Notes: a model not told the origin generated them from the sequence alone. 64,000 bases of DNA from Candidatus Bathyarchaeia archaeon (GCA_041447175.1 CP166960.1:507365-571364), one strand, 5' to 3'; counted from the first letter of the stretch, positions 1 to 64,000 are shown. Program-made: numbers and translations.

Positions 1-198
1 GACCAAAAGGAAAATGGTTTCGAGGTACATTTTACAGTACCTTCAGAACCTTCGGCTGAAGAATTAAGCAATTTAGCAGTTTACCCAATTATTGCTATCC
101 TTGGATTACAATACTGCTTCCACGATATCTTGTCAGCCAAACAAACTAAAGACCTTATGAATACTATATACAAAGGCTTACTTGCTTTCAAAAACTAA
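1..198 (+). CDS. C-terminal end of an unrecognised protein (5' truncated by window)
   Basis: Frame 1 is open from the first base to a TAA at 196-198 and gives 65 residues ending in KGLLAFKN. The fragment has a hydrophobic stretch (VYPIIAILGLQY) followed by a charged helix-like end. No family is recognised and the N-terminus lies outside the window. Codon use looks coding, with few rare patterns. It is followed within 150 bases by a tRNA fragment and a truncated gene, so this end of the window may be a recombination scar. Confidence 0.5.
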   Translation, partial: DQKENGFEVHFTVPSEPSAEELSNLAVYPIIAILGLQYCFHDILSAKQTKDLMNTIYKGLLAFKN

Positions 199-351
199 TG
201 TCAAAACTAAAATAAAGGTTTTTTAGGAATCACGCCACCGCAGACATCGACCACAGGGGTCGAGTCTCGCACCCCAAAGCTTAAAGCTAGAAACCAACAA
301 TAACTCAAATAGGTTTTAGACTATGAGCCAAGAGATAAGAGAACCTCAGAA

Positions 352-395
352 ATCAGTAAGCCGTAAGGCAGGTTCGAATCCTGCCCGTAGCACCA
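352..395 (+). tRNA. tRNA 3'-half-like fragment
   Basis: Bases 368-384 form a textbook T arm: GCAGG, loop TTCGAAT, CCTGC. They are followed by seven bases CCGTAGC, a discriminator A and an encoded CCA (393-395). Upstream, GCC-GTAA-GGC could be a class II (Leu/Ser) variable arm. The matching 5' acceptor strand (GCTACGG or a wobble version) is not seen between 199 and 351. This is therefore either a remnant left by an element that integrated into a tRNA gene, or the 3' piece of a split or intron-rich tRNA. The T arm and CCA are certain as sequence; the interpretation is open. Confidence 0.6.
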
Positions 396-530
396 TTGTC
401 TGTAATAAACACAATTTTTAACTATCGTAAAATAATTAACGGAATCGAAACCTAATAGTTCTGAAGACAAGATGATACGAACGGTAGCTAATAAAAAAAG
501 ACGCCGAAGTTCTTGGGATTTCTTCATTTG

Positions 531-893
531 TCACAAGATAACTATGTCGCCATGGTCTAACGCTTGAATGTATTTTGTGACAACGTCCATGTCTATTTCC
601 AGGTTGCTATCTGCAAAAACAACTACGTCGCCTATGCTTTTCAGGAAACCTGTTTTCACGGCATAGCCTTTGTCGTTATTCTCGTTATAACTGATTATCT
701 TCACGTGGCCATTCTTTCTAGCATAATGAAGTGCTTTCAGCAAAGTGTTATCTTTGCTGTCGTCATCGATAACTACGATTTCGTAATCCCGATTTTCGCG
801 TTCGAATGCATCATTTAGGTTGATGAGGGCAGATTCGATAAAGTTTCCCTCGTTAAAGGCTGGAACTACAACGGATAGTTCGACTTGTCCCAT
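531..893 (-). pseudogene. truncated family 2 glycosyltransferase
   Basis: The product starts MGQVELSVVVPAFNEG and contains the GT2 nucleotide-sugar fold: the VVPAFNEG strand, VIDDDSKDNT, a GYAVKTGF segment and the metal-binding region VVFADSNLEID. This matches dolichyl-phosphate-sugar synthase-like enzymes, which transfer a sugar from a nucleotide donor to a lipid or polymer acceptor. It stops after about 120 residues at DIVIL, directly after the metal-binding motif, whereas family members run past 220. The missing half, and its position beside a tRNA fragment, suggest loss of the 3' end by recombination. An alternative start lies 6 codons upstream (911). Confidence 0.7.
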
Positions 894-1155
894 TTCGCCA
901 TCGCCCTTCACTTTGATTCTACTTTTACGCGCCTATTTACATTCACGGTTGAATTTCGATATAAGAACTGCGGTGAAACTTGGAACTCTCCTTCAAAATT
1001 CGGTTATAGTCCGGCGCTGATGACGCTTTGTTATTTGTATTCTTTTTCGATTCTTGCTTTGTTTTCTGCTTTTATTTTTGTGACTGGTTCCAGCGTGTTT
1101 TTGTGTTGTTTGTTACGTGGTTTTCTTTTTAGGTTAGCCGTAAACCTTATTTTAT

Positions 1156-1179
1156 CGATATTATCAATCGATAATATCG
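1156..1179. promoter_or_regulatory. 10-bp-arm palindrome upstream of the Nudix gene
   Basis: CGATATTATC and its exact complement GATAATATCG are separated by AATC. The centre lies about 33 bases before the ATG at 1201, where transcription start or operator sequences would be expected. It could be a dimeric regulator site or an RNA hairpin. No regulator can be assigned. Confidence 0.5.
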
Positions 1180-1200
1180 TGTAGGGGCGTGTTTAGCACA

Positions 1201-1695
1201 ATGAAAAAAGCAGTTAACCGGGTGACACCTACTCATCTGCTGCATTCTGCGGGGCAGTTTAAAGAAATGCAAAAGAAACCCCGCTGGCGGAGGTATCTGC
1301 GATTCCGGAAGCGGCGAAGAGGAACCGCTGTAGTTGATACTTCAAAAGGAATACTAGTTGTAAGTGAAGATGGCAAAACATATCATTTGCCCGGCGGCGC
1401 TGCAAAAAACGGCGAAAGCCGTAAAGACGCCGCAATAAGAGAGTTAGAGGAGGAAACTGGACTAAAAGCCACGGACTATTCCTACCTTTTTGATTGTGCC
1501 AGTCGCATTCATCGTGACATAAACGGCGGCTTCTACCAAGACACTCACAAAGTGTACCTGACCAAAGTTTCTGGTGTTGCCGCGCCTAAAAATGAAATTA
1601 AGCATGTTGCTTACACAACTGACTCCAACGTGAACTTGTCTGGGACTACAAAAAAAATAATTGCAAAATACCTCGAGGGAAGGGTTCAAACCTGA
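1201..1695 (+). CDS. Nudix hydrolase
   Basis: A complete Nudix box is visible near residues 66-88: the Gly of LPGGA, five residues, Glu, seven residues, then RELEEETGL. This binds Mg2+ and hydrolyses a nucleoside diphosphate linked to another group. The substrate cannot be told from sequence. The N-terminal 40 residues are very basic (KKPRWRRYLRFRKRRR), which may mean nucleic acid or membrane contact and is unusual for the family. The ATG at 1201 is preferred because an AGGGGCG element lies upstream; a GTG at 1189 is in frame. The product is about 164 residues, normal for a single-domain Nudix protein. Confidence 0.85.
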   Translation: MKKAVNRVTPTHLLHSAGQFKEMQKKPRWRRYLRFRKRRRGTAVVDTSKGILVVSEDGKTYHLPGGAAKNGESRKDAAIRELEEETGLKATDYSYLFDCASRIHRDINGGFYQDTHKVYLTKVSGVAAPKNEIKHVAYTTDSNVNLSGTTKKIIAKYLEGRVQT

Positions 1696-1820
1696 ATGCT
1701 CCAAAAAAATGCGCTTCACCGCAAATCCCGATTAAATGTAATGGCAAAACGGCAGAAAACATGATTGTTACTGTGCAACAGGTAGCTTATGCAATTCCTG
1801 AGAAAACGTGTGGAATTCAG

Positions 1821-2222
1821 ATGAGGAGCCGCACCAATTTTACTTTCCGTCAAATGGAGGTTTTACGCTTAAGAAAACGGGGCTTTACGCAGGAGAAGGT
1901 GGCTAAGATGCTTGGCACTAGCCGAGAAAACATTAGTATTATTGAACGAAACGCCTACAAAGTTTTCTGGGCTGCACAGGCAACCATTGAAGCCTTCAAG
2001 TTGCTTTTTGAAGATGGAGTGTTTGTGGTGCCAAGTAGAACTTCCATCTATGATGTTCCTAGACTTATTTTTCTGCGAGGCGATGCTCTTGGAATTCAAG
2101 TGAAGACCGATGAAAATACTATAATAGCTCTGGTTAAGTCAAAGGGGAAGATACGACAATACCGTTTAGTGTCGCCCTTAGCAGTAAGAATAAAGCCAGA
2201 TGGGCAACTGCTTCTTCAGTAG
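1821..2222 (+). CDS. Tfx-type DNA-binding transcriptional regulator
   Basis: The N-terminal helix-turn-helix reads FTFRQMEVLRLRKRGFTQEK followed by VAKMLGTSRENISIIERNA. This is the layout of the Tfx family, named after the Methanothermobacter protein that binds the fmdECB (formylmethanofuran dehydrogenase) promoter region. The C-terminal half (about residues 60-133) is the family's second domain, ending in a KPDGQLLL segment. The next gene downstream is an FmdE homologue, which matches the known Tfx-fmd link and suggests control of the metal block that follows. ATG 1821 gives 133 residues, close to family length; an in-frame ATG at 1761 would add 20 residues with no family match. Confidence 0.8.
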   Translation: MRSRTNFTFRQMEVLRLRKRGFTQEKVAKMLGTSRENISIIERNAYKVFWAAQATIEAFKLLFEDGVFVVPSRTSIYDVPRLIFLRGDALGIQVKTDENTIIALVKSKGKIRQYRLVSPLAVRIKPDGQLLLQ

Positions 2223-2312
2223 TTTTGGAAGCGCCAATTGTTGTGTCTGTGGCATTTTGACGCTTAAACCTAAGCTTAAAACGGCATAGAATGTAATCCG
2301 ATTGGCTTACGA

Positions 2313-2377
2313 AAACATATAAGCTAAACTCCGATTGAGCAAAACAAACCTGAAGCTTCAGCCTCCTTGGAGCTTCA
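2313..2377 (+). promoter_or_regulatory. promoter and leader hairpin before the first fmdE gene
   Basis: A TATA-like CATATAAG lies at about 2313-2320, placing transcription start near 2343. A stem with perfect 7-bp arms, TGAAGCT (2351-2357) and AGCTTCA (2371-2377), sits at the beginning of the leader, 28 bases before the ATG and just before the AGGAG ribosome site. It is a candidate site for the Tfx-like regulator encoded upstream, or an RNA control hairpin. Confidence 0.45.
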
Positions 2378-2405
2378 TTAACACCTCTATATACAGGAGA
2401 AAAAA

Positions 2406-3032
2406 ATGGTGGAAAACAAAGACGAATTTGAGCGGTTACTTCAAAAAGCAGCTGAGCTTAGAGGGCACCTCTGTGTAGGTTTGCCTTTAGGTTTAAAGAT
2501 GGCGCAGATGGGGCTCAAACTGCTCAATATGACTGAAGCTGAAAAGAAGGAAAACCTGGTGGTTTTCGTCGAGAACGACAAATGCCCTGCAGACGCAATT
2601 CAAATTGCCGCAGGATGTAGTGCAGGTAGCCGCAAACTCAAAATGGTCTATTATGGGAAGTCAGCCGCTACGTTTGTTGATGGCACAACAGGGAAAGGGT
2701 ATCGGGTTGTGGAGAAAAAAGACCTGATGTCCCGTGCTTTGAGTTTGGCTGTGAAAGATGGCATAGTCCAGGCGGGCGAAAAAGTGGAAGCGTTCTCCAA
2801 GCTGGATCGAAAGATAATGATGAATGCTTTCCTGAAGCTGACGCCCGAGGAACTGTTTGACTTTCACGCGGTCAAGGTGACTTGGGATGCCCCGCTTCTT
2901 TCTTCACGGCTGGAGCCTCGAAGGTACTGCTCCAAATGCGGCGAAGAAATTATGGGTGGAATGAGCATTGTACAAGGTGACCAAACTGTGTGTAAGGCGT
3001 GCTTCAAAGGTGCGTATTACCAAAATATCTAA
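2406..3032 (+). CDS. fmdE: FmdE family protein with C-terminal zinc finger
   Basis: The FmdE core is present: RGHLC (His21, Cys23), NDKCPADAI (Cys60), then AAGCSAGSRKL (Cys71). FmdE proteins accompany molybdenum or tungsten formylmethanofuran dehydrogenases and metal transport genes; their chemistry is not settled. A TraR/DksA-like zinc finger follows at Cys175-x2-Cys178 and Cys196-x2-Cys199. The gene has a good AGGAG site at 2396-2400. It lies between the Tfx regulator and a metallophore-type ABC importer, with a related gene at 6549, so a role in metal sensing, binding or delivery is inferred. Confidence 0.85.
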   Translation: MVENKDEFERLLQKAAELRGHLCVGLPLGLKMAQMGLKLLNMTEAEKKENLVVFVENDKCPADAIQIAAGCSAGSRKLKMVYYGKSAATFVDGTTGKGYRVVEKKDLMSRALSLAVKDGIVQAGEKVEAFSKLDRKIMMNAFLKLTPEELFDFHAVKVTWDAPLLSSRLEPRRYCSKCGEEIMGGMSIVQGDQTVCKACFKGAYYQNI

Positions 3033-3211
3033 TTTTTTTTAACAATGTTTCTTTTGAACGCTTTGCAAATCGGTTTTAATGTTTAAATCTGAATTTTTAT
3101 GTTGACCGCCCCAAGTGTTTTAGATTTTTCGTGTGTTTAGCGTAAGCAAATCAGTTTACCAAAGCTTATAGAATATTGTCGGTTGAGTTTTCTTCTTAAG
3201 GGGATTATAAA

Positions 3212-4567
3212 ATGAAAAATCAATTCAAAGTAATAGCGGTCGCGATTGTGCTTTTAGTGATTATAGTGGTTGGAGCACTGGTTGTTCCGCCATACCTGCA
3301 AAGCAACAGCACTCCATCACCCTCGCCAACAACTACCTCGCCATCTCCCTCTCCAATCACAAGTACATCATCGCCAACACCTGTAACCTCACCAACACCA
3401 ATAACCACTAATACACCCTCTCCAACACCGACAGCCACAAACTTGCCCTCTCCCACCGCCACAATTTCAGCCTCTCCAACACCGACAGCCACCGCTTCGC
3501 CCTCACCGACAGCCACTAGTGCTCCCTCTCCATCTCCAACGGCCACAAACACTCCCACACCAACCCCCACTCCAACGCCAGAGCCAACTACTCGAACAAT
3601 CATTGATATGTACGGAAGAAACCTGACTGTACCCACAAAAGTTAATCGCGTGTTAGCTACAAGCCCAATTGAAATGGAAATCGTCTATATGCTTGCCCCC
3701 GAAAAACTGGTTGGCTTACCCTTTTCTTACAACGGCAACCCGGCTTATGTGTCAGCCGAATACGCTGACATACCCGTGGTGGGCGGCTGGTTTGGGACAC
3801 AGACGGGGAACATTGAAACGTTTCTAGCGGCAAAGCCCGATGTCCTCTTAGACGGCACAGACAGCAATAACGATTCACTGGCGGAAATGCAGCAAAAGTT
3901 CGGCACTGTCCCCGTAGTAGGATGCAGCGCAGGGGACTATCTGACGCAGTATAAACCTGAAATCCTCTTCTTAGGTGACCTTCTCGGTGTACCTGACCAG
4001 GCACAAAATTTGGTCGCTTACTACGAGGAAGCAATGAACTACGTAACTTCGAAAGTCTTCAACATCCAATATAGCAATAAGGTAACGGTTTACTATGCGG
4101 AGGGCTCAGCTGGACTTAACACGGACCCTGTAGGGTCAATGCACACAATGCTCCTATCTTTCTGCGGCGGCGTAAACGTAGCAAACGTTACTTTGCTTCC
4201 TGGATACGGCATGGCATCCACTTCGATGGAGGCAATTTACCAGTGGAACCCCCAGATGATAATCATCGGACGCGGCAGCCAAGCAACACTGTACAATACA
4301 ATCATAAACAGCACCCTATGGAACCAGCTTGACGCAGTCAAAAATGGCCAAGTAGTCATTCGACCAGATAACCCGTTCTCGTGGTTTGATGGACCACCGG
4401 GGCCGGGCCAGATTTTGGGCATGTACTGGATGGTGCATACGCTGTACCCAAGCTTAACCACGGACTTAGACCTCAGTGCAAAAGTAACGGAATTCTATTC
4501 GCAGTTCTTCCACTACGATCTAACTGATGCTGAAGTCCAGACGCTACTAAGTGGAGGAAACCTGTAA
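3212..4567 (+). CDS. ABC transporter substrate-binding protein (Fe3+/corrinoid type)
   Basis: A single N-terminal membrane segment (residues about 7-30) anchors the protein. A linker of roughly 100 residues, almost only Ser, Thr and Pro in short repeats such as SPTPTAT, reaches out from it. The binding domain follows from about residue 130: [13 protein letters not shown], then [23 protein letters not shown] and a [20 protein letters not shown] segment, as in BtuF/FepB-type (PF01497) proteins. The ligand could be a corrinoid, siderophore or other metal chelate. The linker is probably glycosylated and spans the S-layer. A TATA-like CTTATAGAA near 3165 and a ribosome site AAGGGG at 3198-3203 precede the ATG. 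It heads the importer genes that follow. Confidence 0.88.
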
Positions 4568-4627
4568 TGCACCCCTTTTTTCCCTCTTTTTCTTCGCTAC
4601 CCCCGATAGCTCAACACTACAGGCGAG

Positions 4628-5752
4628 TTGTTGCCTCAGAGTGGTCTGAAATCTGAGCTTAGCAGAAGAGTGAGCGAGATTATTCAAGAAACAGCTGCAA
4701 ACTCCAAAAAAACCAAAACCCCCCCATCTAGATTTGTCGCTGTTCTCAAAAGAGGACGTGGCGTCTCAGTGGGTGTAGTCCTTCTAGTTCTGCTCATATT
4801 CCTCTTTATCTTATCATTCACGTTAGGTAGGTACTACGTTTCCCCATCCGAAGTAATTCATATCCTGTTTTCGCACATCTTCACAAACGTCCCGCCCAGC
4901 ATTCCTGACTCCGTTGTGATGCAAATTAGGCTACCTCGAATACTGGCAGCCATGCTGGTTGGTGCCACCCTATCCTTAGCAGGCGCCTCTTTTCAAGGGC
5001 TTTTCCGCAACCCTCTGGTCTCCCCCGACATTCTGGGTGTCTCCGCAGGCGCAGGTTTTGGAGCAGCTTTGGCAATCCTGTTTTCGGGAAGCCGATTCAC
5101 CATCCAAATATCCGCTTTTTGTTTTGCACTCTTAGCGGTAACCATTGCTTACGCGGTCAGCCGAGTGGTTAAGGGCCACGACAACCTCAGCCTGATTTTA
5201 GCTGGGTTAGCCATTTCCTCTTTGTTTAACGCTTCTTTGTCATTGATGGAGTACGTCGCAAACCCTGTTGACCAGTTGCCCACGATTATCTATTGGTTAA
5301 TGGGCAGCTTGGCTTCGCTGAGTCTCGAAGACATGTTTATCGCAGCAGTACCCATGGTAATCGGCATCATTATTCTACTGCTCATGCGCTGGCGGTTCAA
5401 TGTGTTGGCGATGGGCGAAGAAGAAGCGCAGTCTATGGGTGTTAATGTAAGTCAATTCCGCATCATAATAGTGATCTGTTGCACCATGATAAGCGCCGCA
5501 GCAGTCTGCATCAGCGGCATCATCGGCTGGGTAGGTTTAGTCATTCCACACATCAGCCGTCTACTGGTGGGACCTGACCATAAACGGCTTTTGCCCGTGT
5601 GCCTCTTGCTGGGTGCATTGTATCTGTTGCTTATCGACGACATCGCACGCACCGCTTCCAGTCTGGAAATCCCTCTGGGCATCCTCACGGCGATGATTGG
5701 TGCGCCTTTCTTCATTTACATGCTTAGTAGACGGGGGAAGGGTTGGACATGA
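4628..5752 (+). CDS. FecCD-family ABC transporter permease
   Basis: The protein has an N-terminal cytosolic stretch of about 45 residues and then nine to ten membrane helices typical of BtuC/FecCD permeases. Family signatures are clear: RLPRILAAMLVGATLSLAG, GLFRNPLVSPDILGVSAGAG, and near the end GLVIPHISRLLVGPDHKRLL with the cytosolic coupling region. It pairs with the substrate-binding protein upstream and overlaps the ATPase gene slightly. The start is uncertain: a TTG at 4628 is the first in-frame start after the previous gene. Confidence 0.88.
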   Translation: MLPQSGLKSELSRRVSEIIQETAANSKKTKTPPSRFVAVLKRGRGVSVGVVLLVLLIFLFILSFTLGRYYVSPSEVIHILFSHIFTNVPPSIPDSVVMQIRLPRILAAMLVGATLSLAGASFQGLFRNPLVSPDILGVSAGAGFGAALAILFSGSRFTIQISAFCFALLAVTIAYAVSRVVKGHDNLSLILAGLAISSLFNASLSLMEYVANPVDQLPTIIYWLMGSLASLSLEDMFIAAVPMVIGIIILLLMRWRFNVLAMGEEEAQSMGVNVSQFRIIIVICCTMISAAAVCISGIIGWVGLVIPHISRLLVGPDHKRLLPVCLLLGALYLLLIDDIARTASSLEIPLGILTAMIGAPFFIYMLSRRGKGWT

Positions 5753-6531
5753 AACTTCGTGTAACTCAGGCGGAATACCACTATGATTCCCAAAAAACCC
5801 ACGGTTTTAGAGACATAAACTTCACGTTGGAACACGAAGGCGTCCTAACAATACTGGGGCCAAATGGCTGTGGCAAAACCACCCTCCTAAAATGCATTGA
5901 CCAACTGATAAAACTGGACCACGGCAGCATTTCGGTAAACGGCAGAAAACTAAGCAGCTTATCCAGAGTGGAAATAGCAAAAGCCATAGGGTATGTACCC
6001 CAATTTCATCAGCCAAGTTTCTCTTTTTCTGTTCTGGATGCGGTACTGGTCGGCAGGGCTCCCCACGTTGGACTGCTGCACTCGCCCAAAAAAGAAGACA
6101 TCCAAATCGCTAAACAAGCGCTGGAAACCATGGACATAGCCAACTTAACCAATACCCCCTACACGCAGATTAGTGGTGGAGAAAAACAGATGGTGCTTTT
6201 CGCCAGAATTTTGGCGCAACAACCTTCTCTGCTTTTGCTTGATGAGCCAACTTCTCATTTAGACTTTGGAAATCAACTTCGACTGTTAAAAACAGTGCAG
6301 AAACTGGCGGATGGGGGCATGCCAATAATTATGACCTCACATTTTCCTGATCACGCTTTTTTGGTATCTAAAAAAGTGGCTCTGATGAAAAATGGAGAAT
6401 TGGTCGGTCTTGGAGCGCCTGACGAAGTCGTAACCGAACAGAATCTGGAGGATGTTTACAAAATCAAGGTCAAAGTGATGAACGTAGATGCAGGGGTTAA
6501 CCGTAAAATCTGCGTTCCTGTTGGCGAATAA
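5749..6531 (+). CDS. ABC transporter ATP-binding protein (FecE/BtuD type)
   Basis: The Walker A GPNGCGKTT, the Q-loop region YVPQFHQP, the signature ISGGEKQ, Walker B LLLLDEP and the switch His in MTSHFPDH are all intact. The closest group is the FecE/BtuD importers. The start overlaps the last codon of the permease, which implies coupled translation. ATG 5749 is preferred over the TTG two codons earlier. It powers uptake of the same chelate as the two genes before it. Confidence 0.9.
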   Translation: MKLRVTQAEYHYDSQKTHGFRDINFTLEHEGVLTILGPNGCGKTTLLKCIDQLIKLDHGSISVNGRKLSSLSRVEIAKAIGYVPQFHQPSFSFSVLDAVLVGRAPHVGLLHSPKKEDIQIAKQALETMDIANLTNTPYTQISGGEKQMVLFARILAQQPSLLLLDEPTSHLDFGNQLRLLKTVQKLADGGMPIIMTSHFPDHAFLVSKKVALMKNGELVGLGAPDEVVTEQNLEDVYKIKVKVMNVDAGVNRKICVPVGE

Positions 6532-6548
6532 ATTTTGGAGATATACCT

Positions 6549-7106
6549 ATGAGTGAATTTGAGACGTATGTAAAAAAAGTTGGAGACCACCATGGTCACA
6601 TATGCTTTGGTATTGCCATGGGAACAAAAATGACTTTAGCCGCAATGAAGCATCTGGAACTGGACCCCCATGTCAAAAACAAGAACCTGATTGTGTATGC
6701 CGAAATTGACCGCTGTATGACCGATGCCATACAAGTAATCACAGGCTGCACTCTGGGTCATCGAACACTAAAATATGTTGATTACGGAAAATTCGCTGTC
6801 ACCTTTGTAAACCTCACAACCGGCAAAGCAGTACGCGCTACAATTCGGGAAAGTTTTGAAATCAAGGGGTCCCCAGAAGAAGTTGTGGACAAAATGGAAA
6901 GAACGCCTGAGAGCCAAATTGTTAATATTCAAAAAGTAGAAGTAACTATTCCAGAAACTGATTTGCCGGGGTTCCCCAAGAGACGGGCGAATTGTTCGGT
7001 TTGTGGCGAAAGAATAATGGATGGCCGAGAAGTTTACCTTGAGGAACAAGTGCTTTGTCGTGCCTGTGCAAACGGCAAATACTATACTGAATGTAAGAGG
7101 GAATAA
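6549..7106 (+). CDS. second FmdE family protein
   Basis: It shows the same core as the gene at 2406: DHHGHIC (His17, Cys19), IDRCMTDAIQ (Cys57), TGCTLGHRTL (Cys67), and a C-terminal zinc finger at Cys149-x2-Cys152 and Cys170-x2-Cys173. It is 185 residues and lies 17 bases after the ATPase gene with a TTGGAG ribosome site. Two diverged copies bracketing one importer suggest different partners or metals. FmdE is often found with molybdate/tungstate or other metal systems; which metal is handled here cannot be read from sequence. Confidence 0.85.
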   Translation: MSEFETYVKKVGDHHGHICFGIAMGTKMTLAAMKHLELDPHVKNKNLIVYAEIDRCMTDAIQVITGCTLGHRTLKYVDYGKFAVTFVNLTTGKAVRATIRESFEIKGSPEEVVDKMERTPESQIVNIQKVEVTIPETDLPGFPKRRANCSVCGERIMDGREVYLEEQVLCRACANGKYYTECKRE

Positions 7107-7109
7107 AAT

Positions 7110-7940
7110 ATGGTTGGTCGAATCGTTGAGGAAGCTTTAGAGAAAATAAAACCACTCATACCCGAACTTGACACGATAACTGTTCGGCAGGTTGTTTTAG
7201 GCTTGGGGTACACCGCAGTAAGGCTAAGCAGCGGGCACTCCGGTTTATGCTACACTTTCCAAAACGAAATAGCCCACGCAACACGACACTGCCAAGTGTC
7301 AGATTTAGCTGGAACCCTGGCGGGCTCATCTGCCATGGAGTTGGCTCAGAAGGCGAAATCGTGGGAAATAAGTGAAAGCGTGGTAGGGTTTGCCGCCCTA
7401 AATGCGCTTTCCCAAATCGCCATGGGACGTCAACCTGAAAACTATGAGGTTTTGGATGGTGATGTGTTGGGCTACCTTGGGCTGACCGAAAATGACGTTG
7501 CTGCGATGGTCGGCTACATTGGCCCCATGGTTGGGTCCATTCGGGCAAAAGTGAAAAAGCTCTCTATCCTCGAAAGAACGCCTAGCCGACGCGACGAGGG
7601 CATTTTGCCCGACACGGCATGCGACCAGATTTTGCCCGCTGCAGATGCAGTGCTGATTACGGGAACGGCGATAGCAAACGGAACAATTGACCATCTGCTG
7701 AGCCTCACCACAAACGCAAGAGAGATTGCCATAATCGGTGCGTCGGCGGGTATTTTGCCACAGGTTTTGTTTGATCGTGGCGTAACGGTTGTGGGCAGCG
7801 TCAAAGTCACTGATCCTGACAAGATGATGCAGGTTGTGGCGGAAGGCGGCGGAACACCTGCCCTCAAAGCGGCAGTCCAATTCATAAGCATCAAACCCAA
7901 ATCAAAAACCCAATTACCAAAGGAGGTTGTAAAGCAATGA
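7110..7940 (+). CDS. DUF364/DUF4213 putative heavy-metal chelation protein
   Basis: The product of 276 residues matches the two-part DUF4213-DUF364 layout. The N-terminal enolase-like domain has VVLGLGYTAVRLSSGHSGL, and the C-terminal Rossmann-like part has DAVLITGTAIANGTIDHLL and IAIIGASAGILPQVLFDRGV. The family is predicted to bind metal and clusters with metal importers and FmdE genes. It begins 3 bases after the second FmdE stop and overlaps the next gene by 4 bases (ATGA), so the three are translated as a unit. Confidence 0.8.
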   Translation: MVGRIVEEALEKIKPLIPELDTITVRQVVLGLGYTAVRLSSGHSGLCYTFQNEIAHATRHCQVSDLAGTLAGSSAMELAQKAKSWEISESVVGFAALNALSQIAMGRQPENYEVLDGDVLGYLGLTENDVAAMVGYIGPMVGSIRAKVKKLSILERTPSRRDEGILPDTACDQILPAADAVLITGTAIANGTIDHLLSLTTNAREIAIIGASAGILPQVLFDRGVTVVGSVKVTDPDKMMQVVAEGGGTPALKAAVQFISIKPKSKTQLPKEVVKQ

Positions 7941-8713
7941 AAATTTTACTTTGCGGGAAAGGGGGCAGCGGAAAAAGTACCGTTGCTGCTCTTTTGGCAA
8001 AGAACTTGCAAGCAGACGGCTACCGTGTCTTAGTTGTGGACGCTGATGAATCAAATTATGGTCTAAGTGCCCAATTGGGTTTACCTGACCCAAAGGAACT
8101 TCTGACTCAAATCGGCGGAAAACAGGCTCTGAAGGGCAAACTGGGCGTAGTTCTTCCTAGTGGGGAGAAAGCGCCCGTTTTCTCTGAGTTATGGAGCATC
8201 GACGACATACCCAAAGCGTGCGTTTCAAAAAGTGAAGGGTTGTGTCTGTTGCAGATTGGGAAAGTGAAGCATTATGGGGAAGGCTGCGCTTGCCCCATGG
8301 GTGTGCTTTCAAAAGATTTTCTTAACCATTTAGTCTTAGGTCCAAAGGACATTGCCCTTATTGACACCGAAGCCGGAGTGGAGCATCTGGGCAGAGGCGT
8401 AGTCGGCAGCGTTGACCTAGTCTTCGCCATCCTTGACCCTTCTTACGAGTCCCTTAAGCTTTCTGAAAAAATATCCGCCATGGTAAACGAGGCAGGCAAA
8501 CCCGTGCACTTCATCCTCAACAAAGTGGACGAGGACTCTGCGGAGAAGATGATGAAAAAGTTGGGCAAGGAGCGAGTTGTCGGGGTTATACCCTTCAGCA
8601 GACCTGTGCAAGAAAAAGGGTTGACTGGAGAGCCTCTTGACCTGAGGTTGCCCAGCATGGCTGGTGTCACCAGTTTTGTGCTTCGTGCTTTACAAAGAAC
8701 ACCAAGCACATAA
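7937..8713 (+). CDS. cooC: CooC-like P-loop ATPase (nickel/metal insertion)
   Basis: The deviant Walker A GKGGSGKST near residues 7-15 and the VVDADESN strand place it in the SIMIBI MinD/CooC group. A Cys-Ala-Cys pair (Cys117, Cys119, in GEGCACPMG) matches the CxC motif that forms the dimer-interface metal site in CooC, the ATPase that matures the nickel site of CO dehydrogenase. The ribosome site AAAGGAGG (7919-7926) is strong. Its place at the end of the FmdE/importer/DUF364 block argues that the block delivers a metal, possibly nickel, to an enzyme. No CO dehydrogenase gene is in the window. Confidence 0.85.
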   Translation: MKILLCGKGGSGKSTVAALLAKNLQADGYRVLVVDADESNYGLSAQLGLPDPKELLTQIGGKQALKGKLGVVLPSGEKAPVFSELWSIDDIPKACVSKSEGLCLLQIGKVKHYGEGCACPMGVLSKDFLNHLVLGPKDIALIDTEAGVEHLGRGVVGSVDLVFAILDPSYESLKLSEKISAMVNEAGKPVHFILNKVDEDSAEKMMKKLGKERVVGVIPFSRPVQEKGLTGEPLDLRLPSMAGVTSFVLRALQRTPST

Positions 8714-8823
8714 CACCACGTCCTTAATTTAAAAAGGACAATTAACTGTTCAATCGCTTTTCATTTTTTTTCGCTCTTTCAGTTGCAAATGAATGACTGT
8801 GCCACATTTTTTCTGTCGTGTTT

Positions 8824-9777
8824 TCAAGTTCTCTTTGAGGCGCTTATTGTATCTGGTCCCTCTGGAGCTGTGATTTCGGTTACTTTTTTCACTGCCGCAA
8901 TTGAAACTTCCAACATGTCGTCGCTGGGCTCCTTGGTTGTCAACAGTTGAAATGCCATTCCTGGCGCCGTGAGCACTCTGGAAACTGGGTTGTTGCGATG
9001 TTTGCCGCTAAGCCGTAGAAGCTCGTAGCTTATGCCTGCGATGACGGGGATGAGCAGGATGCGGTAGGCAATTCTCCACCCGTACCCGTAGTCAGGCATC
9101 AACGTGAACAGCACAATGCTTATGATGAGCACGATGAAGAGGAAGCTGGTTCCGCATCGGGGGTGCAGCCTGCTGTACTTGCGGACATGCTCTACCTCCA
9201 GTGGAACACCTGCCTCGTAAGCGTTAATCGCCTTATGCTCCGCCCCATGGTAACGGAGTACCCGTTTGAATTCGCCCCACTGGGCAATCGCCGCCAGGTA
9301 CGTCACAAACATGCCCAGCCGTATCAATGCCTCGGCGATGGTGAAGGCGATGCCTTCAAGGTGAAGCCACGTTGCCAAAAAGAACGGCAGCAAGAAAAAC
9401 ACCGCCATAATCCCCACTACTCCTACGCCAATTATCGCCAGCATTCCCCATCCGAAGGTTACGCTTTCGCCTTTGTCTTCGCCTTCTCCTTGGGTTTCTT
9501 CTTCCAAAGCGGTGTTGGCAGAAAACATGAGGCTTTTCATGCCCAGATAAAACGATTCAAACAGCGTGACTATGCCACGCAGAAACGGCAAACTCAAAAC
9601 CTTATACTTTTCCCCTAAGGGGTTGAGTTGCTCCACGGCGGTTACAATTTCCTTTTTGGGGTTACGCACACACATAACCATGCTGTTTTTGTCGCGCATC
9701 ATAACCCCTTCAATGAGGGCTTGTCCGCCGACTGCCAGTGACTGCTCTTTGCTTTTTTGAGTAGCCAATTTTTTCAT
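8824..9777 (-). CDS. DUF1385 membrane protein
   Basis: It carries the DUF1385 signatures VGGQALIEGVMMRDK near residue 17, FLRGIVTLFESFYLGMKSL, and YHGAEHKAINAYEAG followed by SRLHPRCGTSFLF. Four or five membrane helices are evident between residues 100 and 250. The conserved His and Cys residues (AEHK, HPRCGT) suggest metal binding or catalysis, but the family function is unknown. It is convergent with the CooC gene across 110 bases that contain a T-rich run near 8764-8780, which could end transcription from the left. Confidence 0.85.
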   Translation of the reverse strand: MKKLATQKSKEQSLAVGGQALIEGVMMRDKNSMVMCVRNPKKEIVTAVEQLNPLGEKYKVLSLPFLRGIVTLFESFYLGMKSLMFSANTALEEETQGEGEDKGESVTFGWGMLAIIGVGVVGIMAVFFLLPFFLATWLHLEGIAFTIAEALIRLGMFVTYLAAIAQWGEFKRVLRYHGAEHKAINAYEAGVPLEVEHVRKYSRLHPRCGTSFLFIVLIISIVLFTLMPDYGYGWRIAYRILLIPVIAGISYELLRLSGKHRNNPVSRVLTAPGMAFQLLTTKEPSDDMLEVSIAAVKKVTEITAPEGPDTISASKRT

Positions 9778-9866
9778 CCGCCTGAAGCTTAGAATACATA
9801 CTATACTGCGCTGGATGTTAAATGCCTACCGTTTTCAAAAGAAAAACCAGTTGACTCGAAGTTTTC

Positions 9867-11153
9867 TTACTGTATTGAAGCCGTTAAATGAGTGGAGAAC
9901 GCTTTCTCAACCTGAACCAACACTACTTTACCCAATAACTCGGCGTTGCTTTTTATGGTCACGGGTTTGTAGGCAAAGTTGCGCCCAATCCATGACCCCT
10001 CTACCTTGCCCCGCTCGTCAACCAGGATTTTGCCGCGCCAACCAACCCATCGCTGATTTCGCTCCAACGAGGCCTGCTTGGCAACCTTGGCTGCTTCTGT
10101 GCTTCGGCGTTTGATTTCGCTTTTCTCCACCGCCTCTGCTTGCATGTTCCACGCTGCAGTGTTGGGTCGGGCAAAAAACTTGGAAACATTTGTCACATCC
10201 GGCTGCACTTCCCGCAGAAGCATCAGCGTATTTTCGAATGCTGCTTGGGTTTCGCTTGGGAACCCACAAATCACGTCGGTGCTGACCGTGATTTCAGGAA
10301 ATGCCTCTCGGAAAGCCTGCACGGTTTGCTTGAACTCTGCTGCAGTGTGGAATCGTCGCATGCGCCGCAGAACCTGGTCGTCGCCGCTCTGCACGGGCAA
10401 ATGTACAAACTTGAAAACCTTCGGGTCCGCATACACCTCAAGGAGTTGGCTTAGAAACGGAGTGACCAAGTTAGGCGTCATCATGCCCACACGCACCCGA
10501 AAATCCCCCTTAACCGCGGTGACTGCCTTGAGCAGGGCGGCAAGGTTGGTGCCTCCTTCTCTGCCGTAGCATGCCGTGTCTTGCGAGGTTATCCAGAACT
10601 CTTTGGCTCCGGCGGCAAGGTCTGTTTTGACACGCTGGACAATTTCGGGGATGGGATAGCTTCGGAGGTGTCCGCGGGCGTGCACGACACAGCAGAACGC
10701 GCAGGAACCCAAGCACCCATAGTTCACGGGTACAATGCTTACGACTGGGTTTACCGGTGCTCGGGGAAGGTTTAACCGTGGCATGGCTGCCAAGGCGTCT
10801 TTGAGTTGAATTACTGTTTCTCCGCTTAGAACGCGCCTAACAACTTCCACAATGGTCTCGCCTGCTGCTGGGCCAACTACTCCATCAAAGCGGACTTCCC
10901 GAGATAGGCGTTCAAAGCTTACCAGCGGTAGGCAGCCTGCAACTATGACTTTTTTGTTTGTTGGGATGCGTTTAAGGGCGTCAATGATGCGGTTTTCGGT
11001 GGGGCCTTTTACGGCGCAGGTGTTGTAGATGATTAGGTCAGCGTTTGTTTCTGAGTCTGTTAGGGTGTATCCTGCGGTGGTTAGGCATCCGGTTAGGGTT
11101 TCGGTGTCGGCGGTGTTTGCGCTGCATCCGAAGCTTCGTAGGTGGATTTTCAT
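9867..11153 (-). CDS. archaeal tRNA t6A37 methylthiotransferase (CDKAL1/MtaB-like)
   Basis: The MiaB architecture is complete. An N-terminal cluster domain has Cys10, Cys46 and Cys74. The radical SAM motif is Cys147-x3-Cys151-x2-Cys154 (CLGSCAFC). A C-terminal TRAM domain covers about residues 365-425. The archaeal/eukaryotic branch adds a methylthio group to t6A at position 37 of ANN-decoding tRNAs. Segments LPVQSGDDQVLRRMRR and DVICGFPSET are family hallmarks. The length of 428 residues is normal. It is divergent from the small RHH gene. Confidence 0.9.
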   Translation of the reverse strand: MKIHLRSFGCSANTADTETLTGCLTTAGYTLTDSETNADLIIYNTCAVKGPTENRIIDALKRIPTNKKVIVAGCLPLVSFERLSREVRFDGVVGPAAGETIVEVVRRVLSGETVIQLKDALAAMPRLNLPRAPVNPVVSIVPVNYGCLGSCAFCCVVHARGHLRSYPIPEIVQRVKTDLAAGAKEFWITSQDTACYGREGGTNLAALLKAVTAVKGDFRVRVGMMTPNLVTPFLSQLLEVYADPKVFKFVHLPVQSGDDQVLRRMRRFHTAAEFKQTVQAFREAFPEITVSTDVICGFPSETQAAFENTLMLLREVQPDVTNVSKFFARPNTAAWNMQAEAVEKSEIKRRSTEAAKVAKQASLERNQRWVGWRGKILVDERGKVEGSWIGRNFAYKPVTIKSNAELLGKVVLVQVEKAFSTHLTASIQ

Positions 11154-11278
11154 GTTTTTCCTCTGCTGGTGGTTTTTAGAAATGTGGGTATTGGATAAAA
11201 ACGTGCAGGTTGGGGTTGTGTTGTTTATACATGAAGCTGCAACAATACTTCATGTTGCTTTATAAGCACTGTAACGAA

Positions 11279-11304
11279 CATGTTATGTACATATATGTAA
11301 CATG
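11279..11304. promoter_or_regulatory. palindrome in the promoter region of the RHH gene
   Basis: Perfect 7-bp arms CATGTTA (11279-11285) and TAACATG (11298-11304) flank a 12-base A+T-rich core about 56 bases before the RHH start, in a divergent intergenic region. The size and placing suit a ribbon-helix-helix repressor operator, so autoregulation by the next gene is inferred. Confidence 0.5.
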
Positions 11305-11359
11305 ACATATACGAGTATAGGCGAGAAAAGGCAGTGAGTAATCATCGAGGGAAATTCGT

Positions 11360-11515
11360 ATGAAACTAATCACCCTATATCTTCCTGAAACGTACATAAA
11401 AGCTTTGGACCAGTTGGTGGACGAATGCTTCTACCCCAATCGCGCCGAAGCTATCCGCGTAGCCATCCGAGACTTAATCAGCACTGAAGTTTGGAGGCGA
11501 AAAGGAGTTGACTAA
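11360..11515 (+). CDS. ribbon-helix-helix (CopG/NikR N-terminal type) regulator, 51 residues
   Basis: The protein starts KLITLYLPETYIKALDQLV and continues with PNRAEAIRVAIRDLI, the classic RHH pattern of a DNA-contacting strand, helix, Asn-Arg-Ala-Glu turn and second helix. It has no NikR metal-binding domain. A GAGGGAAA ribosome site precedes the ATG. Its stop overlaps the start of the next gene by 8 bases, so both are translated together. It probably controls its own transcript through the palindrome at 11279. Confidence 0.85.
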   Translation: MKLITLYLPETYIKALDQLVDECFYPNRAEAIRVAIRDLISTEVWRRKGVD

Positions 11516-11822
11516 GCACCTGCACGAAGAAGTCACCTCCAAACTCCACCTTCAACTAGAGGACGCTGACAAACTCCTCACCGAAGATGTGGATTTTTTG
11601 GACAGTGAAACGTTAAGCATCTGCCGCGTAAAACCCGCGCATGTCCACGCCAAACCCTCCGCGGTGGCAATTAAATCGCGCAAATCTCCCAAAACCTGCA
11701 TACCCAAAATCAAGATGGAAAAAACCATGACCAAACTCTACAACCTAGAAAACGAAGAGACCCCCGAGAAAACCCTTAACCTGCAATTAGATGTTGACCT
11801 CTACCAGATGGAAGACTACTAA
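11508..11822 (+). CDS. unrecognised basic protein coupled to the RHH gene
   Basis: TTG at 11508 overlaps the RHH stop. The 104-residue product has an acidic N-terminal part (LEDADKLLTEDVDFLD), a basic central region (KSRKSPKTCIPKIK) and an acidic end. No domain is recognised. Translation coupling with a DNA-binding RHH protein suggests a partner or accessory factor, but no function is claimed. Codon use is like that of its neighbours. Confidence 0.6.
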   Translation: MTKHLHEEVTSKLHLQLEDADKLLTEDVDFLDSETLSICRVKPAHVHAKPSAVAIKSRKSPKTCIPKIKMEKTMTKLYNLENEETPEKTLNLQLDVDLYQMEDY

Positions 11823-11847
11823 CCCCCTTTCATAGTCTCGACTAATT

Positions 11848-12606
11848 TTGGCTTTGGAAAAAGCTAAAACCTACCCGCAGCAACTTCTAACCATGAGCAC
11901 CTTTGTACTTGGAAGCATCCGCCAAGACCTCCAAGCCAGCGCCGACCCGAAAACCAATGCATCTTTGCAGCGGTTCTTCAAAGAAACTGTACTTAGCTAC
12001 GGCGTCAAAACCGCAACTGTAAAGCAAATTGCCAAGAAATACTGGCGTGAAATCAAAAACCTAAGCAAACCCGAAATTTTCTCGTTAGCTGAGGAGCTTT
12101 TTCGTTCAGGATACACTGAGGAAGCGGCTGTAGCTTGCGTTTGGCTGCCTAACCTTGTCTCGCAGTTTGAAGCCGATGATTTGGCGACATTTAGGTGCTG
12201 GATTGAGCAGTACGTCGATAACTGGGCCAAATGCGACACCTTCTGCAACCACACAGTCGGGGAATACCTTGAAAAATTTCCCCAGCAAGTTGGGGAACTG
12301 AAAAACTGGGCGAAATCTTCCAATCGTTGGTTGAAACGTGCCTCTGCGGTTTCGCTGATTGTTCCCGCCAAGCAGGGCAAGTTTTTGCAGCAGGCATTTG
12401 AGATAAGTGACTTGTTGCTGGCAGATGGAGATGATTTGGTGCAGAAGGGCTACGGCTGGCTGCTTAAGGAGGAAAGCCGCAAACACCCACAAGAGGTTTT
12501 CGACTATGTGGTACGCAACCGTGCTGTTATGCCCAGAACGGCTTTACGGTACGCCATTGAACTTATGCCCAAAGACCGTAAGGCCCAAGCTATGATGAAA
12601 AGCTGA
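11848..12606 (+). CDS. AlkD-like DNA alkylation repair protein
   Basis: The product is a helical HEAT-like repeat protein with family segments ADPKTNASLQRFFKE, YGVKTATVKQIAKKYW, EELFRSGYTEEAAVACVW and DNWAKCDTFCNHTVGEYL. The last matches the conserved WDxVD/C-H region of the AlkD/DNA alkylation repair family, which flips or removes alkylated bases. C-terminal segments (YGWLLKEESRKHPQEVFDYV) also fit. An in-frame ATG at 11893 is an alternative start. The length of about 250 is slightly over the family average. Confidence 0.85.
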   Translation: MALEKAKTYPQQLLTMSTFVLGSIRQDLQASADPKTNASLQRFFKETVLSYGVKTATVKQIAKKYWREIKNLSKPEIFSLAEELFRSGYTEEAAVACVWLPNLVSQFEADDLATFRCWIEQYVDNWAKCDTFCNHTVGEYLEKFPQQVGELKNWAKSSNRWLKRASAVSLIVPAKQGKFLQQAFEISDLLLADGDDLVQKGYGWLLKEESRKHPQEVFDYVVRNRAVMPRTALRYAIELMPKDRKAQAMMKS

Positions 12607-12680
12607 CGCATCGAGTTCTGTTTGAGGCTTAATTAACGTTATAAGGTGGTCTGGGTGCTTATAGCTACTGAGGTAGCCGT

Positions 12681-13289
12681 TTGAACGAAAAAACCCTAAA
12701 AGCCGCAGGTTACCACTGCCGCGCCTTCATCAGTCACGCCGCGGGGGTTCCCGTTGTTTTTCTGCATGGCTTCTCCTACACCAGCGAAGTTTGGCAACGA
12801 ATAACCGTAACTGACTTGCTATCTGAAAAAAAGGTGCCCTTTCTGGCTTTAGACATGCCATACGGGCAAAAAAGCGAATGCCACCCCAAAACCCATGACC
12901 CTGAAGCAAATGTTGCCCTAGCTAAAGCAGCAATCGAAGAAACCTTCGGCTCCCAAGTGCCCATTTTGGTGGGGGCAAGTTTGGGCGGCGGAATTGCTTT
13001 GGAGTATGCAGCGCGGTTTCCCGTAAAGGGGCTGCTTTTGGTGGCTCCAGCGCGGGCTTCAGAGGCAACGCTTTTGCAGTCGTATGAGCAATGGCAGTTT
13101 CCGGTGCGAATAATTTGGGGCTCTGAAGACCACATCATATCTGGCGAAGGAATGCGTAACCTAGCCCAAAGGTTGCCTAACGCGAAACTCGTAACTTACC
13201 TTGGTGCTGGGCACTCCGCTTACCTTGCTGAGCCTGAAAAGTTCAAGCGTGATCTGCTGGAGCTTTACGCGGCTGCCGAACTAACCTAA
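12681..13289 (+). CDS. alpha/beta hydrolase
   Basis: The fold is shown by VVFLHGFSYTSEVW (oxyanion His-Gly), the nucleophile elbow GASLGGGIALEYAA, a late acid-bearing strand IIWGSEDHII and the catalytic His in GAGHSAYLAEPEKF. At 202 residues it lacks a large lid domain, so small esters or thioesters are likely substrates; the exact one is unknown. It starts at a TTG with a weak upstream site. The neighbours do not form an obvious pathway with it. Confidence 0.85.
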   Translation: MNEKTLKAAGYHCRAFISHAAGVPVVFLHGFSYTSEVWQRITVTDLLSEKKVPFLALDMPYGQKSECHPKTHDPEANVALAKAAIEETFGSQVPILVGASLGGGIALEYAARFPVKGLLLVAPARASEATLLQSYEQWQFPVRIIWGSEDHIISGEGMRNLAQRLPNAKLVTYLGAGHSAYLAEPEKFKRDLLELYAAAELT

Positions 13290-13299
13290 ACGGGCAGCG

Positions 13300-13860
13300 T
13301 TAAGGCTTGCCCACTACCAGATAGTGATGTTTTCCCACATCTCTAACGCTTTGAACCGAAAAACCCGCTTTCTCCATCAGGTCTGAAGCTTTTTCTTCAC
13401 TGAAACGGATGCAGTCAGGTGGACCAAACTTCATTGGTGTTTTTTTCCAGTCCACATTGGCAAGGATGCCTGTGGGTTTGACCATTTTTCGGGCGTTCTC
13501 CAAAACCTTCAATGGGTCATGGAAGTCGTGGAGCGCCATGCTGTAGAAGACAATGTCGGCGCAGGCAGTGCAGAAAACTGTTTCTTCTGCTGGAGCTGCT
13601 TTGGCTCGGATATTGGTTAAGCCTTTTTCTTGGGATTGGGCTTTGAGTTTCTCAATTGCTTTAGCGTCGGCGTCAACCGCGTAGACTACCCCTTTTTCTC
13701 CTACCGTCTGGGCTGCCAAAAGCGTGAAAAACCCTGGACCACAGCCTATGTCCATAAAAACCATGTTTTCTTTTAACCCTATGTCTCTTAGGATTTGTTC
13801 AGGGTTGTACCATTCGCGCCTTGTTTTTTCGTCCAGAGCAAAGCCACCGTGACAAGCCAT
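13300..13860 (-). CDS. class I SAM-dependent methyltransferase
   Basis: Motif I VFMDIGCGPGFFTLLAA, motif II YAVDADAKAIEKL and motif IV DIVFYSMALHDFHDP are clear, and the C-terminal strand GKHHYLVVGKP closes the sheet. The family is UbiE/arsenite methyltransferase-like; the substrate is not known. The gene is followed on the same strand, upstream in transcription, by a small YciI-like protein 10 bases away, so they are probably cotranscribed. Confidence 0.85.
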   Translation of the reverse strand: MACHGGFALDEKTRREWYNPEQILRDIGLKENMVFMDIGCGPGFFTLLAAQTVGEKGVVYAVDADAKAIEKLKAQSQEKGLTNIRAKAAPAEETVFCTACADIVFYSMALHDFHDPLKVLENARKMVKPTGILANVDWKKTPMKFGPPDCIRFSEEKASDLMEKAGFSVQSVRDVGKHHYLVVGKP

Positions 13861-13870
13861 ACCTTTTCAC

Positions 13871-14173
13871 CTACTGCTGCTGTTGGAGAAGATTGCGGAT
13901 TCTTTGTTCGTGGTTTTCGCGGGTAGTCAACGGGTACACTTCGCGGTTCATGTAAAAGAACATGGGGTCTTCGCCCACGATTCGCGAGAGAGCCTCGTCA
14001 GATTCAGCATTCACGGTTAGCATGCTGCCCTGTTGCCCGATAAGATGATACACCACTTCCAGAGCCCCATGTTTTTTAAGTTCATCAAAATACTTGAACT
14101 GCAACGGAAGCAGCTTAGCCCATTTCTCTACTGGAACTTCGCGGTTAATTTTCTGAATTATTAAAAACTTCAT
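13871..14173 (-). CDS. small ferredoxin-fold protein (YciI/muconolactone isomerase-like)
   Basis: The 100-residue product (KFLIIQKINREVPVEKW, HGALEVVYHLIGQQGSMLTV, MFFYMNREVYPLTTRE) has the beta-alpha-beta pattern of the dimeric alpha-beta barrel superfamily. Functions range from catalysis to scaffolding, so none is claimed. It precedes the methyltransferase gene in the same transcript. Confidence 0.65.
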   Translation of the reverse strand: MKFLIIQKINREVPVEKWAKLLPLQFKYFDELKKHGALEVVYHLIGQQGSMLTVNAESDEALSRIVGEDPMFFYMNREVYPLTTRENHEQRIRNLLQQQQ

Positions 14174-14276
14174 GCCAATCCCTAATAGGAAACGGCGGCT
14201 CTGATGTTAAAACGTTTCTAAACCTGATGCAGAAAGTAAAAAGAAGGATCAAAGTTGGGGCTGAAACGGGTTGCGG

Positions 14277-14423
14277 TTACTTGCTTGCTTCTTCTCCGCG
14301 CTTCATCATTTCAGGCATCTTCCAATGCATCTTTGTCATGCCCTCTTTTATGACGTCCATGAGTTCCTCGTTGATTTCCACTTCAAGAGTGAGTTTCACT
14401 TTGCCTTTTTTCTCTTCAGTCAT
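14277..14423 (-). CDS. 48-residue hypothetical protein
   Basis: The frame reads MTEEKKGKVKLTLEVEINEE and ends MMKRGEEASK. It has an amphipathic strand and a Met-rich helix (EGMTKMHWKMPEMMKRG). Its start overlaps the end of the next upstream gene (14416) by 8 bases, strong evidence that it is translated. A GGAGGTGG site lies at 14430-14437, reading into the ATG. No family is recognised. Confidence 0.7.
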   Translation of the reverse strand: MTEEKKGKVKLTLEVEINEELMDVIKEGMTKMHWKMPEMMKRGEEASK

Positions 14424-14676
14424 TCAACCACCTCCCGTACGTTTTAGAGTATTCTGGAAGTACGTGAGTGAAAAAGTGGTGCGCTTGGTTGGCGTTTACG
14501 TCTAAGTCGATTTTTATTTTGTAGTGGAATTTGCCTAGCCGTTTGGTGTGGACTGCATAGTCGAGAATTAACCCTTTTTGTTTCCACTCATGTAGTAAGC
14601 TTCGCGACAAATAGAATGAGATGGCGGGCGGTGCCAAAGGTTCAAAAACCAACCCTACACGAAACAGTAACCCCAT
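14416..14676 (-). CDS. 86-residue hypothetical protein coupled to the 48-residue gene
   Basis: The product is hydrophobic at the N-terminus (LLFRVGLVFEPLAPPAISFY) and ends in ILDYAVHTKRLGKFHYKIKI and a short acidic tail. It overlaps the following small gene by 8 bases. The two look like a paired unit. No family is recognised; no membrane function is claimed from one weak hydrophobic stretch. Confidence 0.6.
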   Translation of the reverse strand: MGLLFRVGLVFEPLAPPAISFYLSRSLLHEWKQKGLILDYAVHTKRLGKFHYKIKIDLDVNANQAHHFFTHVLPEYSKTYGRWLND

Positions 14677-14818
14677 AAGACGTGGACCAATAACAAATGA
14701 GATGCGCTTAAGCCTCCCACAGTTAAAGGCTGTTTAAGTAAAACAGCACGTATTGGTTTTACTGGGCGATTTTCTTAAATGCTTGTGGCTGTCAATACCC
14801 ACCAACAAGGTGACCTCT

Positions 14819-15334
14819 TTGACGAACCTGACTGACCTGAACAAGCAAATTGCTAAGTGCAAAAAATGCAGCCTGTGGAAGAACGCAAAAAACGTGGTGC
14901 CCGGAAAAGGTCCATCTGACGCAAAAATTATGCTTGTCGGGCAAAACCCTGGGGCAGACGAAGACCAAGCAGGCGTGCCTTTCATTGGCAGAGCGGGAAA
15001 ATTCCTTGATAAAGTGCTGGCTGCAAATGGCATAGACCGGGGCAAACTTTTTGTAACTAACATAGTTAAGCATGTTACTCCAAATAACCGTAAGCCTTCA
15101 CCTGAAGAGATAGCCGCTTGTGTACCCCATTTGCTTGCCCAAATTGAGATAATTAACCCGCAGCTTGTGGTTTTAATGGGTGCCGTGGCGTGGCAGACAC
15201 CAAGAATTGCAGGCATCCAATACGTTGAGACTGTTCATCCTTCTGCGGCGATGCGCTTCACAAAAATGCGGGCGCGTTTCATGGCGGATTTTGAAGCTAT
15301 ATGGGACCTTATTCAAAAAAATTTTAAGCCATAA
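14819..15334 (+). CDS. family 4-like uracil-DNA glycosylase
   Basis: Motif A reads GQNPGADEDQAGVPFIGRAG and motif B VHPSAAMRF, as in family 4 UDGs that remove uracil from DNA. Of the four iron-sulfur cysteines, two are seen in CKKC and one in EEIAACVPHL. The third position, normally Cys in the VKCRPP segment, is His here (NIVKHVTPNNRKP). The motif A residue normally Glu is Gln. The TTG at 14819 gives the family-type N-terminus TNLTDLNKQIAKCKKC, with AAGGTGA 5-10 bases before it; the frame is open upstream to 14753. Confidence 0.85.
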   Translation: MTNLTDLNKQIAKCKKCSLWKNAKNVVPGKGPSDAKIMLVGQNPGADEDQAGVPFIGRAGKFLDKVLAANGIDRGKLFVTNIVKHVTPNNRKPSPEEIAACVPHLLAQIEIINPQLVVLMGAVAWQTPRIAGIQYVETVHPSAAMRFTKMRARFMADFEAIWDLIQKNFKP

Positions 15335-15374
15335 AAAAGAAACCCCTTACAATTTAAGGTTGTATCACTTGGGT

Positions 15375-16199
15375 ATGAGCGATATTGAAATTTATTACTT
15401 CTCGGGGACAGGAAATTCTTTGGTTATAGCGAGAAGTTTAGCGGAAACATTGGATGCAAAACTTACGCCGATTGTGCCCTTCCTGAAACATAATGAGGTG
15501 AAAACTGACGCGACAGTTGTTGGGCTGGTCTTTCCAATTTACGACTTTAAAGTACCCCCAATCGTTGACGCGTTTGTCCAAAAAATCTCCACACTTGATT
15601 CGAAGTATGTTTTTGCGGTTGTAACATCGGGTTTTTTGGCGCAAAAAGCTTTGAAAAAATTTGCTAAAACTCTGCTTTCATGTGGCGGCAAGCTTTCTTT
15701 TGGTTTTATTGTGCATATGCCAAATAATGGCGTAGTTACTGACCAAATGACCCCCAAGATACAAAAGGAAATCGAACAGCAATGGAACGCAAAACTCCAA
15801 AAAATAGCCGAATTGGTGAAGAGCCAGCAGCAGGGGCGAATCGAGGCAACTAACTTTTTTAGCGGCTTCATTTTCAACGGTTTGTTCATTAGAACTCTAC
15901 CTAAACTTTTAGGCTTAATGTCGCACGTTGCAGTGCATGGTTGGAGCTCGCTTGCTTTTGTGTCTGACGAAAACTGCAATGGCTGCGGCACCTGTACAAA
16001 GGTTTGCCCGATGGATAACATCACGTTAGTCGAGGGCAGACCTTCTTGGGGAAAAGACTGTGCGTTATGTTTTGCGTGTCTGCAGTGGTGCCCCAAACAG
16101 GCCATTCAAGCAGGAACCTTCACTGTAAACAAGAAACGATATCATCATCCTGATGTCAAAATCTCCGATATAATAAGCCAAAAGCAAGTCCCACCCTGA
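15375..16199 (+). CDS. EFR1-type flavodoxin-ferredoxin protein
   Basis: An N-terminal flavodoxin-like domain (YYFSGTGNSLVIARSLAE, VVGLVFPIYDFKVPPIV) is fused to a C-terminal pair of 4Fe-4S motifs, CNGCGTCTKVCPMDN and CALCFACLQWCPKQA. This matches the EFR1 family of archaea and anaerobic bacteria, which moves electrons between FMN and clusters. ATG 15375 follows a GGGT and starts the flavodoxin strand directly; the frame is open upstream but overlaps the UDG gene. It is 274 residues, normal for the family. Confidence 0.9.
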   Translation: MSDIEIYYFSGTGNSLVIARSLAETLDAKLTPIVPFLKHNEVKTDATVVGLVFPIYDFKVPPIVDAFVQKISTLDSKYVFAVVTSGFLAQKALKKFAKTLLSCGGKLSFGFIVHMPNNGVVTDQMTPKIQKEIEQQWNAKLQKIAELVKSQQQGRIEATNFFSGFIFNGLFIRTLPKLLGLMSHVAVHGWSSLAFVSDENCNGCGTCTKVCPMDNITLVEGRPSWGKDCALCFACLQWCPKQAIQAGTFTVNKKRYHHPDVKISDIISQKQVPP

Positions 16200-16575
16200 A
16201 TTTACCTGCTGCTCTGCAAGTTATCTTCGTGATTGTTGTTTCATGGCGAGCCAACTAGCTTTTTTATTTTGGCTCAAGAAAGATGTTTTCGGGTAGGCCC
16301 AAGCGGTGATGTTGTGAATGGCATTCCATTCTGCCCATCCTTGTATGTCTGCTATGTGGCCTGCCTGTCCCTTTTTGGCTCGGGCTTCGTAATTTATGGG
16401 TTTAAATCAAACCTGGAGCGCCTTTTCGTAAAATTCGAAGATGCATTTTTGAACTGTTTCTGTTGTTTTAGCTTTAGAAACTATATCGTTATGCGGCATA
16501 TTTTTGTTTTTTAGCTATGAATTTAAAATTCGCAAATGCTTCATTAAAAAAACATAACTCAGTGGTGTGCCTACC
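16200..16575. other. intergenic stretch without a convincing gene
   Basis: No supported gene is seen in 376 bases. An open frame at 16233-16514 is Cys/Phe-rich with no family pattern and is doubted. An A+T-rich block near 16515-16555, with TTTAAAATT, probably holds the promoter of the winged-helix gene at 16576. Confidence 0.5.
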
Positions 16576-16893
16576 ATGCGAAAATCTAAGCTTGAACTTT
16601 ACCAAGACGTAATTTGTGCTTTAGCTAAGAGGGCATTAACCCTTGACAGCTTAGCGTTTGAGTGTGGAACAAGCTGCGTTTTGCTACAGGACAAGCTGAC
16701 TTTTCTGTTGAATAACGACATTGTAAATATTGAAGTCAGCCACGATAACAATGTCTTCTACGTTTTAACCCACAGAGGCATGGCAGTTTACAGAACTCTG
16801 CGCACAGTTAAGCGCCTTGAAAAACTTAAAGCACCTAACGAAGACGATACAGTAAACTTTATTCCAACTTTTAAAAACCAAACAAATCTCTAA
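16576..16893 (+). CDS. winged-helix DNA-binding protein
   Basis: A 105-residue protein with the pattern RKSKLELYQDVICALAKRAL, CVLLQDKLTFLLNNDIVN and FYVLTHRGMAVYRTLR. This is the archaeal one-domain winged helix in which the wing ends in a Thr/Gly 'TxxG' turn (here THRG). Similar to the 50375 gene on the other strand. It probably dimerises on promoters; targets are unknown. Confidence 0.75.
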   Translation: MRKSKLELYQDVICALAKRALTLDSLAFECGTSCVLLQDKLTFLLNNDIVNIEVSHDNNVFYVLTHRGMAVYRTLRTVKRLEKLKAPNEDDTVNFIPTFKNQTNL

Positions 16894-16913
16894 TCGAAAG
16901 GAAACTCCTGCTC

Positions 16914-17345
16914 TTAAATGTCTGTGAGTTTTAGTTTATCCCCAAAAATCGGCGTTGTCATAAGGCATTGCTGCTCCGTTTTCACGTTCAAAGCCGCCAT
17001 CTTACGGTTACGCTGCATCTCCTGTGCATGCACCCAAGCTCGCGGAACCTTCACAACGCGGTAAACGTTGCGTCCCTTAGGAATCTCCCTAAGCTTAACC
17101 TCCAACACGCCCCGTTTAAGCATGAACAAAACATCATCCGCCAAACCCTGCTTGGAGGTTGAAGCTTTGGGCGCCTCAAATATGGGGCTTAGAATAAGCG
17201 TTTCACCAGAGGATTTGAAGTTGAAACCCTGAATTTTTTTGCCCTGTGCTTTCTCGACTTCTTGCAGCCAGTTTAACGGAGGCAACAAGAAGTAGCCTGA
17301 CTCTTTTCCGATGTTCTGGCGCAGTTTCCGAATTGTTCCGCTCAC
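16914..17345 (-). CDS. hypothetical protein with AbrB-like N-terminal pattern
   Basis: GTG at 17345 is chosen because GGGAGG lies 8-14 bases upstream. The frame extends to 17426 without family-like sequence. The N-terminal segment SGYFLLPPLNWLQEVEKAQG and SSGETLILSPIFE resembles the swapped-hairpin AbrB fold (strand-Pro-x-Trp-helix-strand). The remaining 70 residues (LREIPKGRNVYRVVKVP) may be a second beta domain. A DNA-binding role is inferred and weak. The gene is divergent from the radical SAM gene at 17437. Confidence 0.6.
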   Translation of the reverse strand: MSGTIRKLRQNIGKESGYFLLPPLNWLQEVEKAQGKKIQGFNFKSSGETLILSPIFEAPKASTSKQGLADDVLFMLKRGVLEVKLREIPKGRNVYRVVKVPRAWVHAQEMQRNRKMAALNVKTEQQCLMTTPIFGDKLKLTDI

Positions 17346-17436
17346 TAAACCAACCTCCCGTGTTAAGGCATGTGTTGAGGCATAAATATCTTGATGCAAG
17401 CAACCAAAACAGTTAAACAAACCCACCCATGTTGTT

Positions 17437-18441
17437 GTGTCGATGCCTATGGCTCAAGTTTCCGCAGAAGCAATATGGAACGCAACCCCTCCGCACCTGC
17501 AGCAGCTACTGGATTCGGGTAAGCTGGTTGCAGAGCACAAAAAAATCCGTTTCTACGCCCCAAGCTTCACCTACTACAAAACCTCCAGTTTCTGCGGCTC
17601 CAGCAAGGAATTCCCCACAATATCCGTCACTGGCGTCGGGTGCGCTTTGAACTGTAAACATTGCGGCGGAAAAGTCCTCCAAACTATGCATGCCGCTGAC
17701 ACACCCGAAAAGTTGCTGGCGTTATGTGAGGAACTGAAGCAGGATGGAGCAGTGGGGGTGCTGGTTAGCGGGGGATGCTTGCCTGATGGTTCAGTCCCAC
17801 TTGGCCGCTTTATGCCTGCTTTGGCGCAGATAAAGCGGGATTTGGCTTTGACGGTTTTTGTGCACACAGGTATCCTTAACGCAGAAGCCGCACGGCAACT
17901 CAAGCAAGCGGGCGTGGATGCTGCGTTAATCGACGTTATAGGCAGTGACCAGACAATTCAGGAAATCTACAACCTGAACGTTTCCGTGGGGCAGTATGAG
18001 GCTTCCCTAAAAGCCTTACACGACGCCGAAATTCCCTTTGTGCCCCACGTAGTTGCAGGTTTGCATCATGGCGAACTTAAAGGTGAATACACGGCGCTCA
18101 AAACGATTTTGCCCTACCACCCCGCAGCCGTCGTGGTCATCAGCTTTATGCCCATTCACGGCACTGCCATGGCAAAAACCACGCCTCCAAAACCCCTCGA
18201 CATAGCCCGAACGGTTGCAACTGCACGGGTCATGTTTCCGCAGACGCCTCTGGTTCTGGGCTGCGTGCGTCCTAAAGGCAGACACCGCACTGAAACGGAT
18301 GTGTTGGCGTTGAAGGCTGGCGCGGATGGCGTGGCGTTTCCCAGCGAATCCGCCATCAGCTACGCGGAGAAAGCAAGTTTTGAAGTTGGCTTTTCAAGGT
18401 TTTGCTGTGCCCAAATCTACCGCGATTTGGCAGGCAAATAA
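17437..18441 (+). CDS. radical SAM protein, biotin synthase-related (COG2516-like)
   Basis: The cluster motif is GVGCALNCKHCGG (C-x3-C-x2-C). The rest has TIM-barrel strands GVLVSGGCLPDGSVPL, LTVFVHTGILNAEAARQL, ALIDVIGSD and FVPHVVAGLHHGEL. The family is related to biotin and lipoyl synthases; the archaeal LipS proteins that make lipoate fall near this group. Assignment to lipoate synthesis is possible but not shown, since no lipoyl partner gene is nearby. The 3' end overlaps the convergent DUF998 gene by 25 bases. Confidence 0.8.
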   Translation: MSMPMAQVSAEAIWNATPPHLQQLLDSGKLVAEHKKIRFYAPSFTYYKTSSFCGSSKEFPTISVTGVGCALNCKHCGGKVLQTMHAADTPEKLLALCEELKQDGAVGVLVSGGCLPDGSVPLGRFMPALAQIKRDLALTVFVHTGILNAEAARQLKQAGVDAALIDVIGSDQTIQEIYNLNVSVGQYEASLKALHDAEIPFVPHVVAGLHHGELKGEYTALKTILPYHPAAVVVISFMPIHGTAMAKTTPPKPLDIARTVATARVMFPQTPLVLGCVRPKGRHRTETDVLALKAGADGVAFPSESAISYAEKASFEVGFSRFCCAQIYRDLAGK

Positions 18442-19028
18442 CTCGGGGTTTCTGGTTTTTTGAGCATCTGCCAACTCAAAACTATCACCCAGATTGACCC
18501 TGCCAAGCCTGAAGTGAATTCGGGTATGGCAACGTGTGGCACGTAATTTAGGGTTAGCTGTAGCACCCAAACTGCAGCTGCAAACAACCCTAACCCCAAA
18601 GTGAAGAGGCTGAGTTTGCGTTTGCCTTCCATCCAGAATGCGCCCACAAACGTGAGCATGGAGATGGGCAAGAACACGAACAGCATGACTGAGACAATGT
18701 AGTGGGTTGGATGAAAGTTCTCGTTGAAAATGCCGATGCAGACAAGCGCGATGCACGCCACCGCAAGAAGCACTGAGGCGGCTTTGCCCACCACGTTTTT
18801 GCCCATGTAGCGGAACATGCCTGCCGCAAAGACCACAAACAGGATTCCGCCAACGATTAAGCCTATGTTGAAGACTGGTGCGGTTATGCCGCTTTGTACG
18901 CCCAAATCGCTAAGTGCATTGTCGGTCCAGCTGAACTGCTTCCATGAGCCGATTGCCACCATGATACATGCGTAAGTGAAAAAGGGTGAAATCATTCCTG
19001 CAGCTGCTGAGATGTCTGTTTTCCTCAT
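18417..19028 (-). CDS. DUF998 membrane protein
   Basis: Six membrane helices are visible, beginning ISAAAGMISPFFTYACIMVA. The DUF998 features FSWTDNALSDLGVQ after helix 1 and GIFNENFHPTHYIVSVMLF are present. The family function is unknown. The ATG at 19028 is preferred since a longer frame (to 19136) would overlap the DUF763 gene and add only basic, unmatched sequence. It overlaps the convergent radical SAM gene by 25 bases. Confidence 0.85.
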   Translation of the reverse strand: MRKTDISAAAGMISPFFTYACIMVAIGSWKQFSWTDNALSDLGVQSGITAPVFNIGLIVGGILFVVFAAGMFRYMGKNVVGKAASVLLAVACIALVCIGIFNENFHPTHYIVSVMLFVFLPISMLTFVGAFWMEGKRKLSLFTLGLGLFAAAVWVLQLTLNYVPHVAIPEFTSGLAGSIWVIVLSWQMLKKPETPSYLPAKSR

Positions 19029-19062
19029 TCTCCGAACCCAGTGAGAATCTGTCTGTTCGTGT

Positions 19063-20196
19063 TTATGAGGTTTTTGCGTCCAGCGGCACATATCTGCGCA
19101 GTCCCTGCAACGCGCGCGTTTTTTCTTTGTCGCCAACTTTGGCTGCCTGCACCGCTTCCTGCAAAATCTGGATGGATTGGTCGTAGGATTGGCGGTTTAC
19201 GGGGTAGGGCACGCCGTCTTTTCCGCCGTAAGCAAAGCTGTATTTGACGGGGTCATGCCAACTGGGTTTCTCTCCGTAGACTAACTCGGCGATGAGGGCT
19301 AAGCCCCTGACGGTTGCAGGTCCAACCCCCTTCACAGCAAGCAGTTCCTCGTAGTCAGTGGGTTTCTTGTCATACGCTTCTGCCAAGGCGTCCCAGTTGA
19401 TGTTTCGGGGCATATCTAAAAAGGCAATTTGAAGTCGCGGGGTTTCTGGGAGCCACTGGCTAAGAAGCTGCTGCTGCTTATCCTTTGGCAGCGTGGCGTC
19501 TTGGGCGAGGCGTTTGAGTTTTTGAGTGGGTTCTTGGGCTAAATCCACGGAGGCTTTGCGGCTGGCTTCACTTTGCCGTGCAGTCATGTCAAGCACAACT
19601 GGGTGACGTGTGTCACAGACGATGGCGCTGTGAGGCTCCACGACGAAGCAGCGAGTTTGGTCACTCTGCCAATGGTATCGGCGCGCAGTTTTGCCCTGCG
19701 TGCTCATGCCTTGCTGGACCACTGCCCACTTGCCGTTCTCAGCCACAAAAAACGCGTGATGATACAGCTGGTAGCCTGCTTGGATGGCGGTGTTGTCCAC
19801 TTTCGCCGTCATTTTGCTGGTGTACGTGAGGTTTTCGGTTTGGTCTTCGGAGAAGCCAAATTTGCCTGAGGCTTCTTGTATATCACTTGGGGTTTTGCGT
19901 GAGGTTTTGCCTTTTCCGCCACAAACCACTACGCCATGCTCTTTGGCGGTGAGGGCGGTTTTCAGAACTCCCGTGACGACGGTTGTTACGCCGCTGCTGT
20001 GCCAATCGTAACCCAAAACGCAGCCCAAAGCCTGAAACCAGTAGGGGTCGCTTATGCGTTCCAAAAACTTGTCTGTGCCGTACTCATCAACTATGATGGC
20101 GGTGATTTCTTTGGCGAGGCTACGCATTCTGCCCGTTAACCATGCGGGGGCTTTTCCGCCGTGAAGAGGCAAACTTGCATAACCCGTTCGCTGCAT
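19063..20196 (-). CDS. DUF763 protein
   Basis: The product begins QRTGYASLPLHGGKAPAWL, the usual DUF763 start, and contains the domain signatures DPYWFQALGCVLGYDWHSSG, GVVVCGGKGKTSRKTP, MSTQGKTARRYHWQS and a C-terminal helix-hairpin-helix region (LLAVKGVGPATVRGLALIAE). The HhH end points to DNA binding, and the family is mostly archaeal and thermophile-linked with no proven role. ATG 20196 is preferred; an in-frame start exists at 20208. Confidence 0.88.
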   Translation of the reverse strand: MQRTGYASLPLHGGKAPAWLTGRMRSLAKEITAIIVDEYGTDKFLERISDPYWFQALGCVLGYDWHSSGVTTVVTGVLKTALTAKEHGVVVCGGKGKTSRKTPSDIQEASGKFGFSEDQTENLTYTSKMTAKVDNTAIQAGYQLYHHAFFVAENGKWAVVQQGMSTQGKTARRYHWQSDQTRCFVVEPHSAIVCDTRHPVVLDMTARQSEASRKASVDLAQEPTQKLKRLAQDATLPKDKQQQLLSQWLPETPRLQIAFLDMPRNINWDALAEAYDKKPTDYEELLAVKGVGPATVRGLALIAELVYGEKPSWHDPVKYSFAYGGKDGVPYPVNRQSYDQSIQILQEAVQAAKVGDKEKTRALQGLRRYVPLDAKTS

Positions 20197-20308
20197 CAGC
20201 GTCCACATGACTTGAAGGAAACGCGGCTTATTTCAGCATTATTGACATGTCTGACGCGATTTCCGCCGTTTTCCCGATTCCACGGTTTAACTGCGGACGT
20301 TGACGAGG

Positions 20309-20358
20309 AGACCCCTCTATAGGTTCTGCATAGATATGTTATTAGGCTCCAAATAGGT
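20309..20358 (+). repeat. 50-bp dispersed repeat, copy A
   Basis: The 50 bases match the complement of 58637-58686 at 48 positions by direct comparison, with the two differences side by side. It begins AGACCCCTCTATAGGTTC. It lies in the 228-base gap before the gene at 20438, where a promoter or leader would be, and has no coding frame of its own. It may be a small mobile repeat, a shared promoter/leader or an RNA gene part. Confidence 0.8.
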
Positions 20359-20437
20359 TCGCAGCTTGAATGTTTTCTGTTTTATATTCGCCGCTTTCAA
20401 GAGAGGGGATATATGTTTTTTTGCTTATTCTTTACTT

Positions 20438-21034
20438 ATGAAGCGTAGCCGTGACGAGAAAACGTTGGAGCGTATTTACGAGCGCGATAAACAGTCAGGT
20501 GCCTTCATAATCAGCGTCGCTATCGAAAAGTACCCTGACATCTTTAACGAGTTAGACTCGGCGCCTTGGCGAAGACGTGACCTTGACCACGACTTGCGTG
20601 TCTTTTTGGAGGAATCTTCCTCTGACATTCCTCTGCGTTACGATATCACGCTGCAGTTCAATGTTTCGCAGGAGAAGCAGGATGTGGAAAAAGAAGACCG
20701 TATAAGAACTGGGTTGCGGACGTATTTCTCGTTTGTGCGCAACTCGCTGCAGCGGGACATCCGTCTCTCTTACCAGAAAAGTGCCCTCTACGGGTTGGGT
20801 TCCTTTTTGTTGCTGTTCACGTCGTATTCGCTTCAAGCACGCGTTTTAGGCAACCTTTTCCTCACAACTTTGGTGGATGTTATAAGTATTGGCGGCTGGG
20901 TTTTTCTGTGGGAAGCCATTTCCACGTTTGCTTTTAAAAGTCGAGAATCCCGCGAAATGTACCGCCAGTATAAGCGGTTAACTGTGGCTCCTGTGCGTTT
21001 CTACTATTATGGTCATGAGCCTGACTCTGCATAA
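20438..21034 (+). CDS. unrecognised membrane protein
   Basis: Residues 1-105 are charged and soluble (KRSRDEKTLERIYERDKQSG; DRIRTGLRTYFSFVRNSL). Two adjacent helices follow (SALYGLGSFLLLFTSYSL and LFLTTLVDVISIGGWVFLW), and a C-terminal cytosolic tail ends in EPDSA. No family is recognised. ATG 20438 is preferred over an in-frame ATG at 20366 that would add an unusual Cys/Phe-rich segment. The 50-bp repeat lies 80 bases upstream. Confidence 0.65.
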   Translation: MKRSRDEKTLERIYERDKQSGAFIISVAIEKYPDIFNELDSAPWRRRDLDHDLRVFLEESSSDIPLRYDITLQFNVSQEKQDVEKEDRIRTGLRTYFSFVRNSLQRDIRLSYQKSALYGLGSFLLLFTSYSLQARVLGNLFLTTLVDVISIGGWVFLWEAISTFAFKSRESREMYRQYKRLTVAPVRFYYYGHEPDSA

Positions 21035-21083
21035 AAATCATAAAAAATGCGGGTAGAACATGCAAAACTTTCTTTTTCAGGAG

Positions 21084-21200
21084 CTATATTAATATATTCT
21101 GTTCACCAAGCTATGGTTAAAAGTAGAGTTGGGAATCTACCTTCTGGTTTCCTCAACACTTTAGGCTATAAGGCTGGGCTCTGAAGGAGCCATCTTCAGG
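21084..21200 (+). promoter_or_regulatory. promoter and structured 5' leader of the OB-fold gene
   Basis: A TATA element CTATATTAATATATT lies at 21084-21098, so a transcript would start near 21115 and have a leader of about 160 bases. The leader can form GTAGA (21123-21127) with TCTAC (21136-21140), and two exclusive stems: GGCTC (21177-21181) with GAGCC (21187-21191), or CTGAAG (21181-21186) with CTTCAG (21194-21199). Exclusive stems are typical of RNA switches, but no known class is recognised. Confidence 0.4.
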
Positions 21201-21274
21201 CACTCATAACAATCAACCAGACTAGACACCCTAAACTCAACCCGTAACAAACAAAACGTGGAGGTGAAAAAGGA

Positions 21275-21916
21275 TTGAGGCGTAAAAAAGCAGAGGGCGA
21301 ATACTTGGCGTTCCTCACGGTGAAATATGACGTTCATCCGGACATGCTCTTCTGTGCATTGCTCGCAGCAGGAGAGATGGGAAAAGCCAAATGCGGCGAA
21401 CTTGAAGTAGAATGCCGCGGAGAAATCGACGATAAAATTTACTTTTTAATCAGGGAAGGCGACCAAGTGGTTTCACAGTTCCCCGTCGCCGTGGACTTTT
21501 TGGAAAAACAAAAAAACCCCATAAGGAACTTCATGGAGACAGATTTGGTTCAGAGCTTCCGACCTGAACAACCTTCAGGCAAGTTTTACAGCCAAATTGA
21601 AGACCTCAAGGTTGGCGCAACTCACGTTAACCTTAAAGCCGAAGTTCTAAAGGTTACCGAACCCACCCTCGTCAACACACAATACGGCAACCGCATCCGC
21701 ATGGCAAAAGCGCTCCTAAAAGACTCCACAGGCGAAATCAACCTTTGTCTATGGCGCGACCAAGTTGAAACGGTATCCAAAGGCGACCACATTGAACTGG
21801 AAAACGCATCCGTAACCAAATTCCGAGGTACAAAACAGCTCACGACTGGCAACAAAGGCATCCTAAAAGTCGTCGACCCAGAAACCCCAAACAACCCCGT
21901 TCTTGAAGAACCATAA
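21275..21916 (+). CDS. RPA-like OB-fold single-strand DNA-binding protein
   Basis: An OB fold spans about residues 105-200: KFYSQIEDLKVGATHVNLKA, a strand TLVNTQYGNRIRMAKALL, LKDSTGEINLCLWRDQ and a closing KGDHIELENASVTKFRG. This is the pattern of archaeal RPA-related proteins that bind single-stranded DNA. The first 100 residues form a separate, unrecognised domain (YLAFLTVKYDVHPDMLFCA). It starts at TTG after a GGAGGTG ribosome site. No partner gene is adjacent, so it may act alone as a short RPA. Confidence 0.8.
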   Translation: MRRKKAEGEYLAFLTVKYDVHPDMLFCALLAAGEMGKAKCGELEVECRGEIDDKIYFLIREGDQVVSQFPVAVDFLEKQKNPIRNFMETDLVQSFRPEQPSGKFYSQIEDLKVGATHVNLKAEVLKVTEPTLVNTQYGNRIRMAKALLKDSTGEINLCLWRDQVETVSKGDHIELENASVTKFRGTKQLTTGNKGILKVVDPETPNNPVLEEP

Positions 21917-21986
21917 GCAGACCAGCGGAGTACTTCTCCGCATCAATGCTGCACGCTTATTAAAGAGCGCCTGCAAGTATTTCTAG

Positions 21987-22181
21987 GTGAACGTTTTGCC
22001 TTCTTTTAAATGCGCAGATATAGGCATGAAATGCGGTTTTGAAGCCTCAGCGCCCACCAAAGAGGAACTTATGAAACAAATTTCCATCCACGCCGCATCC
22101 GTTCATGACATAAAAACTATTTCTCCTGAACTTAAAGAAAAAATCCAAAACGCCATCCGAGAAGAACCCGCAACTCATTAA
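21987..22181 (+). CDS. DUF1059 small protein
   Basis: The product has the whole family pattern in 64 residues: SFKCADIGMKCGFEA, KEELMKQISIHAASVHDI and a C-terminal acidic end. The two Cys and two His could bind metal. Function is not known for this widespread family. The start is GTG at 21987. Confidence 0.85.
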   Translation: MNVLPSFKCADIGMKCGFEASAPTKEELMKQISIHAASVHDIKTISPELKEKIQNAIREEPATH

Positions 22182-22219
22182 CAACCCCGCAAACCTTCTT
22201 CTCCCTCTCTTTTTCTTTG

Positions 22220-23461
22220 TTAAAAAAGCACCTGAAGCACCGAATCAATTCTCCGAAGCGCATCAATAGCCGCATCCAACTCGGCTTTACCTAACGCCTT
22301 TTTACGTTTGAACTCTACAAGCAAGGCAACCGTCGCGTAAACTGCGTCAAAGGCTGATTTCGCGTCTAAATCGTTGTTCATGTGTTTCTCGAACGTGGGC
22401 AGCAGGTTTTGAACCGCCTTCTTCGCCTGATTAGTGGAGGGGGCATTTGCTGTTTGGTTGTTTTGGAGTTCTCTTATCAGTGCTTGGCAGTTGTCAAGTT
22501 TACGGCTGCTTTCGGCAAGTGCCTCCCAAGTGAAGTTTAGCTTCTTACGGTAGGCGCCATAAATTAGGAAGAAACGTACTGCCGCGCCGTAGTAGTCTTT
22601 AGCAACTAACTCATCCAGATAAAGCACGTTGCCTTGGCTTTTAGACATCTTTTTTCCGTCAACATATAAATGCCCACCGTGCAGCCAAAACCGCGCAAAC
22701 GGCTCTCCTGAAGCCGCCTCGGCCACGGCAAGCGTGTAGTCGTGGTGCCGCACAAGATTATCCACTCCGCCACACGCGATGTCGATGCTAAACCCCAAAT
22801 GCTTCGTAACCATGGCGGCGTCCTGCACATTCCAAGCGGGTCTGCCCCTGCCCAGTTCGGTATCCCAACAAACCCTCTCATGCGCATGACAGCCACGCCA
22901 CAACACAAAATCCCCCAAATGCCACGGCATACCTGGATACGTGTCCAAATGGAAACGGTGCCTTGTTTTGGGCCACTTTTTCATGTCCAGGCGTGCAAGT
23001 TTACCAAACCCCTCAAACTTGAGGGGGTCAAAATACACGTTGTGGGCGCCTCTGTAGGTGTACTTGTAGGCGACGCCTTTAGCTATCAAAGTCTGAATTA
23101 GTTTGACGGCTTGGTCCACGATGGTGGATGCCCGAACCGTAAACTGAGGACGTTTAATGCGTAGCTGCTCAAATTCCTCAAAAAAGATTTCTTCGTTGCG
23201 GCTGGTGAGCTCCTCTACCGTGATGTTGGCGATTTCTGCCCAGTTTATGGCTTTGTCTTCAATGTTTGTCAAGGTGATTAACCGTGTGACGCTGTAACCC
23301 AGATATTCAAGGTAACGTTGCAGGATGTCTTCGAAAAGAAAGGTGCGGTAGTTGCCGATGTGGGGACGCTGATACGTTGAGGGACCACAAGTGTACATCT
23401 TGACTTGTTTATTTTGTGCTAAGTGGAACGGCTCAATTTTCTGGGTTAACGAGTTGTACAA
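22220..23461 (-). CDS. cysteinyl-tRNA synthetase homologue with altered zinc site
   Basis: It is a class I synthetase of the CysRS group, with HIGN at residues 34-37 in place of HIGH and an intact KMSKS. The first zinc ligand is Cys25 (YTCGP). The second, Cys in the usual WHIECSAM segment, is Asp here (AWNVQDAAM). The HH-E-x-E motif is HHDYT, keeping His but losing the last Glu. So two of the four ligands that hold zinc and read cysteine are absent. Length 413 is below bacterial CysRS (about 460). It may use another substrate, as MshC-type paralogues do, or charge cysteine without this site. Confidence 0.85.
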   Translation of the reverse strand: MYNSLTQKIEPFHLAQNKQVKMYTCGPSTYQRPHIGNYRTFLFEDILQRYLEYLGYSVTRLITLTNIEDKAINWAEIANITVEELTSRNEEIFFEEFEQLRIKRPQFTVRASTIVDQAVKLIQTLIAKGVAYKYTYRGAHNVYFDPLKFEGFGKLARLDMKKWPKTRHRFHLDTYPGMPWHLGDFVLWRGCHAHERVCWDTELGRGRPAWNVQDAAMVTKHLGFSIDIACGGVDNLVRHHDYTLAVAEAASGEPFARFWLHGGHLYVDGKKMSKSQGNVLYLDELVAKDYYGAAVRFFLIYGAYRKKLNFTWEALAESSRKLDNCQALIRELQNNQTANAPSTNQAKKAVQNLLPTFEKHMNNDLDAKSAFDAVYATVALLVEFKRKKALGKAELDAAIDALRRIDSVLQVLF

Positions 23462-23494
23462 GTTAAGCAGTATTTCACATCCTCAAGCAAGCAT

Positions 23495-23972
23495 TTACGG
23501 GGCGGCTTTTTCTTCTAAGTTGAGTTTCTCCAACACCTGTTTGGCTTCCTCAACATGCTTCACTGGGTGGTACTGTGAATTAAAAACATGCCGCACAACA
23601 CCCCTGCTTGTCGATGATGTAGGTGACTCTGCCGGGGACGATGCCCATACTCGACGGCACCCCATACAACGCCCTAACCATGTTGCTTTCGTCGCTGAGC
23701 AGCAGAAACGGCAAACCATGATGCGACGCAAACGACTTATGGCTCTCCACGCTCTGCCCGCTGACCCCCAACACTTCTGCGTCTAACTCAGTGAAAACAT
23801 CGTAGCTGTCCCGAAAAGCGCAAGCTTCCTTGGTGCATCCGGCGGTTTCGTCTTTGGGGTAAAAGTAGAGCACCACATTCCTTTTGCCGAAAAACTCTGA
23901 AAGAGTCACATCGTCACCCATCTGGCTGGGCAAAGTGAAATCAGGAGCTTTATCTCCGACTTTAATTCCCAA
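23495..23972 (-). pseudogene. peroxiredoxin (Bcp/PrxQ type), one-base frameshift
   Basis: The first frame holds KVGDKAPDFTLPSQMGDD, the active site ETAGCTKEACAFRD with peroxidatic and second Cys five apart, and RVTYIIDKQG. At 23601-23604 a run of four C (G on the coding strand) shifts the frame to stop soon after. Removing one base restores VVRHVFNSQYHP and the normal C-terminal helix to 23495. It would reduce peroxides by the Bcp mechanism if whole. A run error in the assembly is as likely as a real lesion. The start is uncertain: a TTG at 23972 fits the family best. Confidence 0.85.
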
Positions 23973-24104
23973 AAAAACACCAATAATAAATGGAGAAAAA
24001 AAGCTATTATCTCTTTCTGCAAAAACATGCCGCTGTTGTGGTTGACCGTTTGCAGTCACACACCCTTAAATGCGCACTCTGTGTTAATTTTTCGGTGAAT
24101 TTAC

Positions 24105-24320
24105 ATGCAGTCCTTCAGTTTAAACGAGCGGCAAAGCAAGGAACTCTGCGACGAAATCGGAAAAATGCTTCTTAAACAACTGGATTCCCCCGAGGTAAGC
24201 GACAAAGTTTACGACGTAGTCTCTGACTTCATAGAGCAGAACGGTCTTGAAGCCGACGCTGAGGAGTTAGCCAAAAAGATTTCTTGGGCAGTTAAAGTCG
24301 AACTCGAAAAATCGCCATAG
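24105..24320 (+). CDS. 71-residue hypothetical acidic helical protein
   Basis: The sequence (NERQSKELCDEIGKMLLKQL; SDKVYDVVSDFIEQNGLEAD) is strongly amphipathic and acidic, like a small helical bundle. No family is recognised. The promoter lies upstream near 24090 with TTAATTTTT. Codon use is similar to neighbours. Confidence 0.6.
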   Translation: MQSFSLNERQSKELCDEIGKMLLKQLDSPEVSDKVYDVVSDFIEQNGLEADAEELAKKISWAVKVELEKSP

Positions 24321-24369
24321 CCGTTTATCAGGCTTTTTTGAGCGTAAAACAGGTTTACGGCTGCTGCCT

Positions 24370-24978
24370 CTATAAGTTCCATTTTTTTAAGAACGCCGAT
24401 GCCTCACTCTTTGCTCTGCCCCTGTTTTTCTGCAGTTCCCTCGCTAAGGCAACCACCTGCTTTTTTTCGCTAACTTTGTCGAAGAATTCAGAAATCGATT
24501 TTAAGGCTTCGGCTTGAACCAGCTCCTTGTGTTTATAGGTTGCCTTATCCAAATTCAGCAGCCTCGCAGTTACTGCATCCGCTAATTCTGGTTTTGCCCT
24601 AACGATTTTATTGGAAACGATGGCTACATGGCTGGCGGGGATTAATTCTTCTCCGTTCAGAAAGCGGTAGAAGGAACCAAAGCTTTGTTCGAACTTATTT
24701 TCTGCGTCAACCTTTGCCAAGTTGGCGAGTATGTGTATGGCTTGAAAAGTGAATGCGCTGTTTTTGGATTCCAGCATTTCTTTGAAGTAGTCCCATTTTG
24801 GGTAGAGCACTTCAGGATGGTCTTCGCTTAAGAGGTATACCACCTTAAAGCATTGGTATCTGCGTTCTCTGTCCGTGGAAACCATGCTTTCCAACAGCTC
24901 CGAAAGCAGTTTCTCGTCTTTGAGGGCGTTTTTTGCGGTTTGTTCTTGCTCAGGCGTCCTTTTCTCTAAATCCAGCAT
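24370..24978 (-). CDS. HEAT-like helical repeat protein
   Basis: The 202 residues form paired helices resembling HEAT/ARM repeats: ERRYQCFKVVYLLSEDHPEV, AFTFQAIHILANLAKVDAEN, AIVSNKIVRAKPELADAVTA. The C-terminus is basic. Such repeats bind proteins; the partner is not known. It is convergent with the 24105 gene. Confidence 0.65.
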   Translation of the reverse strand: MLDLEKRTPEQEQTAKNALKDEKLLSELLESMVSTDRERRYQCFKVVYLLSEDHPEVLYPKWDYFKEMLESKNSAFTFQAIHILANLAKVDAENKFEQSFGSFYRFLNGEELIPASHVAIVSNKIVRAKPELADAVTARLLNLDKATYKHKELVQAEALKSISEFFDKVSEKKQVVALARELQKNRGRAKSEASAFLKKWNL

Positions 24979-25146
24979 GGTCTGTTCTTTGCTGTTTGGG
25001 TTGATAACTCTTTCTTTTGCAAGTGACTTCGCGTTTTGTTTGACTTGAAAACGAAATCTTGTTTGTAACTTTGTTTAATGTACCGTACTTTGGGCAAGTT
25101 TTTTATTTGAATCGGACGTAATGTTTCGTGAGGAGCAATATTGTGT

Positions 25147-25407
25147 ATGAGTGAAGAAGGCGTGCTTGAAATTGGCACAGTGAAGCATTTCTTTCACAAA
25201 ATCAGCGTTGCACTAGTTGACCTCACGGCGCCTTTGGCAGTCGGAGACTGCATCCTATTCGCAGGACCAACCACAAACGTTCAGACAACTGTTAACGTTA
25301 TACAGGTTGAAAACACAAATATTCAACGCGCAGAAGCTGGACAAAGCGTTGGCTTAAAAATACCGCAGGCAGTTAAGCCGCAAGACGTAGTTTACAAGAA
25401 ACTGTAA
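25147..25407 (+). CDS. EF-Tu domain 2-like beta-barrel protein
   Basis: An 86-residue single domain with the translation factor domain 2 pattern: IGTVKHFFHKISVALVDL, PLAVGDCILF, and a closing AEAGQSVGLKIP and PQDVVYKKL. Stand-alone copies are known in archaea and their role is unknown. ATG 25147 is preferred over a TTG at 25141. A TTGTGAGG-like element precedes it weakly. Confidence 0.75.
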   Translation: MSEEGVLEIGTVKHFFHKISVALVDLTAPLAVGDCILFAGPTTNVQTTVNVIQVENTNIQRAEAGQSVGLKIPQAVKPQDVVYKKL

Positions 25408-25438
25408 ACCACACCTTGCGTCTTAAACGTCCCTACCG

Positions 25439-26572
25439 CTAATTGGCTTCAGTTGAAGCATCCACTATGCCTTTAATCTCCGCGTTCAAAGCATCCGGCA
25501 AACCCAATATGCCAACATCCATGAAGCCTCGAATAATAAGCGAAACCGCCTTTTCCCTTGACAACTTACGAGTCATAAGGTAAACGATTTCTTTCTCGCT
25601 TATTTTCCCCACTGCAGCTTCATGGGTGATTTCGACACCTTTCTTTCTAGCAATCAGTTCAGGTATGGACTGCAGATACGATTCGTCATCCATGATGAGA
25701 CCGCGGCATTCCAAGTGGCCCTTGCTTTCGGTGTTGTCCCCTTCAATCATGCCTCGAATAATCAGCTTGGAGCCCTCCCGTGAAATAGCTCGGCTAACCA
25801 TTTCTGCTTTGCTGCCTCTGCCCGTCAAAATCGCTTTGGAGCCGATGTCTAGTTGGCTGTTTTTGTGTCCGTACAGAATGCTGTTAAAGCTTGCTCTTGA
25901 GTTGTCGCCTTTGCAGTAAGCTACGGGGTACATCTGCATGTCCCGCACGGGCCGCATTGACACATAGTTAGAAACAAATGTGCCGTTCTCCTCAATTTCC
26001 GTGGCGCTTCGCGGACGCACTTTAGTGTTTTCACCCCACTGATGAATCATGGTGAAGTTCAACATGGCGTTTTTCTTGACGTAGATTTCGCTTATGCCCA
26101 AGTGTGAGGCGCTTTCTATGCTGGAGTGCTGCAGGCAACTGGTAATTATGTGCACTTTGGAGTCCTCTTCGGCGATGATGATGTTGTGCACCCGCTGTTC
26201 AAGGTTTTTTTGTGTAATCATCAAACAAGACTGTAACGGGAACGTAATTTCGGCGCCAGGCATTATGCGCATGAAGTAGCCGCCGCTGTAGTCATCTGCC
26301 ACTTTGCGTGTATATTCATCTTTGTCTTTGCTGACAATTCTCCACATATAATCCTTAACCCAAGGATACTTCTCCAACGCGGCTTTGATATCCATCATTT
26401 CCACTTTGCCTTCGTAGAGTTGATTGATGCTGGAGGCAACAGTTTCTTGGTTCAGGTGAAGAAAGGTCCCTGCGCGGTTTTGGTCCTGCGTTTCTAAGCC
26501 GACTTTTGCGGCTTCTTCCAGAATTTGGTGTGGAATTTTAGTTAACTCACTGTTCTCTTTCGTCTTGCTCAC
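25439..26572 (-). CDS. sufB: SufB/SufD-type Fe-S cluster scaffold
   Basis: The right-handed beta-helix core typical of SufB/SufD is seen with repeated short strands (IIIAEEDSKVHIITSC, FTMIHQWGENTKVRPRS, RSLIMDDESYLQSIPELIA-like region) and the C-terminal EAAVGKISEKEIVYLMTRKL segment. It has 377 residues, shorter than bacterial SufB, and follows sufC with a 26-base overlap. This is the two-gene SufBC arrangement common in archaea, which builds clusters without SufE/SufS neighbours. No cysteine desulfurase is in the window. Confidence 0.88.
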   Translation of the reverse strand: MSKTKENSELTKIPHQILEEAAKVGLETQDQNRAGTFLHLNQETVASSINQLYEGKVEMMDIKAALEKYPWVKDYMWRIVSKDKDEYTRKVADDYSGGYFMRIMPGAEITFPLQSCLMITQKNLEQRVHNIIIAEEDSKVHIITSCLQHSSIESASHLGISEIYVKKNAMLNFTMIHQWGENTKVRPRSATEIEENGTFVSNYVSMRPVRDMQMYPVAYCKGDNSRASFNSILYGHKNSQLDIGSKAILTGRGSKAEMVSRAISREGSKLIIRGMIEGDNTESKGHLECRGLIMDDESYLQSIPELIARKKGVEITHEAAVGKISEKEIVYLMTRKLSREKAVSLIIRGFMDVGILGLPDALNAEIKGIVDASTEAN

Positions 26573-27323
26573 TCTTCCATCCCTCGCGTGTTCGTACTCT
26601 GCATTCTACGCATCCTTCGTAGCCAAGTTTTTTGATATCTTGATAGATGCCCATGGGTTCAGTGAAACAGTGGAACCGGCCACCAAGCAAGATGCATCCG
26701 TAGCCTGCTTTCACATGTTCCAAAATGTCCCCTTTATGTGTGATAATCAAGGCGCTGGCGCCCGATACTTCGGAGTACCGTTGTATTTCATCAGCAATCA
26801 AACGTAAACTTTCTACGTCTACGCCGCTGTCTGGTTCATCAAGCAGCAAAAGTTTGGGTTTTAGGAAAATCAGCTGCAAAATTTCGCTGCGTTTTCTCTC
26901 CCCACCTGAGAAGCCAACGTTAATTTCCCTGTTCAAAAAGCTCGTGAGCCTGAACGCTTCAATCTGTTTCATCTCTTCAGGGCTAAAGTCGTCAGATGCG
27001 CTTTTGCCAAGGCACAGTTTAAGCAAATCCCCAAGTTTTACCCCTGTGATTTCAGGCGGACTCTGGAAGGAGACCACTATCCCCAGTTTAGCGCGTTCAT
27101 CCACGCTCATGTGTGTTATGTCCTGTCCCATGAAGACGATTTGGCCCTCTGTGATTTCATATCCTGGCAGTCCCATGAGCGTGCTTATGAGCGTGGTTTT
27201 TCCTGACCCGTTGGGTCCAAAAAGGATGTGACTCACGCCCTGCTTGAGGCTGAACGTGATGTTCTTTAAAATAAGCTTGCCCTCAACTTTGACGGACAAG
27301 CCCGTGACTTCAAGCGCATCCAT
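26547..27323 (-). CDS. sufC: SufC ATPase of Fe-S assembly
   Basis: An ABC-class ATPase with Walker A FGPNGSGKTTL, signature FSGGERKRSEI, Walker B LLLDEPDSGVDVESL and switch His IITHKGDIL. The SufC-specific Asp-Ser-Gly-Val-Asp and the IRYHVK-like middle place it in the SufC clade. It drives the scaffold encoded just downstream. ATG 27323 is preferred; the frame starts at 27332. Confidence 0.9.
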   Translation of the reverse strand: MDALEVTGLSVKVEGKLILKNITFSLKQGVSHILFGPNGSGKTTLISTLMGLPGYEITEGQIVFMGQDITHMSVDERAKLGIVVSFQSPPEITGVKLGDLLKLCLGKSASDDFSPEEMKQIEAFRLTSFLNREINVGFSGGERKRSEILQLIFLKPKLLLLDEPDSGVDVESLRLIADEIQRYSEVSGASALIITHKGDILEHVKAGYGCILLGGRFHCFTEPMGIYQDIKKLGYEGCVECRVRTREGWKSEQDEREQ

Positions 27324-27362
27324 AACAATCACAAAGCTTTCGGTTGGGGAAAAAATAAACTT

Positions 27363-27683
27363 TTAGCTTACAAAACTCAAAATGAGTTCATCAACTGCCT
27401 GCAAAAACGAATCCTCCAAGTTTACTCCTTGGCGTTCAGCAGAAACAAGCATCATGAAAAGTAGGTCTGAAAGCATTTTTCCGCACTCTTCTGTAGTTGA
27501 TGATTCCTGTGCCTTTTGAGAATCTATTATTTGCTTAGCTAATTCTTCCACTTTTTTGACTAATTGCTCTGGTGAGCTGAATTCGGCTGCTTTGTTTTCA
27601 TCTAGTTTTTCAAATTTTTTGAAGGTTTTCCAAGCAAGATGTTGGGCGTCACGTAATGTTAACGACAAGATTTCCACCTTCAT
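27363..27683 (-). CDS. MazG-like all-alpha nucleotide pyrophosphohydrolase fold
   Basis: A 106-residue helical protein. Segment EECGKMLSDLLFMMLVSAER followed by QGVNLEDSFLQAVDEL is the second half of the MazG fold, where Glu-x2-Glu and Glu-x3-Asp bind metal; part of that set is kept (EE, SD). The first helix pair (RDAQHLAWKTFKKFEKL) is diverged. Enzyme activity is uncertain. It precedes sufC on the same strand. Confidence 0.65.
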   Translation of the reverse strand: MKVEILSLTLRDAQHLAWKTFKKFEKLDENKAAEFSSPEQLVKKVEELAKQIIDSQKAQESSTTEECGKMLSDLLFMMLVSAERQGVNLEDSFLQAVDELILSFVS

Positions 27684-27841
27684 TTAACGGGTAAGCTAAG
27701 AAGATATAACTTTTGGCTTATGTTTCCATGAAGGGTTCAAAAGTTGATTAGTGATTCATAAGATTTTATTTAAAAACTGAAGCATGTTGTTTTGGTTTGA
27801 AGCTGTCGGTCGCGTAGAGTCAACCTTACCTGAGGATTAAG

Positions 27842-30800
27842 ATGCAAAACAAAAACCCGAAAGTTACTGAAGACGAATTCAACCAGCTTTTTCTGGAAGT
27901 TATTGACGAAACTCTATCTGCTCTGGGTGAAAGCGCAAAAACGGCAATATATTTTCATATTGAACAAAAATTCAGCATCAAACGCCAAGATATACCCAGC
28001 CGTATAGATGCCTTTGACCACGCATTAAACACCTTGTTTGGGGTGGGCAGTAAACCCCTTGAACTCATGCTTATGCAGCGGCTTCACGCCAAAGTTAAAA
28101 ACGACTGCAAACCCATGAAGGCCGACGACTTCACCTTCTCAAACTATATAAACACGGTTAAACAAGAATTTGTCACAAAAACCAAAGCCGAAACCACGTT
28201 TTTACCCCGAAACACTCTTGAGCAAGCTGACAACGAGAAATCCAGCAAAGCGAGCTCTTTTGTTGATGCTTTAAACCTGCTTGCTGACCCTGTTTTGATT
28301 GTTGACCAAAAAGGAACCTTTCTTTTCCTAAACGTTGCCTTCGAAAAAGCGATGGGCACTGCCAAGGAAAATTGGTTGGGTAAAAGTTTCTTGGTACTGC
28401 CTTATCTTTCGGAAGATAGCAAAGCACTTGGCTTCAGAAACCTTCAACTTAGGTATAAGGGCATTCAAGTTGAACCCTACGAGTTGGAGGTGACCAACAC
28501 TGCTGGCGAACTTTTTCATTACGAACTGAACGCAAAAAACATTGAATATGCTGGGCAGCAGGCAAACTTGGTAATTTGTCGTGATGTAACGCGACGGAAA
28601 AAAATGGAAAAACGGCTAAAACAATATACAGAAAACTTGGAGTTGCTGGTTGAGGAAAAAGCAGGCAAAATTAAGGAAAGTGAACAGAAACTCAGAGCCA
28701 TCTTGGATGCCTCCCCCGATGCGCTGATGGTTTTTGACCCCGAAGCCACAGTGTTAGACTGCAATGAGGCAACCGTAAAAATGTTTGGCTACGGCGACAA
28801 ATCAGAGTTAATCGGGAAAAACGGCTTAGACTTAGCCTCTGAAAAAGACCAACAAAGAATCACCGAGGTTGCAGAAAACCTGCTCATGCATGGAGGCGCT
28901 TCCAAGAATATTGAATATGAGTTCATAACAAAAAATGGCGCCCAGTTTCCAGGCGAGTTCTCTTTAAGTGTTATACCAGATGACCAAGGGAAACCTGCTT
29001 GTTTTGTAGCAGTGACTAAAGACATAAGCGAACGAAAAAAAGCCCATGAGGAGCTGCTATCTTCAGAACGCGAATACCGAAAACTGGCGCAACAAATTGA
29101 ATTAGCTCAGGAACGCATCACCTATGAGCGAGATAAAGCTCAAACATACCTTGACGTGGCAGATGTCTTGTTGCTTGCATTGGATCCTGAAGGTAACATC
29201 ACCTTACTTAACCGAAAAGGCTGCTCCATATTGGGCTGTGAAATTGAGCCAGTTTTGGGCAAGAACTGGTTTGACCTTTTTGTGCCTCCAGAAGAAAAAA
29301 CGGTGCAACTGTGTGCGCATAAACTGAGGCTTAAGGGGAAAACTTCTCGCCCAGAACATACGGAAAACATTGTTGTCTGCGCGGGCGGGGAACGCCGAAT
29401 TATCGGTTGGCGGCATACACTTGTTAGAACTCGCTGGGGCGAGGTTATTGGCACACTCAGCTCAGGTGAAGACATAACTGAACAAAAAATGGTTCAGGAA
29501 GCACTCAAAGAAAGTGAAGAAAAATTCCGAGGTATAGTGGAAAACTCCAGTGACGTTATAATGCTCACACGCTCCGACGCCTCTATATCTTATTTGAGTC
29601 CAGCTATCTTTGAGTTAACGGGGTATACTCCTGAGGAGTTGTATGTTGACGAGTCTCAAATTTTCCATCCTGATGATGTACAAAAAATAGGTGCCACTTT
29701 GTCTCGCGCTTTGCAGGGTGAACGCGGTTCAAACTTTCAGTACCGAGTGGTAACCAAGGCTGGCGAGACAAGATGGGTTTCTCATTCTTGGTCCCCCATT
29801 TTTGAACATGGAAAGGTGAAACTGGTTGTTAGCATAGTTCGAGATATAACCGAACAGAAGCGGCTAGTTAACGACCTGCAAGCAAGCGAAGAAAGATTCC
29901 GTGCAATAAGCAACTCCGCCTCTGACGCCATAATCTTAGTTAACAAAGAAGAAGAGGTTGTTTACTGGAATCCCGCAGCAGAAAAAACCTTTGGCTACAC
30001 GGAAAAGGAAGCTGTTGGTAAAAAGCTGCCCAAATTCATAGGGGTGCCCAATGAATACCAAAGTTACACTAACATCTTTGAACAATTCGCACAGGAAAAG
30101 CTGTCGCTTAAAAACTTTGAATTGTACGCTTGGAGACGAAACGGCACAGACTTTCGAATCGAACTTTCCTTGTCTTCTATTCTGTTAAAAGAAAAAAACT
30201 GCATTTTGGCAGTTGTGCGGGATATTTCCGAACGCAAAAAAATGGAAGACGCCCTTAAACGGGAACGCGATATGCTAGAAAACATAACGCAAAACATCGG
30301 TGCTGGCTTGACAATCATTGATCGAAATTACCGTATACTCTGGGCAAACAAGTACCTCAAACGGCTCGCTCCCAAAGCTGAAAACAGTTTATGCTATTCC
30401 GTTTATAACCACTTAGACAATGTTTGCCCCGACTGTGGAGTGAAAAAAGTTTTCGAGGGCGCAGCCTACGATGCCCACGAGTACTGCATAAGACGGCCAA
30501 ATGGCGAGGCTGTTTGGAGCGAAATAATTGTCACCCCAATCAAAGACCAACAGGGCAACGTCACAAGTGCTTTAGAGTTAACGGTCGACATAACTGAAAA
30601 GAAACAGCTGCAAGAGAAACTTTTGGAGGAAAAAAACAAGCTGGAGGCTGTAACTGAAAACATCAACGCAGGGCTCCTGATTATCGACCGAAACTATAAC
30701 ATCATTTGGCTAAACAAGCATGGAAAACAAATTTATGGCGATGTTGAACAAAAGAAATGTTATTCCACTATTCATCATCGCAACAGTATTTGCTCAAATT

Positions 30801-31798
30801 GTGGTGTTAAGAAAGTTTTTGAGGGCGCAGCCATAGATACTCGCGTAATAGAACTTCAAACTCCAAAAGATGTCTCTTATCAAGAGATTACTGTTACGCC
30901 TATGAAAGACAAAGATGGCAACGTTGTCGCCGCGTTAGAACTCGCTGTTGATATCACTGAAAAGAAGCGAATGCAAAGTGACCTTGCGCGGTATTCGCAT
31001 AAACTTGAAGACCTGGTTGAACAACGTACCCAACAGCTTAAGCAAGCTCAAGCTAAGCTGGTTAAATCTGAACGGCTTGTAGCTATCGGGGAGTTAGCAG
31101 GCATGGTTGGTCATGACTTGCGGAACCCTCTGACCAGCATCAAAGGCGCAGTTTACTACCTTAAAGCCAAGTACGCCGATGAACTTGATGAAACCGCAAA
31201 AGATATGCTGCTCACAATTGATAAAAGCATAGTTTACTCCAACAAGATAATCAATGACCTGCTTGAGTACAGCCGAGACATCCACCTTGACCTCTCCACG
31301 GCTAATCCGCGCATGCTGCTTAAAAACGCCTTAGCTCTAGTTACGGTGCCTGCAGGCGTAAAAATTGTTGATTTCACCGCTGAAACGCCCTCTCTGAAAG
31401 TGGATTCGGCGAAGATGACCCGCGTGTTTCTGAACATCATCAAAAACGCCTTCGACGCAATGCCTAACGGGGGAGTTTTAAACGTGAAAAGCAAAGAAAC
31501 CCCTGAGGGCTGGGAAATAACCTTTACAGACAACGGCTCCGGCATGACAAAAGAGACTTTAAGCAAACTGTGGACGCCTCTATTCACGACCAAGGCAAAG
31601 GGCATGGGTTTTGGTTTAGCCATCTGTAAACGCATCGTAACCGCGCACGGCGGCAACATCAGTGTTGAAAGTGAAGTTGAAAAGGGCACCCAGTTCACCA
31701 TTACGCTTCCAATTGAACCAAAAACTGCCCCTGAAGACAACTGGATTTACAATCCGCCCTTAACGATGATGACTAACACCGTAAAACCACGCCGTTGA
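27842..31798 (+). CDS. large multi-PAS sensor histidine kinase
   Basis: A 1318-residue soluble kinase with no membrane helix. After a 130-residue N-terminal domain, seven PAS units begin near residues 137, 282, 436, 561, 685, 810 and 933. The phosphoacceptor region is GELAGMVGHDLRNPLTSIKG (His about 1091). The HATPase has FLNIIKNAFDAMPNGG, FTDNGSGM and GFGLAICKRIV. PAS units 6 and 7 share an unusual C-x10-12-C-x2-C pattern followed by GVKKVFEGAA, which could bind a metal or cluster. No response regulator is next to it, so its output is unknown. A signal inside the cell, probably redox, is inferred. Confidence 0.92.
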   Translation: MQNKNPKVTEDEFNQLFLEVIDETLSALGESAKTAIYFHIEQKFSIKRQDIPSRIDAFDHALNTLFGVGSKPLELMLMQRLHAKVKNDCKPMKADDFTFSNYINTVKQEFVTKTKAETTFLPRNTLEQADNEKSSKASSFVDALNLLADPVLIVDQKGTFLFLNVAFEKAMGTAKENWLGKSFLVLPYLSEDSKALGFRNLQLRYKGIQVEPYELEVTNTAGELFHYELNAKNIEYAGQQANLVICRDVTRRKKMEKRLKQYTENLELLVEEKAGKIKESEQKLRAILDASPDALMVFDPEATVLDCNEATVKMFGYGDKSELIGKNGLDLASEKDQQRITEVAENLLMHGGASKNIEYEFITKNGAQFPGEFSLSVIPDDQGKPACFVAVTKDISERKKAHEELLSSEREYRKLAQQIELAQERITYERDKAQTYLDVADVLLLALDPEGNITLLNRKGCSILGCEIEPVLGKNWFDLFVPPEEKTVQLCAHKLRLKGKTSRPEHTENIVVCAGGERRIIGWRHTLVRTRWGEVIGTLSSGEDITEQKMVQEALKESEEKFRGIVENSSDVIMLTRSDASISYLSPAIFELTGYTPEELYVDESQIFHPDDVQKIGATLSRALQGERGSNFQYRVVTKAGETRWVSHSWSPIFEHGKVKLVVSIVRDITEQKRLVNDLQASEERFRAISNSASDAIILVNKEEEVVYWNPAAEKTFGYTEKEAVGKKLPKFIGVPNEYQSYTNIFEQFAQEKLSLKNFELYAWRRNGTDFRIELSLSSILLKEKNCILAVVRDISERKKMEDALKRERDMLENITQNIGAGLTIIDRNYRILWANKYLKRLAPKAENSLCYSVYNHLDNVCPDCGVKKVFEGAAYDAHEYCIRRPNGEAVWSEIIVTPIKDQQGNVTSALELTVDITEKKQLQEKLLEEKNKLEAVTENINAGLLIIDRNYNIIWLNKHGKQIYGDVEQKKCYSTIHHRNSICSNCGVKKVFEGAAIDTRVIELQTPKDVSYQEITVTPMKDKDGNVVAALELAVDITEKKRMQSDLARYSHKLEDLVEQRTQQLKQAQAKLVKSERLVAIGELAGMVGHDLRNPLTSIKGAVYYLKAKYADELDETAKDMLLTIDKSIVYSNKIINDLLEYSRDIHLDLSTANPRMLLKNALALVTVPAGVKIVDFTAETPSLKVDSAKMTRVFLNIIKNAFDAMPNGGVLNVKSKETPEGWEITFTDNGSGMTKETLSKLWTPLFTTKAKGMGFGLAICKRIVTAHGGNISVESEVEKGTQFTITLPIEPKTAPEDNWIYNPPLTMMTNTVKPRR

Positions 31799-31925
31799 AG
31801 TCAATCTCTAACCTTTTTCGCGGGGTTTTGTGGCTTTCTGGTTGATTGACAACTTTTTCATCTGGAGTTTGCCCCGCTTAATTCTTATATTTTGCAGTCT
31901 ACAAAAGATTATATGGCTGTAAGAA

Positions 31926-32123
31926 ATGCTTAAGCGAAATAGAAGTTTGGTTGAGCATTGTGTTTGCCCCTACTGCAAACACACTCTTGAGGTTGTTTTA
32001 GAATCTGACCTGCGTTACGGCGTACACATCACCACAAGAAAAGTTACCCCCCAGTTGTTTCGTAACGAGGCGTTGAATAATTTAGTTACGAAAAAAAGAA
32101 GACTCAACATAAACAATTTCTAA
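31926..32123 (+). CDS. 65-residue protein with one CxxC
   Basis: The product starts LKRNRSLVEHCVCPYCKHTL and has a basic C-terminus (TKKRRLNINNF). The cysteines (C-x-C-x2-C) could form half of a zinc site. A TATA-like GATTATAT at 31907-31914 lies directly before it, so the mRNA would be leaderless or nearly so. No family is recognised. It is the last chromosomal gene before the integrated element. Confidence 0.55.
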   Translation: MLKRNRSLVEHCVCPYCKHTLEVVLESDLRYGVHITTRKVTPQLFRNEALNNLVTKKRRLNINNF

Positions 32124-32256
32124 CCTCAAACCCCCATGAATCCCGCCGTGGCAGGCATCTATGCACCCTTAACTGGCTATCAACGTTCAAAACGTACAGT
32201 TAACTCTGAAAGCACAAAAGCCGACTTTTAAGTTATGGGATTATGCCAAAACTCAG

Positions 32257-32270
32257 GGGATTATTTCGCA
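32257..32270. repeat. left attachment-site repeat (attL)
   Basis: GGGATTATTTCGCA here equals bases 38611-38624. On the minus strand it reads TGC GAA ATA ATC CCC TGA, that is C-E-I-I-P-stop, so it keeps the original 3' end of the radical SAM gene now at 38607. Flanks on the left side (AAAACTCAG) resemble the right copy (AAAACTAA). Confidence 0.8.
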
Positions 32271-32361
32271 CCCCTCTGTAGTGGTGATGTCCCCATCTCC
32301 GCGCCAAAGCTCCCCTTTTTCTTCGTGCTGGGCAAGTTAGCATTCTTTTTGTCTTCGGCGT

Positions 32362-33663
32362 ATGAGGGCTTGTGTTTCTGCTGGGTCGTGTGCTGCTGAT
32401 TATGTTGACCCTGAGGGGAACGAATTTGAGTTAGTCAACGGAAAGCTGCTTCCTAAACGTTACCTCATGCCTGACGGCAAGGTTTACGTTGTTCAAAAAA
32501 TCAGGGGTGAAAATAAGCTTGTTTCGTTTGGAAACAGTCTTTTTGAGTCGCTTTCTGTTTATCGAAAAGACAAGTTTTCGCCGAAGCAAAAGCGCCATTT
32601 TATGAGACTGAGAAGCGGTATGACGCTTGGACAGTATCGGGGGGAAAGGCTTGTTTTTATGACGCTTTCTACGCAATATGACATAAAAAGAGACCGATTC
32701 GGAAATAAGATGGTTGATTCAAACGGGCGTAGTATTCCTGAGAAGCCCAAAGAGCGTAAAGAGAAGCTCAAATTGATGAATTATGCTTTTACTAAGCTCA
32801 AACAGCAGATTGAATATTATTTAACTCAAAAGATGTATGAGCGGTACTGTAAGAAAACTCATCGTGAGCCTTATGTTTATCTTGGGAAATTCAAAAAGAA
32901 AACTGTTAAGTATCCTAAACTTTGGGAACGGTTCCGTTTTAAACTCAAGTATTTTAAAATCAAAACTGATGAGGGCGGCGGGGTTATGCATATTGTTTTT
33001 AGAAAAGGTTACATGGTTCCCAAAATTCCTTTTCAGTGGCTTAGTGATAAGTGGGCGTTGCTTTGGGGTTCTCCGCGGGTCAATATCAAACAAATTGACA
33101 TTACGAGTGCTGAGGGTTTGAGCCTGTACATGGTTGGGCAGTATTTTGCGAAGCAGCCTGTTTTGAGGATGAGTTATGGGCGTCAGTGGGTTTGTGAGGG
33201 CTTCAAGAACTCATTTACGCATCTTGTTGATGTTTATGGTTTTTGGCGTGCAAAGGAAATTTGGGATAGAAACCTTAAGCTTGGGCTTCTTCCTACGGGG
33301 CGTTTGGGGCGTCAGACTCGTTTTCAGCATCGAAAGCTTAAGCCTAAGACTCAGGGTGTTGTTGGGTTTGCTAATTGGTCTTGTTGTTCTCGTCTTGAGG
33401 GTTGCTTTCAGGGTGGTAATTTGTTTTCTTCTAAGACTGTTCAGGCGGTTATTGATTCGCCTAAGTATTTTGAGGTTGTTGATGGCTTGAATATGGTTTA
33501 TACTGTTTTTACTGTTCGGCGTATGAAGCCCCAACTAAGAGAGCCTGACTCCTGCTTGGAATCGATGAAGTGGTGTATGCCTAAGCTTGAGTCTAAATTG
33601 CTTTCAGAGTCTGAAGTTTGGCGTTTGACCCATTCCACGGGCGACGGCAAAACCGTGCTCTGA
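32362..33663 (+). CDS. HUH-like rolling-circle replication initiator (Rep)
   Basis: Three motifs of Rep endonucleases occur in order. Motif 1 is RLVFMTLST near residue 97-104. Motif 2 is GGGVMHIVF near 205-213, where only the first His of HUH (His210) is kept. Motif 3 is YMVGQYFAK with the nicking Tyr-x2-Lys pair Tyr261/Lys264. The region between (WLSDKWALLWGSP) also fits archaeal plasmid and virus Reps. Rep nicks one strand at an origin to start replication. The codon use is T/G-rich, unlike neighbours, as expected for acquired DNA. The start may be GTG or ATG near 32362; the first 20 residues are uncertain. The second His is missing, so activity needs proof. Confidence 0.65.
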   Translation: MRACVSAGSCAADYVDPEGNEFELVNGKLLPKRYLMPDGKVYVVQKIRGENKLVSFGNSLFESLSVYRKDKFSPKQKRHFMRLRSGMTLGQYRGERLVFMTLSTQYDIKRDRFGNKMVDSNGRSIPEKPKERKEKLKLMNYAFTKLKQQIEYYLTQKMYERYCKKTHREPYVYLGKFKKKTVKYPKLWERFRFKLKYFKIKTDEGGGVMHIVFRKGYMVPKIPFQWLSDKWALLWGSPRVNIKQIDITSAEGLSLYMVGQYFAKQPVLRMSYGRQWVCEGFKNSFTHLVDVYGFWRAKEIWDRNLKLGLLPTGRLGRQTRFQHRKLKPKTQGVVGFANWSCCSRLEGCFQGGNLFSSKTVQAVIDSPKYFEVVDGLNMVYTVFTVRRMKPQLREPDSCLESMKWCMPKLESKLLSESEVWRLTHSTGDGKTVL

Positions 33664-34320
33664 TCTCGCTTGATTATTTCAAATGACCTTTGGGCTTCGG
33701 GGAACTCTTGAAAGCTTTGAGTGCTTGACCCTTACGCTTAGTTGCCAATAACTGACGTTTTCTGTACATTATTGTGTCAAATAGGACAAAAACCTATAAA
33801 AACTAACCGATTGTTATATTTGATACAAGTGGAGCGGCTTCACTCAGGTTATGGCTGTACACAGCTACGGGCGGTCTTTTGACCGCTATCGTTCTCTTTC
33901 TGTTCTACACAACTTCATAATTCGTCGTGTGCCCGCGATAGCGCGCGCCCACGCCAACCGCGGCAAGGGACTTTTTGCCATTTTTGCCCAGTACCGGCAA
34001 AAATGCATTGCGAAAAGTACGACGTTTTCTGGCGGGGGCGGCACTTGCGCTTGACAGCCCCTGACCGATGCCCCCTGGGGCAATCGGAGCGTAAGGATAC
34101 CCCGCCAGAAAACTCGCGCTTGCCCGATGGCGAGGGCGCGCAGAAAAGCGGGCACTTAACCGTCGGGCGAGCGAGCGAAGCGAGCGAGCCGAACCGCGCG
34201 ATAGCGCGGTTCCTTTCCTTGTTAGCATATAACAAAAAATCAGATTCAGCAAAACACAACACTGCACTGCAACATCTGGTAAAATCAGAATGACAACTCA
34301 AGAGACATCAAAGCTTGGCT
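33664..34320. other. G+C-rich hairpin-dense non-coding region, possible replication origin
   Basis: No gene is supported in 657 bases. Palindromes are packed closely: GCGGTC-TTTT-GACCGC (33871-33886), a stem CCGATGCCCC/GGGGCAATCGG around 34066-34087, inverted repeats of TTTTCTGGCGGGG near 34025 and 34099, a GAGC/GCTC-type run at 34165-34188, and GAACCGCGC-GATA-GCGCGGTTC (34191-34212). The region directly follows the Rep gene. Rolling-circle origins usually carry a nick hairpin and Rep-binding repeats, so this is the best origin candidate. Open frames here on both strands are artefacts of base composition. Confidence 0.5.
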
Positions 34321-34767
34321 TCATATTTGGAGGTATTTTGTGTACTCTCCAAAGTCTTGGCGCCATTGGTGCTGGGAGCGTTTGCTCCAAGTTGAGAATG
34401 CCTCGTTTACGTGTTTGGTGAATTCTTTTTCTGAGCAGCTGTTTACGGAGCAGAAGTGTTTGACTACTTTGGTGTAGTCGAGCTTTCCCTCATTGGCGAG
34501 TATGCCTGCTAAGCCTATGTGTTTTATGTGGTGGCACATTCTGCAAAGTAGTATGAAGCCCTCAAGTTTTTGTATGTGGGTGGTGTCGTTGTAGCTCCAT
34601 CTTTCGTGTAAGTTCATGGTTCCTGTGGTTTCTCCGCAGATTTGGCATTTTCTGCCGTTCTCTTTTATTATTTGGTCTCTTAGGCGGTTCCACACATCCG
34701 AGGGTAGGAGCCTGTAGAGTGAGGAGTACCAAACGGTTGAAGGCACTAATTCAGCGCTTAACTTCAT
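34321..34767 (-). CDS. HNH endonuclease-like protein
   Basis: The zinc/HNH core is ENGRKCQICGETTGTMNLHE, then the RW turn and LLCRMCHHIKH: two Cys pairs that hold zinc, and the catalytic His in NLHERW. HNH proteins of this size occur in archaeal plasmids and viruses as homing or packaging nucleases. ATG 34767 gives a product starting KLSAELVPSTVW, as in related proteins; an in-frame start lies at 34803. Confidence 0.8.
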   Translation of the reverse strand: MKLSAELVPSTVWYSSLYRLLPSDVWNRLRDQIIKENGRKCQICGETTGTMNLHERWSYNDTTHIQKLEGFILLCRMCHHIKHIGLAGILANEGKLDYTKVVKHFCSVNSCSEKEFTKHVNEAFSTWSKRSQHQWRQDFGEYTKYLQI

Positions 34768-34906
34768 GTAAAGTCCCAAAAAAGTATTCAAATCGGGCAA
34801 CATAACCTTTATGGTTTTCCTTGTATTGGTGACTTATTATAATACTACTTATACTACTTTTTACTTAAATACTAAAAAGATAATGTTATTTTGAGGAATA
34901 TTCAAA

Positions 34907-35140
34907 ATGGAGTTAGTGCTTGCGAGTCTCTGCTACTTCGGCGACCGATACGCTGAATTGTTCAGGGCAAAAGACGGCAGATATTACGTACAAATCTTTA
35001 ACCTAAACACCTGCGAGAACGTTACTGAATGGCTTATGGGCGACGACTATTTGGAATGGATAAAATGCCTCAAAAGAAACATACTCAAATGGAGAAAACA
35101 AATGAAAAAAGACCGCTTAAAATTAAGCGGCATCTTTTGA
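34907..35140 (+). CDS. 77-residue hypothetical protein of the element
   Basis: It begins ELVLASLCYFGDRYAELFRA and ends in a basic helix (LKRNILKWRKQMKKDRLKLS). A TATA-like run lies near 34840-34880. No family is recognised. The last codons overlap an 18-base palindrome (35113-35130). Confidence 0.5.
   Translation: MELVLASLCYFGDRYAELFRAKDGRYYVQIFNLNTCENVTEWLMGDDYLEWIKCLKRNILKWRKQMKKDRLKLSGIF
35113..35130 (+). terminator. palindrome at the end of the 34907 gene
   Basis: CCGCTTAA-AA-TTAAGCGG has perfect 8-bp arms and lies over the last codons and just before the stop at 35138-35140. It could be a terminator or a symmetric binding site; no strong T-run follows directly. Confidence 0.4.
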
Positions 35141-35170
35141 GCTAAATATTCCTTTCATAAATTTTTTATC

Positions 35171-35302
35171 ATGCAGGGAATCAAGGTCAACGAAACCGCC
35201 GTTTTTAATGGGTACCAGATTTTCCACAACTACATCCGACCCCACGAAGCCCTAAAAGGCAAAACCCCAGGTGAAGCATGCGGCATAATCGTCGAAGGTT
35301 AA
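35171..35302 (+). pseudogene. C-terminal remnant of a DDE transposase
   Basis: The 43-residue frame reads NGYQIFHNYIRPHEALKGKT and PGEACGII, the well-known C-terminal motif (NYIRPHxAL-GKTPAE) of archaeal DDE transposases; the catalytic domain is gone. It shows an earlier insertion-sequence event inside the element. Confidence 0.75.
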
Positions 35303-35366
35303 AACAAATGGAAAACACTCATAGAGAATTATAGTCAAAAAAAAGACGTACCCTCTCTTGTTATTT

Positions 35367-35615
35367 TTACCCAAGTTCGGAGCGGATTTTCGGCAACATT
35401 TTTGGGTTCAAAGAAACATGTATTGCATCTGGTTTGGGTTTAAAGATTATAAAGCCTTCTTTGTTCAGTTGTCTAGTAATATCGGCAACGTCTTTCCGCA
35501 TGTGTTTTGGGAATCCTTTAGGGATATTTTCGATGGAAGTATGTTTAGCCCCTATAAACTCTTGTCGAAGCATCTTTCTAAGAATTGCTTGTCTGATTTT
35601 CTTGTCCTTTGCCAA
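35367..35615 (-). CDS. 82-residue winged-helix-like protein
   Basis: The sequence KIRQAILRKMLRQEFIGAKH, IENIPKGFPKHMRKDVADIT and QLNKEGFIIFKPKPDAIHVS has the helix-helix-wing pattern of small DNA-binding archaeal proteins. A role in element control is possible. It is the only reading frame with coding character in this stretch. Confidence 0.65.
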   Translation of the reverse strand: MAKDKKIRQAILRKMLRQEFIGAKHTSIENIPKGFPKHMRKDVADITRQLNKEGFIIFKPKPDAIHVSLNPKMLPKIRSELG

Positions 35616-35832
35616 TAACGCATCCGCCCCGCAGCCGATACGGTTATCTATTGTGTATTTTCTTTCATATAAGTGTTTACTAAACTTAATATATGTGGAA
35701 AAAACATTGTTAAACGCCGATCATGTTTCAAATAAATACGATAAAGTAACTTTTATTTCACAAAGCTTTTATCCTAGTAGTTGACTATAACGTATGAACA
35801 GAAACCCGATCCCACCTTTCGGAGAACCAAAT

Positions 35833-36348
35833 ATGTCACCCTTAGAGGAGTTATTTGAAAGTAACGCAGTTGTAAAAATCCTAGATTTCTTGACGCTTTA
35901 CAAAGACTTTGAGTACACTCGAACGGAAATCGCTAGAGAAACAGGCATTAGCAGAAGAACGCTCTATCAAGTCTTTCCAACATTAGAAAAATTCGATTTG
36001 GTAACAGTTAGCAAAGCTGTTGGGAACTCAAAACTATACAAACTAAACACTGAAAATTCAATATGCGAAGTACTAGTGGCTTTAGGAGATGAAATAGCAT
36101 TTTTCAAAGCTGAAAAAGCAACTGGAATGTCATTAACAAGGAAAGAAGAATGCCAAACAGGTAACTTCAGTGAAGCTGTAATAAAAATAATTACCGTGAA
36201 AGGTAACACAGCCGACGTTAAGAGAATGGTTGAAGGTATAGGGGCAAATATGAACACATCATTTCCAATTACAGACATAACAAAGAATGCTCCAGAATCA
36301 ATGGAAGTGCAAATTATGAACGAAAAAGGAAGGTCACTGCCAAAATGA
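35833..36348 (+). CDS. winged HTH regulator of the element
   Basis: The N-terminal domain SPLEELFESNAVVKILDFLT, TRTEIARETGISRRTLYQVF and LEKFDLVTVSKAVGNSKLYK is a winged helix. ATG 35833 is preferred; 35794 is in frame. The C-terminal 80 residues are not recognised. It overlaps the next gene by 4 bases (ATGA), so both are one transcript. Probably it controls copy number, integrase or the partner gene. Confidence 0.75.
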   Translation: MSPLEELFESNAVVKILDFLTLYKDFEYTRTEIARETGISRRTLYQVFPTLEKFDLVTVSKAVGNSKLYKLNTENSICEVLVALGDEIAFFKAEKATGMSLTRKEECQTGNFSEAVIKIITVKGNTADVKRMVEGIGANMNTSFPITDITKNAPESMEVQIMNEKGRSLPK

Positions 36349-36911
36349 CTATAACAACAGCAGTTGAAAAAAAAGTCAAGTTTCTGGCTACAGGCATTTT
36401 TGCCGACTTTAAAATATCAAGAGAAGATTGGGACATTCACAAACTAGAAGATGGAACAAAAATCCGTTCAAAAGTTGTACTTATGACCTATATGAGTGAC
36501 AAAAGTCTTGAAGATGCAGAACTACAAATAAGAGACGGCAAAATACCCACTTTGGAAACAACCTTTAACTTTCAAACACTTATGGCAATAGAAGCGCCCA
36601 TAGAGCTGAGGGGAAAACCCGACAAAGCAACTTACAATCCCAAAGAACTAAAACCATGTATTGTTGCACCGCACCTCAACTTTGAAACTCAATTCCAAGC
36701 ATGGAATATATACAATTTAGGCTATGGGCACATATTAAAACTTCGCTTGACACCAATTGACTTTAGCAGAACAAGCAAACACGACGCAAACGGCATGCCA
36801 GTTTACGTATTTGACTCCAACGTTGAAGCTAAATTAATACTATCACAAGAACTGCAAAATTTGTTAGATAAAATTGAAAAGAAGAAACCCCCTGAAGCAA
36901 CAACCACTTAA
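36345..36911 (+). CDS. unrecognised protein coupled to the wHTH gene
   Basis: A 188-residue protein, mostly beta (VEKKVKFLATGIFADFKISR; IRSKVVLMTYMSDKS; LKPCIVAPHLNFETQF; MPVYVFDSNVEAKLIL) with a Thr-rich end. It starts inside the stop of the wHTH gene. No family is recognised; no transmembrane or signal sequence is seen. Confidence 0.65.
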   Translation: MTITTAVEKKVKFLATGIFADFKISREDWDIHKLEDGTKIRSKVVLMTYMSDKSLEDAELQIRDGKIPTLETTFNFQTLMAIEAPIELRGKPDKATYNPKELKPCIVAPHLNFETQFQAWNIYNLGYGHILKLRLTPIDFSRTSKHDANGMPVYVFDSNVEAKLILSQELQNLLDKIEKKKPPEATTT

Positions 36912-37367
36912 TTAACCCTTTTTTAAACCTCTTTTTGGTCCATTTTTTCTAAACTGTATTTATCAACTGATTCTTAGATTAAAAAGCCGAGATTAGGAAA
37001 CTTAAAGCTGTGACTCGTCTAGAGTTCGGGTTTCCTACACTGGCAATAGGCGCTGTGATTCGACTGTTTATGCTTAACGTCCACAGTTTCTTCAAAGATT
37101 GCGTGTCCACAGTTCTTACACTTCATACTTGAAGGATAATAAGAAGAGGCAAATTAACGCCAAGCTTCGCAGGAGAAAAAATGGTTTTGTAACAATTTGG
37201 TTAACCGAAAGTTTACATGGGAGAGAAGTAACCGGAAGAGTTTACAGAACCTAAAAACCAACGTTTTAAATTGGTAAATTAGTTGTTTATTGTTCTTAAC
37301 ATGTTAGTCAGTCTGACTCAGGGTTTTATTAGCTTGTAACTTTTTTTGGTTAGCGGAGGCTCATAGT
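36912..37367. other. mainly non-coding stretch holding one short zinc-protein gene
   Basis: Apart from the 35-residue frame on the minus strand (37019-37126), no gene is supported. The right end, 37250-37350, is A+T-rich and holds the integrase promoter and a GGAGG ribosome site (37355-37359). Confidence 0.5.
37019..37126 (-). CDS. 35-residue zinc-ribbon-like protein
   Basis: The product KCKNCGHAIFEETVDVKHKQ ends in SAYCQCRKPEL. It has C-x2-C, then His and C-x-C-x2-K-P-E, the layout of tiny archaeal zinc proteins. The TAG stop and ATG start are in frame over 36 codons. No ribosome site is clear, so the assignment is moderate. Confidence 0.5.
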   Translation of the reverse strand: MKCKNCGHAIFEETVDVKHKQSNHSAYCQCRKPEL

Positions 37368-38576
37368 ATCACAATTACTGCAGAGGCATCACAGGGAGGT
37401 GAAGAGACAAAAAGAGAATGCCCTAATTGTCATAGCACAAGAATTTGGGAAGATGGTTTTAGGAAATCATCAACTGGAGCCCTAATAAAAAGGTACAGAT
37501 GTGCCGATTACGGTCATCGATTTAGTCAACATTTTCCTAGGCAAAAAATAATAGCTCCTTCAGCGCTTAAAGAGAGTCACCAAGTATGCGAGCAACTCCT
37601 GCAGGAGAAATCGAAAAACTTGGACTTAGCGCAAGAAATCAAGCTTGCGCGGAGAAAACAGAAACATACACCAACAGAGAACGAAGTTAAAGCAACCCCT
37701 AAAATCCAAAAGCTCCTCGAACAAGTAAGGAATGATGGACGGACTGCTGGAACAGTAAGTAACTATCGCAAGACCTTCAATCGTTTACTACAAGCAGGGG
37801 CAGACCTGTTTGACCCAGAAAATACAAAAGCCGTCTTAGCTAACCTGTCAAATAAGCCAAGAGCAAAGAAAAACATGGTTGCCATGCTGTCAGTTTGGTA
37901 TGACTTTAATGGCATAGGCTGGCGACCGCCAAAGTACACTGGAGATAGCGGAATACCCTTTTTAGCAACTGAGAGTCAACTGGATACGCTTATTGCAGCC
38001 GTTGGCAAAAAAACCGCAGCATATCTACAGCTACTAAAGGAAACGGGTGCTAGACCTGGCGAAATATCGGACATAACTTGGGAAAGCATTAACTTTCAAG
38101 CGCGAACAATTCGTATAGCCGCTGAAAAAGGAAGCAACAGTCGAATTTTGCCAATATCCCTCAAAGCCATTGAAATGTTGAGCAATATCCCACAAGGCGA
38201 AGGCAAGCTTTTTTGTAAAGCCGATTCTATGCGTACAACCTTGTTCTATCAACGCCGACGAATAGCAAAGCGATTGGCAGCCCCAGAGCTTAAGCAAATT
38301 AGCTTCAAAACATTTAGACATTGGAAAGGCACTACAGAGCAGCATCGGACAAAAGACCCGTGGCACGTAAAGCTAATTTTAGGACACAAGTCGATTACAA
38401 GCACTGAAACATACATACATTATGAGCAGATGATTTATCAAAGCGAGGCAAACGACCAATTCATAACAAAAGTAGCGCTTAACGTTGAAGAAGCTTGCAA
38501 ATTAATTGATGTTGGCTTTGAGTATGTCACAGGCGAATATAATGACGGTGGAAAAATCTTCCGAAAGCGAAAGTAA
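37368..38576 (+). CDS. zinc-ribbon tyrosine recombinase (integrase) of the element
   Basis: The catalytic domain has GARPGEISDITWESI (first Arg), a Lys in AEKGSNSRILP, FKTFRHWKGT (Lys in place of the box II His, then Arg), LGHKSITSTETYIHY (His and nucleophile Tyr). The frame from TTG 37620 is open upstream to 37320 and encodes a clear zinc ribbon, KRECPNCHSTRIWEDGFRKS followed by YRCADYGHRFSQ. So the true protein is longer. No ATG/GTG/TTG exists in that part; GGAGG at 37355-37359 points to ATC at 37368 as a non-standard or mutated start. The gene lies 34 bases from the right repeat, as usual for integrases. Confidence 0.8.
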   Translation: MTITAEASQGGEETKRECPNCHSTRIWEDGFRKSSTGALIKRYRCADYGHRFSQHFPRQKIIAPSALKESHQVCEQLLQEKSKNLDLAQEIKLARRKQKHTPTENEVKATPKIQKLLEQVRNDGRTAGTVSNYRKTFNRLLQAGADLFDPENTKAVLANLSNKPRAKKNMVAMLSVWYDFNGIGWRPPKYTGDSGIPFLATESQLDTLIAAVGKKTAAYLQLLKETGARPGEISDITWESINFQARTIRIAAEKGSNSRILPISLKAIEMLSNIPQGEGKLFCKADSMRTTLFYQRRRIAKRLAAPELKQISFKTFRHWKGTTEQHRTKDPWHVKLILGHKSITSTETYIHYEQMIYQSEANDQFITKVALNVEEACKLIDVGFEYVTGEYNDGGKIFRKRK

Positions 38577-38606
38577 CCTAAAACATACAACGGATTATCT
38601 AAAAAA

Positions 38607-39752
38607 CTAAGGGATTATTTCGCAGCCGTTGTACTTGAGGTATTCAAAGTCGCTTAAGGCGATTTTTTTCTCCTCAATCAGCCGCATGATGCGGGGCACC
38701 TCTGACTTCACGGCGGCAATTAATCTCTTGACCGTGTAGCAGACTTCCCCGTACGCTTGGTCGTTCCAGCGTTGGGTGATGTTTGCGTATAGACATCTTC
38801 CTCCGCAAACTTCTAAGGTGTCGCAGTTTATGCACGGGGGGTCCTTTACAAGTACGCGGTCAAGCGTATTAGGGTCCGACTCAGAGATGTGTCCTAAATA
38901 GTATTTTTTCATGCCCCACATGGTTGGGCAGGGAATGATGTAGCCGTCGGTTTGAATGGCGTAGTTAATCCATCCTGCGCCGCAACGCATCAAGCTGGGT
39001 TGTTTATCAAACAGAACCGAGTGGGCTACCCCCAGCAGCGGGTATAGGCGGAGTACGATTCCTTTTTGCTCCATGAGGTCCACCCAGAACTTAGCCAGCT
39101 TATCCACGCCTGGACTGTAGCTTTCTTGGCTCCACTGCCTGAAATCTCGTCGGGCGTAGTCGTTGCCCCAAAAACCCGCGTTGAGTTGCCAATGTATGCT
39201 AGAAAACGAAAACTCCTCGTTGTCCAGTAACCACATGATTTGTTTGTAAATGTCGGTTTGCTCCATAACCGTAACGCGGGCGATGAGTTCCCCGCTAAAT
39301 CCGTTGCTTTGAACTAGTTTGATGTTGTCGATGGCTTTTCGGAAGGTGCCTTGACCGCGGTAGTAGTCGGTGAGTTTTTCGTCCCCGTCAACTGAGACTA
39401 GAATTGTGTGGAGGCGGTTAACGTAATCTGGCTCCAACTGGTTTAGCAGTTGCCCGTTTGTTTGAATCATAAAGTTTTTCGCTGGAACTTGGTCCATGAT
39501 CTGCTTAAGTGCGTCCCTGTTCAGCAGGGGCTCGCCGCCATAAAAAGTCACCGTGCAGTCAGGGTCTTTTCTGCAAAATTGGCTAAGGTACTCTATGTCG
39601 TAGTTGACTTTTTTGGGCAACGAATAGTCCAGTTCGAAGTCGCCAAAGTCCTCATCGAAGTCATCCAAAGTTTCGCCAAAACAGTAGCGGCACTGCAGGT
39701 TACAATCCGTGGTCAGGATTACATGGATGAACATGCCTGCAGTTGAAGACAC
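38607..39752 (-). CDS. peptide-modifying radical SAM/SPASM enzyme (AF1577-like)
   Basis: The radical SAM motif is TTDCNLQCRYCFG (Cys17, Cys21, Cys24). A TFYGGEPLLN strand, LVSVDGDEKLTDYYRGQGTF, and SPASM cysteines in RCGAGW, IPCPTMW, CINCDTLEVCGGRCLYAN and VCYTVKRL follow. This is the AF1577-type family, catalogued as putative peptide-modifying enzymes with several Fe-S clusters. It lies 6 bases after the MFS gene on the same strand. Its 3' end is the element's attachment site but remains intact. ATG 39734 may be the real start (FIHVILTTDC). Confidence 0.85.
   Translation of the reverse strand: MSSTAGMFIHVILTTDCNLQCRYCFGETLDDFDEDFGDFELDYSLPKKVNYDIEYLSQFCRKDPDCTVTFYGGEPLLNRDALKQIMDQVPAKNFMIQTNGQLLNQLEPDYVNRLHTILVSVDGDEKLTDYYRGQGTFRKAIDNIKLVQSNGFSGELIARVTVMEQTDIYKQIMWLLDNEEFSFSSIHWQLNAGFWGNDYARRDFRQWSQESYSPGVDKLAKFWVDLMEQKGIVLRLYPLLGVAHSVLFDKQPSLMRCGAGWINYAIQTDGYIIPCPTMWGMKKYYLGHISESDPNTLDRVLVKDPPCINCDTLEVCGGRCLYANITQRWNDQAYGEVCYTVKRLIAAVKSEVPRIMRLIEEKKIALSDFEYLKYNGCEIIP
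38611..38624. repeat. right attachment-site repeat (attR)
   Basis: GGGATTATTTCGCA here is part of the last codons of the radical SAM gene (minus strand GC-E-I-I-P-stop, with TAG from element DNA). It equals 32257-32270. Confidence 0.8.
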
Positions 39753-39758
39753 TCTGAC

Positions 39759-41120
39759 TTAATAGTATTTTTCTGCAAGTTTCCGAGCTTGTTCATATTC
39801 GTCACTGTTTTCTTCAGACTCTGAATCTGGTTCATTTTCAATTGATGACTCTGGTTTGGTGGCAAAATCTTTTTTCTGATTTTTTTCGTTTTCTTTCTGC
39901 AATTTCTTCATGGCTTTCTCTGCGTAGCTCTTGAGGTCCCTCGACTTCATGACTCTCTCTGGCAAAGTTTCGGGTGCATAGACTAACGGCAGAACTGCCA
40001 AAAATAGGAAAAATGCTAAAAACGAGAACAGCCCACTTTTGCCTGCTCCGTCAACAATGTTTCTTGATAGGTTTTCGCCTATTGTAAATTCAAGAAATTT
40101 GGAAATGAAGAATGGTGCTACACCCATTGCGTAGAACTTGCTGGTGCCTACATTATTGCTCAAATCGCCCCATATTGTGACAATGAAAATTACTAAAAGA
40201 AATCCCCATGCAATGCCGTCGATGACTGCGCTGGTATAGTTAATCCACACACTTGTTGCAGGAATTAATCCTAATGATGCAGTGTCAATTCCTAACATCA
40301 CAAATCCTGCGATGGCCATTCTTTTTCGCCCTATTTTGTCTAGAAGGAATCCTCCGACAACTGCGAATATACCTAACATAGCATTTTGAATTATGGCCAT
40401 AATGGCGACTGTAGCTTCTCCAACGATGTCCACTTGCACTTGGCTGCCCAAATAGTTTACTAAACAAAACATAACCCAAGGTGCGAAATATAAAACAAAA
40501 GATTGTTGAGTAATGATGCTCTTATACGTCGTTACTTCAGTGTCTTTTTTTTCTGGTGGATTTAGTCGTCGTAAGACAAAAATGCTTGATAGGCGCCACA
40601 ATCCTAGTGTAACGCCGAGGAGTAGGAGGTTGCTTATGGGTGTAATACTGAACGCAAATAGTCCCAGTCCCGTTATGAACATGACAATGCCACTTACTCG
40701 TCCTCTGCTTTCAATGGGTATTATATGTGTAAAGCATGACATACACATAGGCATTCCAAACCCTAGGGAAGCGCCAAGTGTTAATGCAATTATGCATAGA
40801 ATCGTTGTTGATGTTGTGCCGCTGGCAATCAGTGATAATGACGCGAGGCTTCCTGTTAACATCCAGATTGTGAGAAGCTTTTTTTGTTCAATTTTTTTGT
40901 AAAGTGTTGCGCCTACTATTGCTGTAACGACTATTCCAAAAAAGTGAAGACCCCAAAATATCGTTAAGTCAGTATTGGTAAACGGTAAATCATTTATGGT
41001 TCTCTCAAGAAAAATTATGACCGCGTAGTACCATATAAGGGGATTAGCGACTAGAAAAGCACTCATTAATGTTGTTCTTGGTTCGACCCCGAACATTTTT
41101 TTCCCAAGTGTGTTGCCCAT
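39759..41120 (-). CDS. MFS transporter
   Basis: Twelve membrane helices are seen, with the cytosolic loop GRVSGIVMFITG after helix 4 and GGFLLDKIGRKRMAIAGFV between helices 8 and 9 (the D-x2-G-R-K-R signature). The C-terminal 80 residues are charged and coiled (KSYAEKAMKKLQKENEKNQK). Sugar/drug-type MFS proteins move small molecules or peptides. It is the first gene of the unit with the radical SAM enzyme, so export or uptake of the modified product is inferred. Confidence 0.85.
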   Translation of the reverse strand: MGNTLGKKMFGVEPRTTLMSAFLVANPLIWYYAVIIFLERTINDLPFTNTDLTIFWGLHFFGIVVTAIVGATLYKKIEQKKLLTIWMLTGSLASLSLIASGTTSTTILCIIALTLGASLGFGMPMCMSCFTHIIPIESRGRVSGIVMFITGLGLFAFSITPISNLLLLGVTLGLWRLSSIFVLRRLNPPEKKDTEVTTYKSIITQQSFVLYFAPWVMFCLVNYLGSQVQVDIVGEATVAIMAIIQNAMLGIFAVVGGFLLDKIGRKRMAIAGFVMLGIDTASLGLIPATSVWINYTSAVIDGIAWGFLLVIFIVTIWGDLSNNVGTSKFYAMGVAPFFISKFLEFTIGENLSRNIVDGAGKSGLFSFLAFFLFLAVLPLVYAPETLPERVMKSRDLKSYAEKAMKKLQKENEKNQKKDFATKPESSIENEPDSESEENSDEYEQARKLAEKYY

Positions 41121-41220
41121 TGGTTCTCTAGCCTTTTGAAATGGAAGAAAACTTTAGAGATAAAAGTTGAGCACTTTAAAACCGAATTGAGAATATGTAT
41201 TCTGGTATAATGTTCCATAA

Positions 41221-41320
41221 GTTATTTAAAGTAGTTTTGTTGAACAACAATACAGAAAGGGGAAATACAAAAATGAAATCTCAACGTCCTATGCCAATAA
41301 GATTAGGTACTTGGGCATAA
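41221..41320 (+). promoter_or_regulatory. promoter and ribosome site of the 15-codon ORF
   Basis: The TATA-like TTATTTAAAG (41222-41231) lies about 42-51 bases before the ATG; AAAGGGG (41256-41262) is a ribosome site 10 bases before it. T-rich runs after the stop (41325-41351) could end transcription. Spacing is right for a short independent mRNA. Confidence 0.55.
41273..41320 (+). CDS. 15-residue peptide, possible substrate of the radical SAM enzyme
   Basis: The frame reads MKSQRPMPIRLGTWA and stops with TAA. It is basic at the start and has Trp near the end, with no Cys. It has its own TATA element, ribosome site and T-rich end, so it is more than a chance frame. It lies divergently 152 bases from the MFS/radical SAM unit. 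Being a RiPP precursor is inference from position and from the enzyme family only. No family match can be named. Confidence 0.5.
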   Translation: MKSQRPMPIRLGTWA

Positions 41321-41371
41321 ACTAAGTTTTTTATACCCACTATTTTTTTTGTGTGACCAACAACCTGTTTT

Positions 41372-42358
41372 TTAAATGTCTTCTTGAGTGCTTTGTAGCA
41401 ATAGTGTTAATTCTTGCTTACATTTTCCGATGTTATTTAACTGCTTTATCCCCTCGGCCATTATTGCGTGCATTTCTTGAGTTAGTTTATTTGTTTCCTC
41501 AGAGTCTAAAACTAAATTTAAGATTTCTTCAAGTATTTCCTCAGTAATCTGATTATTAAGTAACCTCAAAATTTTTGCTTTTTTCTCCGTATCTTTGAAT
41601 GTAAAAAGAATTGGCAGTGGCAAGCATTCTTTTTCTTTTCTGTTTTCCAATTCTTCGGCCTCAAACATGTCAATAATTTCGTCTCTAACTGTATTCAGTA
41701 TCCCAAACCTCCGACCAAAACTGCTTAGCAAAGCAACCTCTTCTGCGGTTCCTCCTCCCAAAATAGCCCCTACCTTGGTGGTTGCCTCAGCCACCGCTAT
41801 CTTCATTCTTATAATGTTAAGGTATTCTTCTCCAGTTATCTCTGTTTTTTCCCTGAAACTTGTTTCCTTTGCCTCGGCGCTGCTTATTCCCCGAAACGCT
41901 TGCTTAACAGTCACAAGAATATGTCGCCGTTTTTCTTCTGAAAGCGAGCCTACCGCTTCGTGAAGCAAATACAAGCCATCAAACAGCAAAGCATCTCCCG
42001 TAAGGATTGTGATGTCCCTGCCGAATTTTCCGTAAACCGTCGGTTTACCTCCTTTAGTCGCCGACTGGTCAATAATGTCGTCATGAACGTCTGCGCCTCC
42101 TGCAAGCAACACAAACGCCGCACCCACCTGCGCTGTATCTTCAGGTTTTCCCCCAACAGCCTCAGATGCCAACGAAAGCAGTGCAGGATGCAAAAAGTCA
42201 AACCAGACTTCCTCCATGAAGTACTTCATTGCTTCATTGAGTGGGGCGAAGTCAAATTTTTCTTGTAAAACCGTTTCTTGAGCAAGTTTAAGCGCCTTTT
42301 CCCCTCGTTTTCGCATAAGCGCGTGGACTTTGTGCATAAGTTTCTCTTCAGTTGGCAT
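41372..42358 (-). CDS. polyprenyl (geranylgeranyl-type) diphosphate synthase
   Basis: The first Asp-rich motif is DVHDDIID (Asp93, Asp94, Asp97), which binds the allylic diphosphate via Mg2+. The second, normally DDxxD, is RDEIIDMF, keeping two acidic and one Asp. GKPTVYGKFGRDITILTGD and a K-T/E helix also fit trans-isoprenyl diphosphate synthases, which make C15-C25 chains for archaeal lipids. The changed second motif may lower activity or mark a regulatory subunit. Length 328 is normal. Confidence 0.85.
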   Translation of the reverse strand: MPTEEKLMHKVHALMRKRGEKALKLAQETVLQEKFDFAPLNEAMKYFMEEVWFDFLHPALLSLASEAVGGKPEDTAQVGAAFVLLAGGADVHDDIIDQSATKGGKPTVYGKFGRDITILTGDALLFDGLYLLHEAVGSLSEEKRRHILVTVKQAFRGISSAEAKETSFREKTEITGEEYLNIIRMKIAVAEATTKVGAILGGGTAEEVALLSSFGRRFGILNTVRDEIIDMFEAEELENRKEKECLPLPILFTFKDTEKKAKILRLLNNQITEEILEEILNLVLDSEETNKLTQEMHAIMAEGIKQLNNIGKCKQELTLLLQSTQEDI

Positions 42359-42463
42359 GTTGGGTCACTTAATGTTCCTTTTTTTGGTATTTGGCTCTTT
42401 AGGTATTTTCTGCTGAGCCGAAAGCAAAACTCTTAATAGGTTACTGGGTGCTACCTCAGTTTC

Positions 42464-45346
42464 ATGAGCTCTCACAAACAACTCGAGGACAAATGGCGCA
42501 GCCGCTGGGACGATGCCCACCTCTTTGAAGCTGACCCTGACCCCAAAAAACCCAAAGCCTTCGTCACATTCCCCTATCCCTACATGAACGGACCCCTTCA
42601 TGTTGGACACGCCTTCACCGCCTCCCGCGTGGATGCCTACGCAAGGTTTCGCCGCATGCAAGGCTACAACGTGCTTTGGCCGTGGGGCTGGCACTGGACT
42701 GGACAACCCTTGCTGGGGGCAAGTCAACGGGTTGCAAAAGGCGACGAAGCATACATTCGGGTATTGCGGGAAGTTGACGGGGTCCCCGAGGAAGAGCTCC
42801 AAAAATTCGTTGACCCCTTGTACATGGCGCAGTACTACACTAACGAAGGGCGCAAAATCGCCCGGCGCATAGGGTTCTCGGTGGATTGGCGCCGGGAGTT
42901 CACGACGGTTTGGCCCACTTACCAGAAGTTCATTGAGTGGCAGTACGCTAACCTGTCTGAGAAAGGCTACGTAACCAAAGGAACACACCCCGTGGTTTGG
43001 TGCCCAAAAGACAAAAGCCCCACAGGCGACCACGACCGCCAAAGCGGCGAAGGCGTCACCCCCGAAGAGTACACCTTAATCAAATACAAGCTGGACGAGC
43101 AAACCTTCTTGCCCGCCGCAACTTTCCGCCCCGAAACCCTCTTTGGCGTAACCAACATGTGGATTAACCCCGAAGCCGACTACGCCCAAGCCATCGTGGA
43201 CGGAGAAAACTGGATAATCAGTCAACAAGCCGCTGAAAAACTCAAAGAACAAGAACGCACCGTCGAGGTCAAACGGGTTTTCAAAGGTAAAGAACTCATC
43301 GGCAAAACCTTCGAAAACCCAGTTACACATAAACGCTTCCCGATTTTGCCAGGCTGGTTTGTAGACGCAAACGTTGCGACGGGTGTGGTTTACAGTGTGC
43401 CTGCTCATGCACCGCTGGACTGGCTGGCGCTGCGGGACTTGCAGCAGAAACCCGAGGTTTTGGCGGATTTTGGTGTGGATGCGCAGATGGTGCTGGCGAT
43501 TAAGCCGATTTCTCTTGTTAAAGTTGAGGGGTACGGTGAGTTTCCCGCAGTGGAAATTGTGGATGAATTGGGGGTTTTGAACCAGCAGGATCCTAAAGCT
43601 GAAGAAGCAACCAAAACGCTCTACAAAAAAGAGTTCCACGGCGGTGTCCTCAACGGCAACTGTGGCGTTTATGCGGGTAAGTCTGTGCGGGACATCAAAG
43701 AACTGCTCATTCACGACTTCAAAGAGGCAGGGGTGGCGGATAGCATGTATGATTTGCCTGAGCAGGTGGTTTGCCGCTGCATGACACCATGCTTGGTTAA
43801 GGTGCTTAGTGACCAGTGGTTCCTCAACTACTCCGACGCGGACTGGAAGGCTCAAGCAAAAGCGGTGGTGGCGCAGATGCGGATTTACCCTGAAGCCGCC
43901 AAACCCTGGTTCAACACCGTAATCGACTGGCTTAAAGAGTGGGCGTGTGCGCGGACAACGGGTTTTGGAACGCCGTTGCCGTGGGGGAAAGGCTGGATTA
44001 TTGAAACCCTCAGCGACAGCACAGTTTACATGGCTTTCTACACCGTAAACAAGCACATACGCCAAAACAACATCAACCCTCAAGCTTTAACCCGCGAAGT
44101 CTTTGACTACCTCTTTCTGGGTAAAGGCAACCCTGCTGAACTGGCAAAAACCAGCGGCATAACCGAAACGTTGCTGCAGGAGATGCGCAAAGAATTTCTC
44201 TACTGGTACCCGCTGGACCTGCGAAACAGCGCCAAAGAGCTGGTGCCCAACCATCTGAGTTTTTGCATTTTCCACCATGCCGCCTTGTTCCCGCCTGAAC
44301 ACTGGCCCCGCGCAATGGGCGTAAATGGTATGCTCATGATTGAAGGCAAACAGATGCACAAATCCAAAGGCAACTTCATCACCATGAAAGGCGCAGTCGA
44401 CAAGTACGGCGCCGACGCCACCCGCTGTGCACTGCTTCTTGGCGCAGAGGGCATGGATGACCCCGACTGGCGCGCCGACAACGTCAAAGACATCCAAGGC
44501 AAATTTGAAGGCATGCTGGGCTTTGCGGGCAGCATATTGGCGAACGCTAAAGACCCCCAAGTTGGCGTGTTGGAACGTTGGCTAAAAAGCCGGCTGCAGC
44601 GGCGCACTGCGGAGGCGACGGCTGGATTGGAAGAGTTGAAGACTCGGACGGCTTTGCAGGCGGCGCTGTTTGACACTTGGAACGACATCCGCTACTACAT
44701 TCAGCGGAAAGGCAAGGCTGACACGTTGGCGCTTAAGGAAGCTGTGGAGGTTTGGCTGCGGCTGCTGGCGCCCTTTGCACCCTACGTTTGTGAGGAGCTT
44801 TGGAGCCAAACCGGCAAAGAAGGCTTCATCAGCGTAGCCCCCTGGCCTAAACAGGACCCAACTGAAGTGGACGTCGCAGCGGAGGAGCAAGAAAACTTTA
44901 TCGCCGACATAATCGAGGACACCCTCAACATCCTGCGCGCAACCAAAATCTCACCCGCCCGCGTCTGCTTCTACACCGCGTCCCTCTGGAAGTGGCAAGT
45001 GTACCAGAAGGTTTTGGAGAAAGCGGTGGCTGGCGAGGCTAAAATAAATGAAGTCATGAAATCGCTTGCCGCTGACCCTGCTTTGAAGCCGCATATGAAG
45101 GATGCCGCCAGCTTCGTTCCCAAAATGATAAAGGCGTTGACCAAGTTTTCTGGCGAACGGAAACGCAACCTGTTAAAAATTGGCGTTGTGGATGAGAAGG
45201 AAATCTTGCAGGCAGCGACGGGTTTCCTTAGGGAGCGGTTTAACGCTGAGGTTTTGGTGTTTGCCGAAACCGATTCCGAACGCTACGACCCTAAAAAGCG
45301 GGCGACCATGGCTATGCCTAATCAGCCTGCAATTTTCATTGAGTAG
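42464..45346 (+). CDS. leuS: leucyl-tRNA synthetase (archaeal type)
   Basis: The class I motifs are FPYPYMNGPLHVGHAFT (HVGH at 46-49) and GKQMHKSKGNF near residue 630, in place of KMSKS. The archaeal/eukaryotic layout has the CP1 editing domain inserted before the catalytic core (YNVLWPWGWHWTGQP, then TLFGVTNMWINPEADY). The C-terminal anticodon-binding part ends at residue 960, normal length. It charges tRNA-Leu with leucine. A short gap upstream holds TCTTAATAGG, so the mRNA may be nearly leaderless. Confidence 0.93.
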   Translation: MSSHKQLEDKWRSRWDDAHLFEADPDPKKPKAFVTFPYPYMNGPLHVGHAFTASRVDAYARFRRMQGYNVLWPWGWHWTGQPLLGASQRVAKGDEAYIRVLREVDGVPEEELQKFVDPLYMAQYYTNEGRKIARRIGFSVDWRREFTTVWPTYQKFIEWQYANLSEKGYVTKGTHPVVWCPKDKSPTGDHDRQSGEGVTPEEYTLIKYKLDEQTFLPAATFRPETLFGVTNMWINPEADYAQAIVDGENWIISQQAAEKLKEQERTVEVKRVFKGKELIGKTFENPVTHKRFPILPGWFVDANVATGVVYSVPAHAPLDWLALRDLQQKPEVLADFGVDAQMVLAIKPISLVKVEGYGEFPAVEIVDELGVLNQQDPKAEEATKTLYKKEFHGGVLNGNCGVYAGKSVRDIKELLIHDFKEAGVADSMYDLPEQVVCRCMTPCLVKVLSDQWFLNYSDADWKAQAKAVVAQMRIYPEAAKPWFNTVIDWLKEWACARTTGFGTPLPWGKGWIIETLSDSTVYMAFYTVNKHIRQNNINPQALTREVFDYLFLGKGNPAELAKTSGITETLLQEMRKEFLYWYPLDLRNSAKELVPNHLSFCIFHHAALFPPEHWPRAMGVNGMLMIEGKQMHKSKGNFITMKGAVDKYGADATRCALLLGAEGMDDPDWRADNVKDIQGKFEGMLGFAGSILANAKDPQVGVLERWLKSRLQRRTAEATAGLEELKTRTALQAALFDTWNDIRYYIQRKGKADTLALKEAVEVWLRLLAPFAPYVCEELWSQTGKEGFISVAPWPKQDPTEVDVAAEEQENFIADIIEDTLNILRATKISPARVCFYTASLWKWQVYQKVLEKAVAGEAKINEVMKSLAADPALKPHMKDAASFVPKMIKALTKFSGERKRNLLKIGVVDEKEILQAATGFLRERFNAEVLVFAETDSERYDPKKRATMAMPNQPAIFIE

Positions 45347-45382
45347 CCGAACATCCGTCCCTTTATTTTTTGGGCTATGTAG

Positions 45383-46672
45383 TTATTCTTGGGGCTCTAC
45401 TTTGTGTTTGTTTTTGCCCAGCCTGAATTTGGCGGTTAAGATTTTTTCGGTGGCAAACAGCCTTGATGCCACGTACATGATGACTAAGGTGAAGATGCCT
45501 ACATAGAGTATGCCAAACGCTACTGTTGCGTAGTCTCCCAGTACTACGGCTTTGGATGCGATGATGGGATGGCTGAAGGGTATTGCGTAAAACACTGTTT
45601 TGATGGCTGCTGGGAGTGTGTTTATGTCGACGTAGACGAGGGCAAGTGATGGAATGAATATTAGGGGGTAGATGTAGCCTACCAAGGCTTGGGCGCCGCG
45701 GGCATCCTCCGAGAACGCTGACATAATCACTGCCAACGCCAACGCAGAAAGCAGCGTCACAAACAATGATATACCCAGAAGGGAGTAGCCTAAGGGGGAA
45801 GGAACAAGCCCCAACTCTACTAAGTCAATGGCTGTTCCTGCTTGGATGGCGCTTGTCATTGAGCTGAACATAAAGTTGTAGCCCACCAAGACTGCTACGG
45901 CAGCTGCGCCAGCGACAAGGATGGTGCTGCTGAGTTTACCCATAAGTATGGCAAAGCGGTCCACTGGGACAGTGAGAAGGGTTTCTAGGGTTTTTTCCTC
46001 TTTCTCCTGAGCCACGCTGGTGGCGGCGATTTGCATGGCGTACGTAAGCAGAATCATAATGGTGACGGGCAGCACGATGGACTGCAGGTAAAGTATGGAA
46101 GAAAGCTGGGTGGGGTCTACGCCCTGCTCGATTTGTCCTCGGATTATCGTGGACTGCTCGGTTTGGAGCACGTCGGGGGCGACGATGCGGTTAAAGCTGT
46201 GAGTTAGCTGGGAAACGCCGCCTGCGCCGACGTTGCTGAATATGCCGCCTTCCTGAAAGATACTGTATATTCCTACTGTTGCGGTTAAGCTTCTGTTGGT
46301 GGCGAAGTGTTCATCAACGGCGGCGGAGAAGTTTTGGGGAATCAGTATGAATTCGGTGCGGTTATACCTCGCCAGCAGACCCTCATCCAGCACCTGCTGG
46401 GGCGAAGTGTTGTTAATGACTGCCACGTTTGTGTACTGGCTCATGTTGCCGATGAGTTGCCTGCTCCAGTAGCCGTTGTCGTTGTCTACAATCAGCAGCA
46501 ACTCGGCAGATTTTTGGGCTTGCTCTTGGGCTGTTTCCTGCGCGTAACCCAATACCAAGCCAAGCACGGGCAACATGACAAGGGGCAAAACAATCATGCC
46601 GACCAAGATTTTGGGGTCCCGTATGAGCTCTTTGAGTTCTTTGATGAAGATGGTTTTGAAGCCTCTAAGCAT
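45383..46672 (-). CDS. ABC-2 type exporter permease (NatB-like)
   Basis: An N-terminal helix (DPKILVGMIVLPLVMLPVLG) is followed by a 150-residue extracellular domain (TNVAVINNTSPQQVLDEGLL) and then five to six helices starting VLPVTIMILLTYAMQIA. EKEEKTLETLLTVPVDR is the permease's coupling signature. It overlaps the ATPase gene by 8 bases. Sodium, drug or lipid export is possible; the substrate is unknown. Confidence 0.88.
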   Translation of the reverse strand: MLRGFKTIFIKELKELIRDPKILVGMIVLPLVMLPVLGLVLGYAQETAQEQAQKSAELLLIVDNDNGYWSRQLIGNMSQYTNVAVINNTSPQQVLDEGLLARYNRTEFILIPQNFSAAVDEHFATNRSLTATVGIYSIFQEGGIFSNVGAGGVSQLTHSFNRIVAPDVLQTEQSTIIRGQIEQGVDPTQLSSILYLQSIVLPVTIMILLTYAMQIAATSVAQEKEEKTLETLLTVPVDRFAILMGKLSSTILVAGAAAVAVLVGYNFMFSSMTSAIQAGTAIDLVELGLVPSPLGYSLLGISLFVTLLSALALAVIMSAFSEDARGAQALVGYIYPLIFIPSLALVYVDINTLPAAIKTVFYAIPFSHPIIASKAVVLGDYATVAFGILYVGIFTLVIMYVASRLFATEKILTAKFRLGKNKHKVEPQE

Positions 46673-47386
46673 AGCCTATCACCTTGGCGAAAACTTCTTC
46701 CAGATTCTCGCTACTATACTGCGCCTTTAACTCGGCTGGTTCGCCTTCCAAAACGATTCTGCCCTTGTTCACAAGAGCAACACGGTCGCAGAGGTATTCC
46801 ACTTCCAGCATGTTGTGGCTGCTAAGCAACACCGTGACGCCGTGCTGCTTAACGTAGTCTTTGATTATTTTGCGGATGTGGTAGGCGTGGAGAACATCCC
46901 AGCCGCTTGCGGGCTCATCTAGTATTGACAGCCTGGGTTTGGTCATAAGGGCGCGTGCCAGCAGCAGTCTGCGTTTCATGCCTTTGCTGTAGGTTTTGGC
47001 TTTGTCGTTTAAGCGGTCGCCTAAGCCGCTGATTTGTTTGGCTTCCTGTAGGGCTTCTTTAGTGTCTGAGCCGCTGAATTTAGCCATAAACTCAAGATAT
47101 TCATAGCCGCTTAGATTGCGGTAGGCGCCTGATTCTTCAGGCAGGTAACTGAGGATGCGGCGGACTTTGTCAGGTTGACTGACAACATCAAACCCAAAAA
47201 CCGTCACCGAACCACCCGTTGGAACAATAAGCGTGCTGATTATACGCAGTGTGGTGGTTTTGCCCGCGCCGTTGGGTCCAATGAGCCCAAAAACTTCCCT
47301 TCCTTTATGCTAAAGGAGACATCATTTAAGGCTTGGATGACGCCGAATTTTTTGCTGAGTCCTTGAACTTTAACTGCTATGCTCAA
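46665..47386 (-). pseudogene. ABC exporter ATPase (NatA-like), one-base frameshift
   Basis: From TTG 47386 the first frame reads SIAVKVQGLSKKFGVIQALN; the second frame continues from the P-loop, GPNGAGKTTTLRIIST, then signature YSKGMKRRLLLARAL and Walker B LSILDEP. At 47297-47299 a C run is one base short (GGG where GGGG restores E-G-E-V-F-G-L-I-G). With one base added it is a full ATPase for the next gene. The lesion is in a run, so an assembly error is likely. Confidence 0.85.
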
Positions 47387-47481
47387 ACTTTGCCCCTCTC
47401 TGCTGCTTTGTTTTCTCTTAAACGCTATAACGCCTTACTGGTGCAAGCCTTTACCGATGCCTGACGCCTGAAGTGGATTTC

Positions 47482-49149
47482 TTATTTGCTGTTTGCATCT
47501 GTAGGAGCGTTGGTATGTGTCTTTTCTGATTCCTGTATGAACCCTTGATTTTTCTTGTTACGCAAGCTCAACGGAATCTCTACAAGTCGTAGCGGAATTT
47601 CTAAAATCTTAGAGAATAAGCCTAAACCCGAAAACATGCCTCGCAGGTTATCCACATCTCCTTGGTTTATGGCTCCAATGAGCGGGGCGCTTCCCAGGTA
47701 TAACAAGAAGAACAAAAAGAAACCCGCCACAAGCCCCACTATGGGAGATAGGTTGGAGACACCCAGAAAAAGGTATGTAACGACCGCTGCAAAGATTGAC
47801 GCAGCAAAAATTTTCGCGGAAGACCCAAAATCGGCTTTTGCTCCGTAGCGTTTCCAAATCCAACTTAACCCCCAAATCATTCCCGGCAAGTTGGAAAACA
47901 GAATTCCCCCGATGCCAATTAACGCTCCCGTCAGTGGGTTTATTGTCTCCGAGAAAATCAGCAAATACGCAACTATTGGCAAGCTCAAGGCCAAAGACAG
48001 CAAACTCTGAATCATTAACCACCGTGTCTCACCTAACCCAATCATCAAAGTTCCTAAACTGATTTGTCCCGCCGCCGCATACAGGTTCAGTATGACGGAA
48101 AGCGACAAAAACAACGGGGCAAACGGAAACTTTCCGGGCCAAAGCGTGTTGACTAGGGGGTTTGCCAGTGTCATCAGAATCATGGTTGCGGGAACAATGA
48201 TTATGGCAGTGTATTTTACGGAGGAGGCAAAAACCGTTTTGAGTAGTTGGGGCTCCTTTTGGGGGTCAACCTTGGCGAAGGTGGGAAACAACGCCGTTGA
48301 AATTGGCACGGTGATGAAGGTTAAAACTACGCTAAAGTATGTTGCTGCGTAATAGTCACCCATTAACGCTGCCCCCGCGATGGGTGCCATCAGAAACGCA
48401 AAAACCAGCGGCAGAAGACCCACCACCATGTTGGAAACCATTAAGGGCGTGCCGTAAGATAACATGCCTTTGAGGGTCTTTTTAATTTCGGTTTTGCCCA
48501 CTTTGAATTTTTGGATGGGTCTGAATAATATGAAGTACACGAGTGCCATGCTGATGGCTGCCCCTGCGGCATAAGATATAACGGTGCCCATTATGGCGCC
48601 AAACACGCTGAACCCCAAAATCACAAGGACAGGACCCAAAGCTGTCTTGACCACTGCTTGGAGTATAGTTGATAGACTGTTTAGGTTCATTCTTTCGAAC
48701 CCAACAAATATTGAGCCCGTTGCGGCGATGACTGCGCTGGCAAAAATCGACAAGGACATAACCGCAATTAATGGTCCGGTTTCAGGCATCTTTAGGAAGG
48801 CTGCTAAGAAGTTGGCAAGCCCAAAACAAATCAGGGATAACACGGTGCCGCTGATTAACTCAAAAAGCACGCCCGAGACAAGGACATCGTGTATTTCGGC
48901 TTCTCTTCCTGCGGCTCGGAGGCTGGCTATTTGTTTGGTCATGGCGGAGTTGACGCCCCAGTCGCGGAAGTAATTAATCATGGAGACGGGAATTAAGGCG
49001 ACGCTGTATATGCCTAGCTCGTCACGGGTCAAAAGCGTGTTTAAAATGAGGGTTCCTAAAGCCAAAATAACGGTGGAGCCGACCACTCCGATGAGCAGCT
49101 GAAAACTTCCAGTAGCGGAAGATTTGCCCATGTCCCGAGCTTTATCCAT
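47482..49149 (-). CDS. polysaccharide/lipid flippase (MATE/Wzx superfamily)
   Basis: About fourteen membrane helices span 555 residues, beginning FQLLIGVVGSTVILALGTLI; the PST/MVF pattern RDELGIYSVALIPVSMINYF after helix 1 and LSVILNLYAAAGQISLGTLM are present. Such proteins flip lipid-linked sugars for S-layer glycans. A charged tail ends in NAPTDANSK. No glycosyltransferase is next to it. Confidence 0.88.
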   Translation of the reverse strand: MDKARDMGKSSATGSFQLLIGVVGSTVILALGTLILNTLLTRDELGIYSVALIPVSMINYFRDWGVNSAMTKQIASLRAAGREAEIHDVLVSGVLFELISGTVLSLICFGLANFLAAFLKMPETGPLIAVMSLSIFASAVIAATGSIFVGFERMNLNSLSTILQAVVKTALGPVLVILGFSVFGAIMGTVISYAAGAAISMALVYFILFRPIQKFKVGKTEIKKTLKGMLSYGTPLMVSNMVVGLLPLVFAFLMAPIAGAALMGDYYAATYFSVVLTFITVPISTALFPTFAKVDPQKEPQLLKTVFASSVKYTAIIIVPATMILMTLANPLVNTLWPGKFPFAPLFLSLSVILNLYAAAGQISLGTLMIGLGETRWLMIQSLLSLALSLPIVAYLLIFSETINPLTGALIGIGGILFSNLPGMIWGLSWIWKRYGAKADFGSSAKIFAASIFAAVVTYLFLGVSNLSPIVGLVAGFFLFFLLYLGSAPLIGAINQGDVDNLRGMFSGLGLFSKILEIPLRLVEIPLSLRNKKNQGFIQESEKTHTNAPTDANSK

Positions 49150-49294
49150 GCCTACTTCAAATGATGGCTGGTTATTTAACTATTTAATAAATCGCTGTTT
49201 CATATGTCAGCTTTTTTAGGCTACAGTTCAGCAGCCAAACAAGTCCGCCCTGAAAATGGTGCACCCTCAAACCTACCTACTGCTTGCTTGGCGC

Positions 49295-49873
49295 TTACGG
49301 TATTGTCAACATCAAGTTCACTGAACGCTTGTGATTTTCAAAGTCGCCCAAGGTTGTGTTGTAGAGCCAAAGTTCAAAAACCAAATAGCTTACATTGCTG
49401 ACTTTTTCGGGTTCCCACGCAAACGGGTTGGTTTCCAACTTGCTTGAGAAACCGTTGAAGCTGACTTGGCTAAGGTTCACTTGGGAGAGGGTTTGGTTAT
49501 AACTGTAATCGATGCTGAAGGTGAGGGGGATGTCGGTGGTTTGTTGATTAGCGACAAACACCGTGGTGTTATACAGGGAATCAGTTGGCGTGTTGGTGTC
49601 AAACTGGGTTTTATTTTGAAGCTTGACTTGAATCATGTAGTACGCTGCGTATCCCAATTGGTTTCCCACTTCCAAAAACACCGAGTAGTCCTGGTTTGCT
49701 GTGACGGCTGAAGGATAGTCAGCGGCGATATGTTGCGGACCCAAAAGCCCAAGTTCACTAAACGAATCCCTCGAAGGGAAAACAGTCAACTGCTCAATTG
49801 CAGGAGACGCAACAAACAACGCCACCACAAACGTGGCGACACAAAGAACCGTTTTATACTGAACTACGTTCAT
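49295..49873 (-). CDS. secreted/membrane-anchored DUF1616-like protein
   Basis: An N-terminal helix (VLCVATFVVALFVASPAIEQ) precedes an extracellular beta domain with SELGLLGPQHIAADYPSAVT, NQDYSVFLEVGNQLGYAAYY and many Asn-x-Thr/Ser glycan sites. This matches the extracellular part of DUF1616 membrane proteins. The gene overlaps the 49854 gene by 20 bases. Its role may be cell surface. Confidence 0.75.
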   Translation of the reverse strand: MNVVQYKTVLCVATFVVALFVASPAIEQLTVFPSRDSFSELGLLGPQHIAADYPSAVTANQDYSVFLEVGNQLGYAAYYMIQVKLQNKTQFDTNTPTDSLYNTTVFVANQQTTDIPLTFSIDYSYNQTLSQVNLSQVSFNGFSSKLETNPFAWEPEKVSNVSYLVFELWLYNTTLGDFENHKRSVNLMLTIP

Positions 49874-50345
49874 GATTCTGCTCCTCTAACCCTCTGTTTT
49901 TTCTGTCAATGTACATCCATCCCGCCGCTCCAAGACCTAAAACAGTCAAGGAACCAATCAGAGATATCAAAAAAAGCTGAAAGCTTTGGCTTTTTTCTGA
50001 ATTAGACGCCTCTACGGCAGAGTTCACTTGAGCTTTAAAGCCACTCAAAAGCGTTTGGCTTTCGATAACCAAATCGTAAGCGGCATCGGTGTTGTTTCGG
50101 GACTGCGCCAACTCCGCTTCTTCCAACAACTCGCTGGCTCCATTGAGTGTGGTTAGAAGCGAAGTAACGTTGGCGCCTGCCTGCTCTGCGTTCTGTGTTT
50201 GAATAAAGCATTCGTTAAGGCTTTTTTTCACTTCGGCAATAGCTGTGCTGGATATGGTTGAATTTGCCCAAGCAACTGGAAAAGTTGCGAATGCCACAAA
50301 AAAAATCGCAATCTCTGCGCAGGTGACTACCTTTAAAATGTTCAT
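49854..50345 (-). CDS. membrane protein with signal peptide and one C-terminal helix
   Basis: It has an N-terminal signal (ILKVVTCAEIAIFFVAFATF), an extracellular helical region (LNECFIQTQNAEQAGANVTS) and a transmembrane helix FLISLIGSLTVLGLGAAGW before a basic tail DRKNRGLEEQNH. No family is recognised. It is cotranscribed with the DUF1616-like gene and the winged-helix gene next to it. Confidence 0.7.
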   Translation of the reverse strand: MNILKVVTCAEIAIFFVAFATFPVAWANSTISSTAIAEVKKSLNECFIQTQNAEQAGANVTSLLTTLNGASELLEEAELAQSRNNTDAAYDLVIESQTLLSGFKAQVNSAVEASNSEKSQSFQLFLISLIGSLTVLGLGAAGWMYIDRKNRGLEEQNHERSSV

Positions 50346-50374
50346 TTTTAGTTCCTCTTGCAGTTATCTGAAAC

Positions 50375-50710
50375 CTAATTTGAACCCACAGGGGTCTTGC
50401 ATAGCTCTTCCAGCTCGTCTTTCTTTTTTCGGACTTCTTCAAGGCGTTTTTCGGCGTATTTGCTGCTTTTAGCGTAGTTTTTGTAGGCTGTTAAGAATTC
50501 TTTGCCTTTCTCGGTGAGCACGTAGTGTTGTTGGTCTTGGTTAAACGAAATCAGCGAAGACGCCACAACTTCATCTAAGTATTTTATCAAAACGCGATAA
50601 CTCAGGTTAGCTTGATACATAATTTGGGTTCGTTTGGCGTTTTTGCTGGCTGCGGTTAGAATATCCGCGATGATGTCCAGCTTATCCCTATAATTCACTT
50701 TGGTCAACAC
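50375..50710 (-). CDS. winged-helix regulator
   Basis: The domain reads DIIADILTAASKNAKRTQIM, YQANLSYRVLIKYLDEVV and FNQDQQHYVLTEKGKEFLTAY, a standard archaeal winged helix of the kind that pairs a coiled C-terminal end (AEKRLEEVRKKKDELEEL). It is the first gene of the unit with two membrane proteins and may control them. Confidence 0.8.
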   Translation of the reverse strand: MLTKVNYRDKLDIIADILTAASKNAKRTQIMYQANLSYRVLIKYLDEVVASSLISFNQDQQHYVLTEKGKEFLTAYKNYAKSSKYAEKRLEEVRKKKDELEELCKTPVGSN

Positions 50711-50749
50711 CTCCTGAAAAAGGAAAAACTGCTGGTTAAGCTAAAAACG

Positions 50750-51133
50750 TTATTTGTGGAGCCAGCCCCGTCCGCCTTTTTTGGGTTGCTGAATTTCTTT
50801 CTTTTCGGGGCGGTACGATTCAGCACGTTTTATTTTCTTAGGTTTCTGATTTATGATTTCTTTTTTGATAAATTTGTTCCATCCACCAACCTGAGGGTCA
50901 GGCTGAACGTAACGTTCAGCGTTTTCGATTTGGTGGCGTTCTAAAATCTCTTTAAAGTTTAAAACCTTGAAATCTCTGGTCGCGTGGATTATTGTGCCTT
51001 GGTCAACAAACAATGATGAATAGTCAGCGACGGCTATGCCTTCGGCGCGTACGCGGTCGTCAAAGCGTTCTTTCCAGAGTTTTTTCCATTCGGTTTTTAA
51101 CTCTTCAACTGCCTCTTTAGGAGCGTCCGCCAT
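50750..51133 (-). CDS. unrecognised 127-residue protein
   Basis: The N-terminal half is helical (EAVEELKTEWKKLWKERFDD) and the C-terminal end very basic (KPKKIKRAESYRPEKKEIQQ). A nucleic acid role is possible but not shown. It has an AGGAG site just upstream (51143-51147 on the plus strand reads CTCCT) and a clear promoter toward 51200. Confidence 0.55.
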   Translation of the reverse strand: MADAPKEAVEELKTEWKKLWKERFDDRVRAEGIAVADYSSLFVDQGTIIHATRDFKVLNFKEILERHQIENAERYVQPDPQVGGWNKFIKKEIINQKPKKIKRAESYRPEKKEIQQPKKGGRGWLHK

Positions 51134-51462
51134 GTCACATGAACTCCTTTTGTTGGGCAGAAGTTTTGTTTCCGTGATTTGGCATTTTTTTGTTTTTTCT
51201 CCCTTTAACCTTAATACTATGGTTTGCTGACGCCCTTACAATCCACGCGGGACCTAAGTGAGGTGTTCTGGAACAAAGATATGTTTTTCTGTATTCCGAA
51301 TCAGCGTATTATAGAAGCAAGAGTGTAGCTTATAGGTGATTTTCCTTTTCAGGAATATAATGCTTTATTGTTACATCCTGAAACAACAAGTTCCCCAGTA
51401 ACAGAAAAGCTTGGAATGTTTAAATTCTACTTTTTCCAAATACGGAGATGGAGCATTAAGTT
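51134..51462. other. intergenic promoter region
   Basis: No gene is supported in 329 bases. TTTAAATTC at 51419-51427 with a GGAGATGG site at 51443-51452 serves the CBS gene; the left end serves the divergent gene at 50750. Confidence 0.55.
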
Positions 51463-52647
51463 ATGATGAGTCCAGTTTCTGTGGAAGACGTCTATTCAAC
51501 AACGTTTTACACCGTTAATGAAAACGAAACGTTGTCGACTTGTTTGGAGATGTTTAAAAAGAAAACTCCACCCGTTTTAGCCGTACTTGACGACAAAGAC
51601 AAATATGTTGGTGTTATCTCACGGAGATGGATTGTCCGCGCAAGACTTGACCCTGCCACAACCAAAGTTAAGTCCCTGATGCGTCCTGCACCTAAAGTGG
51701 AGCTTAATCAATCCTTGAGTAAGGTAGCTCGGCTTATGATACAAAGCGGCGTGCGGCAGCTTCCTGTTTTTGAAAAGGACAGGCTTTTGGGTTTTGTCAC
51801 TGACGAAGATATTATTCATGGAGCCGTAACTCAAGAGTGGGGCACCACGCCTGTTGAGCAGATTATGACCAAAGCGCCCTTTTCTATTGATACTGTCCGC
51901 TCGGTGGGGGCAGTTCTGAGCCTATTTCGGGAGCATGACATCAGTCACGTGCCTGTAGTAGAAGAGGGCAAAGTTGTTGGTTTAATCAGCACTCAGGACA
52001 TCATTGAAAATGTCTTCCAGCCTAATCAACGCCAAACTTTGGGGGATATTAAAGGTGAAAAGATTCAGGTTCTTAGTATTCCTGCGAAAGGTGTCATGAC
52101 AAGCCCCGTTGTAACCGTGACCCCTGAAACGTCGCTGAAAGATGCGGAAAGTAAAATGCATAACTTTAACGTTCATTGCCTTGTTACTTTAGCTAAAGAG
52201 CGGCTGGTAGGTATAGTGACTAAACTGGACTTTTTGGAGCCCATCAGCCAGATGGAAGACCTTGACCGACGCCTCACCATACAGTTCGCATCCAAAGGCG
52301 CCATAATTGGCGAAAACGCGCAGGGTTTCATGATGGGCGAATTTGACAGTTTTGCCCGCAAATACAAGGAACTTTTGGAGTCAGGCACCTTGTTTGTTTA
52401 CATGAAACTGCACGGAACCAACCACAAAGGACAGCCGTTAATCCACTGCCGCCTACAACTGCGTACCGTGAAGGGCATCCGCGGCTTCTTCACCGCTTCC
52501 GCTGAAGGCTTTGGCGTGGAGCCCACCTTCCGTGTTGCGTTGGATCGGCTGGATAAGCGGATTCTGAGAAGCAAGGAACTCTCCTTTGACCCCACCTACG
52601 CAAGGGAGTACCTTAGAGGTTACGGGTTCCCCTCCGAGGAATTCTAA
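51463..52647 (+). CDS. four-CBS-domain protein with a hibernation-factor-like C-terminus
   Basis: Four CBS units cover about residues 1-260 (VSVEDVYSTTFYTVNENETL; MRPAPKVELNQSLSKVARLM; MTKAPFSIDTVRSVGAVLSL; MTSPVVTVTPETSLKDAESK). These bind adenosyl ligands. The last 125 residues have LFVYMKLHGTNHKGQPLIHC, LQLRTVKGIRGFFTASAEGF and FRVALDRLDKRILRSK, a strand-strand-helix pattern like HPF/RaiA ribosome hibernation domains. A link between energy state and ribosomes is inferred; no match was computed. Confidence 0.8.
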   Translation: MMSPVSVEDVYSTTFYTVNENETLSTCLEMFKKKTPPVLAVLDDKDKYVGVISRRWIVRARLDPATTKVKSLMRPAPKVELNQSLSKVARLMIQSGVRQLPVFEKDRLLGFVTDEDIIHGAVTQEWGTTPVEQIMTKAPFSIDTVRSVGAVLSLFREHDISHVPVVEEGKVVGLISTQDIIENVFQPNQRQTLGDIKGEKIQVLSIPAKGVMTSPVVTVTPETSLKDAESKMHNFNVHCLVTLAKERLVGIVTKLDFLEPISQMEDLDRRLTIQFASKGAIIGENAQGFMMGEFDSFARKYKELLESGTLFVYMKLHGTNHKGQPLIHCRLQLRTVKGIRGFFTASAEGFGVEPTFRVALDRLDKRILRSKELSFDPTYAREYLRGYGFPSEEF

Positions 52648-52712
52648 CCTTCCATCCCCCTTTCTTATCCTCTTAAGATACAGCACGTGTGGCTTGCTGT
52701 CCGTCTGGCATT

Positions 52713-53531
52713 TTAGACTTCGATGCGGCTGCCATCAAACCCCAATCTTGATATGCCCAGCTCGTTTTTCATCTCTCTCAGCTGTGCCAGCGTGAAAACG
52801 GGTCCGTCGCGGCAGACGCGGTATTTGCCAATCATGCAGCTTCCACACAATCCGATGCCGCACCGCATAACCCTCTCTAAGCTGGCTTCCAGGGCAACCT
52901 TGCGTTTTTCGGCTATGTCCACAATTTTACGCATCATTTTTTCGGGTCCACAGGTGTAAATCATGCTGAATTTTTGGCTGTCCACCAGCTTCTCGATGGG
53001 GTCGGTGGCGAGGCATTGAAGCCCGTAGCTGCCGTCTTCGGTGGTGGAGATAGCGCTTTCATCGGTGCATAACGCGTCCAGTTCGTTGAGGAATACGAGT
53101 TCGTTTTTGGTTTTAGCGCCCACAATAAAGCTTAGCCGCTCCGCTTTTGCTGCTAAGCGTTTTGCCAAAAACAGCAAGGGCGCGGTGCCTGTGCCTCCTC
53201 CGACTAAGAGGGCTCTGCCGCGGGTTTCGGTAAAGCAGGTGCCAAAGGGTCCCCGCACGCCTAGTCGATCGCCAGTTTTCATGGTGTGCAGGTGTCGTGT
53301 GGCGTCGCCCACTGCACGGACGCTAACCTGCACTTCTCCGTTGCCTGCGTTAAGAATGCTGAGGGGGATTTCGTCGATGCCCGGTATCCAGAGCATCAGG
53401 AACTGGCCTGGTTTGGCTTTGGCGCACAGTTCGTCTTGTAAGGTGTAGGTTTTGACGGTTTCGGTTTCGTCTTTAACGTTTATGATGGGGGTGGTTCTTA
53501 CGGTGTTAAGCTTGGTGGCATAAGCCGACAA
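52713..53531 (-). CDS. pyrK: dihydroorotate dehydrogenase electron transfer subunit
   Basis: A ferredoxin reductase-like FAD/NAD fold with LMLWIPGIDEIPLSILNAGN, VRGPFGTCF and GGGTGTAPLLFLAKRL. The 2Fe-2S ligands are in MRCGIGLCGSCMIGKYRVC. It passes electrons from PyrD to NAD in pyrimidine synthesis. The gene overlaps pyrD by 26 bases. Confidence 0.9.
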   Translation of the reverse strand: MSAYATKLNTVRTTPIINVKDETETVKTYTLQDELCAKAKPGQFLMLWIPGIDEIPLSILNAGNGEVQVSVRAVGDATRHLHTMKTGDRLGVRGPFGTCFTETRGRALLVGGGTGTAPLLFLAKRLAAKAERLSFIVGAKTKNELVFLNELDALCTDESAISTTEDGSYGLQCLATDPIEKLVDSQKFSMIYTCGPEKMMRKIVDIAEKRKVALEASLERVMRCGIGLCGSCMIGKYRVCRDGPVFTLAQLREMKNELGISRLGFDGSRIEV

Positions 53532-54423
53532 TTTCTTTCACACTCCGATATCCTTTACGTTTAAGGTAACTGGTTACTCCACGGTTAATGGCTTGAAACA
53601 CGCTTGGCTCCTCTGAGGCTACGGCGGTGCCGACCTGCACAGCTGAGGCGCCTGCAAGGAAAAACTCCACTGCATCCTTCCAGTTGGTGATGCCGCCGCA
53701 TCCGAAAATGGGCAATTTTACGGCTTCGAACACGTCGTAGACGCACCGCAGGGCGATGGGTTTGACGGCTGGTCCTGACATGCCGCCCCGCACGTTGCTT
53801 AGAATGGGGGTTTGGGTTTCTATGTCTATGACTACGGCGCGGACGGTGTTGACCACGGTTAGGGCGTCGGCTCCTGCTTTTTCGGCGGCTTTTGCCAGTT
53901 CAGTGATGTCGGTAACGTTAGGGGAGAGCTTCACGATGACGGGTTTTTGTGTAGCGGCTTTGACTTTGCAGATGACTTCAGTGAGCAGTTTGGGGTTTTG
54001 TCCGATTTCGGAGCCTGTGTATTTGACGTGGGGGCAGGAAACGTTGAGTTCCACGGCGTCGGCTCCGGCGTCGGCTGCTTTTTGGGAAACCAGTGCGTAT
54101 TCTTCGGCGGTGTAGCCGAAAACGCTTACGATAAGGGGGACTTTGAGGAGGGTTTTGGAGTAGGTGATTTCTTCGGTGTATTGGTTTATGCCGGGGTTTG
54201 GGAGTCCGACGGCGTTTATGAGGGCGTTTTTGGCTTGGACGACGGTGGGGTTGGGGTAGCCTGGGCGGGGGTTGACGCCGACGGATTTGGTGACGACGGT
54301 TCCTGCGCCGCCTTTTGCGGCTAGCTGGAGGGATTCGGCGGTGTATCCCAGTATGCCTGAGGCTAGGGCGGTTGGGGTTTTGAGCTGTAACTGGGCTATG
54401 TTTGTGGATAATAAGTTGCTCAA
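53506..54423 (-). CDS. pyrD: dihydroorotate dehydrogenase, class 1B catalytic subunit
   Basis: The FMN barrel shows TPTALASGILGYTAESLQLA, GAGTVVTKSVGVNPRPGYPN, the active Cys in ELNVSCPHVKYTG, KLSPNVTDITELAKAAEKAG and GCGGITNWKDAVEFFLAGAS. It oxidises dihydroorotate to orotate with PyrK, whose gene overlaps. The DNA is unusually G/T-rich in its 5' part but the protein is normal. Confidence 0.92.
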   Translation of the reverse strand: MSNLLSTNIAQLQLKTPTALASGILGYTAESLQLAAKGGAGTVVTKSVGVNPRPGYPNPTVVQAKNALINAVGLPNPGINQYTEEITYSKTLLKVPLIVSVFGYTAEEYALVSQKAADAGADAVELNVSCPHVKYTGSEIGQNPKLLTEVICKVKAATQKPVIVKLSPNVTDITELAKAAEKAGADALTVVNTVRAVVIDIETQTPILSNVRGGMSGPAVKPIALRCVYDVFEAVKLPIFGCGGITNWKDAVEFFLAGASAVQVGTAVASEEPSVFQAINRGVTSYLKRKGYRSVKEIVGLCHQA

Positions 54424-54625
54424 GGGTGTTTTGCACCTGAAACGTTCTTGTGTATGTGTGTATGTGAACAGAGATAAACCTTATTTATTGGCTTTCTAAG
54501 TTAAGGCTATGGAAGTAGTCACTTGTTCATTTGTTTTATGTTGGGATTGCGTTGTACGTTCAACCATAATTATTAATAAGCCCGTGCGACAACCAAGGTA
54601 ATTCACTCGAAGATGTGAAACATGG

Positions 54626-56200
54626 ATGGCGAACAATACACTAGGAACAAAAATAGTGTTAACTGCGTCCGCCACAGAGATGAGTGAATACGGCAACAGC
54701 CAATTCACTGCTTTTGTAGGTGGATTCGCAAGCGGGCCCGTCCCCCGATGGGTATGCCAAAAGTTTTTGTATCCTCCAATTGAACGCAACGGCGACGGCA
54801 AGGCAAAAGTTGCCCCCTACGGGTTGCGTAAGGTGGAGGCGCTGCTTTTAGCAAACGGCTTTTCTCCATCCGAAGTTGCAGTGGTGCACCCAAACGATTT
54901 ATCCCAATTCATTGGATCTAAAACCAAAGCCGTGGGCATATCGTCCATGGACCCGTTAGGCATGGGGTATGTCAGCAAAACTTACTCGTCGCTTATCGGC
55001 GGCGGAGAACCCATGAACGCCGTTGAGTTCAAAAATCTTGCCAAACACCCCGCCATACTGCGTTACAAACCCAAAGTTATCGTGGGCGGTTTTGGTAGCT
55101 GGCAGTTGGAGCGGAAACATTTGACGCGCGATTATGGCGTGGACTGCCTTGTGATGGGTCCCGGGCAGGAGGGCGTTTTGGAGGCTTTTCAAAAAGCGGT
55201 TGCGGGCGAGGCTTTGCCGCAGCGGATTCGTTCACCCAGCAAGGTTGACGAGGAGTACCCTGAGATTAGGCATGCGGCGATTCATGGGGCGGTGGAAATC
55301 AGCAAAGGCTGTGGCAGAAACTGTCAATTTTGCACGCCTACAGTGCTAAAAAAGGTGGATACGCCGCTGGAGAAGATAGTTTCAGAAGTAGAGGTTACGG
55401 CGCGCGAACAAGGAGAGAAGGGCGCCCACATAACGTTGGTGACTGAGGATTTGTTCCTTTACGGCGCCAAAGACAAAACGTTTGTGCCCAACGAGGAAGC
55501 CGTTATCAAACTCGTGCGCAGTGTTGCAGCGGTTCCCAACGTGCACGCGATTCAGCCCAGCCACATGTCTCTTGCGCCTGTGGTTTGCAAGCCAGACATG
55601 ATACGGCAAATCGCTGAAGTCCTAATCGAGCACAGCTGGTATAACCATACCGGCAACCCCATCGTGACTGGCGAGCCGGGCAGCGAAACGGGTAGCGGGC
55701 GGCTTATGAAGAAATACATGGGCGGCAAAATGTTGCCCTACAAGCCTGACCAATGGCAAGAAATCGTCACGCAGGCTTTCGGCATCCTTAACGATAATGA
55801 CTGGTATCCGTTGGCGACTTTGATTGTGGGGTTGCCTGACGAAACCGAAGCCGACGTAGCCGACACCATGGATTTGATGGATGATTTGCGGGGATTCAAT
55901 GCGTTCTATGTGCCGTTGTTTTTTGTTCCGTTAGAGGACTGTTTGCTGATGAACCGGCAGGGCACCGAAGTGGACTCGCTGACCAAAATGCGCTGGGAGT
56001 TTCTCACCCGCTGCTGGGAGTACAACGTGCGGATTTGGCGCAAAACCTTCTTAGGCAACAGGATAACTAATCCGACACTTTTGAGCGTCTTTGACCACGG
56101 CGCCATCATGGTTGCCGCCAAAGTTGCCCAAAAATACTACAAATGGAGTGGCGACCAAGAGTTTGCTGACGCCCTCTGGAAACTTGCAAACTGCAACTGA
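54626..56200 (+). CDS. B12-binding-type radical SAM protein
   Basis: Residues about 60-190 have a cobalamin-binding-like Rossmann region (VGISSMDPLGMGYVSKTYSS; KPKVIVGGFGSWQLE; VMGPGQEGVLEAFQKAV). The radical SAM motif is SKGCGRNCQFCTPTV (C-x3-C-x2-C). Barrel strands ATLIVGLPDETEADVADTMD follow. The family (COG1032) does methylations and other C-C chemistry on unknown substrates. It is followed 58 bases later by a UbiA prenyltransferase, so lipid or quinone chemistry is possible. Confidence 0.85.
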   Translation: MANNTLGTKIVLTASATEMSEYGNSQFTAFVGGFASGPVPRWVCQKFLYPPIERNGDGKAKVAPYGLRKVEALLLANGFSPSEVAVVHPNDLSQFIGSKTKAVGISSMDPLGMGYVSKTYSSLIGGGEPMNAVEFKNLAKHPAILRYKPKVIVGGFGSWQLERKHLTRDYGVDCLVMGPGQEGVLEAFQKAVAGEALPQRIRSPSKVDEEYPEIRHAAIHGAVEISKGCGRNCQFCTPTVLKKVDTPLEKIVSEVEVTAREQGEKGAHITLVTEDLFLYGAKDKTFVPNEEAVIKLVRSVAAVPNVHAIQPSHMSLAPVVCKPDMIRQIAEVLIEHSWYNHTGNPIVTGEPGSETGSGRLMKKYMGGKMLPYKPDQWQEIVTQAFGILNDNDWYPLATLIVGLPDETEADVADTMDLMDDLRGFNAFYVPLFFVPLEDCLLMNRQGTEVDSLTKMRWEFLTRCWEYNVRIWRKTFLGNRITNPTLLSVFDHGAIMVAAKVAQKYYKWSGDQEFADALWKLANCN

Positions 56201-56258
56201 CCAGTTTTTTCTTTTTTGCTTTATTTTTGCCTTTTAATTCGCAACCAATACGCATGAA

Positions 56259-57215
56259 ATGAATTCCGTTTTGTTTCATAAACGCTTAAGTAACATGCGG
56301 CTCGCTTCAGGGGGCATGCTTCGGGAAGCCAAGGGCTTTGCCCAGTTCATCAGCGTCGAGCGCGGCTTGATGCTTTTCATGATATCCGTCGGCACCGTGT
56401 TCCTCACCGCCGGAACCCTTGACTGGAGCGCAGCATTATACCTTGGCGTGACGGTTTTTTGCATTTGGAGTGCGGTTGATGCTATAAACAATGTCTGTGA
56501 CGTGGATTTGGATGTGCTCTCCGATCCCCACCGTGCACAATTCACCAAGCGACTGGGCAAAATGGGCTTGCTCATCGTGGGCGCCTTCACCGCAATCTCC
56601 CTCGCACTGGGCGCAGTAACCATGATTCCCTACGTGGTACTCTTTGTCGCGTTAGGGCTGCTCTTTGGCGTACTCTACTCGGTTCCGCCTTTCCGCCTCC
56701 GCAAAACCGCCTACAAACCCCTCGTCAACTTCACCGTTGGCGCCGTCCCCGTCCTCATTGTGGCGTCGTTTTTTGAAGTGTTTTCGGCGCGCGTGGTTTC
56801 GCTGGCTATGCTTATCGGCGCAACAACAGCCATAAACAGCCTCTGGGAAGACCTTGCCGACTTCGCCTCCGACTTCAACAGCGGCTCGCGAACGGTGCCG
56901 ATTATCTTTGGCTTCCGCAAAGGGCTCCTCATAACCATCGTTATGGGGTACGCGATGCTTCCGATGATGGTTTTCGTGGGCATCCTCTTCCAGCTCGCCT
57001 GGGTCTACTACGCCTCACTGCTGGGGCTGGCAATGTTCATCACGCTACGACTGGTACAAAAACGCGTCACACTGTTCCAAGACCAAAAAACCGACACCAA
57101 AAAACTTCACAAACTTGGCGAAGTACTGGCAAAAGACTTTGTAATAATCGCTATAGTGTTTACGCTGAGTTTAATGATAAGCAGCCTAATAAAAATCAAC
57201 CCAACATTTTTCTAA
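56259..57215 (+). CDS. UbiA-family prenyltransferase
   Basis: Nine helices with the two Asp-rich loops: NNVCDVDLDVLSD after helix 2 (N-x3-D-x3-D) and EDLADFASDFNSGSRTVP after helix 6. These bind the prenyl diphosphate via Mg2+. Substrates in archaea include geranylgeranylglyceryl phosphate and quinone heads. Length 318 is normal. It follows the B12-type radical SAM gene on the same strand. Confidence 0.88.
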   Translation: MNSVLFHKRLSNMRLASGGMLREAKGFAQFISVERGLMLFMISVGTVFLTAGTLDWSAALYLGVTVFCIWSAVDAINNVCDVDLDVLSDPHRAQFTKRLGKMGLLIVGAFTAISLALGAVTMIPYVVLFVALGLLFGVLYSVPPFRLRKTAYKPLVNFTVGAVPVLIVASFFEVFSARVVSLAMLIGATTAINSLWEDLADFASDFNSGSRTVPIIFGFRKGLLITIVMGYAMLPMMVFVGILFQLAWVYYASLLGLAMFITLRLVQKRVTLFQDQKTDTKKLHKLGEVLAKDFVIIAIVFTLSLMISSLIKINPTFF

Positions 57216-57337
57216 AGACGTTCTTAGTTGAAAAAGATGGATACACAATACACTTTAAGTGAAAGGGTTGAAGTGTTAGAAATAAACTTCTGCTTAACTT
57301 TGCTTGTTTACGTATACCCAAGTTTGCAATTTTCTTC

Positions 57338-58258
57338 TTATTCTTCTGCAAAGTAGTCTAAATCAATTTTTTTAACTTCATAACTTGTTACTTCTGAGAC
57401 ACCGATATTAAACTCAATCATTAATTCTGCCAGTTTTTGTCCGTCTATTAAGACTATTTTTGGTGAGTCTATTTTTTCTGTATAAGTAATTGCTTCTTTC
57501 GAATAATTGGATGTGGTTATAAAAATGCCTTTGTTTGCACCTTGCCCTTTTAATGCTCCGACAAATCTGTGTATTTCTGGGCTTCCCACGGTTGCAGTCC
57601 ATCTTTTGGCTTGAAGGAAGATTTTGTCAAGTCCTAACCGGTCTTCCTTTATTATTCCATCGATGCCTTGATCGCCGCTTTGACCTATTGCCCTTCCCGC
57701 ATCTTTTCTTGAACCGCCATACCCCATTTTTAATAAAAGTTCAACAATTATATTTTCAAAAAAACGCGGAGACACTTTAACGATTTCTTTAAGCAGTTCT
57801 TCAATTAACTCAGTTTTTATTCTCTGATGGGCTTCTTCAAGTTTTTCAATTGGGTTCAATGGTTCGTTTTTATCTTTTCGTTTGTTCTCCTTTTGTGTCT
57901 CCTCTTTTGTTTCTTTTGGTTTTACGAACTTCACGAATTCAGGAAATCGTTTAAGATAATTAACGTTTATTCTGGAGGGTTTGGTTCTTAATGCTTTGTT
58001 TCCCCTTTCTGTTATTTTATAAAACCCTCTTCTGGTTGTTTCTATAAGTTCTGCTTTTTCTAAGTATAATCTTGCCCATCTTATCCTATTGTTTATGATC
58101 GGCTCAAACTCGCTTGGCAAAAGTTCTTTTTGCTCCTTTTCAGTCAAGTTAAAAGCACTGTAAATTTGTTCTCTGACTTCATTCAACGAGTGCTCTTTGT
58201 TATCCTTCAGAGACTTTAAAAATGGGAGCATGACAGTTTCGTAGTCAGGGATGGGCAT
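57338..58258 (-). CDS. mrr: Mrr-type restriction endonuclease
   Basis: An N-terminal Mrr_N-like winged helix (IPDYETVMLPFLKSLKDNKE; WARLYLEKAELIETTRRGFY) and a C-terminal PD-(D/E)XK domain: FFENIIVELLLKMGYGG, SGDQGIDGIIKEDRLGLDKI, FLQAKRW with Asp, and Gln-Ala-Lys as catalytic set. Mrr cuts methylated or foreign DNA. No methylase is next to it, as usual for this type IV enzyme. Confidence 0.9.
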   Translation of the reverse strand: MPIPDYETVMLPFLKSLKDNKEHSLNEVREQIYSAFNLTEKEQKELLPSEFEPIINNRIRWARLYLEKAELIETTRRGFYKITERGNKALRTKPSRINVNYLKRFPEFVKFVKPKETKEETQKENKRKDKNEPLNPIEKLEEAHQRIKTELIEELLKEIVKVSPRFFENIIVELLLKMGYGGSRKDAGRAIGQSGDQGIDGIIKEDRLGLDKIFLQAKRWTATVGSPEIHRFVGALKGQGANKGIFITTSNYSKEAITYTEKIDSPKIVLIDGQKLAELMIEFNIGVSEVTSYEVKKIDLDYFAEE

Positions 58259-58394
58259 ACAATTGTGTAAGTATGTTTTGTATAAAGATTTTTCGTGATT
58301 AACTACAAGCTGGTTTATGAATCAATCCTTGTTTTTCTATGGGTGCCACGAAGCGGAAGGTTAATTTGGGTGTTTGTTACATTAGGCTAACTGT

Positions 58395-58511
58395 TTGCCG
58401 GCCATTGGGCGCGGGTTCCACCTGATCCCGTTCCGAACTCAGAAGTTAAGCCGTGTTCCGTTCCCTGCTGTATTGCGGTCTTCGGCCGCGAGAACCCGGG
58501 AAAGCTGGCAA
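58395..58511 (+). rRNA. rrf: 5S ribosomal RNA
   Basis: The central region GATCCCGTTCCGAACTCAGA and AGTTAAGCC is the universal 5S loop B/helix III. The ends TTGCCGGC and GCTGGCAA pair over eight bases. It lies apart from 16S (about 800 bases) with no 23S between, and carries its own TTTT-rich end at 58522. Confidence 0.93.
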
Positions 58512-58512
58512 C

Positions 58513-59305
58513 ACTTCTACCCTTTTAATTTTCAGCTTTCACCTCAGCCTTTTTCGTTGGGGCCGTCTCAGGTCATTAGTCTGCATACTTTTGTGAACCC
58601 CAAAGCTGCTGTCCCACACCGCGTCTGCCGCCATGGACCTATTTGGATGCTAATAACATATCTATGCAGAACCTATAGAGGGGTCTATCGGGAAATTTTG
58701 AGCCATACACTTGAAAGCAGAAAGACGTAGAATATAGGGGTGGGCTTGAACGGTGTGGTGCCCTGCTGGCAGAGACTTTAGCACACGCAACCGCGGGCGT
58801 TAGCAAAAAAGGCGCAAATTCGCATCTGATTACGCTAATTGGTGCCCTTTCAAACTTCTCTCTTGACGCCAATGTACTTAAAGTATGCAACTGTGCGCTT
58901 GTGAATCAGCGAAAAACTACACAAAACAGCAAAAGAAACAACTCACAATCCACAACCCGCGATTAAGCAACATTTATTTCTTCGCCTAACAAAATGTTTA
59001 TATGTGCTGAATGTGCATCATGGTAAAGTCAGCTAAATCAGCTGCCCCGCAATATCAACATATGGCGGCGGCTCAACCCCAACCGAACCGGCGAATACGC
59101 CTTGCAGGGATGCGGGAGTTGGCCTCCAATTGCGGGGACACACATGTAGACCTGACTAATTGCTCAGTTAGGTCTGAATTGGGCTTTGACGTTTGTGGAG
59201 TAGATCTCCCTCCAAATCCAGTAAAAAGTTAAAGGCAATTAGCGAAAAACGTACACATAATAAACCATAGCAACCGACAGTTCAGCGGAGTCGCATTGAG
59301 GTGCG
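58513..59305. other. region between 5S and 16S: dispersed repeat, 16S promoter and leader
   Basis: No gene is firmly supported in about 790 bases. The 50-bp repeat copy B is at 58637-58686. A frame from about 58735 to 58966 reads like a decayed protein end (LLAETLAHATAGVSKKGANS) but has no start. A TATA-like TTTATATG at 58997-59004 suggests 16S transcription from near 59028. The leader can form a 10-bp stem AGACCTGACT/AGTTAGGTCT (59148-59175, one wobble). The open frame 59011-59232 is not considered coding. Confidence 0.5.
58637..58686 (-). repeat. 50-bp dispersed repeat, copy B
   Basis: The complement of these bases equals 20309-20358 at 48 of 50 positions. It lies between 5S and the 16S promoter, pointing away from 16S. 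Confidence 0.8.
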
Positions 59306-60803
<1,498 letters not shown>

Positions 60804-61077
60804 AGAAAGCACTTTGCTTTTTACTGGAGGAGCAAGGAGAACGCCACAATCCTGAAATTCAGGGAAACGTCAAAGCCCATTCATTCACATGTGAAAAAAG
60901 AGCAAAACTTTTGTCTGTCAATACCCTAACATAACAGTTTGTTCCAATTTTTTACAAGGCTTTACTGATTTCAACTTAGAATTAAACTTTTAAAACATTA
61001 AGCTTCCTTTTAAACTGCGTGTTTCAACAAAAATATGGGGCGTTACCTTCAGTTTAAAGGCCTAACACGCCCTTTGC
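60804..61077. other. region after 16S
   Basis: No gene is seen in 274 bases. A short stem AAGCA-CTT-TGCTT follows 16S directly (60807-60819) and could be part of processing; the rest is A+T-rich. Confidence 0.4.
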
Positions 61078-61497
61078 TTAGTTTTCTTTGCTTTCTTGTT
61101 CTGTGCTTGCTTCTTCCTGTCTGTCTTCTTCTCCTGGAAGTACCTCGTCTGTTTCGGTTGCCCGCGTATTTAGATTCTCCCTTTCATTCTTCACAAAACT
61201 AACTTTACCCCTAATAGCTTTGAGCCGCTCCACCTCTTTTTGCGATTATGCTCATTCTTCTGAGTGCGCTTTGAATTGAGAATTCAGGGTAACTCAACAG
61301 CACCTGTAAGGTTAACTCGTGGGGTGTATCTGTTACGATTTCTGTGCTGACGAGCATGCGGCGGGCGAAAACTTTTGATGTTTTGCCGTTGTTTGGTGGA
61401 TAAGGTGTGTTACCCACTTTTTTGGGAGCGAAATAGTGTAGGTGGAGTTACCTGTGAACTGCACTTTCCTTGTCTCCTCATCCTGCCTTCGTAACAC
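61078..61497 (-). pseudogene. broken AbrB-PhoU phosphate regulator
   Basis: From GTG 61497 one frame reads RKVQFTGNSTYTISLPKKW, the AbrB-like start of archaeal PhoU regulators. A second frame then has VTDTPHELTLQVLLSYPEFS and IQSALRRMSIIA, the start of a PhoU repeat. A third frame has KEVERLKAIRGKVSFVKNER and an acidic tail to 61080. Roughly 200 residues of the usual protein are missing, and at least two frame changes are needed. So this one is probably dead, next to the broken pstB. Confidence 0.7.
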
Positions 61498-61729
61498 CTT
61501 GGAAAAGCCCCTGCTGTGTACTGTGAAAAATAGTGTTGGAATAAATTGGTTTTCTATATAATCTGTGGATCACTAATTAGTCTATAACAACTATTGTCGA
61601 AACCGATATAGCGATTACTGCTTGCAAAACGACAACAAAACATGTGTGTGACCGAAAAAGCCCTACACAGCCAAATCAAGTTGCTGGCAAGGCCTTATTT
61701 GGAAGTTCATGTTGAAGGGAGGAATACCT

Positions 61730-62483
61730 GTGGGAAAGGTCCAAACCAAAGGATTCAACTTATGGTTTAGCAACAATCATGTGCTTAAAGACATCAACAT
61801 CGAAATCACTGAAAACGCTGTAACCGCCGTTATGGGTCCTTCAGGATGCGGTAAATCAACGCTTATTCGGTCAATCAACCGCATGAACGACCTCATAAAC
61901 GGATGTAAAACATCAGGCGATATATTTGTTGACGGACAAAACATCTACGGCGCCAACAGCGGAAACGTTTACGACCTCCGCCGCAGGATTGGCATGGTAT
62001 TCCAAAAACCCAACCCCTTCCCAAAATCCATCTTTGAAAACGTAGCGTTTGGGCCAAAAATTCACAAAACCGCCAAAGGCGAAAAACTACGAGAAATCGT
62101 CGAGCAAAGCCTTCGCGGATCTGCCCTTTGGGATGAAGTTAAAGACCGCCTAAACGACAGCGCTTTAAGCCTTTCTGGAGGGCAACAGCAGCGACTTTGC
62201 ATCGCTCGCGCGTTGGCGGCTGAACCTGAATTGATTCTTTGGATGAACCTTGCAGTGCCCTTGACCCCGCCGCGACTGCTCGCATTGAATCGCTTGTGGT
62301 TGAGCTAAAAAGAAATATACTGTCATAATTGTCACTCACAATTTGCAGCAAGCAACTCGCGTTTCTGGCTTCACAGCATTCATGTATGTTGGTAAGCTTG
62401 TGGAGTTTGGGGAAACAAAACAGGTTTTTGAGCATCCTCAGACTGTGTTGACAGAAAGATACATCGGAGGAAAATTCGGATAG
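61730..62483 (+). pseudogene. pstB: phosphate ABC transporter ATPase PstB, two frameshifts
   Basis: The first part has [40 protein letters not shown] and [16 protein letters not shown], all typical PstB. Near 62240 one base (probably A) is missing, so [18 protein letters not shown] is in another frame; at the A-run 62307-62311 a second base is missing before [20 protein letters not shown] and the normal end to 62483. GTG 61730 has GGGAGG 8 bases upstream and is the likely start. No pstS, pstC or pstA is present. Confidence 0.85.
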
Positions 62484-62592
62484 CACCTTTGCTTTTTTGT
62501 GTTCCACGAAATGGGCAGCAATGTCTAAAACCTTTCTTTCTTTGGGTTGTGGTTATATGTTAGTGTGTGATGGTTGTATGGACAGAGGTTTG

Positions 62593-62845
62593 ATGAGTCA
62601 TTAGTCCCAAGAAACGCTCGCCCAGAAACGCCAAAAACAAGCGTTCCCTAAGCATAAGCGATTTGCCCGTGCAGGTAGATCAGGAATACGAGTTTGACAT
62701 AATTCAAATGAGCCCCAATGGAGAAGGAATAGCCAAAGTCAAAGGTTACTCAGTTTTCATTAACGGCGCCAAAACCGGTGAGCATGTACGTGCACGAGTC
62801 AAACGTGTGGACCTCCTTTGTGCAGACGCTGAACTCACCCGATAG
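62593..62845 (+). pseudogene. TRAM-domain protein with a shifted start
   Basis: The domain VDQEYEFDIIQMSPNGEGIA, KVKGYSVFINGAKTGEHVRA is a stand-alone archaeal TRAM protein, which binds RNA. In-frame sequence upstream (SPKKRSPRNAKNKRSLSISD) is basic and family-like but has no start. Removing one T at 62601-62602 joins it to ATG 62593, with GAGGT 4-9 bases before. A read error is likely; TTG 62663 is the only start in the present frame. Confidence 0.75.
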
Positions 62846-62856
62846 AAGCGATTAGT

Positions 62857-62997
62857 ATGCCGCTTTTTCAGTGTTTCAAGTGTAACCGAAAAGTGCGCAC
62901 CCAATACGAGTTAAGCTGCACTGGTGATGTCAAACGGAACGTGGAGAAGGCACCTTGGTGCTGTGGTGAACCCATGACTGAAATCATGGATGACTAA
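62857..62997 (+). CDS. 46-residue zinc-binding-type protein
   Basis: PLFQCFKCNRKVRTQYELSC has C-x2-C, and APWCCGEPMTEIMDD adds two Cys, the layout of small archaeal zinc ribbons. It starts 9 bases after the TRAM gene and overlaps the end of the convergent PiT gene by 4 bases. Function unknown. Confidence 0.65.
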   Translation: MPLFQCFKCNRKVRTQYELSCTGDVKRNVEKAPWCCGEPMTEIMDD

Positions 62998-63911
62998 CCT
63001 AAAAGTAAGCCCACAAGAAAACTTAGCAGAGGCGCGGCAACCCACCCCAACAGTATAATCAAAAAGGGCTTAAGTGAAACAAACCTTGTTTTGTAGGCAA
63101 ATCCCGTTCCAAAAACTGCTGCGGTGGTTGTTTGTGTATTGGATAGGGGAATATTGAAAATTGTAGCTGCCTCCACTAAAATGGTGGATGCTATCAAGGT
63201 TGCTTCTGCGTTTGCGTACCGCATTGAAAAGAATTCCTCCGAGATTCTACTTATCGCGCCTTCGCCCAAAAGAAACGAACCTGCAAATATCCCTCCAACC
63301 GCCGCCAAAACCGTGAATGCATCAAAGCCTCCTGTGGCAACAATTAATCCAAGTGTGTTGGCGCCCAAGACGTAAGCCGAAGTAAACGACAGCACAATTA
63401 GCAGTACTTTGTATGCTTGTAGTCGACGCCAGAAATTTCTTGGCCAGCTGCGGGTCAGGCTTCGGATCAAGAAGTAGGCAAAAACGAATGCGGCTACTGG
63501 GGCAAAAACCCAAGTGAAAGACACCAGAAGCATATAGTTGCCGCTTAAGCCTGCATTGCCCGCGACTGAGAATCCAGCAAGCAGACCAACCAATGACATA
63601 TTCAACGACATCGGCACGCGCATTACTGATGCTACAACAAAAACTAAAATCGAAACAAGCAAAGCCTCCAGCCGCAAGACTGCCGAAGCTTCAGGAAACA
63701 ACACCCCCACTGATTGCGCCATAGCTGAACCTTGCGCCAAAAGCCCAACTGCAAACCCTGCTGCCCCCAGAAACATACCAAAGCGTTTGGTTATGATTCG
63801 GGAACCTACTGCTGGTCCTACGCATGCCGACAGGTTATTGCCTGAAACCAGCATAACCGCCAGAAAGGTTAATGCCACAAGGGCAATTGAGAGCAACATT
63901 TGAGTTCTCAC
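62994..63911 (-). CDS. pit: PiT-family inorganic phosphate transporter
   Basis: Nine or ten helices, with the family motif LVSGNNLSACVGPAVGSRII near the start and its repeat PLSNTQTTTAAVFGTGFAYK in the second half. PiT carries phosphate with H+ or Na+. The start GTG 63911 overlaps the stop of the upstream gene (GTGA); ATG 63899 is an alternative. It is intact, while pstB and phoU next door are broken. Confidence 0.9.
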   Translation of the reverse strand: MRTQMLLSIALVALTFLAVMLVSGNNLSACVGPAVGSRIITKRFGMFLGAAGFAVGLLAQGSAMAQSVGVLFPEASAVLRLEALLVSILVFVVASVMRVPMSLNMSLVGLLAGFSVAGNAGLSGNYMLLVSFTWVFAPVAAFVFAYFLIRSLTRSWPRNFWRRLQAYKVLLIVLSFTSAYVLGANTLGLIVATGGFDAFTVLAAVGGIFAGSFLLGEGAISRISEEFFSMRYANAEATLIASTILVEAATIFNIPLSNTQTTTAAVFGTGFAYKTRFVSLKPFLIILLGWVAAPLLSFLVGLLLG

Positions 63912-64000
63912 TTAAAGATTGAAGTAACAACTGAAATGATAAGGTCCGAGAGGTCTTCGCAGCAATCCAAGATATCATCTGTTTTATGCAGCAGTCCGCT
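63908..64000 (-). CDS. C-terminal end of a DUF47 (PhoU-like) PiT partner
   Basis: The last 30 residues, SGLLHKTDDILDCCEDLSDL and a short end to TGA at 63908, match the final helix of DUF47 proteins, which are encoded just before pit. The gene runs off the window. The 4-base overlap with pit implies coupled translation. Confidence 0.7.
   Translation of the reverse strand, partial: SGLLHKTDDILDCCEDLSDLIISVVTSIFK

Follow-up and report, generated by a model that had tools for sequence, protein, structure and literature searches.

A putative integrative plasmid of rolling-circle type at the 3' end of a radical SAM gene in Bathyarchaeia

Described integrated elements and the bathyarchaeal locus

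In 20 thaumarchaeal genomes, 14 of the 68 mapped integrated elements occupy the 3' ends of protein-coding genes (Krupovic et al. 2019, PMC6563490). The thaumarchaeal cryptic integrated elements (CIEs) are bounded by short att repeats (median 17 bp; 13 bp in NitEve-E2), replacement of a stop codon by integration has one worked example, and one CIE, NitAQ6f-E2, encodes a rolling-circle (RCR) initiator (PMC6563490). The statement in a sequence-only reading of the present locus that integrases rarely use protein-gene 3' ends was therefore too strong. In the virus SNJ2, int and rep become part of a single operon on excision, and replication has been shown to depend on this step (Wang et al. 2026, PMC13107129).

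How does the locus described here relate to these systems? It lies in a 64-kb stretch of DNA (the window) from a member of Bathyarchaeia whose genome is a single contig of 2.73 Mb. The element shares with thaumarchaeal CIEs a tyrosine integrase, a short att repeat, a target in a protein-gene 3' end and a replaced stop codon. NitEve-E2 is thus a precedent for its integration into a protein-gene 3' end, and NitAQ6f-E2 for its proposed replication by an RCR Rep. The element differs from these CIEs in its host class, its target gene, a Rep unmatched in sequence libraries and a large covarying origin-like region, and also in a layout that is common to sister plasmids with different targets. As in the betapleolipovirus SNJ2, whose initiator is Rep-Arvir (DUF7845), int and rep occupy the two extremes of the integrated DNA, from which excision would bring them into one operon, and structured DNA is located downstream of rep (PMC13107129). 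The element differs from SNJ2 in that 12 members of its Rep family give no DUF7845 match, the fold search with its Rep points to the HUH type rather than to Rep_trans, virion genes are absent, the circle would carry int and then rep with ~90 bp between them, and the structure has ~10 times the length of the hairpin in SNJ2. A site-specific tyrosine recombinase is likewise used by archaeal integrative plasmids of the pT26-2 type, but these target tRNA genes and in part split the integrase gene, which stays whole in the present element (reviewed in PMC8371274).

Boundaries, integrase and target site

The 14-mer GGGATTATTTCGCA forms an exact pair in the window (32257-32270 and 38611-38624) that bounds 6.35 kb. 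The whole genome contains only these two exact copies and one further place with a single mismatch. The target is a radical SAM/SPASM gene of TIGR04084 (AF0577 family; 38607-39752, minus strand), which scores 311 bits against a cut-off of 225. Read on the minus strand, the attR core (right copy, 38611-38624) restores the end of this gene as ...YNGCEIIP-TAG. The attL core (left copy, 32257-32270) reads CEIIP-TGA on that strand and represents the displaced native gene end; the bases just outside attL match the equivalent place in G004 (L055:5788). An imperfect palindrome, GTGGTGATGTCCCCATC (32281-32297), forms a left P-arm that is kept just inside attL in other elements of this site, as GTGGTGATGTCACCAAC in G006 and ATGGTGACGTCACCATT in G004. 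No tRNA gene was found in the 64-kb window. In G003, a genome of the same genus, a histidine kinase gene and the radical SAM gene stand tail to tail without an element, with 42 bp separating the end of the kinase match from that of the radical SAM gene; in the window, the histidine kinase gene sits to the left of the element. A 65-aa ORF with a CxxC motif (31926-32123), located between the kinase gene and attL, is missing from the short G003 spacer.

What the sequence-only reading had proposed for these boundaries stands. The repeat bounds the element exactly as claimed, the integrase frame indeed lies next to the right copy and ends at 38576, 34 bp short of it, both copies do encode CEIIP followed by a stop on the minus strand, and the insertion into the 3' end of the gene with restoration of its last codons and stop can be read from the att copies. 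That reading had also proposed a search for an empty site in related genomes, and G003 provides a clean one. It had named a layout without a clean junction, or a repeat common elsewhere, as evidence against insertion; the G003 junction is clean, and the repeat has two copies genome-wide.

The integrase occupies an open frame at 37371-38576 (plus strand), matches Pfam Phage_integrase (E 1.2e-18) and carries the zinc ribbon that had been claimed for it. It is XerA-like and matches NCBIfam XerA_Arch with an E-value of 1e-22. Because this score lies under the equivalog cut-off, we regard the integrase as a relative of XerA rather than XerA itself. The earliest in-frame ATG, GTG or TTG is at 37620, and none precedes the zinc ribbon; the integrase may thus use another start or be damaged. 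Integrases of this type are common in the class (a match in 38 of 41 relatives), and nearly all of those in our tree possess the N-terminal zinc ribbon. The integrases of the radical SAM site group together in the tree, with support of 100/100 for those of the window, G006 and G004 and of 100/97 once that of G008 and one unmapped integrase (L005) join, and integrases beside tRNA-Ala, -Pro, -His, -Leu and -Phe genes are placed elsewhere. This distribution argues that the target is set by the integrase.

The same gene end has received other elements. G006 contains a different element of 15.8 kb with a 20-bp repeat, G004 contains a 7.5-kb element, and G002 retains a 3.8-kb remnant; each of the three carries an integrase or an integrase remnant at its right inner end. 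Of 60 genomes surveyed, 12, which represent at least 9 genera, have an integrase match that ends no more than 250 bp from the end of the radical SAM gene; the match in G118 is weak (E 0.011). Scars were also recognized by eye in G002, G012 and G156, and the occupants in G002, G019, G020 and G012 are clear remnants. The radical SAM gene end is a long-used integration hotspot. The sequence-only reading had noticed neither this reuse of the site nor the sister plasmids at other targets (see below). The 15.8-kb element of G006 (L052:253-16053) encodes two large proteins: one of 1045 aa, which lacks a Pfam or NCBIfam match and has the look of a primase-helicase, and a HATPase_c protein of 768 aa, which resembles a one-chain type II topoisomerase. 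At L115 (G117:C130:16941-17268), part of the radical SAM C-terminus is present a second time beside the intact gene, interrupted by stops; this extra copy is perhaps the trace of a larger recombination at the site.

A review of archaeal integrases poses the question of whether protein-gene targets have dyad symmetry (PMC8371274). In the window, an element-borne inverted copy, TACAACGG (38586-38593), mirrors the gene half-site at 38626-38633. A similar inverted motif is present at most occupied or scarred sites and absent at clean empty sites. Compared with shuffled sequences, the attR dyad reaches 0.024 in the window and 0.06-0.9 at the other sites; we treat it as suggestive because it is not significant alone at most sites. 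The radical SAM site therefore bears on the dyad-symmetry question, with the suggestion that the element brings the inverted partner for the gene half-site.

Rep and the structured region downstream of rep

The first gene of the element encodes Rep, a 433-aa protein (32362-33663, plus strand) that conserved motifs and a fold search against viral models suggest to be an HUH-like rolling-circle initiator. Rep has no match among Pfam, PHROG or PDB sequences, and nothing related was found in IMG/VR contigs, phage records or plasmid records. Counting the host itself, 10 of the 257 genomes examined from the class encode a relative. Twelve aligned Reps keep F[ML]TL[ST], EGxGVxH and YxxxxY in the order seen in HUH initiators, with H210, Y256 and Y261 invariant. 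The two-histidine HUH motif is incomplete: H210 is its only conserved histidine, and the second is missing. The AlphaFold model of the Rep core (mean pLDDT 79) places the motif strand, the histidine strand and the tyrosine helix in the expected order. A Foldseek search of BFVD with the full-length model (mean pLDDT 60) retrieved microvirus replication initiators at probabilities of 0.99-1.0, and the resemblance extends to inovirus initiators; fold matches in the PDB are not significant, with an HUH nuclease domain ranked third and first. Without the second histidine, Rep falls outside the strict definition of HUH initiators, but it may still work as they do. A Rep-Arvir identity was discarded, since none of the 12 family members matches DUF7845 (PF25227) at E-values up to 1. 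An IS91-like transposon, which would also combine a Rep with an origin, was set aside because site-specific att repeats, accompanied by an integrase, form the ends of the sister copies.

Downstream of rep, a GC-rich region (33922-34240, plus strand) is strongly structured. The ~320-nt plus strand at 33920-34240 folds at -169.7 kcal/mol, compared with -121.4 kcal/mol for shuffled sequences (z -9.2). An alignment with two G006 elements, which comprises three sequences over the full structure, yields 85 consensus pairs that are 94% paired. Both sides have changed in 30 of these 85 pairs, as against 10.6 in shuffled alignments (none of 500 reaches the observed value) and at most 7 when the pairing is slid. 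At its end, a GC hairpin precedes CCTTTCCTTGT, after which comes a short AT-rich tail; six elements keep this arrangement. The conserved CCTTTCCTTGTTAGCATATAACAAA past the hairpin (34212-34236, plus strand), present in the same number of elements, is a candidate nick-site region. Because a strict sequence pattern proved too narrow for the motif search, we used a covariance model of the structure end instead, which recovered from 91 genomes the same six places strongly and two further places weakly. Rfam returned chance-level matches only, and no family fits the region. In all six elements, the region follows rep or precedes int; its distance from rep is 1.3 kb in L088, and it adjoins int in the G129 elements. 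Because it stays with rep or int even where the remaining gene content differs, we favor a DNA element, and the region is probably the replication origin. The sequence-only reading had likewise listed a possible origin but had missed the strong covariation of the fold.

Could the region instead encode a stable non-coding RNA that acts, for instance, in copy-number control or as a partner of the HNH protein? The fold and the covariation are very strong and extend over ~250 nt, which is longer than is typical of hairpin origins, and the HNH gene adjoins the region in the window and weakly matches IscB (E 0.0018, far under the cut-off). However, HNH homologues were not found near the region in L088, L087, L105 and L106, and its position after rep or before int is invariable. 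Furthermore, the pair table contains G-U and A-C cells at roughly the same frequency, indicating no strand preference, and the conserved 3' motif CCTTTCCTTGT suits a nick site. We consider an RNA unlikely, though it deserves serious attention; the specific IscB/omega-RNA reading was abandoned, given how far the IscB match lies under the cut-off.

The HNH endonuclease (160 aa; 34321-34803, minus strand) matches PHROG 5200 (E 2e-31), and a homologue adjoins another Rep in G006. It is paired with a conserved 77-aa protein (34907-35140, plus strand; 74% identity in L051/L086). A gene for an 82-aa protein (35367-35615, minus strand) diverges from that of a 184-aa winged helix-turn-helix regulator (35794-36348, plus strand), which matches Pfam Rrf2 above its cut-off (E 6e-8). 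A 188-aa protein without a family match (36345-36911, plus strand) is encoded in a frame that overlaps the regulator gene by 4 bp. The sequence-only reading was right in listing HNH, winged helix-turn-helix and Rep genes. A homologous version of the divergent pair (35367-36348) recurs at L088:2307-3114, near but outside the plasmid at G006:C17. PADLOC gave only weak HTH and Cas-like matches, and a defense-system reading was dropped for that reason.

Sister plasmids, excision and element class

Two complete sister elements share the organization of the window element: one of 6105 bp in G134, inserted in tRNA-Leu(CAG), and one of 6070 bp at G006:C17, each with 23-bp repeats. In all three, rep starts shortly inside attL (105 bp in the window, 106 bp in G134 and 116 bp at G006:C17), and the integrase gene ends shortly before attR in the same direction as rep. 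With int and rep at opposite ends on the same strand, the circle would run int straight into rep. For none of the three plasmids did a crude scan find a TATA-like box in the interval from attL to rep. Outside attL of the G006:C17 plasmid, L088:14900-14990 looks like the C-terminus of another integrase, a sign of earlier integration at the same place.

The clean empty site, the reuse of the site by other elements and the sister plasmids at other targets together lead us to interpret the 6.35-kb stretch as an integrated plasmid of a Bathyarchaeia archaeon with an integrase-set target. We propose that a circular plasmid was inserted by its own XerA-like integrase at the 14-bp core in the last codons of the TIGR04084 gene; as the att sequences show, attP would carry equivalent last codons and a stop, so that the target gene stays whole. 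Replication would be rolling-circle-like, started by the HUH-like Rep at the structured region 3' of rep. In the integrated state, rep would lack a promoter-like sequence between attL and its start, and excision would bring int immediately 5' of rep on the same strand, making replication dependent on excision. By analogy with SNJ2, rep may thus be switched on when excision joins int to rep. We regard this account as a whole as likely, with the rolling-circle step and the excision switch as its predicted parts.

A decayed, immobile remnant whose integrase was formerly active is distinctly less plausible and, in our judgment, rather improbable. The integrase lacks a usual start codon ahead of the zinc ribbon, and clear remnants occupy the radical SAM site in four other genomes, but the two 14-bp copies are identical, neither Rep nor the integrase frame (a 419-aa open frame with no stops) is broken, and size and layout equal those of the two sister plasmids.

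The relatives in G129 raise the question of a provirus, for example a filamentous one. Two of them share Rep, the origin motif and the integrase type with the window element, and they carry a Zot-like ATPase and a large secreted protein; moreover, Rep resembles microvirus and inovirus initiators. The annotation of the window element, however, contains no gene for an ATPase, a coat-like protein or a secreted protein, and a proviral nature is very unlikely. In the G129 elements L105 and L106, together with L089 and L090, a P-loop ATPase whose Zot-like matches are weak (Pfam 0.01, PHROG 0.0023) accompanies a small membrane protein and a secreted protein of 622/643 aa. One of these elements is bounded by a 22-bp repeat in tRNA-Phe, split over two contigs. 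From this gene content, the G129 elements are possible filamentous proviruses of Bathyarchaeia. Finally, a chance repeat around unrelated genes, conceivable for a core of only 14 bp, can be dismissed on the basis of just two exact copies in 2.73 Mb, the adjoining integrase, the clean empty site in G003 and the occupation of the same site in other genomes.

The integrated plasmid is best classed as a cryptic integrated element of rolling-circle type. Bounding repeats and an integrase, the features of such elements, are present, the close relative G003 has the empty site, and no capsid, casposase or conjugation gene was recognized among the ORFs scanned. The view of the sequence-only reading that the element matches no type it could name went too far, as the element fits a cryptic integrated element or an integrative rolling-circle plasmid. 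The integration mode is already known; what is new is the plasmid family, the unmatched Rep and the large covarying origin-like region. In the literature searched, we found no description of a plasmid of this kind in Bathyarchaeia. More tentatively, and with doubt still outweighing confidence, the element may represent an undescribed bathyarchaeal plasmid family that combines a ~250-nt multi-helix covarying single-strand origin (or a new RNA class), a Rep external to the libraries and a rep gene silent until excision. Bathyarchaeia are abundant and hard to culture. As a compact 6-kb replicon with rep, a probable origin, an integrase and a defined att site, the element is a candidate vector backbone.
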